This document shows, in pieces, positions 1 to 40,004 of a stretch of DNA of 40,004 nt. The notes below the pieces were generated by a model that was not told the origin of the DNA, did no database searches, and saw only the letters and a list, made by a program, of their open reading frames with translations. The stretch spans positions 1 through 40,004 of the IMG/VR virus record IMGVR_UViG_3300029787_000122. One strand, 5' to 3'. The stretch comes from a virus. Made by a program: the position numbers and the translations under genes. Position 1 is the first letter of the stretch. The number at the start of each line of letters is the position of its first letter.

Positions 1-137
1 CTGTGATCACTTGCCTTCGGGCAGCGCTTATTGCCGCATTCCGGGCAAAGAATCATTCTTGCGCCCACCAAGATCAGGCCCAATGGATTGCGCTGGCGTC
101 TTTCGTTCGCGCATCGGTAACACTGGCATTTATTCAC
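1..137 (-). CDS. NinX-like small zinc-motif protein, N-terminal part (cut by window edge)
   Basis: Read on the minus strand from a GTG at 137, the frame is open to base 1 and encodes a Cys-rich protein beginning MNKCQCYRCANERR and continuing with CPECGNKRCPKASDH at the edge. The CxCxxC and CPxCGNKRCP motifs are typical of a small zinc-binding protein found in the nin region of lambdoid phages. The family continues with CT-GSNExGQPGS; a matching ending is encoded at the other window edge (39963-40004), so this is one gene split by linearisation. The GTG overlaps the stop of the preceding gene by 8 nt. Exact biochemical role is unknown. ATG at 56 is an alternative start but would drop the first Cys cluster. 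Confidence 0.7.
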   Translation of the reverse strand, partial: MNKCQCYRCANERRQRNPLGLILVGARMILCPECGNKRCPKASDH

Positions 138-381
138 TTGGCAGATACCCCATGTCAGCGAGAATCATGGTTTTGACGGTTTCAACAAGCGCCAGCGCCT
201 CCGACATCTTCAGGCCTGCATTCCGGTAGCCAACCAGATACTGATCATCATCGTTAAGCAGAATCAGAAAGCCCTTCTTGAAATGGCTCGTCTCCGTCTC
301 AGCGCTGTTTAACAGCATGGACTCAAGCGTGATTCGTGAAGCATCGCCGGCCGCCATTCCGATTCCTGTCACCTTCGCCAT
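130..381 (-). CDS. Hypothetical nin-region protein (83 aa)
   Basis: I do not recognise this protein. The ATG at 381 is preferred over the upstream GTG at 390 because a GGTGG sequence lies just upstream of it. It is a small soluble protein of mixed composition, with no membrane segment and no clear motif. The C-terminal half (MSEALALVETVKTMILADMG) looks helical. It lies between a Ref-like nuclease gene and the NinX-like gene, in the part of lambdoid genomes filled with small recombination and repair accessory genes. The reading frame is in the same tightly packed operon as its neighbours. Confidence 0.6.
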   Translation of the reverse strand: MAKVTGIGMAAGDASRITLESMLLNSAETETSHFKKGFLILLNDDDQYLVGYRNAGLKMSEALALVETVKTMILADMGYLPSE

Positions 382-390
382 AATCGCCAC

Positions 391-750
391 CTACCTGTGA
401 TAATTTTCGATAGCCGCCAACGCATCCGCAGGCACCGGCAACCAGCCATGCTGGCGGCGGTAGTGCGCCACTAACCGGCCAAATATGGCTTTCTCAATCT
501 CTTTGCGGGTTTCGCCCAGGCCCTGCCCCTTGAACAGCGACAGGTCGCCATGGATGCCGCCAGGGCCCTGATGGGCCTCATAACTGAGCGGGATCACGAA
601 CCACTGGCCGATGTGCACCTTGTTATGGCGCCCGGTGCTGCCCACGCAGTGGTGGATGCATGCCGGTCCAAGGCCGATATAGCAGCCAGTCTCAGCCAGC
701 CACTGGTGCCACCGCTTTTGCTCGGCTGTTGGTGCTTTGCCGCCCTTCAC
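391..750 (-). CDS. Ref-like HNH nuclease (recombination-enhancement type)
   Basis: This is probably a RecA-dependent HNH endonuclease related to phage P1 Ref. The pattern matches: a helical start with W and a Cys (AETGCYIG), then CIHHCVGSTGR with adjacent histidines, then a segment equivalent to VIPLCxxHH (FVIPLSYEAHQG) followed by GGIHGD, a His-rich metal-binding core. The family cuts DNA in RecA-made displacement loops, which fits the neighbouring NinB-like recombination gene. The GTG at 750 is chosen because it forms a GTGA overlap with the stop of the upstream membrane-protein ORF; the longer frame from 807 starts inside that gene. The second metal Cys of classical Ref is not obvious, so activity is inferred. 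Confidence 0.55.
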   Translation of the reverse strand: MKGGKAPTAEQKRWHQWLAETGCYIGLGPACIHHCVGSTGRHNKVHIGQWFVIPLSYEAHQGPGGIHGDLSLFKGQGLGETRKEIEKAIFGRLVAHYRRQHGWLPVPADALAAIENYHR

Positions 751-881
751 ACCACCCCCAGCGCAGCCAGCTGCAGAACGATTGCCAGACCGCCAAGGGT
801 GGCGCATACCCAGTCACGCACCTCAAGGGCCAGCAGGGTGCCGAACACCGTTGCCACAAGGACAAGAATTGCCATGGTCAT
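747..881 (-). CDS. Tiny two-segment membrane protein (44 aa)
   Basis: The ATG at 881 overlaps the stop codon of the NinB-like gene (ATGA), and its own stop overlaps the GTG of the next gene (GTGA), which is good evidence for translation. The protein starts MTMAILVLVATVFGTLLA and has a second hydrophobic stretch after a short WVCATL linker. It therefore looks like a helical hairpin in the inner membrane with almost no soluble domain. A second ATG at 875 is possible. The function is unknown; its place among replication and recombination genes rather than lysis genes is unusual for such a protein. Confidence 0.55.
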   Translation of the reverse strand: MTMAILVLVATVFGTLLALEVRDWVCATLGGLAIVLQLAALGVV

Positions 882-1333
882 TGGTTTGACTCCCGGTATT
901 CGGCGTAGACGGCCTGGGCCTTCTCGCTCCAGTGGATGCCGTTTTCGGCGCCGTAGCTGTAGATCAGCTCAATCAGCTCCGAGAATTCCGCTTTGCGCAT
1001 CTTGCTGGTGCTGTGGCCGAGCATGACCACCCCGCCGTCGATGCCCATAGCAATGCGGCTCTCTCGCTTCAGAGCCGCGGTAAACACGTCCTTCCATTCT
1101 TCCCGGGTGGCCGTGCATTTCTCGCCGTTTATAATCAGCGTGCACTGGCAGGCCACATCCTCCAGCAGGCACCAAAGCTTCGCGTTCTGATCCAGGCTTC
1201 GCTTTGGCTCTCGCAGGGCCAGCTCCAGCGATTCACGCCCCTTTCTGAACTGCTCAGCCAGCAAGCCTTCGGCATGATCCAGGGCGCGCTTGAAGTTGTC
1301 CTCACGCAGCCGATAAACCTTCTCTCTGCTCAT
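878..1333 (-). CDS. ninB: NinB/Orf-family recombination mediator
   Basis: NinB (lambda Orf) is a DNA-binding protein that helps RecFOR-like loading of recombinase onto SSB-coated single strands. The family signature is present: RSLDQNAKLWCLL near residue 50, NGEKCTATREEWKDVFTAAL, an IDGGVVMLGHSTSKM loop, and EFSELIELIYSYGAENGIHW near the C-terminus. At about 151 residues it has the usual length. ATG 1333 is preferred because it makes an ATGA overlap with the upstream gene; GTG 1339 is possible. It is one of a chain of overlapping genes between the helicase loader and the Q antiterminator, matching the lambda nin region. The partner would be the phage SSB (10586-10990) or host SSB. Confidence 0.88.
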   Translation of the reverse strand: MSREKVYRLREDNFKRALDHAEGLLAEQFRKGRESLELALREPKRSLDQNAKLWCLLEDVACQCTLIINGEKCTATREEWKDVFTAALKRESRIAMGIDGGVVMLGHSTSKMRKAEFSELIELIYSYGAENGIHWSEKAQAVYAEYRESNQ

Positions 1334-1521
1334 GCGCACCCCCGATACCTTGGCGTACAGATAACCAGCGCCTGACGCTTCCCAGCCTCAGACTGCGGCA
1401 CCACGCGCCATCGGCACTCCTCTCCGCTACCGGCGCGAACAATGACGTGGGCCTTTTCGGTGGTGTTTGTCAGCCACTCCAGCTCTTCCACTGCCGCTTC
1501 CGGGTCGGTGAATACGGTCAT
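1330..1521 (-). CDS. Hypothetical protein (63 aa)
   Basis: A small protein with no recognised domain. It overlaps both neighbours by 4 nt (starting within the stop of the winged-helix gene and ending in the ATGA of the NinB gene), which supports translation. The N-terminus is acidic (DPEAAVEELEWL) and the C-terminus basic (ECRWRVVPQSEAGKRQ). No function is proposed. Confidence 0.55.
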   Translation of the reverse strand: MTVFTDPEAAVEELEWLTNTTEKAHVIVRAGSGEECRWRVVPQSEAGKRQALVICTPRYRGCA

Positions 1522-1778
1522 AACGCCCCCGACAAATACCGCGCCACGGCGCTCTGCTCATGCTGCGCCACCAGATCCGCCACGTTATTCGGCGCCTGAC
1601 CCACCAGGCACCAGCGGGAAAAGCGGCCCTCGCCGATCAGCTCTACCAAGCCTTTGTCGCGCATGTTCACCAGGACCCACTGGGTTTTCTTGCCCGGCAG
1701 GCCAAGGCATTTGGCTATCTCGCCCCGGCTCATGGGTCCGTCTTGCAGCAGGTCCAGGATTCGGTCTGTGTGGGTCAT
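1518..1778 (-). CDS. Small winged-helix DNA-binding protein
   Basis: The ATG at 1778 is chosen over 1826 because it is preceded by GAAGGAGG and forms an ATGA overlap with the methyltransferase stop. The 86-residue product opens MTHTDRILDLLQDGPMSRGEIAKCLGL, followed by QWVLVNMRDKGLVELIGEGRFSRW. This is the helix-turn-helix plus wing layout of small MarR/ArsR-like or phage replication-associated regulators. It lies directly downstream of the C5 methyltransferase, so it may be a regulator of that operon or a replication accessory factor. No close family is claimed. Confidence 0.65.
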   Translation of the reverse strand: MTHTDRILDLLQDGPMSRGEIAKCLGLPGKKTQWVLVNMRDKGLVELIGEGRFSRWCLVGQAPNNVADLVAQHEQSAVARYLSGAL

Positions 1779-2695
1779 GCGGCCTCCTTCACTGCCTGTA
1801 GAACTCTGGACACAGGCAGCGGACAAACAGCATTGCCAAGCAGGTGCATGGCCAGAGAGTGGTTTTCAGGGAGTTGGTAGGATTCCGGAAAGGTCATTGC
1901 TGCCCTCCCCTCGAATCGGGAAATCATGCGCATGCGGTTGCCGTCCACGATGGCCCAGCGGTCCCGGGTGGTAATCGTTCCGATAGGACGATCCAGGGAC
2001 CGCCCTGTCTTGCCTGATCCGCTGCCGTAGTACGGCATCAAAAACCGTTCCCCGAACTTGGCCCGGCCAGCTTTCACCCTCTCGAGTGTTGCCTTAACCC
2101 GGCCCGGCCGGTCTATCTGGCTCCAGTTGCCGGAATCAAAATCAATGAAGCTGGACGCCGGCTTGTGCTCGTAGCGAGGAAGGTTCAGCAGAAGCGGCGC
2201 TTTCGTCTTGGTCAGCACCAGGAACATGCGGATGCGATTTTGCGGGGCGCCCAGGTCTGCCGCATCGATTACATGAGGGGAAACCACATAGCCCAGGGCA
2301 TCGATCGCCATCTTCCAGGCCGGATAAAGCGGCCAGTCGAGAAATTCCTTCACGTTCTCAACCACTGCCACCTCTGGCTGATGGAACTCCAGGGCAGAAA
2401 CAACCGCCCAGGCGGTAGAACGGCTGGCGTCGTGCTGAGGGTTGCCATTGTCTTTGCCGCGGGCCTTGCTGTGTCCTTGGCAGCAGGGGCTGGCCAGGAG
2501 AATGTCGTGGGCCGGCACCTGCGACCAATCCGCCTGATGCAGATCCTGGCAAACGTGCATGGCGCCCGGGTGATTCTTGCTGTGCCACTCCACCGCGTCC
2601 GGCCAATGGTTCGCAGCCCATACCACTTCATGCCCAGCCATGGTTGCGCCAGTGGAGAAACCGCCACCGCCCGCAAATAAATCGATTACCTTCAT
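1775..2695 (-). CDS. C5-cytosine DNA methyltransferase
   Basis: The enzyme transfers a methyl group from S-adenosylmethionine to cytosine in DNA, most likely to protect phage DNA from host restriction. Motifs from the ATG at 2695: motif I DLFAGGGGFS (residues 5-14), motif IV ASPCCQGHS with catalytic Cys72, motif VI VVENV (111-115), motif VIII QNRIR (152-156) and motif X LLGNAV near the end. The usual Pro before the catalytic Cys is replaced by Cys71. At 306 residues it is a compact enzyme with a short target-recognition domain. The longer frame from 2818 overlaps the upstream gene; the chosen ATG has a GGGGGTGG upstream and an ATGA overlap. No cognate restriction enzyme is present, so it is an orphan. 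Confidence 0.93.
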   Translation of the reverse strand: MKVIDLFAGGGGFSTGATMAGHEVVWAANHWPDAVEWHSKNHPGAMHVCQDLHQADWSQVPAHDILLASPCCQGHSKARGKDNGNPQHDASRSTAWAVVSALEFHQPEVAVVENVKEFLDWPLYPAWKMAIDALGYVVSPHVIDAADLGAPQNRIRMFLVLTKTKAPLLLNLPRYEHKPASSFIDFDSGNWSQIDRPGRVKATLERVKAGRAKFGERFLMPYYGSGSGKTGRSLDRPIGTITTRDRWAIVDGNRMRMISRFEGRAAMTFPESYQLPENHSLAMHLLGNAVCPLPVSRVLQAVKEAA

Positions 2696-3033
2696 GCTGC
2701 CACCCCCTTTCGCGTCATGGCGGCCACTGCGGCAGCTCTTTGCCCATCGGTGAGGATGTAGCCGTTCACGACACTGCGAACCCCCTGCAGGGCTCCTGGC
2801 TGGCACTCCACGCAACAAGCGGCAACCAGCTCATTCAGGCGGGCGCTTGTCTTGCTGTTCTCCCACTTTGCTAGCGGATAGCGCACCTTGAGACGGTCTG
2901 TGACTTGGTCGCAGCTCAACGGCTTGCGCGAAGCCTTCAGAACAGTCATTACCTGCCGGCGCCGTTCGGACTGAACAGCCAGGGGCATGTTGTGATAAGC
3001 CTCGCGGCTGGTTTCGGTTACGTTGGTTTTCAT
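2692..3033 (-). CDS. Winged-helix-like phage protein (113 aa)
   Basis: Not assigned to a named family. It begins MKTNVTETSREAYHNMP, then has a helix-rich region (VMTVLKASRKPLSCDQVTDRL) followed by TSARLNELVAACCVEC. This order is reminiscent of small phage winged-helix proteins that lie next to replication genes. It overlaps the helicase loader (upstream) and methyltransferase (downstream) by ATGA junctions, so all three are probably translationally coupled. A replication or regulatory accessory role is inferred from position only. Confidence 0.6.
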   Translation of the reverse strand: MKTNVTETSREAYHNMPLAVQSERRRQVMTVLKASRKPLSCDQVTDRLKVRYPLAKWENSKTSARLNELVAACCVECQPGALQGVRSVVNGYILTDGQRAAAVAAMTRKGVAA

Positions 3034-3785
3034 GCCTTACCCCTCCAGCTTTCCCAGTTGAACTGCACCACCCGGGCGCATTCCCGAATGCGGTCATAGG
3101 AGCGCTCGCCCAGCACTTTCTTGATGCCGGCCGCGTCCAGGTTGGAAATCAGAATCACCGGCCGCATCTGCTCGTTTCGCCCGTTGATGACGTTGAACAG
3201 GATCTGCTGCTCGTTTTCGGTTGCCGCCTGCACGCCAATTTCATCAATCAGCAGAAGGTCGTACTCGGCCAGCTCCCGCATGACTTTCCGCTCGGTTTTC
3301 TTGGAGTCCGGGCGCCAGGTTTCGCGGACCATGGAAATCAATTCAGCCGTGCGGACGTACAGCGCGGTGTGGCCAGCCTCCAGGAACCGGCGAGCAACGC
3401 CACAGGCCAAGTGGGTTTTCCCGGTGCCCACGGACCCGATCAGCACAAGGTTTTGGCCATCGGCCAGAGTCCGCTTGATGTTCCCGGCGTAGGTTTGGCA
3501 GACCTCCAGCGCCTGCTTCTGACCTTTGCCCTCGACCTGATACGTTTCCAGGCTGTGGCGCTGGTAGCGTGGCGGGATCGCGGCCCGGCCAAGGTCGGTA
3601 GCCATGCGGCGGTCTTCGATGCATCGCGGGCAATCCGGGCTCAGGACCGGGCCGTCCATGGTTTCGCGCCACATCCACTTGCCGTGATGCTCGCAATCCA
3701 GATGCACAGGCAGGTCGCGGATGTTCTCTGCGTCCGGCAGGTCGCCAAAGCGGCCGGCAAGGATGTTTTCAGCTGAGTCGGCCAT
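3030..3785 (-). CDS. DnaC-like AAA+ helicase loader
   Basis: This is the lambda P / DnaC position, and the protein is a DnaC/DnaA-type AAA+ ATPase that would load the host replicative helicase at the phage origin. It has Walker A GSVGTGKT (117-124), Walker B LLLIDEIG (177-184), an RxxxE-type helix downstream and a C-terminal RSYDRIRE segment for the arginine finger region. The N-terminus has C31, H33/H34, C52 and C55 in a possible zinc site, as in primosome loaders. At 251 residues it has the usual size. It overlaps the initiator gene upstream by 17 nt. Confidence 0.9.
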   Translation of the reverse strand: MADSAENILAGRFGDLPDAENIRDLPVHLDCEHHGKWMWRETMDGPVLSPDCPRCIEDRRMATDLGRAAIPPRYQRHSLETYQVEGKGQKQALEVCQTYAGNIKRTLADGQNLVLIGSVGTGKTHLACGVARRFLEAGHTALYVRTAELISMVRETWRPDSKKTERKVMRELAEYDLLLIDEIGVQAATENEQQILFNVINGRNEQMRPVILISNLDAAGIKKVLGERSYDRIRECARVVQFNWESWRGKA

Positions 3786-4599
3786 CTGCGGTCACCCCCT
3801 TGCTGTAGTCGGTTTCGGTGAAGGATTGCGGTGGCCCGTTTTGGGCAATCCGCTCCCGCCAGTTCCATGAATTCTTGAACGCGGCCCAGGATTCACGGCA
3901 GCAGAACGCAACCCCCTCCTGCACGGTCATGCCGGCCTTTTCCAATTCGCGAACCAGGTCGTCCATGGCGGCGGGTGTCAGCGTCAGGCGCTTGTCCTTG
4001 CGGATTTGCAGGAACTGCACGGCCAGCTCTTCGGGAATTCCGAAATCGTTAATCAGATCAGTCTTGGTCAATTTGGATTTGGGCGGCTTGCCCGCCCCCT
4101 CGCCTTCCGGCTTGTCCGGAGGCGGGTCATCAGGAATCAGGGAAGAGGATTCAGGATTCAGGAAGAGGGAATCAGCAGGATCAGTTCCGTTTTGATCTGG
4201 ATTCGCTCGTGATTTATCGCGATTTATCGTGAGTGTAGAAATATCAATGAGTTGGCGGCGCTCTTCGCTGTACTCAGGAACAGCGGCACCTTTATCACGC
4301 TCATTCTTGTGCGGGTTCTGGTGAACGGTGAAATTCGTGATATTGAGCAGGATTTTCTCGCCGTCCGAGTAGAACCGTATAAATCCAGATTTATCCAGAT
4401 TTATCGCGAGTTGTTCCACGTCGCATTCATCGTAGGGCAGCAACTTCACCTTGATGCGGTGGGAGCGCCACTCCAGATTCCCGTTGTAGTCAGCCAGGGT
4501 CCACAGCCCGATGAACAGCAGCCGGCCCAGCGGATCGTTCTGCAGGGCCAGGTTGTCGTTATCGAAGAAGGACGGCTTAATGTTCCGGGCTCGGGCCAT
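3769..4599 (-). CDS. Replication initiator (O-like), with winged helix
   Basis: It occupies the lambda O position directly before the helicase loader. The N-terminal half (LLFIGLWTLADYNG, then IKVKLLPYDECDVEQLAINL) has the pattern of phage replisome-organiser winged-helix domains. A low-complexity Pro/Glu-rich linker (DPPPDKPEGEGAG) follows, and then a C-terminal region probably contacting the loader. The ATG at 4599 is chosen over 4659 because of a GGGGGGAAG upstream; the extra residues of the longer form look non-coding. Repeated DNA within this gene (4132-4185, 4211-4230, 4377-4407) resembles origin iterons, as in lambda O. Confidence 0.75.
   Translation of the reverse strand: MARARNIKPSFFDNDNLALQNDPLGRLLFIGLWTLADYNGNLEWRSHRIKVKLLPYDECDVEQLAINLDKSGFIRFYSDGEKILLNITNFTVHQNPHKNERDKGAAVPEYSEERRQLIDISTLTINRDKSRANPDQNGTDPADSLFLNPESSSLIPDDPPPDKPEGEGAGKPPKSKLTKTDLINDFGIPEELAVQFLQIRKDKRLTLTPAAMDDLVRELEKAGMTVQEGVAFCCRESWAAFKNSWNWRERIAQNGPPQSFTETDYSKGVTADGRLS
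4132..4407. other. Candidate origin of replication (iterons inside initiator gene)
   Basis: Two kinds of repeats are visible. First, GGAATCAGG/GGATTCAGG units recur several times in 4132-4185, next to AAGAGG spacers. Second, GATTTATC occurs as two tandem 10-bp pairs at 4211-4220/4221-4230 and 4388-4397/4398-4407, with one inverted copy (GATTTATAC on the minus strand) at 4377-4385. In lambda the origin iterons also lie within gene O. Binding by the O-like protein is inferred, not shown. Confidence 0.5.
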
Positions 4600-4662
4600 T
4601 ACGCTTCCCCCCTCTGGCAATTTGAAACAGTGTTTGGCATGATTACCTCGTTGCTTCACATG

Positions 4663-4698
4663 AAAGCCCCGGTATGCCTCCTACAGCGCCGGGGCTTT
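4663..4698 (-). terminator. Hairpin between cII-position gene and O-like gene (tR1-like)
   Basis: The arms AAAGCCCCGG (4663-4672) and CCGGGGCTTT (4689-4698) form a 10-bp GC-rich stem with a 16-nt loop. Read on the minus strand it ends in only three Ts, so it would be a leaky terminator, and read on the plus strand it ends in TTTTCTTT. Its place between the cII-position gene and the initiator is that of lambda tR1. Confidence 0.6.
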
Positions 4699-4701
4699 TC
4701 T

Positions 4702-5295
4702 TTATCGGTTAACTGCTTCCAATTTGCTTGGGGCACGTGCCGCACCTTCCAGCTTCTCGATCTGCCCCCGGATCACTCCGCGCACTGCCTGGATGCTGTC
4801 GCCCTCATTCGCATAAGCGCGATCAATCACCTTCAGTTGCTCGATTGAAAGCTTGTCCAAGCCATGGAACACCACGTCATTACGGATTCGGTCGGTGATG
4901 TTGTCGGCCCGGGCATTGGCCTCCCATGCGCAGAACTCAGCCTCAGCCATCTGGCGGGCTGTTCGGCTTGGAAAGATGGTGGCCACGGCGGCAGACTGAT
5001 ACGGCTCAGGAAGGGCCGGAATGAACGCCTCAAGCGCAAAGTCGAAGTGCAGCGGGGATTCCCGGCAGAACATTTTGCGGATGCGCTCGCAGGCCTGTTT
5101 TTCGTTGTGCGTGGGAATGTTCGGGCTCAGGTGGTACTCAGCCCAGGCCTTGGCAATCTCGATGGCCAGGCGACTCTGGCAAACATCCCGGTCGCGCCCG
5201 ATGGCATCCCAAATAGCGCCCAACTTCTCGGTGGCCGTGCCGTGCTTCTGGATGCTCTGGGGTATCTCCCCCATTACTTTGCTGATTGCGTCCAT
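4702..5295 (-). CDS. Unknown protein in the cII position (197 aa)
   Basis: Not recognised. It is the second gene of the minus-strand early operon, after cro and before the replication genes. The protein is helical and rather neutral, with segments such as LAIEIAKAWAEYHLSPN, a Cys-containing CERIRKMFCRESP, FIPALPEPYQSAAVATIFPSRTARQMAEAE and a C-terminal EGDSIQAVRGVIRGQIEKLEG. I see no helix-turn-helix typical of CII and no membrane segment, and it is twice the size of CII. It could be a regulator or replication protein. It ends just before a tR1-like hairpin. Confidence 0.65.
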   Translation of the reverse strand: MDAISKVMGEIPQSIQKHGTATEKLGAIWDAIGRDRDVCQSRLAIEIAKAWAEYHLSPNIPTHNEKQACERIRKMFCRESPLHFDFALEAFIPALPEPYQSAAVATIFPSRTARQMAEAEFCAWEANARADNITDRIRNDVVFHGLDKLSIEQLKVIDRAYANEGDSIQAVRGVIRGQIEKLEGAARAPSKLEAVNR

Positions 5296-5430
5296 CTAAT
5301 CTGGCTCCATGGATGACTTACTTGCTGAAATTTATTTGCTGAATCTTCGGGCCCGACTGGGGCCGTGGTCCGTGCAGCGCAAAAAACGGGAGCTGTGCCT
5401 GTTGCGACTCAGGTACAGCGTGGCCCGGCT

Positions 5431-5646
5431 TCAGGCGGCGGTTTCGTCCCAAGGAAAGTCCGGGCAAAGGTCGCGGCGGGAGAATTCGCCATCGGTTGCG
5501 CGCTCAGCCCTTACCGACACCATTGGCCCCGGCTTGAAGGCGCCCCGGCACCAACCGCTGACAGTGGACTGATCCACATCCAGCGCCTTGGCTGTGGCCT
5601 CCTGGGTACCGAAGTGCTTAACCAGTGACTGGTAGATGTTGTCCAT
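5431..5646 (-). CDS. cro: Cro-like repressor (YdaS/Cro family)
   Basis: A 71-residue protein divergent from cI across an operator region, as expected for Cro, which represses the lysogenic promoter during lytic growth. The helix-turn-helix is clear in residues 10-35: GTQEATAKALDVDQSTVSGW, followed by CRGAFKPGP, the pattern of YdaS-type Cro proteins. The start at 5646 lies 16 bp from the first operator, and its ribosome site is weak (GAGAT). It is the first gene of the minus-strand early operon. The 135 bp between its stop and the next gene hold no convincing ORF; a nut-like site is expected there by analogy but I could not identify one. Confidence 0.85.
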   Translation of the reverse strand: MDNIYQSLVKHFGTQEATAKALDVDQSTVSGWCRGAFKPGPMVSVRAERATDGEFSRRDLCPDFPWDETAA

Positions 5647-5661
5647 TTTTCGATCTCACAT

Positions 5662-5675
5662 ATTAGATTTCTAAT
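5662..5675. promoter_or_regulatory. Operator OR1-like (perfect dyad)
   Basis: ATTAGATTTCTAAT, a dyad of two 6-bp half-sites (ATTAGA and TCTAAT) around a 2-bp centre. It lies closest to cro, over the likely start point of the cro transcript. The same sequence occurs at 5686 and, degenerated, at 5710, 7519 and 7544. Confidence 0.85.
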
Positions 5676-5676
5676 A

Positions 5677-5705
5677 GAGTAAGGCATTAGAACTCTAATT
5701 TGCAA
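5677..5705 (-). promoter_or_regulatory. Candidate early promoter PR for cro operon
   Basis: On the minus strand TTGCAA (5705-5700) is followed after 17-18 bp by TTACTC/TACTCT near 5682-5676. The -10 match is weak (about 3 of 6), but the spacer contains a perfect operator, as expected for a repressed early promoter. TTGCAA is self-complementary and is also the -35 of the cI promoter. Confidence 0.45.
5686..5699. promoter_or_regulatory. Operator OR2-like (perfect dyad)
   Basis: ATTAGAACTCTAAT has the same half-sites as the operator at 5662 and is spaced exactly 24 bp from it. It sits in the spacer of the candidate cro promoter and just beside the shared -35 hexamer. Confidence 0.85.
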
Positions 5706-5728
5706 CCATATTAGGCACCTCATATAAA
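5700..5728 (+). promoter_or_regulatory. cI promoter (PRM-like), probably giving a leaderless mRNA
   Basis: TTGCAA at 5700-5705, a 17-bp spacer and TATAAA at 5723-5728 (5 of 6 matches). The start point, 6-8 bp downstream, would be at 5735-5736, the A of the cI ATG at 5736. Lambda cI mRNA from PRM is likewise leaderless. A third, degenerate operator (5710-5723) lies in the spacer, so repressor could shut off its own promoter at high level. Confidence 0.65.
5710..5723. promoter_or_regulatory. Operator OR3-like (degenerate)
   Basis: ATTAGGCACCTCAT matches 5 of 6 and 4 of 6 positions of the two half-sites and is again exactly 24 bp from its neighbour. It overlaps the spacer and -10 of the cI promoter. 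The weaker match suggests lower affinity, or preference for Cro, by analogy with lambda OR3. Confidence 0.6.
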
Positions 5729-5735
5729 GGCAGCC

Positions 5736-6392
5736 ATGGAACTTAGCGAAAGAGTGAAGGCTGCTCGCTCACATGCAGGGCTGAAGCAACCGGAGCTGGC
5801 CAAGCTTGCAGGCGTTACGCAAGCTGTCATCTCAAATCTAGAAAGAGGGGTTGCGGGAAGCTCAAAAAAGCTGCCCAAAATCGCTCGTGTCTGCGGGGTA
5901 AGGGTCGATTGGCTGACTATGGAGTCAGGGCCTATGCTTGACGATCCGGCAACAGTGCAGGCCAACGGCGGCGACGTTGAGCCTGGCCCAGACATGCCGG
6001 GCTCAATACCCATAATTAGTTACATCCAGGCCGGGGAGTTTTGTGAGGCGGTTGACCTGTTTCAGCCCGGTTACGCAGAAGACTTCTTACCGATACGCCC
6101 AGCAAATGCCGGTCCTCACGTTTACGCGTTGCGCGTAGAAGGCCGGAGCAACCACCCCGTTATTCAGGATGGAGAGGTTGTTATCGTCGATCCTGACAAA
6201 TCTCCTGATTCGGGCAAGTTTGTAGTTGCAAAGCGGCATTCTGACGGCCATGTCACCCTGAAGCAGCTTAAATACAGCGAGGGAGTTCCGTATATTGAGG
6301 CTGCCAATGAGAATTGGCCGGACCGGATAATCAAGGTTGATGGGGACTGGAGCATTTGCGGCGTAGTGGTAGGGAAGTATCAGCCAATGTAG
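5736..6392 (+). CDS. cI: CI-like repressor with S24 autocleavage domain
   Basis: The prophage repressor. Residues 3-40 form a helix-turn-helix (QPELAKLAGVTQAVISNLERG). Residues 90-218 are a LexA/CI S24 peptidase domain: cleavage site Ala99-Gly100 in SYIQAGEF, nucleophile Ser138 in RVEGRSN and general base Lys176 in HVTLKQL. The prophage should therefore be induced through RecA by DNA damage. The usual Ser-Met pair after the nucleophile is Ser-Asn here. At 218 residues it has the family size. It is divergent from cro across three operators, and the 315-aa downstream gene lies 58 bp after it, before a terminator, so the two are likely co-transcribed in the lysogen. Confidence 0.93.
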   Translation: MELSERVKAARSHAGLKQPELAKLAGVTQAVISNLERGVAGSSKKLPKIARVCGVRVDWLTMESGPMLDDPATVQANGGDVEPGPDMPGSIPIISYIQAGEFCEAVDLFQPGYAEDFLPIRPANAGPHVYALRVEGRSNHPVIQDGEVVIVDPDKSPDSGKFVVAKRHSDGHVTLKQLKYSEGVPYIEAANENWPDRIIKVDGDWSICGVVVGKYQPM

Positions 6393-6450
6393 CGCCTATC
6401 CGTGGGACTGGGGGCAATATAACAATAATCTGCAAAAGGAGACTGGCGGC

Positions 6451-7398
6451 ATGGACAGCGGTTCAGCGCAGAACGATAATCCGGACATGAGCAAAGCATC
6501 TTTTCAAGTCGTTTATGATGGTCCCGCGCTGGCCTCCCACGAAATGGAGGTGCGGGATCTTGCGCCTGCTCTACTTGCAATGGGTGATCTTTTCGAAGAA
6601 GCAGGTGCCACCCTTAACCCGAGCGGATCGAAAATATCGGTCAAGGTTAATGGGTCATTCAAAACAGGATGCTTTGCAATTGACTTAACGATCAATCAGA
6701 GCCTCTATCAGCAGGCTATAGAGCTTTTTACCTCTGATGCTGCGGCAGCAGCTTTAAACATCTTGGCCTTTGTCGGTTTTGCCGGATCTGCCAGCGGTGG
6801 CGTTTTCGGCCTTATCAAATGGTTGCGAGGACGCCGAATAACCAATGTGGAGATATTGGACAACGGGAAGGTCAAAGTATTCTGCGATTCCGATCTATAT
6901 GAAACCGAGCAGCAAGTATTGGATTTATTCCGGAACTGGAAGGTTAGAAAAGCGTTCGAGGATGTAGTAAGGAAGCCGCTCCAGCGCGAAGGCGTAGATC
7001 ACTTTGCGATCAAGCTGGAGGGAAGCAAATTTGTCTCCGTTTCACAATCTGAAGCCGAATATTTTGTGGCTCCTGAGCAAGATGAAGAGCGCCTGGATTC
7101 AAGCGAGAGGGTTGCCAGCCTACAATTGGTGAATGTCCCTTTCCGCGATGATAACAAGTGGCGCTTTTATGATGGCGCCGCAACTTTTTATGCTGCAATG
7201 CTCGATGAACCGTTTCTCCACCGGGTTGAGCAAGGCATAGAAAGGTTTGGCAAGGGCGACATCCTGAAAGTAAAGCTCCAAGAAGAAAAAACGCTCGCCG
7301 GAGAAACACTCAAAGCCGTGTATTCAGTGATTGAAGTGCTTGAGCACCGACAGGCCGCCGCGCAGCTCAACCTGCCAATGTCCAAACCTGACGCCTAG
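6451..7398 (+). CDS. Unknown membrane-associated protein in the rexAB position (lysogenic gene)
   Basis: A 315-residue protein of unassigned function. It lies between cI and the PL-like promoter, followed by a terminator, so it should be made from the lysogenic cI transcript, as lambda RexA/RexB are. From the N-terminus: a conserved-looking soluble region (VVYDGPALASHEMEVRDLAPALLAMGDLFEEA, then KISVKVNGSFKTGCFAIDL); a hydrophobic stretch, residues about 97-125, rich in Ala/Gly and ending in KWLRGRR; then a larger mixed domain with FAIKLEGSKFVSV and the EEKTLAGETLKAVYSVIEV ending. One membrane pass or a hydrophobic hairpin is likely. Base use looks more AT-rich than the late genes. The start has AAAAGGAG nine bases upstream. 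Superinfection exclusion or abortive defence is an inference from position only; no homology to Rex is seen. Confidence 0.8.
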   Translation: MDSGSAQNDNPDMSKASFQVVYDGPALASHEMEVRDLAPALLAMGDLFEEAGATLNPSGSKISVKVNGSFKTGCFAIDLTINQSLYQQAIELFTSDAAAAALNILAFVGFAGSASGGVFGLIKWLRGRRITNVEILDNGKVKVFCDSDLYETEQQVLDLFRNWKVRKAFEDVVRKPLQREGVDHFAIKLEGSKFVSVSQSEAEYFVAPEQDEERLDSSERVASLQLVNVPFRDDNKWRFYDGAATFYAAMLDEPFLHRVEQGIERFGKGDILKVKLQEEKTLAGETLKAVYSVIEVLEHRQAAAQLNLPMSKPDA

Positions 7399-7420
7399 CT
7401 CGTCAGATTCTCGACCACCA

Positions 7421-7444
7421 AGCCCGCCAAGCGCGGGCTTTTTT
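7421..7444 (+). terminator. Terminator of the cI lysogenic operon
   Basis: AGCCCGC (7421-7427) pairs with GCGGGCT (7433-7439) and is followed by a run of Ts to 7444. It ends the transcript carrying cI and the 315-aa gene and separates it from the downstream early promoter. Confidence 0.9.
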
Positions 7445-7518
7445 GTGCCACCAAATCTATTTCCGCCCTCCCTCCACAATAATTTGTGACCAACCAGTCA
7501 CAAAAAATTAGCCAATAT

Positions 7519-7532
7519 ATTAGATTTCTCAT
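7519..7532. promoter_or_regulatory. Operator OL-like copy 1
   Basis: ATTAGATTTCTCAT differs from the perfect operator at 5662 by one base. It abuts the -35 of the PL-like promoter, so bound repressor would block it. Confidence 0.8.
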
Positions 7533-7560
7533 TGACCATTTAAATTAGATAACTAATACT
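7532..7560 (+). promoter_or_regulatory. PL-like early promoter
   Basis: TTGACC (7532-7537; 5 of 6) with a 17-bp spacer to AATACT (7555-7560; 4 of 6). Operators overlap the -35 and the spacer/-10. It would drive the plus-strand early genes from 7595 to the integrase. Confidence 0.7.
7544..7557. promoter_or_regulatory. Operator OL-like copy 2
   Basis: ATTAGATAACTAAT is a near-perfect dyad, 25 bp from the first OL copy, in the spacer and -10 of the PL-like promoter. A lone half-site ATTAG at 7507 may be a remnant of a third site. Confidence 0.75.
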
Positions 7561-7594
7561 GATCCCACGCTAAACGAACAGCCCGGAGCCAGAC

Positions 7595-8002
7595 ATGAAC
7601 TCAGCCCTCAGAAACCAGCAAGCCATGGCCAGCGCGCAAGCAGCGTATGACAACGCACTGCCGGTGGACGATCTGGATTTCCTGGATTGCGCCGAGGGCG
7701 AGGAATGGCAGAAGGATGCCGCCGAGGAACTGGCAGGCGGCAACGAAACCCATCACACGCTGGATGGAGTGCCGGTTTTCCAGTGCGACCTCATCCAGAA
7801 GCTGCTGGCCAGCGAGGAAGGCCAGGAAAAGATGGAGTGGCTGCTGTCCTGCCTGCTGGATGACCTGATCACCGGCGGCGATGACAACGCCAACCGCCGC
7901 GACGTTTGCGAAACCGACATTAAGAAATGGGCGCTAGAGGAAGCCGAAAAGATGGTGGCCCCTTACGCAAACGCCCACGTTGAAGCACGGATGGAGCCGT
8001 AA
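7595..8002 (+). CDS. Very acidic first early protein (135 aa)
   Basis: Unrecognised. It is the first gene of the PL-like operon. By count it has about 30 Asp/Glu against about 10 Lys/Arg, and the acidic residues cluster in DDLDFLDCAEGEEW, LLDDLITGGDD and WALEEAEK. Strong negative charge with a helical character is seen in early phage proteins that mimic DNA and block host nucleases or restriction enzymes, but many acidic proteins do other things. A clear GGAG ribosome site precedes the ATG. The position corresponds to lambda N/kil/gam-type early genes; no Arg-rich N-like antiterminator is seen. Confidence 0.65.
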   Translation: MNSALRNQQAMASAQAAYDNALPVDDLDFLDCAEGEEWQKDAAEELAGGNETHHTLDGVPVFQCDLIQKLLASEEGQEKMEWLLSCLLDDLITGGDDNANRRDVCETDIKKWALEEAEKMVAPYANAHVEARMEP

Positions 8003-8004
8003 CC

Positions 8005-8298
8005 ATGAATGCAGACCTGAGAATCGCCCTGCGCAACCGCGCCCTGAAAGAGATTGAGGGCCTGGTCGCCAAGGGCGCTGGAGCGGCGCTGGGTGGCGAC
8101 ATTGATACCGCTCGCCGCAGCACAGCAACCCTGAGCGGCTGGCATGGATGCTCCCTGTGGCTGGCTGATGACGATGATTTTGCCGCCACAACTTCCCGGG
8201 GCCGGATGTGGGTATGTGCAGCAATCGCTCACCACGTAGGTAACCGCTATGTCCTGAGCGACATGGACAAGCGGCTGGCATGGAGGGACGCAGCATGA
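8005..8298 (+). CDS. Hypothetical early protein (97 aa)
   Basis: Starts two bases after the previous stop, with GGAG upstream of the ATG, and ends in an ATGA overlap with the next gene. The protein has a basic N-terminus (RIALRNRALKEIEGLVAKG) followed by a Trp-rich segment (LSGWHGCSLWLADDDDF). It is soluble. No family is recognised. Confidence 0.6.
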   Translation: MNADLRIALRNRALKEIEGLVAKGAGAALGGDIDTARRSTATLSGWHGCSLWLADDDDFAATTSRGRMWVCAAIAHHVGNRYVLSDMDKRLAWRDAA

Positions 8299-8510
8299 GC
8301 CGCTACTGGAACGTCATCTTGGGATCTGCTCTGGCTCTGGCCCTCCTCGCCATCTACTGCATGGCCGGGGAAATGGACTACCAGGACGACAAGCTGGAAG
8401 AGAAATCATCAGCCATCGAGTACTGCTGGCGAGTAAAGGCCGGAGTGCATCGGGACTGGGACAAAGACATTAACTGCGCCGAGCAGGTGCAAGTGGCAGG
8501 AGTTGAGTGA
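8295..8510 (+). CDS. Small early membrane protein (71 aa)
   Basis: Starts at the ATG that overlaps the previous stop (ATGA). An N-terminal hydrophobic helix (WNVILGSALALALLAIYCMAG) is followed by a charged, Cys-containing tail (YCWRVKAG ... DINCAEQ), so it may be inserted in the inner membrane with the tail outside; two cysteines could pair in the periplasm. An early membrane protein in this position could act on host division or exclusion, but this is only position-based. Confidence 0.6.
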   Translation: MSRYWNVILGSALALALLAIYCMAGEMDYQDDKLEEKSSAIEYCWRVKAGVHRDWDKDINCAEQVQVAGVE

Positions 8511-8875
8511 TGCAGGAATTTAAGGGAACGCCGGGGCCCTGGGTTGTCATGAATACCGCTGACATTTTCACCAACCTTGGCGCGAAGAACTCAGAGGGCA
8601 TCGAGGCATCCAGAAATGACGGATGGCATGTAGCTGATTGCGATATGGGAGGGCTTCGTCTTGATGAGGTCGCCGCCAACGCCCACCTAATTGCCGCCGC
8701 GCCTGATCTGCTGGAGGCTTTGCGAATCTCCCGTGATTACGTTACTGCCGACCTTGAGCATCGCAAGCAGGCTTTTGCCGGGTATCCGCAGAAATGGGAA
8801 ACGGAAGAGCGAGATTTGGCCGCTATTGACGCCGCCATCGCCAAAGCACTGAACACCGATACGACAGAGCGCTGA
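8510..8875 (+). CDS. Conserved phage early protein (TPGPW ... NAHLIAAAPDLLEAL type)
   Basis: This is a widespread small phage protein of unknown function with the hallmark N-terminal KGTPGPWVV and internal VAANAHLIAAAPDLLEAL. It starts at the ATG that overlaps the previous stop (TGATG). The 121 residues are soluble, with a charged helical C-terminus (ERDLAAIDAAIAKAL). The motif is typical of accessory genes in the left early operon of lambdoid phages. Confidence 0.75.
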   Translation: MQEFKGTPGPWVVMNTADIFTNLGAKNSEGIEASRNDGWHVADCDMGGLRLDEVAANAHLIAAAPDLLEALRISRDYVTADLEHRKQAFAGYPQKWETEERDLAAIDAAIAKALNTDTTER

Positions 8876-8927
8876 TCTGTTGTTTTGCGGGGTCCGCCCC
8901 GCCTTTTATTCGAGCAAGGAGCAGAGC

Positions 8928-9623
8928 ATGAACGCATCAACCGAAAAAGCGGACAAAAAGTTGACTGGGTTAGACCTTATGCGGGCTCCGTTCGAGCCCC
9001 ATCAGATCAGCAAGTTACCCAAAGAGTCTCGTGCTCAGATTGATGAGAGAAAGAAAACCCGCGCCGCCGGGATTTGGTGTCCCGAGTGCGGCGCCTGGCA
9101 TCACAAGAAGGCAATCCATGTTGACTACGTGGGCCACGCCGCACTCACGAACCGGCTTCTCGACTGTGACCCAGAATGGAACTGGGAGCCTGTCAGCACC
9201 AATGAGGACGGCACGCCAAAGTTGGATTCTGACGGCGGCCTCTGGATTCGCCTTACTGTCTGCGGCGTGACGCGGCTTGGATATGGAGACGCAGAGGGCA
9301 AACAGGGGCCGGCCGCAATGAAAGAGCGCATAGGCGACGCACTGAGGAATGCCGCGATGCGCTTTGGCGCTGCTCTAGAGCTGTGGCACAAAGGCGACTT
9401 GCATGGGGTGGAGCAAGATGCTGCCACGGAGGACAAAGGCGAGCCTGATTTGCTGAGCGAGGATCAGGTCAGGCAATTGCGTGACGCCGCCAAGGTTGCC
9501 GGCGTTGATGAAGCCTACGTGTGCAAGGCTGGCAGCGTATCTCGGCTTGAGGAAATCGAGGCCTCACGTTTTCAGGCAGCGATGAACCACCTGCAGAAGA
9601 AGGCGCAGGAGGTTCAGCAATGA
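8928..9623 (+). CDS. Rad52-like single-strand annealing protein
   Basis: Rad52/DdrA-type annealing protein, partner of the downstream exonuclease in phage recombination. Evidence: YVGHAALTNRLLDCDPEWNWEP, then GGLWIRLTVCGVTRLGYGDAEGK and AMKERIGDALRNAAMRFGAALELW, the core motifs of the Rad52 superfamily. Near the N-terminus CPECGAWHHKK forms a possible zinc knuckle, which is unusual. The ATG at 8928 (AAGGAG before it) is chosen; the upstream frame from 8880 would add 16 doubtful residues. The 231-residue product ends in an ATGA overlap with the exonuclease gene. Confidence 0.85.
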   Translation: MNASTEKADKKLTGLDLMRAPFEPHQISKLPKESRAQIDERKKTRAAGIWCPECGAWHHKKAIHVDYVGHAALTNRLLDCDPEWNWEPVSTNEDGTPKLDSDGGLWIRLTVCGVTRLGYGDAEGKQGPAAMKERIGDALRNAAMRFGAALELWHKGDLHGVEQDAATEDKGEPDLLSEDQVRQLRDAAKVAGVDEAYVCKAGSVSRLEEIEASRFQAAMNHLQKKAQEVQQ

Positions 9624-10417
9624 TCATCATCACCTGTGAGCAGGGATCGCCGGAATGGTACCAGGCCCGCGCCGGCGCCATCACGGCCAGCATGTTCACC
9701 GTGGCCCGGGAAAAGGTCGGCACCCTGACTGAGCAGCAGCAGAAATACGTTGCGGCGATTCTTTCCGGGGCGGATGAAAAGGGCGCTGCAGATCGGGCCG
9801 GCTATAAGTCCATCCCTCGAAGTGAAGGTATCCAGAAAGCCCTGAAGGGAGAACGGGTAGGCGACCACTCCAACGCCGCCAAAGATTATGCCTTTCGCCT
9901 TGCAGTGGAGCGCATCAGCGGCCACCCGCTAGACGAAGGGTTTTCCACTTGGGCCATGCGCCGGGGCAACGAGCTGGAGCCGGAAGCCCGTGCAGCCCAT
10001 GAATCCAAGATTGAAATGCTGATTACGCCCACCGGGCTGGTGACCACCGATGACGGCCTGTTCGGTGCCAGCGCTGACGGCCTTATCAACGATGACGGCG
10101 GCAGCGAGTACAAGTGCCTGGTCGATCCTGCGCGCATCCGCTCAATCATCATCGATCACGATTTGGAGCAGTTCACCGACCAGATACAGGGCTGCATGTG
10201 GCTGACCGGGCGCAAGTGGTGGCACCACGTTTTGTACTGCCCTGCCCTGAAGGCAGCCGGCAAAGAATTAATCATCCATCCGATGCAGCGTGATGACGAT
10301 TACATCGAGGCACTGGAATCCGATCTGTTGGCGTTCAACGACCTGGTTGAGCAGTACAAGGCGCAGATTCTCGACAGCGCCACAGGCATCGAGGAAGCGC
10401 GGCGGATGGTGGCGTAA
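9620..10417 (+). CDS. YqaJ/lambda-exo family 5'-3' exonuclease
   Basis: Recombination exonuclease that would resect double-strand ends so that the upstream annealing protein can pair the strands. The family motifs are QGSPEWYQARAGAITAS at the start, RRGNELEPEAR (114-124), then the catalytic Asp153 (SADG) and Glu163-x-Lys165 (SEYKC), the PD-(D/E)XK set. The length, 265 residues, is typical. It overlaps the annealing gene by ATGA and a small gene begins at its stop, so it is in the same operon. Confidence 0.93.
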   Translation: MIIITCEQGSPEWYQARAGAITASMFTVAREKVGTLTEQQQKYVAAILSGADEKGAADRAGYKSIPRSEGIQKALKGERVGDHSNAAKDYAFRLAVERISGHPLDEGFSTWAMRRGNELEPEARAAHESKIEMLITPTGLVTTDDGLFGASADGLINDDGGSEYKCLVDPARIRSIIIDHDLEQFTDQIQGCMWLTGRKWWHHVLYCPALKAAGKELIIHPMQRDDDYIEALESDLLAFNDLVEQYKAQILDSATGIEEARRMVA

Positions 10418-10554
10418 TGGACAGCAACATTCTCGATGCGCCCAGCGATTACGAAATCCTCCGCGCTATCGCCGCAGAGTTTCAGGTTGATACGCGAACA
10501 GCAGCAGCCTGGGTGCTGGAAATGAATCAGCAGGAATTGCAGCGAGTGGCGTAG
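10417..10554 (+). CDS. Small hypothetical protein (45 aa)
   Basis: Starts at the TAATG junction with the exonuclease stop. It encodes MDSNILDAPSDYEILRA and ends QQELQRVA. It is helical and soluble, with a helix-turn-helix-like spacing (EFQVDTRTAAAWV). Too short to assign; the coupled start supports translation. Confidence 0.5.
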   Translation: MDSNILDAPSDYEILRAIAAEFQVDTRTAAAWVLEMNQQELQRVA

Positions 10555-10585
10555 GCCACCGCATCCAATAACCAACGGAGAGAGC

Positions 10586-10990
10586 ATGAATATTCTGACC
10601 TTCACAACCCGATTCGGGCAGGACGCAGAAACGAAGTACACGCAAGCTGGCAAGCCAATCACTACAGTGCGCTGCCCGGTGGATTCTGGCTGGGGCGACA
10701 ACAAGCACACAAGCTGGCTGACCGTGGTGCTGTTCGGCGAGCGCGGCGAAAAGCTGTGCCCTCACATGCGCAAAGGCGGCAAGGCCACCATTTCTGGCGA
10801 GCTGCGCGTGCGTGAGTTTGAGCGCAATGACGGCAGCAAGGGCACCAGCGTTGAGGTCATCATGCGCGAGATTGAGTTGCAGGGTGATGCGCCGAGTAGC
10901 GACCAGCAGCCACAGCAGAACCAGGCACCAGCTCAGGGCGGCGGATTTAAGCCTCCGACTGATGATTTCGATGACGATATTCCATTTTAG
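10586..10990 (+). CDS. ssb: Single-stranded DNA-binding protein (SSB)
   Basis: A phage SSB with an OB fold (TFTTRFGQDAETKYTQAGKPI, WLTVVLFGERGEKL, KGGKATISGELRVREF) and a Gln/Pro/Gly-rich linker to the acidic tip DDDIPF, the docking peptide for SSB-interacting proteins. The N-terminus is slightly diverged from classical SSB but the length (134 residues) fits. Good Shine-Dalgarno (CGGAGAG). It lies next to the recombination genes and would serve replication and annealing. Confidence 0.9.
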   Translation: MNILTFTTRFGQDAETKYTQAGKPITTVRCPVDSGWGDNKHTSWLTVVLFGERGEKLCPHMRKGGKATISGELRVREFERNDGSKGTSVEVIMREIELQGDAPSSDQQPQQNQAPAQGGGFKPPTDDFDDDIPF

Positions 10991-10998
10991 GTGACGCC

Positions 10999-11181
10999 AT
11001 GAACCTTCACCCAGACACCATCCAGCGCCTACTGGAGCACCGTGTAACGCCACTGGGCGCCCAAGACAGAACAATCCGCAGAGCCCAGCGCCTGGTGCTG
11101 GTGAAGGTCGGCAAAGGCAAGAAGGTGCCGCTGGCATTGCGAGAGACAACGGCCTTTGTGGCCAGGGAGACGGACAAGTGA
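10999..11181 (+). CDS. Hypothetical basic protein (60 aa)
   Basis: Starts nine bases after the SSB stop with AGGTG upstream, and ends in a GTGA overlap with the next gene. The product is strongly basic (RRAQRLVLVKVGKGKKV), which hints at nucleic-acid binding. No family recognised. Confidence 0.55.
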   Translation: MNLHPDTIQRLLEHRVTPLGAQDRTIRRAQRLVLVKVGKGKKVPLALRETTAFVARETDK

Positions 11182-11765
11182 GCGTAGATGCATTCCCGCT
11201 TTGCTGGCCCGCTGGGTGGCCGCGCTGCAAACGTGCTGAACATGGCAGATTTCAGACATCTTTCGCCAAAGCGCGTGATGGGCTGATGGAAGAGCTGCGA
11301 CTGATGGGCGCCAAGAATATCGTTCTTTCCACCAATATCGAATTGCGCCGGGATGGCCTGCCGTATGCCAACCAGCGTCAGCCTGCAGATTCCGGTGTGG
11401 CGGTCTACTTCCAGCACAAAGGCATGAGCATGACCTTTGCCTGTGACCGCTGGAAGAAGGTGGAAGACAACACCCAGGCGATCCGCAAGACCATCGAGGC
11501 GCTGCGCGGCATAGAGCGCTGGGGCGCCAGCGACATGATGGAGCGGGCATTCTCCGGCTTTGCTGCCCTGCCGTCTTCTGCTAGCGCCAATGCCGGGGCC
11601 TGGTGGGCTGTTCTTGGCGTAACCCAAGGCGCCGACTTCGACACAGTGCGGTCTGCCTACCAGCAAAAGCGTAAGTCCAGCCACCCGGACCATGGCGGCA
11701 CCACCGAACAGTTCAGCGCCGTGCAGCAGGCATGGCGCCAGTTTCAGGAGCAATACGATGTATGA
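11178..11765 (+). CDS. J-domain protein with novel N-terminal domain
   Basis: The C-terminal 55 residues form a J domain: WWAVLGVTQGADFDTVRSAY, HPD at 169-171 and FSAVQQAWRQF. J domains stimulate Hsp70/DnaK; lambda needs DnaJ/DnaK to free the helicase loader, so a phage-coded version may help replication or assembly. The N-terminal 130 residues have no recognised fold (LMGAKNIVLSTNIELRRDGLP, then VAVYFQHKGMSMTFACDRW). The GTG start overlaps the previous stop. Similar J-domain genes are known next to phage recombination genes, which supports an early role. Confidence 0.8.
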   Translation: MSVDAFPLCWPAGWPRCKRAEHGRFQTSFAKARDGLMEELRLMGAKNIVLSTNIELRRDGLPYANQRQPADSGVAVYFQHKGMSMTFACDRWKKVEDNTQAIRKTIEALRGIERWGASDMMERAFSGFAALPSSASANAGAWWAVLGVTQGADFDTVRSAYQQKRKSSHPDHGGTTEQFSAVQQAWRQFQEQYDV

Positions 11766-12411
11766 TGCGATTAGGGAAGCGTTTGATTTAGGCAAGCGGT
11801 TTGCCGCTGCCTACGATGCTGTAGATGAAGCGGGGATGGACCGGATAGAGAAGGAATTTCCCACCCTGCAAAGCCAGACAGCCCTTAGCGCCAATGGTGG
11901 GGAGGCGGTGCCGGTGGGCTACCTGAGCCACGTAACCCTGAAAACCCTTGCGGATGGCAAGCCGGTCAAGCTGTACCCAGCAGCTTCTGATTGGGTCTGT
12001 AAGCCAGTCTACACCCACCCCGCCCCGCCATCTGTTGCGGTGCCGGAGGGGTGGATCCCCTTCCCTACAGAGGCATGGTTGTTTTTGACCGGCGAAGGCC
12101 CTCTGGCAGGCCGCCACTTTGGTGACATCGTTTGTGACGACAAGACCGGCAGGGATAAACCGTTCTGGTGGCGCTCACATATCCGTCACATGCTCACCGC
12201 CGCCCCATCCCCCGACCATATTGCCGACGCCGGGAAGGTGGTGCCGGATGACGCAATACTGGCCCGCGCATGGTATCACGCGGGCGAGGATGGCGATTAC
12301 AACATTTACGATGCACTTAACGCGGACTGCCCGGATTGCGTTGAGGTGCTCATTGTTCGGGCTGACGCCGCCCGCCTCCGCACCGCTGGCGACGAGGGGG
12401 AGGGGGTATGA
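11758..12411 (+). CDS. Modular phage protein (VGYLSHVTLKTL / KPVYTHPAPP type)
   Basis: A 217-residue phage protein of unknown function, assembled from short modules common in phage left-arm genes: AVPVGYLSHVTLKTLADG, a WVCKPVYTHPAPP segment, and GWIPFPTEAWLFLTGEGPLAGRHFGDI. The ATG at 11758 has AGGAG upstream and overlaps the J-domain stop; the ORF from 11692 is out-of-frame overlap. A tail with DAILARAWYHAGEDGDYNIYD is also module-like. Such patchwork proteins resemble the Ea22 group. Confidence 0.7.
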   Translation: MYDAIREAFDLGKRFAAAYDAVDEAGMDRIEKEFPTLQSQTALSANGGEAVPVGYLSHVTLKTLADGKPVKLYPAASDWVCKPVYTHPAPPSVAVPEGWIPFPTEAWLFLTGEGPLAGRHFGDIVCDDKTGRDKPFWWRSHIRHMLTAAPSPDHIADAGKVVPDDAILARAWYHAGEDGDYNIYDALNADCPDCVEVLIVRADAARLRTAGDEGEGV

Positions 12412-12647
12412 GCATGGAGTATATCCGCCGCACTTACGGCGTGCCGGTGAAGCGGGGGGTGCGGGTTCGCATACGGGCGTTCGACGGATGGACGGATGGA
12501 CGGGTAACAAGCGCCACACATTATGTGGTGGTGGCTCCAGATCAATGGCCGAATGCAAGGCTCCGCTATCACCCCACAGACTACAATTTTATTCGGTATC
12601 AGGATTACAGCCCCACCCATAACGGAGGTGAGAGCGACCATGGATAA
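12408..12647 (+). CDS. Conserved phage hypothetical (YIRRTYGVPVKRG ... RYHPTD)
   Basis: A 79-residue protein beginning EYIRRTYGVPVKRGVRVRIRAF and containing HYVVVAPDQWPNARLRYHPTDYNF. It matches the pattern of a small conserved phage protein of unknown function. It starts at an ATGA overlap. The basic first half suggests nucleic-acid or nucleotide contact. Confidence 0.65.
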   Translation: MSMEYIRRTYGVPVKRGVRVRIRAFDGWTDGRVTSATHYVVVAPDQWPNARLRYHPTDYNFIRYQDYSPTHNGGESDHG

Positions 12648-12846
12648 GCTGAAACCCGAAGACATGCAATACGGCCACCATTACCGGTTCAGAGGGCAGC
12701 CAGAACGCTTGTCCTACATGGGCCGGAACTGGAGCGGCAACGGTTACTGGCACCAGTTTGCCAAGATCGGCGGCACTGCTGGCGCGGTGTGGGCAGAAAT
12801 CACTGATGCCGACCTGTACATGATCGAGGAATGGAACGATGGATAA
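12640..12846 (+). CDS. Hypothetical protein (68 aa)
   Basis: Start ATG 12640 overlaps the previous stop and shares its first 14 bases (ATGGATAAGCTGAA) with the next gene at 12839. The protein has RFRGQPERLSYMGRNWSGNGYWHQFAKIG and an acidic end (EITDADLYMIEEWNDG). Unrecognised. It ends just past the start of the Lar-like gene. Confidence 0.6.
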   Translation: MDKLKPEDMQYGHHYRFRGQPERLSYMGRNWSGNGYWHQFAKIGGTAGAVWAEITDADLYMIEEWNDG

Positions 12847-13381
12847 GCTGAAGCCGTGCCCGTTTTGTGGGTCTGAAGCAGCCGAACCGGTATTTATCGG
12901 CAATGAGCACACGAAGAAGCGAACCATAACCATTAAGTGCAAAGCACCAGGATGCACAAAAGGGGTCACGGTTGGCGCTCTGAGATTCAGTCACGAATGG
13001 TGTCATGCTGAAGCGGTGAAGAAATGGAACACCCGCGCCACCGACACCTACCTCGCAGAGGCTGAGGCGAGGATTGCGGAGCTACTGGCACGAGAGCAGC
13101 GAGAAGCCGAGCGGCGCAAGAAACAGGGCGTCATTCTGGACCACGCAATGCGGGGCCTTCGCAACTCTGCTGAGCACCCAGACGATGGGCGTATGCAGGC
13201 AGTCAGAGCGCTGGCACAGCACAGTGAAAAGCAGGCGGGCCGCATCGCCTCCCTTGAGAAGGCGCTGGAGCCGTTTGCGGAGGCTTACCGTCACGCAGAG
13301 AAGCAAGGCGCGACAAACCGTTATCCTCATGCTTTTGAGGAATTCCGCCGCGCCGCCGCCCTGCTCAAGGAGAAGGAGTGA
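12839..13381 (+). CDS. Lar-like restriction-alleviation protein with coiled-coil extension
   Basis: The N-terminal 70 residues match Lar-family restriction alleviation proteins: LKPCPFCGSEA (C7, C10), then C34 and C39, then AVKKWNTRA. Lar (from the Rac prophage) modulates host type I restriction. The remaining 110 residues are charged helix, probably coiled coil (AEAEARIAELLAREQREAERRKK), which ordinary short Lar proteins lack, and end in a region resembling small phage modules (LEKALEPFAEAYRHAEKQ). The C-terminus could act as an oligomerisation arm. Anti-restriction is inferred from the family, not shown. Confidence 0.75.
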   Translation: MDKLKPCPFCGSEAAEPVFIGNEHTKKRTITIKCKAPGCTKGVTVGALRFSHEWCHAEAVKKWNTRATDTYLAEAEARIAELLAREQREAERRKKQGVILDHAMRGLRNSAEHPDDGRMQAVRALAQHSEKQAGRIASLEKALEPFAEAYRHAEKQGATNRYPHAFEEFRRAAALLKEKE

Positions 13382-13384
13382 GAT

Positions 13385-13591
13385 ATGAGTGAGTCCATCG
13401 TACTGACCGATGAGGAGCTGGTGGAGATTACCCGCCGCGTCCGGCCATCAGCCCAGCAGCGATGGCTGGCTGATACCTACGGCATCAATGCCGAGCGCCG
13501 TGCGGACGGCTCCCTGTCTGTTCCCAGGCAGCTTTACTATCAGAAGGCAGGTGTACGGGTCGCCAAGAAGCATCCGGAAATGAGGTTCTGA
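13385..13591 (+). CDS. DUF4224-like protein next to integrase
   Basis: A 68-residue protein with LTDEELVEITRRVRPSAQQRWL and DGSLSVPRQL, the DUF4224 pattern. Genes of this family are commonly found immediately before tyrosine integrases in prophages and may act as excisionase or integrase helpers, though that is not established. Good ribosome site (GAAGGAG). It ends two bases before the integrase ATG. Confidence 0.8.
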   Translation: MSESIVLTDEELVEITRRVRPSAQQRWLADTYGINAERRADGSLSVPRQLYYQKAGVRVAKKHPEMRF

Positions 13592-13592
13592 C

Positions 13593-14627
13593 ATGGCCCC
13601 AAGAAAGCGCACCAAGCCAGAAAACCGCAGGCTGCCCCAGCGCTGGGAGTGGCATGGCGGGAAGATTTACTACCAGATCCCGCCCGCTCTTGCCGGCCAC
13701 CCGGCATTCAACGGGAACAGGCGTCGCTTTCTGCTGGGCGAAACCTTGTCATCTGCCCACCGGAAGTGGGCCGAGGTGCAGGCGCAGTTTGACCTGCCAA
13801 CACCAAACGACATGGCCGCTCTCATCAAGCGGTTTCGCGAGGAGGAGGTGCCGAAGAAGCGCCCAACCACGCAAACAGGTTATCTGCGGTCGTTGGGCAA
13901 GATTGAGGGCGTGTTTCAGGAGTTTCACCCGGGGCAGATCAGGCCCAGCCACGCCTACGCCCACGCCGACCGAGTGAAGGGTGGTAAGCACGATGTGCGG
14001 GTGCTCTCTGCCCTGCTCTCCTTCGCCGTTCGTATCGGCATGATCGACCACAACCCCCTAGTGGGCCAGGTGAAGCTGGAGGGCGCCAAGCGGCGGTCCT
14101 ATGTGACTGATGAGGAGCTTGCCCGGTTCTATGCGGTGCTGCCGCGAAAATGGCAGCTATATGTGGAGCTGAAACTGGAAACCGGCCTGCGCCAGTCCGA
14201 CATGCTCCAGCTCACTGCTCAGAGCATCACCACTGAAGGCCTATTTCGGGCCACACAGAAGACCAGCAAAGACCTGCTGTTCACCTGGACGCCAGAGGTC
14301 AGGGCCATCATCGAGGAGCTACGAGCCCTGCAGCAGCCGGTCGGCAGCATGTTCCTGTTCGCCACCCGCACCGGGCAGAGCTACTACAACCCGGAGACAG
14401 GCCGGGCCGATGGCTTTCAGTCAATGTGGCAGCGCTGGAAGAAGAAGGCAGGCGTCAGCTTCACCGAGCACGACCTGCGCGGCAAGGCAGCTTCAGACGT
14501 TACCCGGGAAGAAGCGCAAGCCGCGCTCGGGCACACCAATGCCGCTATGACTGACCGGTATAGGACGGCGCCAGACAGGGTGAAACCATTGGGTATATCA
14601 TCCCGCCTAAAGCCCAAAAAACAATGA
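13593..14627 (+). CDS. int: Tyrosine integrase
   Basis: Catalyses site-specific recombination between attP and a host tRNA-Asn gene. The catalytic residues are visible: Arg200 (TGLRQSD), a Lys near 223 (TQKTSK), His293 and Arg296 (HDLR), His314 (LGHTN) and nucleophile Tyr323 (DRYR). N-terminal residues 1-70 form an arm-binding-like domain, and 75-165 a SAM-like core-binding domain. The length of 344 residues is usual. attP lies about 85 bp downstream, and two of the four arm-type repeats are at the 3' end of this gene and just after it. Confidence 0.96.
   Translation: MAPRKRTKPENRRLPQRWEWHGGKIYYQIPPALAGHPAFNGNRRRFLLGETLSSAHRKWAEVQAQFDLPTPNDMAALIKRFREEEVPKKRPTTQTGYLRSLGKIEGVFQEFHPGQIRPSHAYAHADRVKGGKHDVRVLSALLSFAVRIGMIDHNPLVGQVKLEGAKRRSYVTDEELARFYAVLPRKWQLYVELKLETGLRQSDMLQLTAQSITTEGLFRATQKTSKDLLFTWTPEVRAIIEELRALQQPVGSMFLFATRTGQSYYNPETGRADGFQSMWQRWKKKAGVSFTEHDLRGKAASDVTREEAQAALGHTNAAMTDRYRTAPDRVKPLGISSRLKPKKQ
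14589..14598 (+). repeat. Arm-type repeat 1 (TTGGGTATAT)
   Basis: TTGGGTATAT within the last codons of int. It is one of four exact copies within 240 bp around the att core. Expected to bind the N-terminal domain of integrase. Confidence 0.7.
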
Positions 14628-14651
14628 CTTAGCCGCTGCAAATCGGATTAA

Positions 14652-14661
14652 ATATACCCAA
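14652..14661 (-). repeat. Arm-type repeat 2 (inverted)
   Basis: ATATACCCAA, the reverse complement of the arm repeat, between int and the core. Confidence 0.7.
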
Positions 14662-14710
14662 TCAATAGCATCGCAACCATTTGATTTAATTATGGATTGT
14701 TACGATTCTG

Positions 14711-14763
14711 GCAAATGACTGTTAATCATTGGGTCGCTGGTTCGAGCCCAGCAGGCGGAGCCA
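14711..14763 (+). other. attP core: 3' part of tRNA-Asn(GTT)
   Basis: The 53 bases contain an intact anticodon stem-loop (AATGA-CTGTTAA-TCATT, anticodon GTT), the variable loop GGGTC, a T-arm (CGCTGGTTCGAGCCCAGCA) and the acceptor 3' side GGCGGAG with CCA. The D-arm and 5' side are absent, so this is not a tRNA gene but the phage-carried identity block that restores a host tRNA-Asn after integration. Phage genes on both sides show this is attP, not attL/attR, in this sequence. Confidence 0.9.
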
Positions 14764-14799
14764 AATACAAGGCGTTGAGAGTTACTAACTACTAACGTC

Positions 14800-14809
14800 T
14801 TGGGTATAT
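14800..14809 (+). repeat. Arm-type repeat 3
   Basis: TTGGGTATAT downstream of the core, in the right arm. Nineteen bp from copy 4. Confidence 0.7.
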
Positions 14810-14818
14810 CCAAACATC

Positions 14819-14828
14819 TTGGGTATAT
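14819..14828 (+). repeat. Arm-type repeat 4
   Basis: TTGGGTATAT again, in the same orientation as copy 3 (both are preceded by TC). Confidence 0.7.
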
Positions 14829-14833
14829 TCTGA

Positions 14834-14864
14834 AAGCCCTGCCAGAAATGGTGGGGCTTTTTTA
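14834..14864 (+). terminator. Terminator beyond attP, for the int transcript
   Basis: AAAGCCCTGCCA and TGGTGGGGCTTT form an imperfect stem (with one G-T pair), then TTTTTTA. On the plus strand it would end early transcripts that run through int and attP. On the minus strand it ends in only three Ts and could weakly end the late operon. The rest of 14865-14995 holds no gene. Confidence 0.75.
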
Positions 14865-14995
14865 TTGCTTTACTGGGCGACAATTTCGCACACCACCTTC
14901 AGCCATCGCCTACAGACGCCCTCCCTGGAATCTGAGATTCTGACCCTGCCCGCCGCCGGCCACGCTTTATCCGGCCAGCGACAGACGTGTCAGCG

Positions 14996-15349
14996 TTATG
15001 CGGCGGGCTCTTGCTCAACGCGCATCAACCCATCCGGCTCACCCACAATCACGCCAGAACAGAACGCGGCCACGTCTTCCGGGTCTGGGCGCTCCCTGCC
15101 GTAAACGTCGGCTAGCTGCGTGAGTGCGGCAAGTGCCTGTTCGTAGCTGTTCAGCACCGGCAGGTATTGAGCCTTAATTAATGTATTAGCCATGTAGTGA
15201 GTTGCGGGTGCTTCGCCTGTCGGTGATAGCTCCGCGGGGCCGAACGTGTCACCACCGCCGGTATCGGGGTCGAACACAGCGGCAACTCGGTTCGCCGCGT
15301 CGGCTATTTGAACCGGGATGGTGAGTTTCGTTCTAACGTATTCGCTCAT
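14996..15349 (-). CDS. Hypothetical late protein after tail fibre (117 aa)
   Basis: Last gene of the late operon, starting one base after the stop of the receptor-binding candidate. Unrecognised. It has a Pro/Gly-rich middle (FDPDTGGGDTFGPAELSPTG) and helical regions (NSYEQALAALTQLADVYGRE). It may be a tail fibre accessory or structural protein; the position is the only evidence. Confidence 0.6.
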   Translation of the reverse strand: MSEYVRTKLTIPVQIADAANRVAAVFDPDTGGGDTFGPAELSPTGEAPATHYMANTLIKAQYLPVLNSYEQALAALTQLADVYGRERPDPEDVAAFCSGVIVGEPDGLMRVEQEPAA

Positions 15350-15350
15350 A

Positions 15351-16871
15351 TCAGTACCCGTCCGGTGTTGTTACTGTCCAGCCGCGTCCACGCAGAGCAT
15401 CCACAGCTGTCTTTGCTGCGCCAGTTGTAGTTGCGCTGCCCCCGGTAATGCCGAGCGTGCCGCTGCTTGTGCCCGCTGCCTCGATGGCTGTCACAATGTC
15501 GGCGTAGGATTGTTGTGAGAGGTTCGTGTTTGCAAAAGCGTTACCGTAGGCAATGCAGGGACTGTCGGAAAATGGGCTCCCAGTACCACCGTAAACTATA
15601 ACCGTCTCCAGAATTGTACAACCGGAAAACAAATTAATGGCGTCAAAAGTAAGACCAGACGTAACCCAGTGACTCACGTCGATTGATGTGATGCCCAGCC
15701 CAATGAATGCGTTGGTGAGCCACTCTGTCGATGCAGTCACTAAATACGGAACAGAAATATCGCTTACATTCGACGCACCTCTTGCAAACTCTCGCAAATC
15801 TTCAAATTCAGGTCGCCACCTGGAGCAATCAAGCCTAGTCAAATCCGTTCTATTTCTGAACCAGCCTCGACCATCGGTCGGGACGGTAGAAAAGTCGGCA
15901 ACCGGGCAACGCTGCCCGACCCAATCTACCAGCCCGTCAACCTCATTTTCTGCGAGCGTGCGGTTAACGATAACCGTGTGAATGTCCGATGCTGGCCCCG
16001 GATAGTTCGGATCGGTCGGTATCTGATACGGCCCCTCCGGTACATCAATCTCGCCTACAATGACACCCAGCGCCGTACCCTGCACAAAAGTGCCGGACCA
16101 GCCGCCAACAGGGACATCAATCAGCATGGCGTCGTCGGTGCTGTCCAGCGTAAGAGCCTGAACGCCGTCAACGATCTGTACGGTTGGCTTGGCGGCTGTT
16201 GTCGTCTGGTATTGATCGTTACCGTTACCGGACTTATCGACACGACGACCGCAGGGATCACCCGGTTCTGCTGAGGTTGAGCCGCCAGTGTCCTGGAACA
16301 AAGTGCCGCTGTCTGTTGAATCAACGAAAACCCCATCAGTGCCATCAGCAAAAAACACTTCCGGACCAAAATATATGGAGAATTGACCGCTAGATTTTGC
16401 CGCCGCGTCTTCGTCTGTCCAGGCATACGGGTAATAGGTGAGATCCTGGATTTTCGCCAGGCCGGCACTGGACAGAAACTCTGGCTCTGCAGCTGAAAAA
16501 GGATCGACCGTGAAAAGCACCTCTCCGTCTGCCCAGCACTTCCCGGCCCCGTTGCTATAAACAAAAACCAGCGTGCCCGAGCCTTCCATGAATTCACCAA
16601 AACCAGAGCCCGGTATCGGCATGGATTTGTCCAGATCAGCCTTTATTACCCAAGTGCCTGAGCTGGAATTGAAGTTCGGAATATCGTTGATGGCTGCGGT
16701 TTCTGACAGGCTGGCGTCAAGCATCAAGCCCTCGCCAACACCTTCGCTATAATTGAACCGAGGAACATCGGTGCCAGCTGTCTGGGTGTCACCATTGACG
16801 TCCTCATAATCAGCAGGATCAGGGCGCGAAAAAGTGAACGCAACATTGAACGGGACGGTTTTAAGCGCCAT
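15351..16871 (-). CDS. Tail fibre / receptor-binding candidate with leucine-rich-like region
   Basis: A 506-residue protein. Residues 1-30 look like a tail-attachment strand region. The middle has a Gly/Ser/Thr-rich, beta-type composition. Residues about 340-440 carry GWFRNRTDLTRLDCSRWRPEFEDLREFARGASNV and SIDVSHWVTSGLTFDAINLFSGC, which resembles DUF285/BspA-type leucine-rich-like repeats used for surface binding. The end (IVTAIEAAGTSSGTLGI ... DALRGRGWTVTTPDGY) is a common phage fibre C-terminal module. It likely reads the host receptor. It starts at a TAATG junction with the upstream gene. Confidence 0.75.
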   Translation of the reverse strand: MALKTVPFNVAFTFSRPDPADYEDVNGDTQTAGTDVPRFNYSEGVGEGLMLDASLSETAAINDIPNFNSSSGTWVIKADLDKSMPIPGSGFGEFMEGSGTLVFVYSNGAGKCWADGEVLFTVDPFSAAEPEFLSSAGLAKIQDLTYYPYAWTDEDAAAKSSGQFSIYFGPEVFFADGTDGVFVDSTDSGTLFQDTGGSTSAEPGDPCGRRVDKSGNGNDQYQTTTAAKPTVQIVDGVQALTLDSTDDAMLIDVPVGGWSGTFVQGTALGVIVGEIDVPEGPYQIPTDPNYPGPASDIHTVIVNRTLAENEVDGLVDWVGQRCPVADFSTVPTDGRGWFRNRTDLTRLDCSRWRPEFEDLREFARGASNVSDISVPYLVTASTEWLTNAFIGLGITSIDVSHWVTSGLTFDAINLFSGCTILETVIVYGGTGSPFSDSPCIAYGNAFANTNLSQQSYADIVTAIEAAGTSSGTLGITGGSATTTGAAKTAVDALRGRGWTVTTPDGY

Positions 16872-17503
16872 TACACATCCTCCTGGACATAGGATTGGGC
16901 TACAAAGTCAGCGTAAAGAGTGGTGCCGAGCAGTTCAGGGTGAAGGGACTGGATCAGAGCAATAATTCTGGACTCGGCCCCGGTGAAAGCATCAATGGCC
17001 GTCTGCAGGGCCGTGCTGTCCGGGTATTCTCCCGCAGGTACGCCGCTGCCCGCCTGATTCTGGTACAGCTTCAAGGTGCCGCTATCGGACACCCAGAAGT
17101 ATTCGGTGTCGCTTGTAGCGGCCTCGCCGGCGGCTATGCTCGGATAGATCGTGGCGCCAGTACCGGCCACGCCGCCAAGCTGGCCCAGCAATCCCTGGAG
17201 CTTGCGCATTGCTCGGGTGAAGATCGCCGCCGTCTCAATATCACCCTGGGCCATTTCCGGGATGCCGTCGCTGGTGAAGTCACGCTGGATGGCATAAGCG
17301 CCAGTCTTGCCGGTGCCGCCGTAGGGTGCGGTCAGCGTGATCTGGGTATCGCTGTCCACGCTTGCTACGTCATAGACCAGACTCACGCCAGCCATGACAA
17401 AACTGTCACCGGCCTGCACATTGGCCAGCCATTGCGTCCCAGATCCAGACACAACTGGGCTGCCGTTCACCACCGTGGCGGTGCCCGTTTTATATTGAGC
17501 CAT
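16871..17503 (-). CDS. Tail fibre/spike adaptor-type protein
   Basis: A 210-residue protein whose first 85 residues (TGTATVVNGSPVVSGSGTQWL ... LVYDVASVDSDTQITLTAPYGG) match the N-terminal module of many tail spikes and fibres that bind the tail. Residues 140-175 (YFWVSDSGTLKLYQNQAG) resemble a short fibre repeat. The C-terminal LHPELLG segment is unusual. It probably joins the following receptor-binding gene to the tail tip. Confidence 0.75.
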   Translation of the reverse strand: MAQYKTGTATVVNGSPVVSGSGTQWLANVQAGDSFVMAGVSLVYDVASVDSDTQITLTAPYGGTGKTGAYAIQRDFTSDGIPEMAQGDIETAAIFTRAMRKLQGLLGQLGGVAGTGATIYPSIAAGEAATSDTEYFWVSDSGTLKLYQNQAGSGVPAGEYPDSTALQTAIDAFTGAESRIIALIQSLHPELLGTTLYADFVAQSYVQEDV

Positions 17504-17515
17504 TGGGTACTCCGG

Positions 17516-17791
17516 TTATTCGGGTTTCACAGGCCAGGATATGGATTCCGGGAAACCCTCTTGGTCTGTAATGTCTCTTAGGGATTGGCGATATGACCGC
17601 CAAGGAGTGGCGTCAATGCCGTTGTCATTGCAAAAATTGACCTTGTGGTCTGCCTCCAGAAGAAGCTTCTCCCTGTCGATTCTTGCCACAGCAGCAAGAG
17701 CGTTGCTCTTTACAGATTGCGGATCTCTGCCAGTGGCAGCTATCTCTCCATCTGGCTGCTCGATAACTGAAACATAGTCTCCTCTTTCCAC
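17516..17791 (-). CDS. Tail fibre assembly chaperone-like protein
   Basis: The 91-residue C-terminal half has WRSYRQSLRDITDQEGFPESISWPVKPE, the usual ending of phage tail (fibre) assembly chaperones. The start is a GTG at 17791 with AGGAG seven bases before it. It lies between the tail tip protein and the fibre genes, as expected for a folding helper. Confidence 0.8.
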   Translation of the reverse strand: MERGDYVSVIEQPDGEIAATGRDPQSVKSNALAAVARIDREKLLLEADHKVNFCNDNGIDATPWRSYRQSLRDITDQEGFPESISWPVKPE

Positions 17792-17794
17792 GAT

Positions 17795-20700
17795 CTACTC
17801 CTGCGAAAAGATTAGATGGCTGAAGATTGCTGAGGCCACTGTGGCGTGGCCGGAGCTTTCCTCTTCTGCATTGACGGAAGTGGTCAGAAACTTAAAGCCG
17901 CCCAGCTCTCCAGAGAAAGGAATCCCGCCGTAAGCATCACCCATGAAAACCCCGTCCTTGTAGAAGCTGAAGACCTGATTGATGTGGTCCCAGCGAACCT
18001 CAACCACTCCGCTAAATACCGTACTCGCTGACCCTGGCGTTACTCCAAAATCAATAGGGGTGTCATAGTCTGTGGCTCCCGGGAAGATTCCCGAAGCTAC
18101 TCGCCCAAACATCCCTCCTCTGTATATGCCAATACTCATATACCTGGCGCCCTTGTTGCACGACAGCAGAGAAACGTATGGCTCCGCGTCACCAGTGCCC
18201 GAGTTATCCCAAGTCACTCCAGAGTTGGCTACGGATATTTTTGCCGAGAAGCTTCTTTCAAATGTTGGGGGAATAGATTTCGCGGTGGCACCAAGCTGCA
18301 TATATGACTGAGCAAAGCAGTAGAAATTTCCGGGCGCGGCATCGTCGCTATTGCAGGATATTCGAACGCCCTGAGTAGAAAGGTATGCATAGTCAGCATC
18401 CCCGTCCGTCTCCAGCTTGAAAAGAGAATCAAATGAGCCTGGGCTGGTTATTATCGCCTCAATGTAAACGCCAGGATTGTTGTAGGCGGCAGCGCCAAAA
18501 AACTTGGTATCCCTGCCGATTGATAGCTCTGAACCGTCATATTGGACATAGTTAAGTGAGCCGTCACCAAAGTAGAAAGTCCCATCGTTTTCGATGAATG
18601 CCCGCCAGTTGGTTCCATCGTAGTAGCCCAGGTGGGTGGCAGTGAGGTTCAGGCCGGCAGTAGGCGTATCTCCAAGGCGAGAAGGAATGTTTTGCAGGTT
18701 GCTGGACCAGTCAGCGCCGGCGGTGGCCGTATCCACCCAGGACGTACCGTTCCAGCGCTTCATCACCTTGGTGGTGTCGTTGTACCAGAGGTCGCCCACG
18801 CCTTCAGCAGTAGGCGTGCTGGTGGCGAAGAACGTGGTGACCTTGCCGTCAGCAGTGGCCTGAGCATTTGATGCATCAGACAGAGCCTGAGAAATACCTG
18901 AATCCTGAGCATCAACCCAGGATGAACCGTCGAATCGGTAAGGGTGATTGCCGTCATCGGTATCAAACCATAGGTCACCTTCGCTCATGCCGCTGGCAGG
19001 CTCGGTGGTTTGATAAAATGACTGTATCTTGCCGTCAGCTGTTGATTGGGCAGATGCAGCATCAGAAAGCGCCTGTGACGCATCCGATGCCGCCTGGTTT
19101 AACTGCGAGTATTCACTGCCACTTATGTCGTCCAGCGATCCCGGCTTGTCGCTCAGGTTGGCGTAGCCGCTGCCGCCAGTGATGGTCACCGCACCAGAGA
19201 AGGCCGCGCTACCGTCGCTGTACACAGCAAACAGGGTCACACCATCGTACTGATAGGTGATCATGCCGGTCTTGCTGTCGGCGGACTTGGGCCCCAGAGT
19301 GGCCACAGCATCGCCGACAACGCTTTCCACCTGCCCGGCAACGCTGATTTTCTCTGTTGCAGCCAGTGTACCGGTGACGATCTTGGAGGCCGTCAGCTTG
19401 ACGATTTTGGTGCCTTCAATGGCATCATCATCCAGATTCTCGTCGATGAACGCCTTGTCTGCATCCGTCACCGTGGCCCATGGGCTCAGGCCATCCACCT
19501 CGGCTGCGGCGAGGCTCGGCGTGGTAACGCTGAACTCGGCACTCATCGTGCCCTGGCCAAAGGCGTCATAAGTGGCGAAGCGAAGGAAGTATTCGGTGTT
19601 ATCTGCCAGGCCGGCAATCACCACAGGCCCGCCATAGGCTTGCGCCACCTGATTGGCCGGGCCCGGCGTGAATCCTTCGCTCTGGCTCAGCCAAACACGG
19701 GTCTCCTTGTAATCCAGATCCTCCGGCGGGTCATAGTCGATCTGCAGGGACCGGAAACTGGCGGACACAGTGATGGCGTCGGGCAGTTCAGGCGCTACGT
19801 TCTCTACGGCCAATTTCGCGGCCTGTGCGCTCAGTTGGTTCTGGCGGCCCCGGCAGTACACCCGGACCTCAAAAGCACGCCACGCGCCAGCCTGGCCCTG
19901 CTCCCGGGCATAGTCTTCGGCGTTCTTCTCGTAGGTGTAGACGAAGGCAGGATCATTGACCCACTCAGTCCGAACCAGAGAGCCATCGGCCCACACTTCC
20001 ACCTGGTAATCCTTGAAGTACAGGTCCAGAGAGCCACGGGACGCCCCCATCTGCCCCTCGCTGCCCATTTCCAGCCATTCCGTTACGCTGGTCTTGCGCC
20101 ACACGAACTTGGCGTCACGGCCACCAAATACTGCGTCATTGCCCTGTTCGAACAACTCAAGCCCGTGGACGTTGGGCACCTCCACCACATCGTCCACGTC
20201 CTCGTCGCCCGGTTCTGCATTCAGCACCTTGGTTGTGGTGATCTCTTGGATCGGGGCATCAGGCACAACATTGCCGGACAGGGATACACCACGCGCCCGG
20301 ATTTCGTAGGTCTTGCCATCGCTCGGCACCACAAAGCCCACTTCAGGGGAAGCCGGGCCAACTTCGAACCACCCCCGGTCGCCCTTCTCCCGGTACTCAA
20401 TGACAGCGTATTTGTAGCTGCTAACACCGGGAGGCTGAACTGCCACCTCAATGGTAGAAAGGTTAGCGTTTGCGCTTCGTGGGGTGTTGGTAAGCTCGGC
20501 CACGGTCACGGAAACCGGGTTTTCGGTTTCTTCAGGAATGTCTGGGGTGACAGCAATGGTGCCAGTAAGCTGATGCACCACATAGGCGGACTGCCAAACA
20601 TTCAGCGGGGTGGGCTGCGGGCTGTAAAGGGGCGAAACTATCTTGTCTGTACCGTCATTGAAAAAGCCATAAACTCCAGGGAGAGTAGCCCCCATAAATC

Positions 20701-23314
20701 CGAGGCCGTTGCCGCCACGAGTGCCCTGGAATCCCGGCACCTCTGATTCGCCAAAAAATGCATGAAAGTTTGACTCACTCAGATCGCCAGGGATCGCCGT
20801 ATCGCCATCCATGACAAAATAAAGAGCACCGGGACCGCCCGGTGCGCCAGTGCCTGGGTAAGCTCGTGACCAGCTGTTTGCCTGATAGTAATCAGGAGGC
20901 ACTTCCGCATCGCCACCAGATAGATCAATCAGGCCGTTTTCACCAATGGCAAAGCCTCGACAAATGATAGCGAGGCCGGCGCCGGAGCTTCCGCCATCAG
21001 AGCCAGGCCCCAGATATGTCAACTCCGCTCCAGGCTGAAGCTGAACAGATGGCAGCTTGCCAAGACCGCCGCCGCCATGCCCACTCCCGCCCCAGAGATA
21101 GGCGGGCAGACCCCTCAGTTTTCCGTCCGATACATCAAGGCCGGAACGTGCAGCGCTTACTACCAGGCCGCCAACCGGCTCCAAATCATAAAAGGAATCT
21201 GTGAAATCAAAATCCAATATCTGAATATATGGGTTGGGGGTGTAGGAACGATAAAACCACCGGTAATTCTCAAAATTGCTTGCCTGCTGAATGACGCCAT
21301 CAGACTGGGGCATGGATTCTGCCCGCAGATAACCAGCAAGGCCCTTGTTGTCAGAGTCCCACTTGAAATAGCGAGCCTCATAGACAGGGTCTGTGGTCAG
21401 CTCATCGACGCCCGCACCACCTGGCTGCCCATTTCCGCGACCATCCAGCGTGCCGTTGTTCTGGAAGTAGCCAGCCACACGGAGCTGCACGTTTTTGGTG
21501 AGCGTGACGGTCACATCCCCGTCGATTGTTAAATCCTCAGGGCACCAGTAGATGGCCGTATCATCAGCAATTGAGGCATGCCCGGTCAGGGTGATGTCTG
21601 CCGTAATTCTCCGCTCGCCGGCCTCTTCAAGCACTGCGCCAGGGAAGTTGGCCGCACTGATCTCGGTGCCTTCGCTCTGATACCAGCTGAGCGGTAATGC
21701 TGAGCCAAACTGGTCCACCGGCAATTCGCTGGCCCGCTGACTGGAGCCAAACAGATCAACCGTGACCTTGCCGGTTTGCCAATCCACCTTGACCTGCTGA
21801 ACCTCGAAGTTACGGTTCAGGGTCACGTCCACCTGGTCGGTGCTGTAGTCCTTAACCCCGGCCAGATTGACCCGGACAATATCGCCTACTTCCAGATCGT
21901 TGTTCTCTGGGGAGAGTTCGAGGGATGTGCGCAGTGGGGGGCCAGCATAGCGATCCCGCAGGCTGTCCAGGATGTTCTTGATGGTAGTATAGGTGTGCCG
22001 CTCGGCAGAAAGGCCCCGGAACTCAATCTCCAGAGTTTCGGACTGACCATTGCGTTCGATAGAGCCCGAGTCAAGCAGACGGTTCACCCGGGTAAAGGCT
22101 TCTTTGCGCTGGTTCCAGTTCCAGAAGACCAGGATGTCGTTGATCATCCCGCCCATGTCGTGGTTCAGGGTCGGGGCGCTCAGCACATTGCTTTCATTCA
22201 GCTCCCGCGAATAGCCGCTTTGGGAGGGAATCAGGGTCATGCGGCGCAGGCCGAGCTGACCATCCGAATAGATGGGTGGGTAGCACCCCATGAGCCGGAA
22301 AACCTGCTCTTCTACGAACTTCTTACCGCTCTCCTTCTCAACGCCGGACAAAAGGACGGACAGACCCTCATCAAAATCATCCAGATCCCAAAGATCGGCG
22401 CCAATGTTTAAGTATTCCGATGTGCGGATGAACTCAGGGCCCACGCCCATGTGCCAGTGATCTGGCAGGTATTCGCCCGGGTATCCGTAAATTGAGCCGG
22501 TCAGCAGCGCGTAGGCCAGCATCGGCGCCGGCATGTCCAGGTAGACGTATTCGGTCACCTTGGGCGCATTGTCGCGCTTTTCGTCTGGGTCCACCTCAAT
22601 GGTCAGCGGTGTGGTGCCCAGGACGCCACGTGTCACCTGCCTCAGCGTATTGGTGCTTTCATCAACCTCCTCGGCCATGGCGATTTCAAAGGCGTCATTC
22701 TCGCCCTCAAGTCGCACCAGGCAGATGCTCTTGCCGCTGGCCAGCGTCCGCCCGGAAGGGCTCACGGGCTGCTTCACCAGCTTCAGGCCATTGACGGAGT
22801 ACACCTCAATCTCCGTGTCATCCGCAGCTAGGGAGGCGCTGAGCGTGGTCTCCTTCAGAACGAAGATGTCATCACGCATCTGGCGCTGAATATCAGCGCA
22901 CTTGAAGGTGTATTCCTGCTCTTTGTAAGAGGCGCCCTGAATCAGCTGGGTTTGCACCAGGGTGAATGAGGACCAGGACAGCCCAGCAAAGCCCGCGTAA
23001 TACCGAACCCGCTTGTTCCGCAGACCCTTATCGTCGTTCAACTTGGCCTGCTGCAGCTCGGTCAGCCCTTCATCAGCAATGCGCACGGTCATGGAGCCGA
23101 TCTTGCTGTTGGCCTTGTCCGGGTCCAGCTTCTGGCTGGTGCTGTCCACCCGGGTCAGCACGCCATCGGTCACATTGGCGCCAGAAAGCCCTTCTATCGG
23201 GTGGCTGGTGAAGTAGTGGTAATCCTCGCCGCCAAAATCGAACTCAATAACAAAGCGCGGCTCTCGGACTGCTAGGGCGTTAAGGGAGCCAAAAGCGCTG
23301 TTATGCGTTCTCAT
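17795..23314 (-). CDS. Giant tail tip/fibre protein (J-like, 1839 aa)
   Basis: The largest gene. The N-terminal ~560 residues look like a central tail hub (FVIEFDFGGEDYHYF, SMTVRIADEGL, VEVDPDEKR), then a Gly-rich domain (about 610-870), fibronectin-III-like domains (about 930-1020 and 1175-1265), a J-type stalk with TASKIVTGTLAATEKISVAG, a tandem pair of EGDLWFDTDDGN/VGDLWYNDTTK modules (about 1430-1540), and a C-terminal 200-residue beta domain resembling a concanavalin/SPRY-like lectin (AKISVANSGVTWDNSG ... FYKDGVFMGDAYGG). It thus combines hub, side fibre stalk and likely receptor-binding head. Its start overlaps the previous gene by 14 nt. Confidence 0.88.
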   Translation of the reverse strand: MRTHNSAFGSLNALAVREPRFVIEFDFGGEDYHYFTSHPIEGLSGANVTDGVLTRVDSTSQKLDPDKANSKIGSMTVRIADEGLTELQQAKLNDDKGLRNKRVRYYAGFAGLSWSSFTLVQTQLIQGASYKEQEYTFKCADIQRQMRDDIFVLKETTLSASLAADDTEIEVYSVNGLKLVKQPVSPSGRTLASGKSICLVRLEGENDAFEIAMAEEVDESTNTLRQVTRGVLGTTPLTIEVDPDEKRDNAPKVTEYVYLDMPAPMLAYALLTGSIYGYPGEYLPDHWHMGVGPEFIRTSEYLNIGADLWDLDDFDEGLSVLLSGVEKESGKKFVEEQVFRLMGCYPPIYSDGQLGLRRMTLIPSQSGYSRELNESNVLSAPTLNHDMGGMINDILVFWNWNQRKEAFTRVNRLLDSGSIERNGQSETLEIEFRGLSAERHTYTTIKNILDSLRDRYAGPPLRTSLELSPENNDLEVGDIVRVNLAGVKDYSTDQVDVTLNRNFEVQQVKVDWQTGKVTVDLFGSSQRASELPVDQFGSALPLSWYQSEGTEISAANFPGAVLEEAGERRITADITLTGHASIADDTAIYWCPEDLTIDGDVTVTLTKNVQLRVAGYFQNNGTLDGRGNGQPGGAGVDELTTDPVYEARYFKWDSDNKGLAGYLRAESMPQSDGVIQQASNFENYRWFYRSYTPNPYIQILDFDFTDSFYDLEPVGGLVVSAARSGLDVSDGKLRGLPAYLWGGSGHGGGGLGKLPSVQLQPGAELTYLGPGSDGGSSGAGLAIICRGFAIGENGLIDLSGGDAEVPPDYYQANSWSRAYPGTGAPGGPGALYFVMDGDTAIPGDLSESNFHAFFGESEVPGFQGTRGGNGLGFMGATLPGVYGFFNDGTDKIVSPLYSPQPTPLNVWQSAYVVHQLTGTIAVTPDIPEETENPVSVTVAELTNTPRSANANLSTIEVAVQPPGVSSYKYAVIEYREKGDRGWFEVGPASPEVGFVVPSDGKTYEIRARGVSLSGNVVPDAPIQEITTTKVLNAEPGDEDVDDVVEVPNVHGLELFEQGNDAVFGGRDAKFVWRKTSVTEWLEMGSEGQMGASRGSLDLYFKDYQVEVWADGSLVRTEWVNDPAFVYTYEKNAEDYAREQGQAGAWRAFEVRVYCRGRQNQLSAQAAKLAVENVAPELPDAITVSASFRSLQIDYDPPEDLDYKETRVWLSQSEGFTPGPANQVAQAYGGPVVIAGLADNTEYFLRFATYDAFGQGTMSAEFSVTTPSLAAAEVDGLSPWATVTDADKAFIDENLDDDAIEGTKIVKLTASKIVTGTLAATEKISVAGQVESVVGDAVATLGPKSADSKTGMITYQYDGVTLFAVYSDGSAAFSGAVTITGGSGYANLSDKPGSLDDISGSEYSQLNQAASDASQALSDAASAQSTADGKIQSFYQTTEPASGMSEGDLWFDTDDGNHPYRFDGSSWVDAQDSGISQALSDASNAQATADGKVTTFFATSTPTAEGVGDLWYNDTTKVMKRWNGTSWVDTATAGADWSSNLQNIPSRLGDTPTAGLNLTATHLGYYDGTNWRAFIENDGTFYFGDGSLNYVQYDGSELSIGRDTKFFGAAAYNNPGVYIEAIITSPGSFDSLFKLETDGDADYAYLSTQGVRISCNSDDAAPGNFYCFAQSYMQLGATAKSIPPTFERSFSAKISVANSGVTWDNSGTGDAEPYVSLLSCNKGARYMSIGIYRGGMFGRVASGIFPGATDYDTPIDFGVTPGSASTVFSGVVEVRWDHINQVFSFYKDGVFMGDAYGGIPFSGELGGFKFLTTSVNAEEESSGHATVASAIFSHLIFSQE

Positions 23315-23711
23315 CGAATACCTTCACTTGCCATGAATAGGAGTAGAAACCAGCGGAATTAACCAGCCTTTTGGAAGGATTGCCGCGCAATTTGTAGCTA
23401 ACCGGGGCAACCGGGCTGCCTGGCTCCCCCATCAGGTCCAGGGTGAACGGCTCGCCGGCGGCCACGGACATCAGGAACTCACGCATCTGGGCAAGCAGCG
23501 CCACATCATCAATGGCCACCGTGCTGAAGCTGTCCCGTTCTTCAATGCGGTAAAAGGTGGTGAAGTCCTTGCCGGAAAGCGTGGTGAGCGTGTTTTCCTC
23601 ACGATTGAAGCTTGGAGAAACTCCCTCAATGCCCACTTCCAGCTCATAGGACTGTCCGGCAGTGTGCCCAGCAACAAGGCCGCGCTTTGCCGTGTAGATA
23701 ATTACTGCCAT
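23301..23711 (-). CDS. Distal/minor tail protein (136 aa)
   Basis: The ATG at 23711 (GGAGA before it) is chosen over 23726. The protein starts MAVIIYTAKRGLVAGHTAGQSYELEVG and contains EGVSPSFNREENTLTTLSGKDFTTFYRIEERDSFSTVAI. This is the pattern of a small siphovirus distal tail component between tape measure and hub genes. It overlaps the hub start by 14 nt. Confidence 0.7.
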   Translation of the reverse strand: MAVIIYTAKRGLVAGHTAGQSYELEVGIEGVSPSFNREENTLTTLSGKDFTTFYRIEERDSFSTVAIDDVALLAQMREFLMSVAAGEPFTLDLMGEPGSPVAPVSYKLRGNPSKRLVNSAGFYSYSWQVKVFDENA

Positions 23712-23777
23712 GCTTTCTCCAGGCATAAAAGGGCCCCATAGGGAGGAGCCTGTGGCACTCTTTGCTTGGCTGTCATA

Positions 23778-23936
23778 TCAGGACATTGCCCGAATAAGCT
23801 CAGGGAGCCGCCAAATCACGAGCAGCACCACAGGCAGCGTTATCAGCGCCCAAAACCTTGAGTTCGGTATTTCCACGAGCAACCTCCTGACGTGCTTGGC
23901 AACTTCTCCCAAGCCCAAAAAATTGGTAAAGTTCAC
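23778..23936 (-). CDS. Small membrane protein (52 aa) between two tail genes
   Basis: A GTG at 23936 with AAGGAG eight bases before it opens a 52-codon frame. The protein has a soluble, basic first part (LGEVAKHVRRLLVEIP) and then one membrane helix (FWALITLPVVLLVIWRL). It lies upstream of the small tail gene and downstream of a strong terminator. Such a gene is not part of the tail assembly pathway and may be an accessory (moron-type) gene. Confidence 0.6.
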   Translation of the reverse strand: MNFTNFLGLGEVAKHVRRLLVEIPNSRFWALITLPVVLLVIWRLPELIRAMS

Positions 23937-24002
23937 TTATTGAACTCCTTGCTCTGATCAAGGGTTTGATCCCGCTTCCCTGCTATTCCCAGGGGGGCGG
24001 AA

Positions 24003-24040
24003 TGAAAAAGCCCCGACAGGTGACGGCCTGCCGGGGCTTT
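24003..24040. terminator. Bidirectional terminator
   Basis: AAAAAGCCCCGACAGG ... CCTGCCGGGGCTTTGTTTT forms a long stem. On the minus strand it ends in CTTTTTC, on the plus in CTTTGTTTT. Bases 24041-24100, between this and the next terminator, hold no ORF of interest. Confidence 0.85.
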
Positions 24041-24100
24041 GTTTTATCTGCTTTACATTGGGGCTGCGTTCGCCAGCCCTGCGCACCAAACGCCGGGCAT

Positions 24101-24124
24101 AAAAAAACCCGCCGGAGCGGGTTT
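24101..24124 (-). terminator. Terminator of the lipoprotein gene
   Basis: AAACCCGC and GCGGGTTT around a CGGA loop, followed on the minus strand by seven Ts. It ends the transcript of the lipoprotein gene. Confidence 0.9.
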
Positions 24125-24139
24125 CTTGGGTCTGCTTTC

Positions 24140-24559
24140 TCAGTCGCAGGCCATTCGTATTACCTTCAAATTGAAACTGTCTCTGGTGCTCTCAACTACA
24201 ACTTTGCCACCTGCAAGCTGCATAAACCTTCGATAGCCTACATACCCGCCATACGAGTTCTTTGCATTAACCTCACCGCAAACAGCATGGTTGCCACTGT
24301 CATCCTTCATTCCGGCAACCTCATATAAGTTGCGGAATTTGGCACTATCCGGGTCTTTCAGGCCATTCTTGGCAGCCTCCATGGCTTCAGCTGCTCTCTT
24401 TTCAGTTATTGGAAGCCTCTCTCTTGGCTTCTTGGGTGGCAAGGGCTTCTCTATCTTCTGGGATAATGTCGGTTCAGTCTTGCCCGGCGGAGTAGCGCAC
24501 CCGTAAACAGCCAATACGAGAATCGGAATCAGGGCCGCCTTGCAGATCTTTGATGTCAT
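24140..24559 (-). CDS. Phage-encoded lipoprotein (accessory gene)
   Basis: A 139-residue protein with a lipoprotein signal: N-terminus MTSKICKAALIPILVLAVYGC, with Cys in a VYGC lipobox, so lipid-anchored in the envelope. After a Pro/Lys-rich spacer (LPPKKPRERLP) comes a folded domain with KDPDSAKFRNL, VCGEVNAKNSYGGYVGYRRFM and a C-terminal Cys; such Cys-containing GGY motifs occur in small prophage and bacterial lipoproteins of unknown role. The ATG at 24559 has an AAGGA upstream; the longer frame from 24751 overlaps the tape measure gene. A candidate promoter and strong terminator surround it, so it looks like a moron expressed from the prophage; superinfection exclusion is possible. Confidence 0.75.
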   Translation of the reverse strand: MTSKICKAALIPILVLAVYGCATPPGKTEPTLSQKIEKPLPPKKPRERLPITEKRAAEAMEAAKNGLKDPDSAKFRNLYEVAGMKDDSGNHAVCGEVNAKNSYGGYVGYRRFMQLAGGKVVVESTRDSFNLKVIRMACD

Positions 24560-24588
24560 ATCGGTTTCCTTTCCCTTGTGGACCTCAA

Positions 24589-24617
24589 ATCCTATTTCAC
24601 CAAGACTTACCCGTCCA
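24589..24617 (-). promoter_or_regulatory. Candidate promoter of the lipoprotein gene
   Basis: On the minus strand TGGACG (24617-24612) with a 17-bp spacer to TAGGAT (24594-24589). Each hexamer matches 4 of 6, so it is weak, but it lies in the short gap between tape measure and lipoprotein where a moron promoter is expected. Confidence 0.35.
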
Positions 24618-24635
24618 CATGGCCGCTTCAAGCGG

Positions 24636-27572
24636 TCAGTCCCCAGACAGTTCCCGGCCTTGGCGACTAGTCTTGTTGATAAGCACGTAATCAAGATCAT
24701 TGATCTGCTCGCCCAGCTTGCCAACCAGGGCTTGAGTGAGGCTGTCCTCATCCAACCCGTTCACGTCGCCTTGGAAGTAAATGTTTATCCCGTTGCCGTT
24801 ACCACCGCCTGCCCCATCAAGCTGAACAGGTGCCGGCGCAGCTGGAACCGTCTGAACTCCTCCGCTTATTCCAGGGCTTCCGCCCAAAGACCCACCTCCG
24901 CCTCCGCCAAAAGTGGTTGACTGAATGGCGCTCACCCGCGCAAAGCCGGTCAGCAATAACGCAGCAGAAGCCGGGATTGCAGCCCATATTGGCAAGTCCT
25001 TAAAGACTCGAACAGAGCCGGCAATGGTGTCTACGGTTGCTTGAGCGATTGCTGCCGCTTTGCCGATCTCAAACATCTTGCGGTTTTCGCTCGACATCAG
25101 GCCAGATAGCATTCCAAGGTATCCGCTCGTAATAGAAACCCGACTCTCCCATTCGGCTCTCTTCATCGCTGTCAGGTTTTTCTCATGGTTCTCCTCTTCG
25201 TCCATGATGGCAGCATCCCACTTAGCCTTATTGTCATAGTCAGCTGCGCGGGCGGCCTCAAGAATTTCTAGCCGGTTCTGGTGATGAAGATTAAGCAGCT
25301 CTTCCTCTGTTGCGTACTGCTCCAGAAGCTGCTCGCCTCCATCTATTTTCTTCTGCCGCTCTGCCTCCATCTCGGCAATGATTTCGGCTGCAGCCCGGCG
25401 CGACTCAAGGTTTCTCTCTATGGCGTCCTTCTCGGCCTCATGGGCATCAATAGTGGCGTATGCCTGCTCTGCGGCCCGGAGCTGACTCTGCGTGGCACCA
25501 TCGACAGCCAGCTTGTACAGATCCGCCTGGGTGGCGGTCATGCCCAGGGTTTGGGCTTCAAGGTTCAGGGCGTCGATGCGCTTCTGGATGGCGTCGGAGC
25601 CGCCTGAGTTGCTGCCACCGCCAGAGGGCTTATCTTCCGGCTTATCGCCTGACCCGCTTCCACCACCTTCGGCGATCTCGAACAGCCGGGAGAATGTAGC
25701 CCGATAGTCCTCTGCTTTTTGCTGGACTGTATCCAGCTCTGCACGCAGCTCAATAAGCCGTTTCTTCCAGTTATCCGCGCTTCGATCTTCTGGGTTTCGC
25801 TCAAGGAGTAACTGGTAGCTCTGGATGCTGTTATAGAGACGGATCGCTTCGTCTTGCAGGTCCTCGAAGGGCTGCTCCAGGTCCATCAGCTTCTTCTGGG
25901 CCTGCGCTGATGTCAGTCGCTCGAAAGAGCCGGCCAGCTTGTCGATCTCGGAATCCAGATCAACGGCTTTCTCGCTTGCCTCATCAGCACTGGTGGCAAA
26001 GTAGCCCAGCGCCAGGACAGCGGTTGTCACCACCCCTACGGGACCACCCAGGAGGCCCATGGCACCAGATGCTGCCCGGGCGGCAACGCTGGCACGGCCT
26101 GATGCTACGGCTGCGGCATTTGCGGCAGCAGTATGCGCAGCCTGGGCGGATGAGGCTCTGGCCGTCGCCTTGGTCAGGTTGTCCATGGCGAAGGCGTGGG
26201 CATTGGTGCCTGCCGTGGCCTTGGCGTCCGCAATTGCGCGCTGCTGGATGGTACGGGCAGCGATCAGCTCCGCTTCAGTTCGGCGGGCAATGGCGGCCGC
26301 GGCCATGGCCTCTGCCTTGGCGTCCGCGATCGAGGCCACCACAGAGCGACCCTTGGCAGCTGCGTAGCTGGCAACAGCTGCCGTGGCCCTGCCGGCCACC
26401 AGAACCGCCAGGCCTTCGATGACGGCGGACAGCTGCTCGGTGCTCTCTTGAGCCTCACCCAGGGTGTCACCGTAACCAGACCACAGGCGGACTAGGTTGG
26501 TGGCTGTCTGGGTAGCAGAGCGCATCAGCCCGGCCTGCGAGTCCCCGATACCGATAAACGCCACATCGACTGCACTGAAGAACGAATCAATATCACCCTG
26601 CAGGGTGTCGAGCTGATCAGATGCCGTTGCGGCGGCCTGTCCAGTAGATGCAAGGCGGCTTTCCATCGTCCGCAAAGCGGCTGAGCCATTGCTCAGCAGC
26701 GCGGCCAGTGCCGGCCCTGCCTCTGCCCCGAATACGGAAACTGCCTTGCTGGCCGTGACTCCCTGAGCCTCCAGATCCGCAATGATGTCCACCAGCGGCC
26801 GGAAGTTACCAGCAGCATCACGCACGGAAACACCAAGGTCAGAAGCTTTTTCGGGCAATTCGTTGAAGATGGCGCGCAGGCCGGTACCGGCACGTTCGCC
26901 GTTACCGAATGCGGTGGTGAGGAGACCGAGGGTGGCCGTCGTGGCCTCAAGGGACTGGTCGAGTGCTGCTGCTGTGGGGCCGGCATTGCGCATGGCCACC
27001 TGCAGGCGGTCCACATTCAGTGCGCTGGCACCGATAGATGCCGTAAAGACATCTGCTACGCGGCCAGATTCAGAGGCATCCAGCCGGAACTGATTGAGCG
27101 TTGAGGTCATCAGCTCAGTTGCTCGCCCCAGCTCCGCCTGCCCTGCCTCGGCCAGGTTAAGCACGTTCTCCAGGGAGGCCATCTGCTCTGTGGCGCTCTG
27201 GCCGCTTGAGGCCAAGGCATAGAGAGCTTCGGTGGTTTGAGCTGGGTTGAACCGGGTGGAAGCAGCAGCTCGGAGGGCGGATTCTGCCAGCTGATCCAGC
27301 TCCTCCGCCGTGGCGCCGGATACAGCGCCCACGTTCTTCATCCCCTGTTCGAAACTGGCTGTTCCCTGGAGGATGGAACGGAAGAACTGTGAAGTAGCAA
27401 CAGTGGCCAGCGCGGCGCCAAGCAGCTTCAGGCCACCGGTCATCTGATCCGTGGCACGGGTTACCTTGCCCTCGGTCAGTTCGGCTTGACGCCCCAGGCG
27501 ATCGAGGTGGCGCTGACCTCCATCGACTTGGGTGCTATCAACCGCCAGTACGAGACGCGCTGTTTCTGTCAT
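24636..27572 (-). CDS. Tape measure protein
   Basis: A 978-residue protein that sets tail length; by the known 1.5 angstrom per residue rule the tail would be about 150 nm, which fits a siphovirus. The N-terminus is DSTQVDGGQRHLDRLGR; then a TP901-type region (FEQGMKNVGAVSGATAEELDQL, TRFNPAQTTEALYALASSGQ). Long helical stretches and hydrophobic segments (GLLGGPVGVVTTAVLALGYF, WAAIPASAALLLTGFARV) follow, ending in a Gly-rich C-terminus. It overlaps the chaperone frameshift extension by 35 nt. Confidence 0.93.
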   Translation of the reverse strand: MTETARLVLAVDSTQVDGGQRHLDRLGRQAELTEGKVTRATDQMTGGLKLLGAALATVATSQFFRSILQGTASFEQGMKNVGAVSGATAEELDQLAESALRAAASTRFNPAQTTEALYALASSGQSATEQMASLENVLNLAEAGQAELGRATELMTSTLNQFRLDASESGRVADVFTASIGASALNVDRLQVAMRNAGPTAAALDQSLEATTATLGLLTTAFGNGERAGTGLRAIFNELPEKASDLGVSVRDAAGNFRPLVDIIADLEAQGVTASKAVSVFGAEAGPALAALLSNGSAALRTMESRLASTGQAAATASDQLDTLQGDIDSFFSAVDVAFIGIGDSQAGLMRSATQTATNLVRLWSGYGDTLGEAQESTEQLSAVIEGLAVLVAGRATAAVASYAAAKGRSVVASIADAKAEAMAAAAIARRTEAELIAARTIQQRAIADAKATAGTNAHAFAMDNLTKATARASSAQAAHTAAANAAAVASGRASVAARAASGAMGLLGGPVGVVTTAVLALGYFATSADEASEKAVDLDSEIDKLAGSFERLTSAQAQKKLMDLEQPFEDLQDEAIRLYNSIQSYQLLLERNPEDRSADNWKKRLIELRAELDTVQQKAEDYRATFSRLFEIAEGGGSGSGDKPEDKPSGGGSNSGGSDAIQKRIDALNLEAQTLGMTATQADLYKLAVDGATQSQLRAAEQAYATIDAHEAEKDAIERNLESRRAAAEIIAEMEAERQKKIDGGEQLLEQYATEEELLNLHHQNRLEILEAARAADYDNKAKWDAAIMDEEENHEKNLTAMKRAEWESRVSITSGYLGMLSGLMSSENRKMFEIGKAAAIAQATVDTIAGSVRVFKDLPIWAAIPASAALLLTGFARVSAIQSTTFGGGGGGSLGGSPGISGGVQTVPAAPAPVQLDGAGGGNGNGINIYFQGDVNGLDEDSLTQALVGKLGEQINDLDYVLINKTSRQGRELSGD

Positions 27573-28232
27573 GCCAGGCCTTCGCTCTGAGTTGGTCCAG
27601 ACGGCGCAACACGTCCACCTCCCAGGGAAGAAGGTGGATTTGCTTCAGTGCTGCCCAATGGTGGATCTCGGTATAGGTGCAATCGCCCAACTGGCAGAAC
27701 CACCCCCAGAGGTACTCCATACCTTCCGGGGGCGACTCAATCTTCAGGCTCTTGGGTTTTTTTCCGGTTTGCTTCCAGACCTGCTCCAGTCGCTGGCGCT
27801 GGCTGGTTCCGGTCTTGGGGTCAGGTAGATCGAGGGCTATTTGCCCTTCCGCCCAGTCGTAGAGTCGCTGGACGGTTTCGTGAAAAAACGGGCATCGTTG
27901 GAGGCGTAGCGATCAATCATGTCCCGCAGTTGGGGGGCATTACGCAACAGCTTCTGCACGTTTTCCGGGGTGCATTCCTCGTCAAAGGACCAGTCGCCCA
28001 CCAGAGCCGCAGTGAGAATCACTGTGCGATCTTCGGCTTTCGCCTCACCCTTGCCTGCGATGGCCGCCAGATCAGCACGATAGGCCTCCGCTTTCGCTTT
28101 CTGGAAGCTGTCCGACCATTGGGAGCGCACCACCAGATAGTGGTCGGTGGCTTCTCCCTCCGGGGTGCGCAAGGGCACCTTAATGCCCTCATTCGCCTTG
28201 TCGCGGGTGAAAAACGCATCCATTCCTACCAT
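27538..28232 (-). CDS. Tail assembly chaperone, -1 frameshift product (G-GT-like, 231 aa)
   Basis: The first 117 codons are those of the short chaperone; ribosomes shifting back one base at T-TTT-TTC (27888-27882) continue in an open frame to 27538, adding 114 codons. The added part has LYDWAEGQIALDLPDPKTG, then VWKQTGKKPKS and YLWGWFCQLGDCTYTEIHHW, a typical T-domain sequence of phage tail chaperones with WEVDVLRRLDQL near the end. No usual start codon lies in the extension before 27720, so frameshifting is the natural explanation. The two products guide tape measure and tube assembly, as lambda gpG and gpGT do. Confidence 0.75.
27837..28232 (-). CDS. Tail assembly chaperone, short form (G-like, 131 aa)
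   Basis: The normal-frame product, starting at TAATG with the tail tube stop. It is mixed helical (FFTRDKANEGIKVPLRTPEGEATDHYLVV, then SFQKAKAEAYRADLAAIAGKG). Gene order tube-chaperone-tape measure is that of long-tailed phages. A GGGC/GCCC hairpin lies at its stop, downstream of the slip site, and could act as a stimulator. Confidence 0.85.
   Translation of the reverse strand: MVGMDAFFTRDKANEGIKVPLRTPEGEATDHYLVVRSQWSDSFQKAKAEAYRADLAAIAGKGEAKAEDRTVILTAALVGDWSFDEECTPENVQKLLRNAPQLRDMIDRYASNDARFFTKPSSDSTTGRKGK
27882..27888 (-). other. Programmed -1 frameshift site TTTTTTC
   Basis: On the minus strand the zero-frame reading is cgT TTT TTC acg, a canonical X-XXY-YYZ heptamer. The -1 frame is open from about 27920 to 27538. 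Confidence 0.75.
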
Positions 28233-29170
28233 TACGCGGCACCTTTGGTGATTACGATTTGGCTCTCTTCGGTTTCATCGAAGAGAGCCATGAGGTCCAT
28301 GGAAATGGTCACCTCGCCTTCGCCGCTCACGTCCGGCTGGCCGCTGTTGTACTTGATGCGCGGCAGGCTAAATCCGTAAGCGTTGGTGCCATCGCTCAGG
28401 GTGAATTCCAGGCTGGATTCCGTCTCGTTGAGGAACTTCTCATAGAGGGCTTCGGACTCGAAAAAAGCAGTCACTGAACCAGACAGATTCGACCGGGCAA
28501 TGCTGATGCACTCAGCCGTATCAGAGCCCACCACAAACAAGGGGCTCAGGCCGTTTTCCAGCGTCAGGGACAGCTCGGTGATTACCGCAATGGGCGCCCC
28601 ACCTTCCTCGATGGTGCCGGAGAAGCTGTCGAACGGGTTTGCAGTGGTTGCAGCGTCATATGTGGCGCCAGCAATGGCCGTTTGCGCCGGGTCATCCATG
28701 GAGCGACCAATCAGCCCGAAGTTGCTGGTGATGATGGCATTCGGGGAGACGGTCAGGTTCCAGGTATTGAACTCGCAGCCCTTGTAGCGCAGGTACTGGC
28801 CAATGTCCGCAAAGTGACGCTCGATGGTGAACGGCCGGCGCTCAATGCCCGCCTTCAGTTCATCCGTGCCCGCGCTGGGGGTGTCTTCCTCCCAAGTACC
28901 GCACAGCACCGCTTCCAGCATGGTGTCAAAAGCGCCACCGTAGGACAGCTCACAGCTAATATCGCCGCCAATCTGCTTATTGCCGTGGCGCATATCCGCA
29001 ATCTGGCGGTCAGCTCGCAACTCCTGAGACTGGATGGTCTCTTTGGTCAGAGCCAGCGTGGTGCCGGTTTGGCGGATAGGGGTAAAAGTTGGTGTCGCAG
29101 GTGTAGTTCCGGCAACGGTTTCGGCCACCAGGGCCATAGAGTGGCGAGAGCCATTTGCAGGGCAGCCCAT
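28232..29170 (-). CDS. Major tail tube protein
   Basis: A 312-residue tail tube protein with ETVAGTTPATPTFTPIRQTG near the start and SQELRADRQIADMRHGNKQIGGDISCELSYGGAFDTMLEAVL, the signature of phage tube proteins. The C-terminal domain (VSGEGEVTISMDLMALFD) is also tube-like. A GGAGG ribosome site precedes it. It is preceded by a terminator-like hairpin, so expression may be tuned relative to the head genes. Confidence 0.88.
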   Translation of the reverse strand: MGCPANGSRHSMALVAETVAGTTPATPTFTPIRQTGTTLALTKETIQSQELRADRQIADMRHGNKQIGGDISCELSYGGAFDTMLEAVLCGTWEEDTPSAGTDELKAGIERRPFTIERHFADIGQYLRYKGCEFNTWNLTVSPNAIITSNFGLIGRSMDDPAQTAIAGATYDAATTANPFDSFSGTIEEGGAPIAVITELSLTLENGLSPLFVVGSDTAECISIARSNLSGSVTAFFESEALYEKFLNETESSLEFTLSDGTNAYGFSLPRIKYNSGQPDVSGEGEVTISMDLMALFDETEESQIVITKGAA

Positions 29171-29193
29171 AGGGAACCTCCGGTTGGGACATA

Positions 29194-29220
29194 CAAAAAG
29201 GCCCGCTCAGTGGCGGGCCA
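29194..29220 (-). terminator. Terminator-like hairpin before tail tube gene
   Basis: GGCCCGC (29219-29213) pairs with GCGGGCC (29206-29200), followed by five Ts and GT on the minus strand. It lies within the late operon; full tail expression presumably needs Q-dependent readthrough. Confidence 0.75.
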
Positions 29221-29226
29221 TGGGGG

Positions 29227-29697
29227 TTAGAACGCCCGGTTAATCCAGGCGCTGTAATAAATCGTTATCGACATTCGATTCCAGTTATCAACCCGGCGCA
29301 TTGGGCTGATCCCACAGGAGCGAATCAGCACGCACAGCGGCACATAAACCGCGTACTCCTGTTCAATGAAATCGAGATCCAGCGTTTCTGTTTGTGGGGG
29401 CGCCTCGAATCGAGCGCCAGCCTTGAACCGGGCGGCCACTTCATCGGCCTTTGCCAATAGCGGGCTGTCGCCGGTGTTCAGTGGCCAATTCAGGTCAATC
29501 TGGAAAACGCCATCGTGCCGGTCTTGCCCGGTATCGCCCAGCGTAGCCACGCCCGGTTGAGCAGGTAGTGCATGGACGCGAGCCCACGGCACGCCCGTCT
29601 CAGGATCGTAGTCTTTGCCAGGCTTTGCCCAGGGCAGCCCAAAATCGCCACTGATCCATGACTGAACCAGCGCATTGCGAATATCGAGGAATCTCAT
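29227..29697 (-). CDS. Tail terminator-like protein (DUF4128 type)
   Basis: A 156-residue protein starting MRFLDIRNALVQSWISGDFGLPWAKPGKDYDPETG, then GVFQIDLNWPLNTGDSPLLAKADEVAARFKAG and an all-beta C-terminus. This matches the DUF4128 family that caps siphovirus tails. It lies between the neck proteins and tail tube, as a terminator should. Confidence 0.78.
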   Translation of the reverse strand: MRFLDIRNALVQSWISGDFGLPWAKPGKDYDPETGVPWARVHALPAQPGVATLGDTGQDRHDGVFQIDLNWPLNTGDSPLLAKADEVAARFKAGARFEAPPQTETLDLDFIEQEYAVYVPLCVLIRSCGISPMRRVDNWNRMSITIYYSAWINRAF

Positions 29698-30098
29698 ACG
29701 CGATTTTTCCGGGCTTCTTCTTCAAACAGGCGCTTAAACCGGGCCACATTGCGGCGCAGCATGCCCTCCGGGGCTTTGGTGTGCGACCAGCCATCAAACT
29801 CAACCCGGTAGGCGTAGGGCATGTTGTTGCTGAGCAGGGTCACGCTGCCGCCCTGAATAGCCTGGACGATGGCTTCCATTTCGGCGGTCGTGGCGCTGCC
29901 ATCTTTATCAGTGCGGCCATTCTCTGCGGATGCGGGGGAGCCTGTTGTGGTTTGCCAGTCACCGCGCAGTCGGCCATCAAGCACCGGGGTGTCCATGATG
30001 ACGGCACGAAACAGCCTCAGCTCAACGCCACGGGCCGTCTGCTCCATCGAGCGCCCGGCCTTCTTCGAGAATGACCGAACGTCCGACGAAAAGCTCAT
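29694..30098 (-). CDS. HK97 gp10-like neck/tail completion protein
   Basis: A 134-residue protein with SRSMEQTARGVELRLF-like helix at the start, GRLRGDWQTTTGSP and MPYAYRVEFDGWSHTKAPEGMLRRNVARF, the pattern of the HK97 gp10-type head-tail joining protein. It overlaps both neighbours by ATGA. Confidence 0.78.
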   Translation of the reverse strand: MSFSSDVRSFSKKAGRSMEQTARGVELRLFRAVIMDTPVLDGRLRGDWQTTTGSPASAENGRTDKDGSATTAEMEAIVQAIQGGSVTLLSNNMPYAYRVEFDGWSHTKAPEGMLRRNVARFKRLFEEEARKNRV

Positions 30099-30469
30099 TT
30101 TCTCACCTGAATCTCATGGAGAAGAGTTTGCCCTGCAGGGCGCAGAGGCTTGGTCCGGATGATGGTCCACTCGCTGCCATCCACGGTGACCGAATCCGTT
30201 ACAACAGGGTCTACTTCGAACGGCTCCAGCAGCAACTTGCGGTCACTGGTGCGGATCTCATTGCCGGCGGCACGCGAATCCCCCGCCTCTTTGACTGAGT
30301 AATTCAGCAAAACACCATCCGGCGTGTAGCTCTCAGTGGTCTGGCCGGTCACATCGCCAGTGAGCGGATCTTCTGTACCGCCCGTTACCCGGGAAACCGT
30401 GACGGGCTGGCCAAACTGGGCCAGCAGCCGCTGCGCCGTGGCCACCTGTCTGTCGTAAAAGGCACTCAT
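30095..30469 (-). CDS. Head-tail stopper/closure protein
   Basis: A 124-residue, mainly beta protein (GQPVTVSRVTGGTEDPLTGDV, DGVLLNYSVKE, VTDSVTVDGSEWTIIRTKPL), placed between the adaptor and the gp10-like protein. This is the position and fold type of siphovirus stopper proteins. ATGA overlaps on both sides. Confidence 0.72.
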   Translation of the reverse strand: MSAFYDRQVATAQRLLAQFGQPVTVSRVTGGTEDPLTGDVTGQTTESYTPDGVLLNYSVKEAGDSRAAGNEIRTSDRKLLLEPFEVDPVVTDSVTVDGSEWTIIRTKPLRPAGQTLLHEIQVRK

Positions 30470-30963
30470 GCGCGAACAGCCAGCAACCCGCGGGTTACAA
30501 GGAAATCAGCAAACTGCGCACGGCTGGGGCGCTCAGGCGCCGCCCACATCAGCTTGCCAGTGTTCTCCACCTGGCCATATTCCACTTCCAGAACGTCCAC
30601 CTTCTCTTTCGTCACCGGCCCCTGGCGCTGGTCCGGCGGGTTTGTCTGGTCGTTGAATATCTCAGCAGCCAAGGCCATCTGGCCATACTCAATCCGCGAG
30701 GGGATATAGTCGTTTGACTGCAGCTGGCCATCTGTCCACACGTTGGAGCGGGGCCACGCCAGCGCCTGGCCAGCATTGGCCCGGTGGCCCTTCCACTTCA
30801 TCACGTTCATCTGGACGGCAGCCTGGCGCAGCAGGGCTTCCTGCTCTGCCTCAGTGTCAGGCACGGTCACGCCATAGCGGGTGCCGTAATCGACAAAATC
30901 CACTGCGGTGGCGTAGCTTTCCGCATCCGCCTTGCCTGTGCCGTCCTCGATGATCAGGGCCAT
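30466..30963 (-). CDS. Head-tail adaptor (annotated DnaT-like in phages)
   Basis: A 165-residue protein beginning ALIIEDGTGKADAESYATAVDFVDYG and containing MNVMKWKGHRANAGQALAWPRSNV, then IPSRIEYGQMALAAEI. Databases call this family putative DnaT-like ssDNA-binding protein, but its place after the capsid and its match to HK97 gp6-like features favour a portal-neck adaptor. AGGAG precedes the ATG. Confidence 0.8.
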   Translation of the reverse strand: MALIIEDGTGKADAESYATAVDFVDYGTRYGVTVPDTEAEQEALLRQAAVQMNVMKWKGHRANAGQALAWPRSNVWTDGQLQSNDYIPSRIEYGQMALAAEIFNDQTNPPDQRQGPVTKEKVDVLEVEYGQVENTGKLMWAAPERPSRAQFADFLVTRGLLAVRA

Positions 30964-31012
30964 GGGTACTCCTGCATTCCGGCTTACCAGAATGCCTTAA
31001 ATTCGTGAAATG

Positions 31013-31032
31013 AAAAGGGGGCAAATGCCCCC
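31013..31032 (-). terminator. Terminator after head gene cluster
   Basis: GGGGGC and GCCCCC around an ATTT loop, then TTTTCA on the minus strand. Separates the head genes from neck genes. Confidence 0.75.
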
Positions 31033-31036
31033 TTGT

Positions 31037-31261
31037 TCACTCGCCAGCCTTGTCAGCTGGTGCTTTCTTGGTTGTTGCTTTCTTGCCCTTCTCGGTCACC
31101 TTCGGCAGATCCTTTTCGGGGGCTGCGTCTTTGCGACCATCCTCAGGCACAAAACGGGCATCCACAATGCGGACGCCGGACTTCTGGGCCAGCGCCTTCA
31201 CATCCTCGTTATAGCGAGTGAAGGGGCCGGGCAGATACCAAACAGGCGCTTTATTCGCCAT
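31037..31261 (-). CDS. Small head-associated protein (74 aa)
   Basis: Starts ANKAPVWYLPGPFTRYNEDVKALAQKSGV and ends in a Lys/Ala-rich tail (TEKGKKATTKKAPADKAGE). The fused layout resembles small proteins found next to capsid genes, perhaps a head decoration or DNA-contacting protein. Unproved. Confidence 0.6.
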   Translation of the reverse strand: MANKAPVWYLPGPFTRYNEDVKALAQKSGVRIVDARFVPEDGRKDAAPEKDLPKVTEKGKKATTKKAPADKAGE

Positions 31262-31274
31262 GGGTCATTACTCC

Positions 31275-32243
31275 TTACTGAGCAGCGTCGCCAACAGCCA
31301 CAACGCCCGCGGTGTGTTTCACAGAAGTGGCGACCTGGTCCCAGTTGGTGCCAGTTGCCAGCTCTGCATCGGTGGGGGACTTGCCGCCGTTCGCTTCGTC
31401 CCAGGTGTAGCCTTTCAGGCCCAGGCCAAAGGTGTAATCCACCTGCATGGTGGTTTCGATGCGGTCTTTGCCGTTGCTGGTTTCGATGTTGCTGATTACG
31501 TCGCCGCCGTCATGCACGATGGCAGCAGACTCAACCAGGCCCAGCACCTTCTGAAGGTCCGGGGTGCCGGCTTCGGACAGGGCCGGCGCATCGGTAACGA
31601 TCACCGCCTTGCCCAGAATATCCACCACCTGGACGTTCTGCGCCTGGAACAGCTGCGGGGTGTTGGTCAGGTTCTGGCCAATCAGCTTGTGGTACACGGC
31701 GCCGGTCATCACGTTGGTGATGATGTTGCCGCTGTGGTCGCCAAACTTCGCATGAGCAGAGTTCAGGGCACCGTAATCCAGACCAGCAGAGCCGGACACA
31801 TCATTGGTGGCGTCGCTGTTGTTCTCGATGGCAGCAACCAGTGCAGCAATGGCAGTGTTCAGCTGGTCGGACATGAGCGCTTCAGCGAAGTTGCGGCTGG
31901 CCACCTCAATGCCTTCAGCGGTCGGCTTGCGCAGCCAGGTCAGCTGGCCCGGCTCGAACAGGATCGGGCCGAAACCACCGGCAACCTTCACGGAGCTGTG
32001 CTTCAGCTGGGTCAGGTCAGTGGCAGACGCAGAGCCATTGGCAGCGTAGCGGTCAACCCGACGCTGGGCGCTATGGATGGCTGCGAAGAACGATTCTTGC
32101 AGGAAGTCACCATCGAAGCCTTCAGTGGTCAGGCGGATGGAGTTACGGCTTGCGGCGTTGAATTTGTCCACCATCTGGGCCAGCGTCTCAATGGTCGCTG
32201 GCATGATGTACTGGTTAAACACCTGCATATCGGAAAGTGCCAT
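31275..32243 (-). CDS. Major capsid protein
   Basis: A 322-residue protein following the scaffold gene. It starts MALSDMQVFNQYIMPATIETLAQMVDKFNAASRNSI, then FEPGQLTWLRKPTAEGIEVASRNFAEALMSDQLN and an ITNVMTGAVYHKLIGQNL ... VVDILGKAVIVTDAP region, all seen in HK97-fold capsid proteins with separate scaffold. Its place in the operon fits. Confidence 0.85.
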   Translation of the reverse strand: MALSDMQVFNQYIMPATIETLAQMVDKFNAASRNSIRLTTEGFDGDFLQESFFAAIHSAQRRVDRYAANGSASATDLTQLKHSSVKVAGGFGPILFEPGQLTWLRKPTAEGIEVASRNFAEALMSDQLNTAIAALVAAIENNSDATNDVSGSAGLDYGALNSAHAKFGDHSGNIITNVMTGAVYHKLIGQNLTNTPQLFQAQNVQVVDILGKAVIVTDAPALSEAGTPDLQKVLGLVESAAIVHDGGDVISNIETSNGKDRIETTMQVDYTFGLGLKGYTWDEANGGKSPTDAELATGTNWDQVATSVKHTAGVVAVGDAAQ

Positions 32244-32254
32244 GATTTGTTACC

Positions 32255-32965
32255 TCAATTATTCAGTTCAGGGAAACGGTTTTTGATTGCGGCTGTACGC
32301 TCGGAACGATCACCGCCCAAGCTGCCTTTAGTTGCGGCACCGCCGCCATTACCGCCCCCGCTGGCACCGCCACCAGAGGCCTTGGAAGCAACAATCAACG
32401 GCGCAAAGGCCGGATCGTTGCTGAATTCTGCTTTCAGTTCGTCCACCGTCATGGCGCTGGGCTTGCCCTCGGCATCCAGCACAACAGTGGTCGGCTTGCC
32501 ATCACGGACTTCCATGGACAAGCGGCTGGTCAGATGCGGCTGCAACGCCTTGGCGCTGCCCTGCACTGCGATCTCTGCCGCAATGCCAGACGCCACACCA
32601 GTGACCATTTGTTCCTTGAGCCAGGCCTGATGCTGCTCAACCTCGCCCTTCAATTCGCTTTCACGCTTTGACAGCTTTTCCTGCCAACTCTTTTCCAGCG
32701 CGTCCACATCCCCTGCCTTGCGGCTCTTGTCGTCATTGATGGATGCCAGCTGATCTTCCAGCTCTTTCATTCGCTTGGCCGCTTCCTGACGCTCCTGCTT
32801 GGCGGTTTTGGTCTCGCCCAGCAGTTTGTCCTGGTGTTCCTTCAGGCGGCTGTTCTCGGCCTGAATTTCGGTGATCTGCTCCGGGGTCAGGCTACCGCCG
32901 CCACCGTCACCACCTTCGCCACCGGCACCTTCACGTTTAATCTGGGGGATCTTATTGAATCGCAT
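32255..32965 (-). CDS. Scaffolding protein
   Basis: A 236-residue protein with a long coiled coil (EIQAENSRLKEHQDKLLGETKTA ... MKELEDQLASINDD), Gly-rich tracts at both ends and a short folded C-terminus. This is the normal build of phage scaffolds, which direct capsid assembly and then leave. It precedes the capsid gene. Confidence 0.85.
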   Translation of the reverse strand: MRFNKIPQIKREGAGGEGGDGGGGSLTPEQITEIQAENSRLKEHQDKLLGETKTAKQERQEAAKRMKELEDQLASINDDKSRKAGDVDALEKSWQEKLSKRESELKGEVEQHQAWLKEQMVTGVASGIAAEIAVQGSAKALQPHLTSRLSMEVRDGKPTTVVLDAEGKPSAMTVDELKAEFSNDPAFAPLIVASKASGGGASGGGNGGGAATKGSLGGDRSERTAAIKNRFPELNN

Positions 32966-32996
32966 TGGTCACTGACCTCTTGGTTTACCCACTGGG

Positions 32997-34067
32997 TTAA
33001 AGTCCTGCCCGAGCGAAAGCCTGCGGCTCAAGTTGCCGCATTTCTGCCAAGGTCAGGGGTTGGAAATTTCTGTCGAGCTGCAGCTGCGCGAATCGCTCTG
33101 CATTGATGCCGCCATTGCGAAGCAACTTGCCCCGCGTTGGCCCTACTGCTAAATCCTGGAAAGCGGCTGGCTGTCGTTTCAGCCACTGGTAGTACGTCAG
33201 GTCGGCGTCCACATAACCGTTTTCACTGGATCGGGTAGCGCCTTTGTCGAGGAAGTCCAGCCCGTCATCCAGCTCTGCCACCGTGGTAGAGCGGCAGCCG
33301 ATATGCAGGGGCGGCATTGGCCCGTCGCCCACCTCAAACGTCTGCCCATCAAGGCTTCGACACTGTGTCGTGGTGCGACTGTCCAGCGTAGAAACCCACC
33401 GGTAGCCTGTTATCAGGTCGGCATTACGATCCCACGTCTGCTTTCTTGCGGTACTGGCCACATGCTGCACGGCAGTCCGCACAATGGCCTCGGCATGGCG
33501 CCGGGTTGTTTCCAGCAGACCGTCTTTGTAACGCAATGCTTTGGTGCCGCGAATCGAGCGGACAATCTCGGCATTGGTCTGGCCCTCGAAAGCGCCTTGC
33601 CTGATGCGATTCTTGACCGCCTCAACTTCGCTGCGAGCCCAGTCTTTAATGAATGGATCGAGCAGTTTGCCGCCCTGGCTGCCACGAACGCTCATAGGGT
33701 CCAGAGTGGCCGCTGACCAGACCGTGGTGATCGCCGGCACCGCAAACGAGGCCGCGCTGACCACGGAATTCAGGTTCCGAGCTTCAAAGCCCGCTTCGTA
33801 TTCGGCCAGTTCCTTGAGGCTGCCCAGCAGGCCAGCTGTTTGCTTGGCGTAAAGCCCGGTCAGCAGGGTGTCGATCTCTTTTAGCAGCCGGTTCAGCTTG
33901 TCGCGTTTGTAGGCGGCAATTTCAGAGCGAAACAGCAGCTTCTTTCGGATTTCCCGGTCAACTTCCTGAAGGAAGCTCACCATCTGCTTGGCCTCGCCGG
34001 ACTTCAGCCGCTCCAGATAAACCGCATGCCTTACCGTGGAATCAATGAGGGCATCAGGAGTCGCCAT
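32997..34067 (-). CDS. MuF-like minor head protein
   Basis: An SPP1 gp7/Mu F family protein that binds portal and takes part in head morphogenesis or DNA entry. The hallmark is WVSTLDSRTTTQCRSLDGQ ... PMPPLHIGCRSTTVAEL near residues 230-270. The first half is helical. The ATG at 34067 is chosen because the extended form from 34085 uses TTG and overlaps portal more; 34076 is also possible. It overlaps the portal stop by 14 nt. Confidence 0.88.
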   Translation of the reverse strand: MATPDALIDSTVRHAVYLERLKSGEAKQMVSFLQEVDREIRKKLLFRSEIAAYKRDKLNRLLKEIDTLLTGLYAKQTAGLLGSLKELAEYEAGFEARNLNSVVSAASFAVPAITTVWSAATLDPMSVRGSQGGKLLDPFIKDWARSEVEAVKNRIRQGAFEGQTNAEIVRSIRGTKALRYKDGLLETTRRHAEAIVRTAVQHVASTARKQTWDRNADLITGYRWVSTLDSRTTTQCRSLDGQTFEVGDGPMPPLHIGCRSTTVAELDDGLDFLDKGATRSSENGYVDADLTYYQWLKRQPAAFQDLAVGPTRGKLLRNGGINAERFAQLQLDRNFQPLTLAEMRQLEPQAFARAGL

Positions 34068-35493
34068 CAGCGTCATCCAGGGCAAGGCCGGTGTCGCTTT
34101 CGCCTACTTCCTCGCGCACTTTGTCGTCAGTCTTTTCTGAATCAATCAGACCAGTGCGGCGCATCCATGCCCACACGTCAGTCTCGGGAACAGCGCCACT
34201 CATCCAGGCCGCCACAATCTCACGCAGCAACTGGGAATCCAGCGTGTGTTCCACCAGATCCTGATTGAGCTGATAAGACGGCTCACCCGGGGCGTTGTTG
34301 AATTCGCCCATCCAGGCAAGGCACTGGGTGTAAGCGTCAGACACATTGGAAGAGGCGAGCGACAGAGCGGAGTGCTGCGCGGCGTCATCGCTATCCACCT
34401 CGGTGGCGGTCTTCACAACACCGCCAATCTGCATCAGCTTGGCGCCAAGACCGACCATCCGCTCTTCAATGTCTTTCAGTTCCTTCTGGATGGCAGAATC
34501 AGCGGTGACCGTCTCAATGCCGAATTGGCCGCCCTCGGGCAACATGATGGGCGCGCGGGAGCCAACCAGAACGCCCTTTTCTTCCAGCATGTCCACCCAT
34601 TGCTGGGTAAGGCCAGACATCCAGGGCTGCGGCTGGCCGGCGTAGAACAGCGCGTTATACCAGTCCGCCCCCACCTGGTAGTGCTTGATGTTCTGTCGGG
34701 CCAGATCCAGAAGCGGGGCTTTATCAATGCCGCTGTCGTTGTTCTGTGCGCCTATGAACGTGAAAGGAATGCGGTTCCAGACTGTGCCGGTGCCGGTGCG
34801 AGGGAAGTATTGATCATGGATTTCCCACGCCGTGCCCTTTTCATTTGAGCGCCAGAGCGTTACCTGATAGATGCCCTCAACAAGCTGAAGAGCACGATAC
34901 TGCTGGATTTCATCAACACTGAATCCATCCTCGCCAGCCTCCTCAACCGTTTCATGCAGCACCACCATGGAAAGCACGTGAGCGCCGCCAACTTTTGTGG
35001 TGCGCCAGTTGGTGATCTGCTCTGCTTGGTAGCGAACAATGCTGGCACGGACCAGCCCGGCATTTTGGTCAGCCCGCGAGGCCGGAGCCTCTGCATTGGG
35101 GTAATCCACCAGCAGGCCTTCGCGGCCCTTGCCCATAACGTTTTCGAGGACGCGCTGGCTCTGCTGAAAGATGCTTACCCCGGCGCCATCAACATCAGTG
35201 GAGACATAATCCAGACCAGCCTGCACTTCCAGCTCAGGGTCTTTGCGAAATACCGCACCGATCAGCCCTTGCAGAGTGTGGCCGGTGACGTTGTAGAAAC
35301 TGGCCCGTTGCTTGTAGCGGTCATAGACTGCTTTCTTCTCGCCCGGCTCCTCTTCCACCGCTGACGGGTTCGGCAGATACGCCTCGCCTTTGGCTTTGAC
35401 TTTTTCCTCACCGGCAACCACGTCCGCGACCAGCTCCCAGCTGGGCAGCGCAGCGTTGTAATCGCCTCTCGTGTAGGTAACGTCTTTTGCCAT
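34054..35493 (-). CDS. Portal protein (DUF4055 type)
   Basis: A 479-residue protein directly after the large terminase (TAATG junction). It has KAVYDRYKQRASFYNVTGHTLQGLIGAVFRKDP at residues 55-85, IPFTFIGAQNNDSGIDKAPLLDLARQNIKHYQ, and AAQHSALSLASSNVSDAYTQCLAWMGEF. This is the DUF4055 portal family. It forms the DNA gate at the capsid vertex. Confidence 0.9.
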   Translation of the reverse strand: MAKDVTYTRGDYNAALPSWELVADVVAGEEKVKAKGEAYLPNPSAVEEEPGEKKAVYDRYKQRASFYNVTGHTLQGLIGAVFRKDPELEVQAGLDYVSTDVDGAGVSIFQQSQRVLENVMGKGREGLLVDYPNAEAPASRADQNAGLVRASIVRYQAEQITNWRTTKVGGAHVLSMVVLHETVEEAGEDGFSVDEIQQYRALQLVEGIYQVTLWRSNEKGTAWEIHDQYFPRTGTGTVWNRIPFTFIGAQNNDSGIDKAPLLDLARQNIKHYQVGADWYNALFYAGQPQPWMSGLTQQWVDMLEEKGVLVGSRAPIMLPEGGQFGIETVTADSAIQKELKDIEERMVGLGAKLMQIGGVVKTATEVDSDDAAQHSALSLASSNVSDAYTQCLAWMGEFNNAPGEPSYQLNQDLVEHTLDSQLLREIVAAWMSGAVPETDVWAWMRRTGLIDSEKTDDKVREEVGESDTGLALDDADGDS

Positions 35494-36809
35494 TAGTAAT
35501 TCATTCTCAGTGTTGTGGTGATTGCCGCACGCTCAAGCGGCCACTCCACATCAACCATGTAGCCAATGGCCGTGGTGATGTGCTGGTAATCGTTCTTCTG
35601 GTCTTCCTGGAAAGTGGAGCCTTCTTGAAGCTGGACAGTTGCCAAACCCTTGTGGCTCCACGGCGCGGTAACCGGGTTTACAAACAGGTGGCGCTCGCCG
35701 GCCGCATTCAGAATTCTTGCCCTGACTGCGTTCTGCCGGTCTTTGATGGCGGGCGCCTTCTTCTTCACCTTCCTGGTGAACTTCCAGCCATTTACCCTGA
35801 GCACACCCTCAATATCGGTGTAATCCGAAGCGTGGCCGTGCTTCTCGCCAGCGCGGCCGGCCGGATCACCGTAAATCAGGACGTGCTTGTTTTTGTGGTC
35901 TCTGAACTTCTCCACAAACTCATCAGCTGACTGCCTGCTGATGGCGCTTGTGAGCACGATTTCATCCAGTAGATAGAGATCGTCATTCCGGACAACGCCA
36001 ACCGATGAGGAAAGTGGCGTGTAGTTCTGGTCATGCATCCAGCAAAGCTGCTCATGAGGCTCAATAACAGCATCTGTCTGGTTAGCCTTGCTGTAGTCCT
36101 CATAGATACGGCCGGTGGCCGTTTCAAAACTGGCCTCAAATTCCTGCCTGAACTGCTTTGAGGACATTTGCCGCTTTGCTGAAGCAATCACGTCAGCGGG
36201 CAGAATTTCTGATGACTTCCAGTGAAACAGCGCCCACTCAGGGTCATTCGCCGTTTCGGCGTACTGAGCCATTTCGTAGTAGTGGTTCAGGCCATCCGGC
36301 ACACCCAGCAACCAGCACCAGGCGCGGTAATCCGGCCGGGTTGGGTTTACGGTGTTGAGAGCCGGGAGAATGTGCGCCTCCCAAGACTTGCCCTTTATGT
36401 CGGCAATCTCATCGATTCCGCCGCCTGTCCACTGGATACCCTCAATACGCTCCGGACGATCAAGGCCAATCAGGTGTATCTCTGTGCCATTGGGCATGAA
36501 GATAATGCGGTCACTTTCAGACGGCCGCTTTGCATGGGTGCATGAGAGCGTCAGCTTCTTCATGTCATCCCAATAAATCTTCTTCACCTGGTCGTGGGTT
36601 GGCGCACCAATGAAATACTTCTCACCGGGCATCTTCATCGCCTCTTTTGCGATAAAGCGCTTGAACCGCTCAGTCTTGCCAGAACGGCGCCCAGCAGGGA
36701 CAACAGGAAAGCGGACTCCTTCTGAAACCGCCTGAATTAACGCCAGCTGTACCGGGTGGCCCTTTAGCGGATACCACCTCTCCATTTGTCGCTTCAGGTG
36801 GAGATTCAT
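35493..36809 (-). CDS. terL: Terminase large subunit
   Basis: The packaging motor ATPase/nuclease. Walker A GRRSGKT (40-46), Walker B GGGIDEIADI with Asp-Glu 133-134, and a C-terminal RNase H-like nuclease with IYGDPAGRAGE. At 438 residues it has the family size. The ATG overlaps the small-subunit stop (TAATG). Confidence 0.95.
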   Translation of the reverse strand: MNLHLKRQMERWYPLKGHPVQLALIQAVSEGVRFPVVPAGRRSGKTERFKRFIAKEAMKMPGEKYFIGAPTHDQVKKIYWDDMKKLTLSCTHAKRPSESDRIIFMPNGTEIHLIGLDRPERIEGIQWTGGGIDEIADIKGKSWEAHILPALNTVNPTRPDYRAWCWLLGVPDGLNHYYEMAQYAETANDPEWALFHWKSSEILPADVIASAKRQMSSKQFRQEFEASFETATGRIYEDYSKANQTDAVIEPHEQLCWMHDQNYTPLSSSVGVVRNDDLYLLDEIVLTSAISRQSADEFVEKFRDHKNKHVLIYGDPAGRAGEKHGHASDYTDIEGVLRVNGWKFTRKVKKKAPAIKDRQNAVRARILNAAGERHLFVNPVTAPWSHKGLATVQLQEGSTFQEDQKNDYQHITTAIGYMVDVEWPLERAAITTTLRMNY

Positions 36810-37333
36810 TATCCGGGTAGCTTGTCGGCCAGCTTCTCAAGTGCGGCCGCCATGTCCTCAACGCCGCCATCCTTGTCTTCCTCGAAGGCCTTGACACTCA
36901 CATGCTTGCCCAGTAATTCCAGATTGCGGAGCTTGTCCGGCCATTTAATCTTCCGCACAACGGTTTCGGTATCGCCTGACATCAGCTCTTGAAGGTCTAC
37001 ACCAGAGATAGACTGGCGCCACTCCTTCGGCCACTGATGAATTGGCAGCATATTCCCGGTGTTGTCGAGAATGTCAGCAACATCCAGGGTGTCGATTTCA
37101 TGCAGCCGTTTCAGGACGTAATCTGCGTCCACCTTTGTGCGCTCTGAGCGCTCAGCCTTAGCCTTCTGAACGGCGCTTTTGACCTTACCATTTGTCAACA
37201 AGCGCGAAGCTGTCTGCTCTGCCCTGTTTGGACTGTAACCGGCCCGAATTGCGGCCTGCGCCCCATTCAGGTCTTTGAGGTATTCCTCTACGAATAATTG
37301 CTGCTTCGGAGTCAGCACCGCTGATTCCTCCAT
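36809..37333 (-). CDS. terS: Terminase small subunit
   Basis: The DNA-recognition subunit, Terminase_2 family. LTPKQQLFVEEYLKDLNGAQAAIRAGYSPNRAEQTASRLLTNGKV at the N-terminus is a classic helix-turn-helix. The middle HEIDTLDVADILDNTGN and C-terminal region match the family. The 35 bp before the start carry two small hairpins, one over the likely ribosome site. Confidence 0.92.
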   Translation of the reverse strand: MEESAVLTPKQQLFVEEYLKDLNGAQAAIRAGYSPNRAEQTASRLLTNGKVKSAVQKAKAERSERTKVDADYVLKRLHEIDTLDVADILDNTGNMLPIHQWPKEWRQSISGVDLQELMSGDTETVVRKIKWPDKLRNLELLGKHVSVKAFEEDKDGGVEDMAAALEKLADKLPG

Positions 37334-37334
37334 A

Positions 37335-37367
37335 CCGGCCCCGCCGGCTCACTTCGGGCACCGCCCG
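37335..37367 (-). other. Twin hairpins upstream of terS
   Basis: CCGGC-CCC-GCCGG (37335-37347) and CGGGC-ACC-GCCCG (37355-37367) are two 5-bp stems with 3-nt loops, 20 bp apart. They fill the space before the terS start and may control its translation or form part of a packaging site. Confidence 0.4.
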
Positions 37368-37368
37368 G

Positions 37369-37641
37369 TTATCTTTGCTGCTCGATTTGCCGATCCACAA
37401 TCACGTCCAGCTTCCGGTCAATCTGGAACAGACGGTCATCGATGCGGCGCTGTAACTCTGTTGTGCGCTGTGACTGGTGGACCATGTTGGCCTCGTTGAC
37501 GCTTACCCGCTTGTCCAAGTTGAACCAGGCGGCGGCCAAGGCCATGAACATTCCAAGCCCTGTGAGAAGGTTCCCCACGCTTATCTCATTGTTGAATCTC
37601 ACGGGACTGTGGTTGTGTTTTGAGGGTTCAGTCTCGGGCAC
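37369..37641 (-). CDS. Membrane-anchored coiled-coil protein of the lysis region (90 aa)
   Basis: From a GTG start at 37641. A soluble N-terminus, one hydrophobic segment (VGNLLTGLGMFMALAAAWF) and a long charged helix (TTELQRRIDDRLFQIDRKLDVIVDRQIEQQ). The build is of a single-pass membrane protein with a coiled-coil tail. It lies between spanins and terminase; it may be an additional lysis or holin-regulating protein. It overlaps a smaller membrane-protein ORF by 14 nt. Confidence 0.6.
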   Translation of the reverse strand: MPETEPSKHNHSPVRFNNEISVGNLLTGLGMFMALAAAWFNLDKRVSVNEANMVHQSQRTTELQRRIDDRLFQIDRKLDVIVDRQIEQQR

Positions 37642-37771
37642 GAATCGCTCTCCAAACCTGCCGTCCTATCCACAGTAGGGCCACAGTGCAAAAAAATAGG
37701 ATTACAGCCACCGATAGAAACGCCGCCCGGGCGGTTATCAGTGCGCCTTTACTCAGCCGCGCGGATCGCAT
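37628..37771 (-). CDS. Small membrane protein candidate (47 aa) of the lysis region
   Basis: An ATG at 37771, inside the o-spanin gene in another frame, opens MRSARLSKGALITARAAF and continues LSVAVILFFCTVALLWIG and a basic tail. One membrane helix. The frame overlaps the o-spanin stop and the start of the next gene, which suggests coupling, but the ribosome site is weak; a CTG start at 37756 is also imaginable. It could be a holin-like partner or an antiholin. Confidence 0.45.
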   Translation of the reverse strand: MRSARLSKGALITARAAFLSVAVILFFCTVALLWIGRQVWRAIRARD

Positions 37772-38003
37772 CGACCAGTCCGTTATGGCGGGTTGCGCAG
37801 TCGTGGTAGTTGGCCTTCCACTGGTTCATGGCTAGGGCCACGGAACGGGCTGTGCCGTCACTCAGCGGCGCCAGCTTCACCGGGCACTTCGCCAGCAGGT
37901 TCTGCTGATAGGGCTTCGGCTGATGCTTCTGGCCCCAGATTGAGCAGCCGGACAAGCTCAGGCTCAAAACAAACGCGCTGATAAACAGGCTTAACCACTT
38001 CAC
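37749..38003 (-). CDS. o-spanin lipoprotein (Rz1-like)
   Basis: An 84-residue lipoprotein nested in the end of the i-spanin gene in a different frame. The signal is MKWLSLFISAFVLSLSLSGC with a lipobox SLSGC; then a Pro/Gln segment (KHQPKPYQQNL). Outer-membrane spanin partner of the upstream protein; together they fuse the membranes at lysis. The overlap architecture is that of lambda Rz/Rz1. Confidence 0.9.
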   Translation of the reverse strand: MKWLSLFISAFVLSLSLSGCSIWGQKHQPKPYQQNLLAKCPVKLAPLSDGTARSVALAMNQWKANYHDCATRHNGLVDAIRAAE

Positions 38004-38253
38004 GGATAATTCCCCGGTCGATGACCGTCTGGTTGGCCTTGAGAGTGGCCAGCTTGGCCTCTACCTCTTGCGCAATTCCGGATTCACGAGCCATAGCCGC
38101 TTTGATGGCCTTCTGGGCGCCCTTCAGTTCGGATAGCTCTTGGCTGTCTTCGTAGAGACCCCGGCCATACCAGCCGCCAAAGGCAATGCCGCCGACAATA
38201 GCCAGTACCGCCAGATACGGGCCGCCTTTGTTCAGCAGGGTGAGCCAAGTCAT
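37858..38253 (-). CDS. i-spanin (Rz-like)
   Basis: A 131-residue protein with an N-terminal membrane anchor (PYLAVLAIVGGIAFGGWYG) followed by a periplasmic coiled coil (SELKGAQKAIKAAMARESG ... EVEAKLATLKANQ). The ATG at 38253 forms an ATGA overlap with the holin stop and has GGGAG before it; the ORF from 38271 starts inside the holin gene. Its end overlaps the o-spanin. Confidence 0.88.
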   Translation of the reverse strand: MTWLTLLNKGGPYLAVLAIVGGIAFGGWYGRGLYEDSQELSELKGAQKAIKAAMARESGIAQEVEAKLATLKANQTVIDRGIIREVVKPVYQRVCFEPELVRLLNLGPEASAEALSAEPAGEVPGEAGAAE

Positions 38254-38462
38254 TTCTGCTCCCGGCGCCACTTCCAGATGCCCACCCCGATGGCCGGCAG
38301 GCCGAATACTGTGGCCAGAGCCGCAGCGGTGCCCGTGGGCACGTCTGGCGGGCTGTCACCGAATACGCGGATGGTCACCCAGGTGGTCAGGGTGATTGCC
38401 CAGAGAATTACCACCAGGCTCATGAGCGCATTTTCAGTGATGAACCGGTACAGGCGGGCCAT
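38250..38462 (-). CDS. Holin
   Basis: A 70-residue protein with two membrane helices (ALMSLVVILWAITLTTWV and AALATVFGLPAIGVGIW) separated by a short DSPPDVPTG turn, and a basic C-terminal tail (KWRREQK). This is a class II-type holin, which times lysis by making holes for endolysin. The ATG at 38462 overlaps the endolysin stop (TGATG). Confidence 0.82.
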   Translation of the reverse strand: MARLYRFITENALMSLVVILWAITLTTWVTIRVFGDSPPDVPTGTAAALATVFGLPAIGVGIWKWRREQK

Positions 38463-38842
38463 CAGTAGCTCCACACCCAAGGCCGGGGCCGCCCCGGCTC
38501 GGGCTTCAGGTCATCCAGGTGGATGAATCGCCCGTCGCCCTTCTGGTTCACGCCGATACCGGTAAAGCCGTGCTTCAGCGCCAGCTCAATGATTTTCAGG
38601 GCATCGCCGCCACTTACTGCAATATCAGCAGCCCGGCCACTGGCATGCGCCCCTGGGGAGGCTTTGCGGGCCTCAATGGGGTGAGTCGGGTGCCTGTAAC
38701 CACTGGTGACGGTCATGGGTTTGCCGTACTCAGTGCGCAGAGCCTGCAGCTTTTCCATAAAGCCCGGCTTCATGCCGTTCTTTCCGGTGTGGGAGCACAC
38801 GAATTCATGCGGCTGGAAGTTGGCGAATCTGTCCCAGTCCAT
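38462..38842 (-). CDS. Endolysin, M15-family peptidase
   Basis: A 126-residue peptidoglycan peptidase of the M15 (VanY/L-Ala-D-Glu) type. Zinc ligands His66 and Asp73 in GAHASGRAADI and His108 in RFIHLD; also TVTSGYRHP before. There is no signal peptide, so it needs the holin. It is the first gene after the late promoter and terminator. Confidence 0.92.
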   Translation of the reverse strand: MDWDRFANFQPHEFVCSHTGKNGMKPGFMEKLQALRTEYGKPMTVTSGYRHPTHPIEARKASPGAHASGRAADIAVSGGDALKIIELALKHGFTGIGVNQKGDGRFIHLDDLKPEPGRPRPWVWSY

Positions 38843-39040
38843 TGCATGCTCCAGAAATTGGCGCCCGCCGTGGTGCGCCCGAACGGGTTACTCCCAGTCC
38901 GTTGAGGCGTGGCAGGCTAGATATATCGCGATGTGGCTGACTGACTGCAAAGGGGTCGCCAATCCCACCGAGGCCGCAGTGATACCAGCCGGCGTTGCTA
39001 GCCTGCTGTTCCCGCCCCCGGCCAACGTCGTTTCGGGGCA

Positions 39041-39070
39041 GAAAAAGAAAAACCCGCTCAAGGCGGGTTT
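39041..39070 (-). terminator. Strong terminator tR'-like
   Basis: AAACCCGCC and GGCGGGTTT-type stem around TTGA... loop (39051-39070), followed on the minus strand by TTTCTTTTTC. It lies about 100 bp downstream of the late promoter. Bases 38843-39040 between this and endolysin hold no clear gene. Confidence 0.9.
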
Positions 39071-39152
39071 GGGGATGCTGGCCAATGGGTTCGGGGGAAG
39101 GGTCGGCCAACGAAATCAAATTGTTTCGGTCACCTCTGGCAACCATAGCTGT

Positions 39153-39181
39153 TTTGTACCACTGGACTGTTAGTCAGTCAA
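39153..39181 (-). promoter_or_regulatory. Late promoter PR'-like
   Basis: On the minus strand TTGACT (39181-39176; 5 of 6), a 17-bp spacer and TACAAA (39158-39153; 4 of 6). It lies just after the Q-like gene and upstream of the strong terminator, which is the lambda late control layout. Confidence 0.75.
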
Positions 39182-39221
39182 CTAATTGCCAGCGTTATTT
39201 TGACAGTGAACAAATGGGCAG

Positions 39222-39635
39222 TTACGCGGCCATGGCCAGCATGGCGGCCACCATGCTCTCACCGATTTCGAGGCGCTTGATTGCGGTGACCCTGGACACC
39301 CGCAAGCACTTTGCCAACACCGTCTTACTCAGTGCTCGGTAGTCATCGCCATCAGGGAAGGCGTAGTACAGTTTCAGCGCCATAAACGCCGGCGGATTGT
39401 GCTGCCGAATGTGGGTCATAACATACTCGTCAAAGCTCTGGCAGGCTGCGTCCTCCCATACCTGCACCGGGCGGCCATCGTCATCCACTATCTGGCCGAT
39501 CTGGCGGTCTACGATAGGCCCCATCCAGCTGATTGCCCCCTTGGGTGCCGGCCCTGCAGTTCTCGACCATATCCCCCACTGTTCAAGCGCAAAGCGCGCC
39601 TCAGCGTAGATGGTGACCTCTTGCGCTTCAGACAT
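39222..39635 (-). CDS. Q-like late antiterminator
   Basis: A 137-residue protein in the Q position. It contains [16 protein letters not shown] at the start, a Q-family mark, and helix-turn-helix type [26 protein letters not shown] at the end. The ATG at 39635 has GGAGAGG before it; the longer frame lies inside the upstream gene. It should modify RNA polymerase at the late promoter so that it reads through the terminator at 39041 into lysis and head genes. The Phage_antitermQ family (PF06530) is the likely match. Confidence 0.75.
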
Positions 39636-39966
39636 CTGCCCTCTCCTTCGCCGCTTCCAGTAACCGTTTGATAACGTCGATTGCCGTGCCGTTGGTGACC
39701 ATTTCTGTGCTGCACCGGTAAACCACCCAGCCCAGCAGCTGCGCTTCGCCGTACTTCTCCAGATCCGCCTGAAGCCCGCTTCCCCGGTTGTGGCGGCCAC
39801 CGGTCCAGATGCCGCCCTCCACTTCCACCGCGAACAGCAATTCAGGCCAAGCGAAGTCAAAGCGCCAGCGGCGGGTCGGGTGGAATCGGTGCTCTCGAAC
39901 CCATCCCGCTACCTTCTCGGCCCTCAGGTCCAAGGCCAGCGCTTCTTCGCCTTTGCTCTTCTTCAT
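39628..39966 (-). CDS. DUF559/Vsr-like endonuclease
   Basis: A 112-residue nuclease of the PD-(D/E)XK kind: [18 protein letters not shown] carries Asp and Glu-x-Glu, with the second position Glu instead of the common Lys. A basic N-terminus ([13 protein letters not shown]) and C-terminal [19 protein letters not shown] complete the DUF559 outline. It overlaps the NinX-like stop by ATGA and the Q gene start by 8 nt. Role may be repair or recombination in the nin region. Confidence 0.75.
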
Positions 39967-40004
39967 CGGTAAATGCTCCCCGGCTGACTCGGCTCGTTGC
40001 TGCC
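39963..40004 (-). CDS. NinX-like protein, C-terminal part (continues at left edge)
   Basis: The last 14 codons of the minus-strand gene whose start is at 137: [13 protein letters not shown] then stop, overlapping the endonuclease start. This is the usual ending of the NinX-like zinc-motif proteins. Confidence 0.7.

What the first reader, a model, noticed from the sequence alone, without database searches (positions are those of the whole stretch)
6451..7398. Unassigned 315-aa membrane protein in the rexAB slot: candidate lysogen-expressed defence or exclusion gene
It follows cI on the same strand, precedes a terminator and the PL-like promoter, and is thus the only other gene likely to be on in the prophage. 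It has a soluble VVYDGPALASHEMEVRDLAPALL-type N-terminal domain, a Gly/Ala-rich hydrophobic segment and a larger C-terminal domain; no Rex likeness is visible. In lambda the equivalent genes block other phages. This is the best candidate here for an undescribed system.
Basis: inference. Interest (0 to 1): 0.7.

Follow-up and report, generated by a model that had tools for sequence, protein, structure and literature searches.

The report
Prophage defence gene beside cI
A virus dormant in a bacterium carries, next to the switch gene that keeps it dormant, a gene from a widely shared family whose studied relative in mycobacterial viruses helps infected cells stop other viruses; here it works, if it does, without the partner gene that the relative needs.

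Summary
The ORF at 6451-7398 is a real, strongly conserved gene (dN/dS 0.02 against a 98% identical copy). It lies 58 bp after an S24/CI repressor and before an intrinsic terminator, and the pair is bracketed by two copies each of one 14-bp palindrome at OR and OL. This is the lambda cI-rexAB slot; the family occurs in 34 of 5,426 E. coli genomes, and two inspected loci have exact lambda gene order. The 'membrane protein' label is weak: the hydrophobic stretch is borderline. The family is already catalogued as phrog_3243, PADLOC candidate PDC-S42 and NCBIfam NF053583 ('putative phage structural protein'). New here: full-length homology to MichelleMyBell gp29 (181 bits against a cut-off of 60; profile E 5e-15), the toxic half of the published gp29-gp30 abortive-infection system. 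The window lacks the gp30 partner. Relatives moved repeatedly into two phage slots (after cI; within Mu-like head operons), and 4 of 17 chromosomal copies sit among defence genes. AlphaFold gives a C-terminal OB-like fold. Best reading: a partnerless variant of the gp29 abortive-infection family, expressed in the lysogen. Defence by the window gene itself is untested, and the mechanism is inferred.

The parts
5431..5646 (-). Cro/YdaS-like small protein (71 aa), first gene of the rightward (PR-type) operon on the opposite strand
   Evidence: ORF divergent from cI; YdaS/Cro-like genes hold this place in the E. coli relatives
5662..5675 (.). operator OR copy 1, ATTAGATTTCTAAT
5686..5699 (.). operator OR copy 2, ATTAGAACTCTAAT
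5736..6392 (+). cI: HTH + S24 LexA-like prophage repressor, 218 aa
   Evidence: Pfam HTH_3 1.4e-9 and Peptidase_S24 1.1e-19; phrog_4 8e-44
6437..6441 (+). AGGAG ribosome-binding site, 9 nt before the ATG
   Evidence: sequence read directly
6451..7398 (+). the gene: 315-aa member of NF053583 / PDC-S42 / phrog_3243; homologue of MichelleMyBell gp29
   Evidence: dN/dS 0.02
6493..6696 (+). N-terminal domain, residues 15-82 (YDGPAL ... RDLAPALL ... GSFKTG motifs)
   Evidence: model mcd4834a3eb62; conserved columns in A2
6724..6825 (+). Gly/Ala-rich hydrophobic segment, residues 92-125; two short helices in the model, borderline for a membrane segment
7084..7350 (+). C-terminal five-strand-plus-helix OB-like domain, residues 212-300 (NKWRFYDG ... 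FGKGDIL motifs)
7420..7440 (+). intrinsic terminator closing the cI-gene unit
7519..7532 (.). operator OL copy 1, ATTAGATTTCTCAT (one mismatch)
7544..7557 (.). operator OL copy 2, ATTAGATAACTAAT
7595..8002 (+). first gene of the early (PL-type) operon, phrog_4801, outside the lysogen unit

Best explanation
The gene is an anti-phage gene of the prophage, co-transcribed with cI from the repressor-maintenance promoter and therefore on in the lysogen (inferred from layout). Its product is a homologue of MichelleMyBell gp29, the toxic part of an abortive-infection pair, but without the 2-TM partner gp30. Proposed mechanism, inferred: the protein is held inactive in the uninfected lysogen; the OB-like C-terminal domain senses something made during another phage's infection (single-stranded nucleic acid or a replication protein is the plainest guess); the N-terminal part, with its hydrophobic hairpin, then halts the cell, so that phage enter but few are produced. 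Shown here: real gene, slot, bracketing operators, full-length homology to gp29, absence of gp30, repeated capture by phages. Not shown: expression, toxicity, defence, ligand.
For: Same family by curated model: window 274 bits, MichelleMyBell gp29 181 bits, Gordonia Ohgeesy gp32 179 bits, cut-off 60; profile-profile E 5e-15 over 265 columns. Literature on the relative: MichelleMyBell 29/30 are viral defence genes with an abortive-infection pattern (PMC6426606; PMC5559632; PMC8549241); gp29 toxic, gp30 a putative membrane protein (PMC11856565). Slot: 18 of 61 loci directly behind a repressor, gaps -4 to 140 bp; E. coli order O-P-cro-cI-[gene]-kil-gam-bet-exo-xis-int; operators bracket the unit. 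The slot is a known cargo site: BstA (PMC8585504), GiPD474 and remAIN (PMC12724215); RexAB-type defence also in P. putida (PMC12894663). A sibling phage carries an unrelated small protein with two hydrophobic segments in the same slot. Four of 17 chromosomal members lie by type I or IIG restriction, Gabija, AbiD or RhuM genes. Tree: the after-cI label needs at least 15 changes. OB-fold: nearly all leading PDB matches of two models are SSB, RPA, ExoVII or LysRS OB domains.
Against: No experiment on any partnerless member was found in the papers at hand. gp30, needed with gp29 in the studied system, has no credible match in the window or loci. The OB match is by fold only, best E 3e-3, and the two models share one alignment. 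About a sixth of dereplicated copies (9 or 10 of 61) lie inside Mu-like head operons, which lysogens normally keep silent. A few members sit alone between housekeeping genes. No matched background was run for the defence-island count.
Confidence: 0.62

Rival explanations
1. It is a virion or head-assembly protein, as NCBI's name 'putative phage structural protein' says.
For: NF053583's name. Nine or ten of 61 loci lie in Mu-like head operons, after portal, minor head or neck genes and before the head protease.
Against: In the window and at least 23 other dereplicated loci it lies behind cI, away from structural genes. The Mu-head position arose at least 5 times independently on well-supported branches, as for an inserted accessory gene. 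Members also sit on conjugative plasmids and beside Gabija or restriction genes.
Confidence: 0.07
2. It is a membrane exclusion protein that blocks DNA entry of other phages, like SieB, RexB or Charlie gp32.
For: Hydrophobic Gly/Ala-rich segment, KD 1.85 in the window protein; same slot as rexAB in lambda; a sibling phage has a small protein with two hydrophobic segments there.
Against: Predicted helices of 13 and 8 residues, mostly soluble mixed alpha/beta protein; family median hydropathy 1.44, MichelleMyBell gp29 1.09; in the relative the membrane part is a separate protein and DNA injection proceeds (PMC6426606).
Confidence: 0.15
3. It modulates the prophage's own switch, for instance by binding DNA near OR or OL and biasing lysis-lysogeny, as RexA is reported to do.
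For: Co-directional with cI and an OB-like domain; RexA precedent in the abstract of PMC11077077 (listed).
Against: Near-identical copies serve phages with quite different operators (window and L001), and the family exists on plasmids and chromosomes without a repressor beside it.
Confidence: 0.08
4. It is a lysogenic-conversion gene with no role in phage defence (host fitness or stress).
For: Some chromosomal copies stand alone beside housekeeping genes such as dxs.
Against: Homology to a defence protein, defence-island copies, and the slot's record.
Confidence: 0.08

Closest known systems
MichelleMyBell gp29-gp30 (MMB_gp29_gp30) prophage defence, Mycobacterium cluster N phages
   Same: gp29 is a full-length homologue in the same curated family; carried by temperate phages near the integration and immunity genes
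   Different: No gp30 (67 aa, two hydrophobic segments, overlapping gp29) in the window or in the loci searched; the window gene is behind cI rather than behind the lysis genes, and has a longer, more hydrophobic central segment
PADLOC PDC-S42, NCBIfam NF053583 (LAPAL family), phrog_3243
   Same: Direct membership: PDC-S42 E 1e-101, NF053583 274 bits, phrog_3243 E 1e-77
   Different: PDC-S42 is only a candidate; NF053583's 'structural' name fits a minority of loci
Phrann/Squirty gp29-gp30, (p)ppGpp-synthetase-type defence
   Same: Squirty gp29 carries this family's C-terminal domain (NF053583 75.9 bits, residues 129-232) and a gp30
   Different: Its N-terminal part is RelA/SpoT-like (PDC-S33), absent from the window protein
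Lambda RexAB
   Same: Same genomic slot, co-directional with cI, between cI and the leftward operators
   Different: One gene rather than two; no sequence or fold match to RexA; no 4-TM RexB
BstA and GiPD474 (Gifsy) prophage defence proteins
   Same: Single defence genes in the prophage immunity region, BstA directly downstream of the repressor
   Different: BstA has a KilA-N-type domain (own knowledge) and GiPD474 is a ParA-like ATPase; the window protein has no Pfam match to either

Membership tests
NF053583 / PDC-S42 / phrog_3243 | curated model score over most of the protein | tested here: met
   274 bits against cut-off 60, residues 18-301; PDC-S42 E 1e-101; phrog_3243 E 1e-77
NF053583 as 'phage structural protein' | location with structural genes | tested here: not met
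   Window gene behind cI; 9-10 of 61 loci in head operons, 24 of 61 after a repressor
MMB gp29-gp30 system | gp29-family protein | tested here: met
   Homology only: NF053583 covers both; hhalign E 5e-15 over 265 columns
MMB gp29-gp30 system | adjacent gp30 2-TM membrane protein | tested here: not met
   tblastn of two gp30s against window and loci: no credible hit, and a terminator follows the gene
MMB gp29-gp30 system | toxicity and abortive-infection phenotype | not testable with these tools
   Needs bench work
RexAB | RexA homologue plus 4-TM RexB | tested here: not met
   No Pfam, PDB-sequence or listed fold match to RexA; single gene before the terminator
RexAB-type slot | co-directional gene between cI and OL, ahead of the early operon | tested here: met
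   Operators at 5662/5686 and 7519/7544, terminator at 7420; same order in E. coli prophages
BstA | BstA domain composition | tested here: not met
   No Pfam hit at E<=1 and only PDC-S42 models in PADLOC
GiPD474 (ParA-like ATPase) | P-loop ATPase domain | tested here: not met
   No Pfam hit at E<=1
Integral membrane protein | transmembrane helix conserved in the family | tested here: inconclusive
   KD19 1.85 in the window, family median 1.44, short helices in the model
OB-fold nucleic-acid-binding domain | five-strand barrel with helix, nucleic-acid binding | tested here: inconclusive
   Topology fits and top fold matches are OB domains (Rim1 TM 0.61-0.69 by target length, E 3e-3 to 4e-3), none below 1e-3; binding not tested

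The most novel reading that the evidence does not exclude
A one-gene abortive-infection family, spread over Pseudomonadota, Bacillota and Actinomycetota phages, that has absorbed or dispensed with the gp30 membrane partner: a single chain with an OB-like sensor of phage replication and a hydrophobic hairpin effector, doing alone what RexA+RexB or gp29+gp30 do as pairs.
Probability: 0.25. Interest if true: 0.7.

Novelty: new variant of a known kind. Interest (0 to 1): 0.5.

Why it matters
It ties three unlinked labels (PADLOC candidate PDC-S42, NCBI 'putative phage structural protein', MichelleMyBell gp29) into one family and corrects a misleading database name. It also gives a ready test: the E. 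coli member (WP_000338655.1 in the two loci inspected; family in 34 of 5,426 complete genomes by DNA match) sits in a lambda-like prophage and can be assayed with standard E. coli phages. If the partnerless form defends, it would show what gp30 is for and give a simpler system for an abortive-infection mechanism that papers still call unknown.

Tried and rejected
Single-sequence scans of viral and genome collections gave few relatives; the alignment query gave 159. PDB by sequence and by profile: nothing. Pfam: nothing for the gene. Papers: no text mention of PDC-S42; Dedrick et al. 2017 is not held, so gp29-gp30 facts come from later papers. GiPD474 looked like a possible match from its title but is a ParA-type ATPase. 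Considered and rejected: Rex homologue, BstA, structural protein, gp30 hidden downstream. The long N-terminal extension of the L079 ORF is spurious and was trimmed. Promoter scan: number of sites no higher than in shuffles, so not used.

Full report
The observation. The ORF at 6451-7398 on the + strand is as described: 315 aa, ATG start, AGGAG 9 nt upstream. It is a real gene: against the 98% identical copy in L001 there are 65 synonymous and 6 non-synonymous codon changes, dN 0.008 and dS 0.39. It begins 58 bp after cI, a 218-aa HTH plus S24 repressor, and ends 21 bp before an intrinsic terminator.

The slot. The palindrome ATTAGANNNCTAAT occurs four times in 40 kb: at 5662 and 5686 between the cro-like gene and cI, and at 7519 and 7544 between the terminator and the next early gene; chance expectation is 0.14 strand-matches against 8 seen. 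These are most simply OR and OL, so cI and the gene form a unit enclosed by the repressor's own operators, as cI-rexA-rexB is in lambda. Two heteroimmune siblings have the same layout with other operators: L001 with ATAGGNNNNCCTAT and phage CBW1004C-Prop1 with ATGGGNNNNCCCAT, two sites at each end. L001 keeps the same gene (98% protein identity) although its operators and the repressor's DNA-binding half differ (38 of 70 residues identical, against 143 of 148 in the C-terminal part). CBW1004C-Prop1 carries instead an 87-aa protein with two hydrophobic segments. The slot is thus a cargo site whose content changes independently of immunity.

The family. The protein matches phrog_3243 (E 1e-77), PADLOC candidate PDC-S42 (E 1e-101) and NCBIfam NF053583 (274 bits, cut-off 60); it matches no Pfam family and no PDB chain by sequence. 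IMG/VR holds at least 159 relatives; the 80 best, with the other hits, reduce to 61 loci at 90% identity. A gene of the repressor cluster lies immediately upstream on the same strand in 18 of 61, with gaps of -4 to 140 bp, and within three genes upstream in 24; only six further cases fall at all other positions within five genes. In E. coli the gene occurs in 34 of 5,426 complete genomes, all chromosomal, and two inspected loci show lambda order: O, P, YdaT, cro-like, cI, [gene], kil, gam, bet, exo, and in one of them xis and int next to icd. Gram-positive phages carry it beside the integrase or the lysis genes (A2, vB_LmoS_188, PMBT6). The sibling CBW1004C-Prop1 lacks it, so it is accessory.

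A second niche explains the NCBI name. In nine or ten of 61 loci the gene lies in Mu-like head operons, after portal, minor head or neck genes and before the head protease. On a maximum-likelihood tree the Mu-head label needs 8 changes, at least 5 on well-supported branches, and the after-cI label at least 15. Repeated entry into the same two places is what a mobile accessory gene does, not a conserved virion part. Niche labels rest on a simple ORF caller and clustering, so counts are approximate. Why a Mu-like head operon should be a home for it is unexplained.

The link to a tested defence system. A search with the C-terminal part reached Mycobacterium cluster N phages. MichelleMyBell gp29 scores 181 bits against NF053583, Gordonia Ohgeesy gp32 179 and prophiT48-1 gp86 184; PDC-S42 matches gp29 at E 1.6e-16; a profile comparison aligns 265 columns at E 5e-15. 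Published accounts call MichelleMyBell 29/30 viral defence genes (PMC5559632), with an abortive-infection pattern in which adsorption and DNA injection proceed but phage production is thwarted (PMC6426606); the MichelleMyBell prophage reduces Tweety plating by four to five orders of magnitude (PMC8549241); gp29 is described as toxic and gp30 as a putative membrane protein, mechanism unknown (PMC11856565). The original paper (Dedrick et al. 2017) is not held, so these are second-hand. Squirty gp29 joins a RelA/SpoT-like N-terminus, identical to Phrann gp29 over the 123 residues compared, to this family's C-terminal domain, which suggests that the C-terminal domain is a swappable control or sensing part, next to the same gp30.

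What differs here. gp30 (67 aa, two hydrophobic segments) overlaps gp29 in the actinophages but has no credible match in the window or fetched loci, and the terminator leaves no room for another gene in the unit. The window protein's central segment is longer and more hydrophobic than gp29's; whether it replaces gp30 is a guess.

Structure. Two AlphaFold models (window protein and the L060 member; mean pLDDT 82.7 and 82.6) agree, though they share one alignment: an N-terminal strand-helix-two-strand domain, two short hydrophobic helices, a middle alpha/beta part, and a C-terminal five-strand barrel with a helix between strands 3 and 4, the OB topology. Leading PDB matches are OB domains (Rim1 mtSSB, Rfa1, actinobacterial SSB, ExoVII, LysRS), none under E 1e-3. 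In BFVD the best match is a siphovirus DUF6575 protein over 311 columns at E 2.7e-9, then a Pipsqueaks protein at 3.9e-8. The membrane claim is weak: Kyte-Doolittle peak 1.85 here, family median 1.44, gp29 1.09.

Chromosomal relatives. In 398 Pseudomonadota genomes 21 had a match, 15 over the cut-off. Of 17 loci examined, four lie among defence genes: L130 next to a type IIG restriction enzyme, L134 in a type I restriction/HerA cluster, L132 next to an AbiD gene, with RhuM- and HsdS-type Pfam families among the neighbours of L132 and L134, and L136 two genes from Gabija GajA-GajB (the assignment of RhuM and HsdS to these two loci follows from clustering and is inferred). L136 is under the NF053583 cut-off. 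Others sit alone, some by dxs. No background was run, so this is support, not a test of enrichment.

Conclusion. The most likely account is a partnerless, lysogen-expressed relative of the MichelleMyBell gp29 abortive-infection protein: about 0.75 for an anti-phage role, about 0.3 for the specific OB-sensor mechanism.

Noticed in passing
window 5662-5699 and 7519-7557; L001 5209-5270 and 7046-7084; L139: Three sibling phages have three different palindromic operator sets that change in step at OR and OL while the region between is partly conserved; a natural series for repressor-specificity work.
   Followed up: yes
L139 7406-7666 (- strand), phage CBW1004C-Prop1: An 87-aa protein with two hydrophobic segments fills the same slot after the repressor in a sibling phage; another candidate exclusion gene.
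   Followed up: partly
L115 2593-3345, Squirty gene 29: Natural chimera of a RelA/SpoT-like N-terminus (as in Phrann gp29) with this family's C-terminal domain.
   Followed up: partly
L022, L032, L048, L063, L078, L080, L083, L028: Family members inserted in Mu-like head operons between minor head/neck genes and the head protease, several independent times; reason unknown.
   Followed up: partly
L004 2901-3773, Listeria phage vB_LmoS_188: The gene directly before the family member is annotated 'putative superinfection immunity protein' (phrog_11062).
   Followed up: no
window 1775-2818 (- strand): ORF holding MKVIDLFAGGGGFSTGATMAGHEVVWAANHW, looks like a C5 cytosine DNA methyltransferase in the early operon.
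   Followed up: no
window 15351-16871 (- strand): 506-aa ORF whose C-terminal part resembles BspA-like surface repeats, near the integrase end of the phage.
   Followed up: no
BFVD A0A8S5QA00: The best viral fold match is a DUF6575 protein over nearly the whole length, so DUF6575 may be a remote branch of this family.
   Followed up: no
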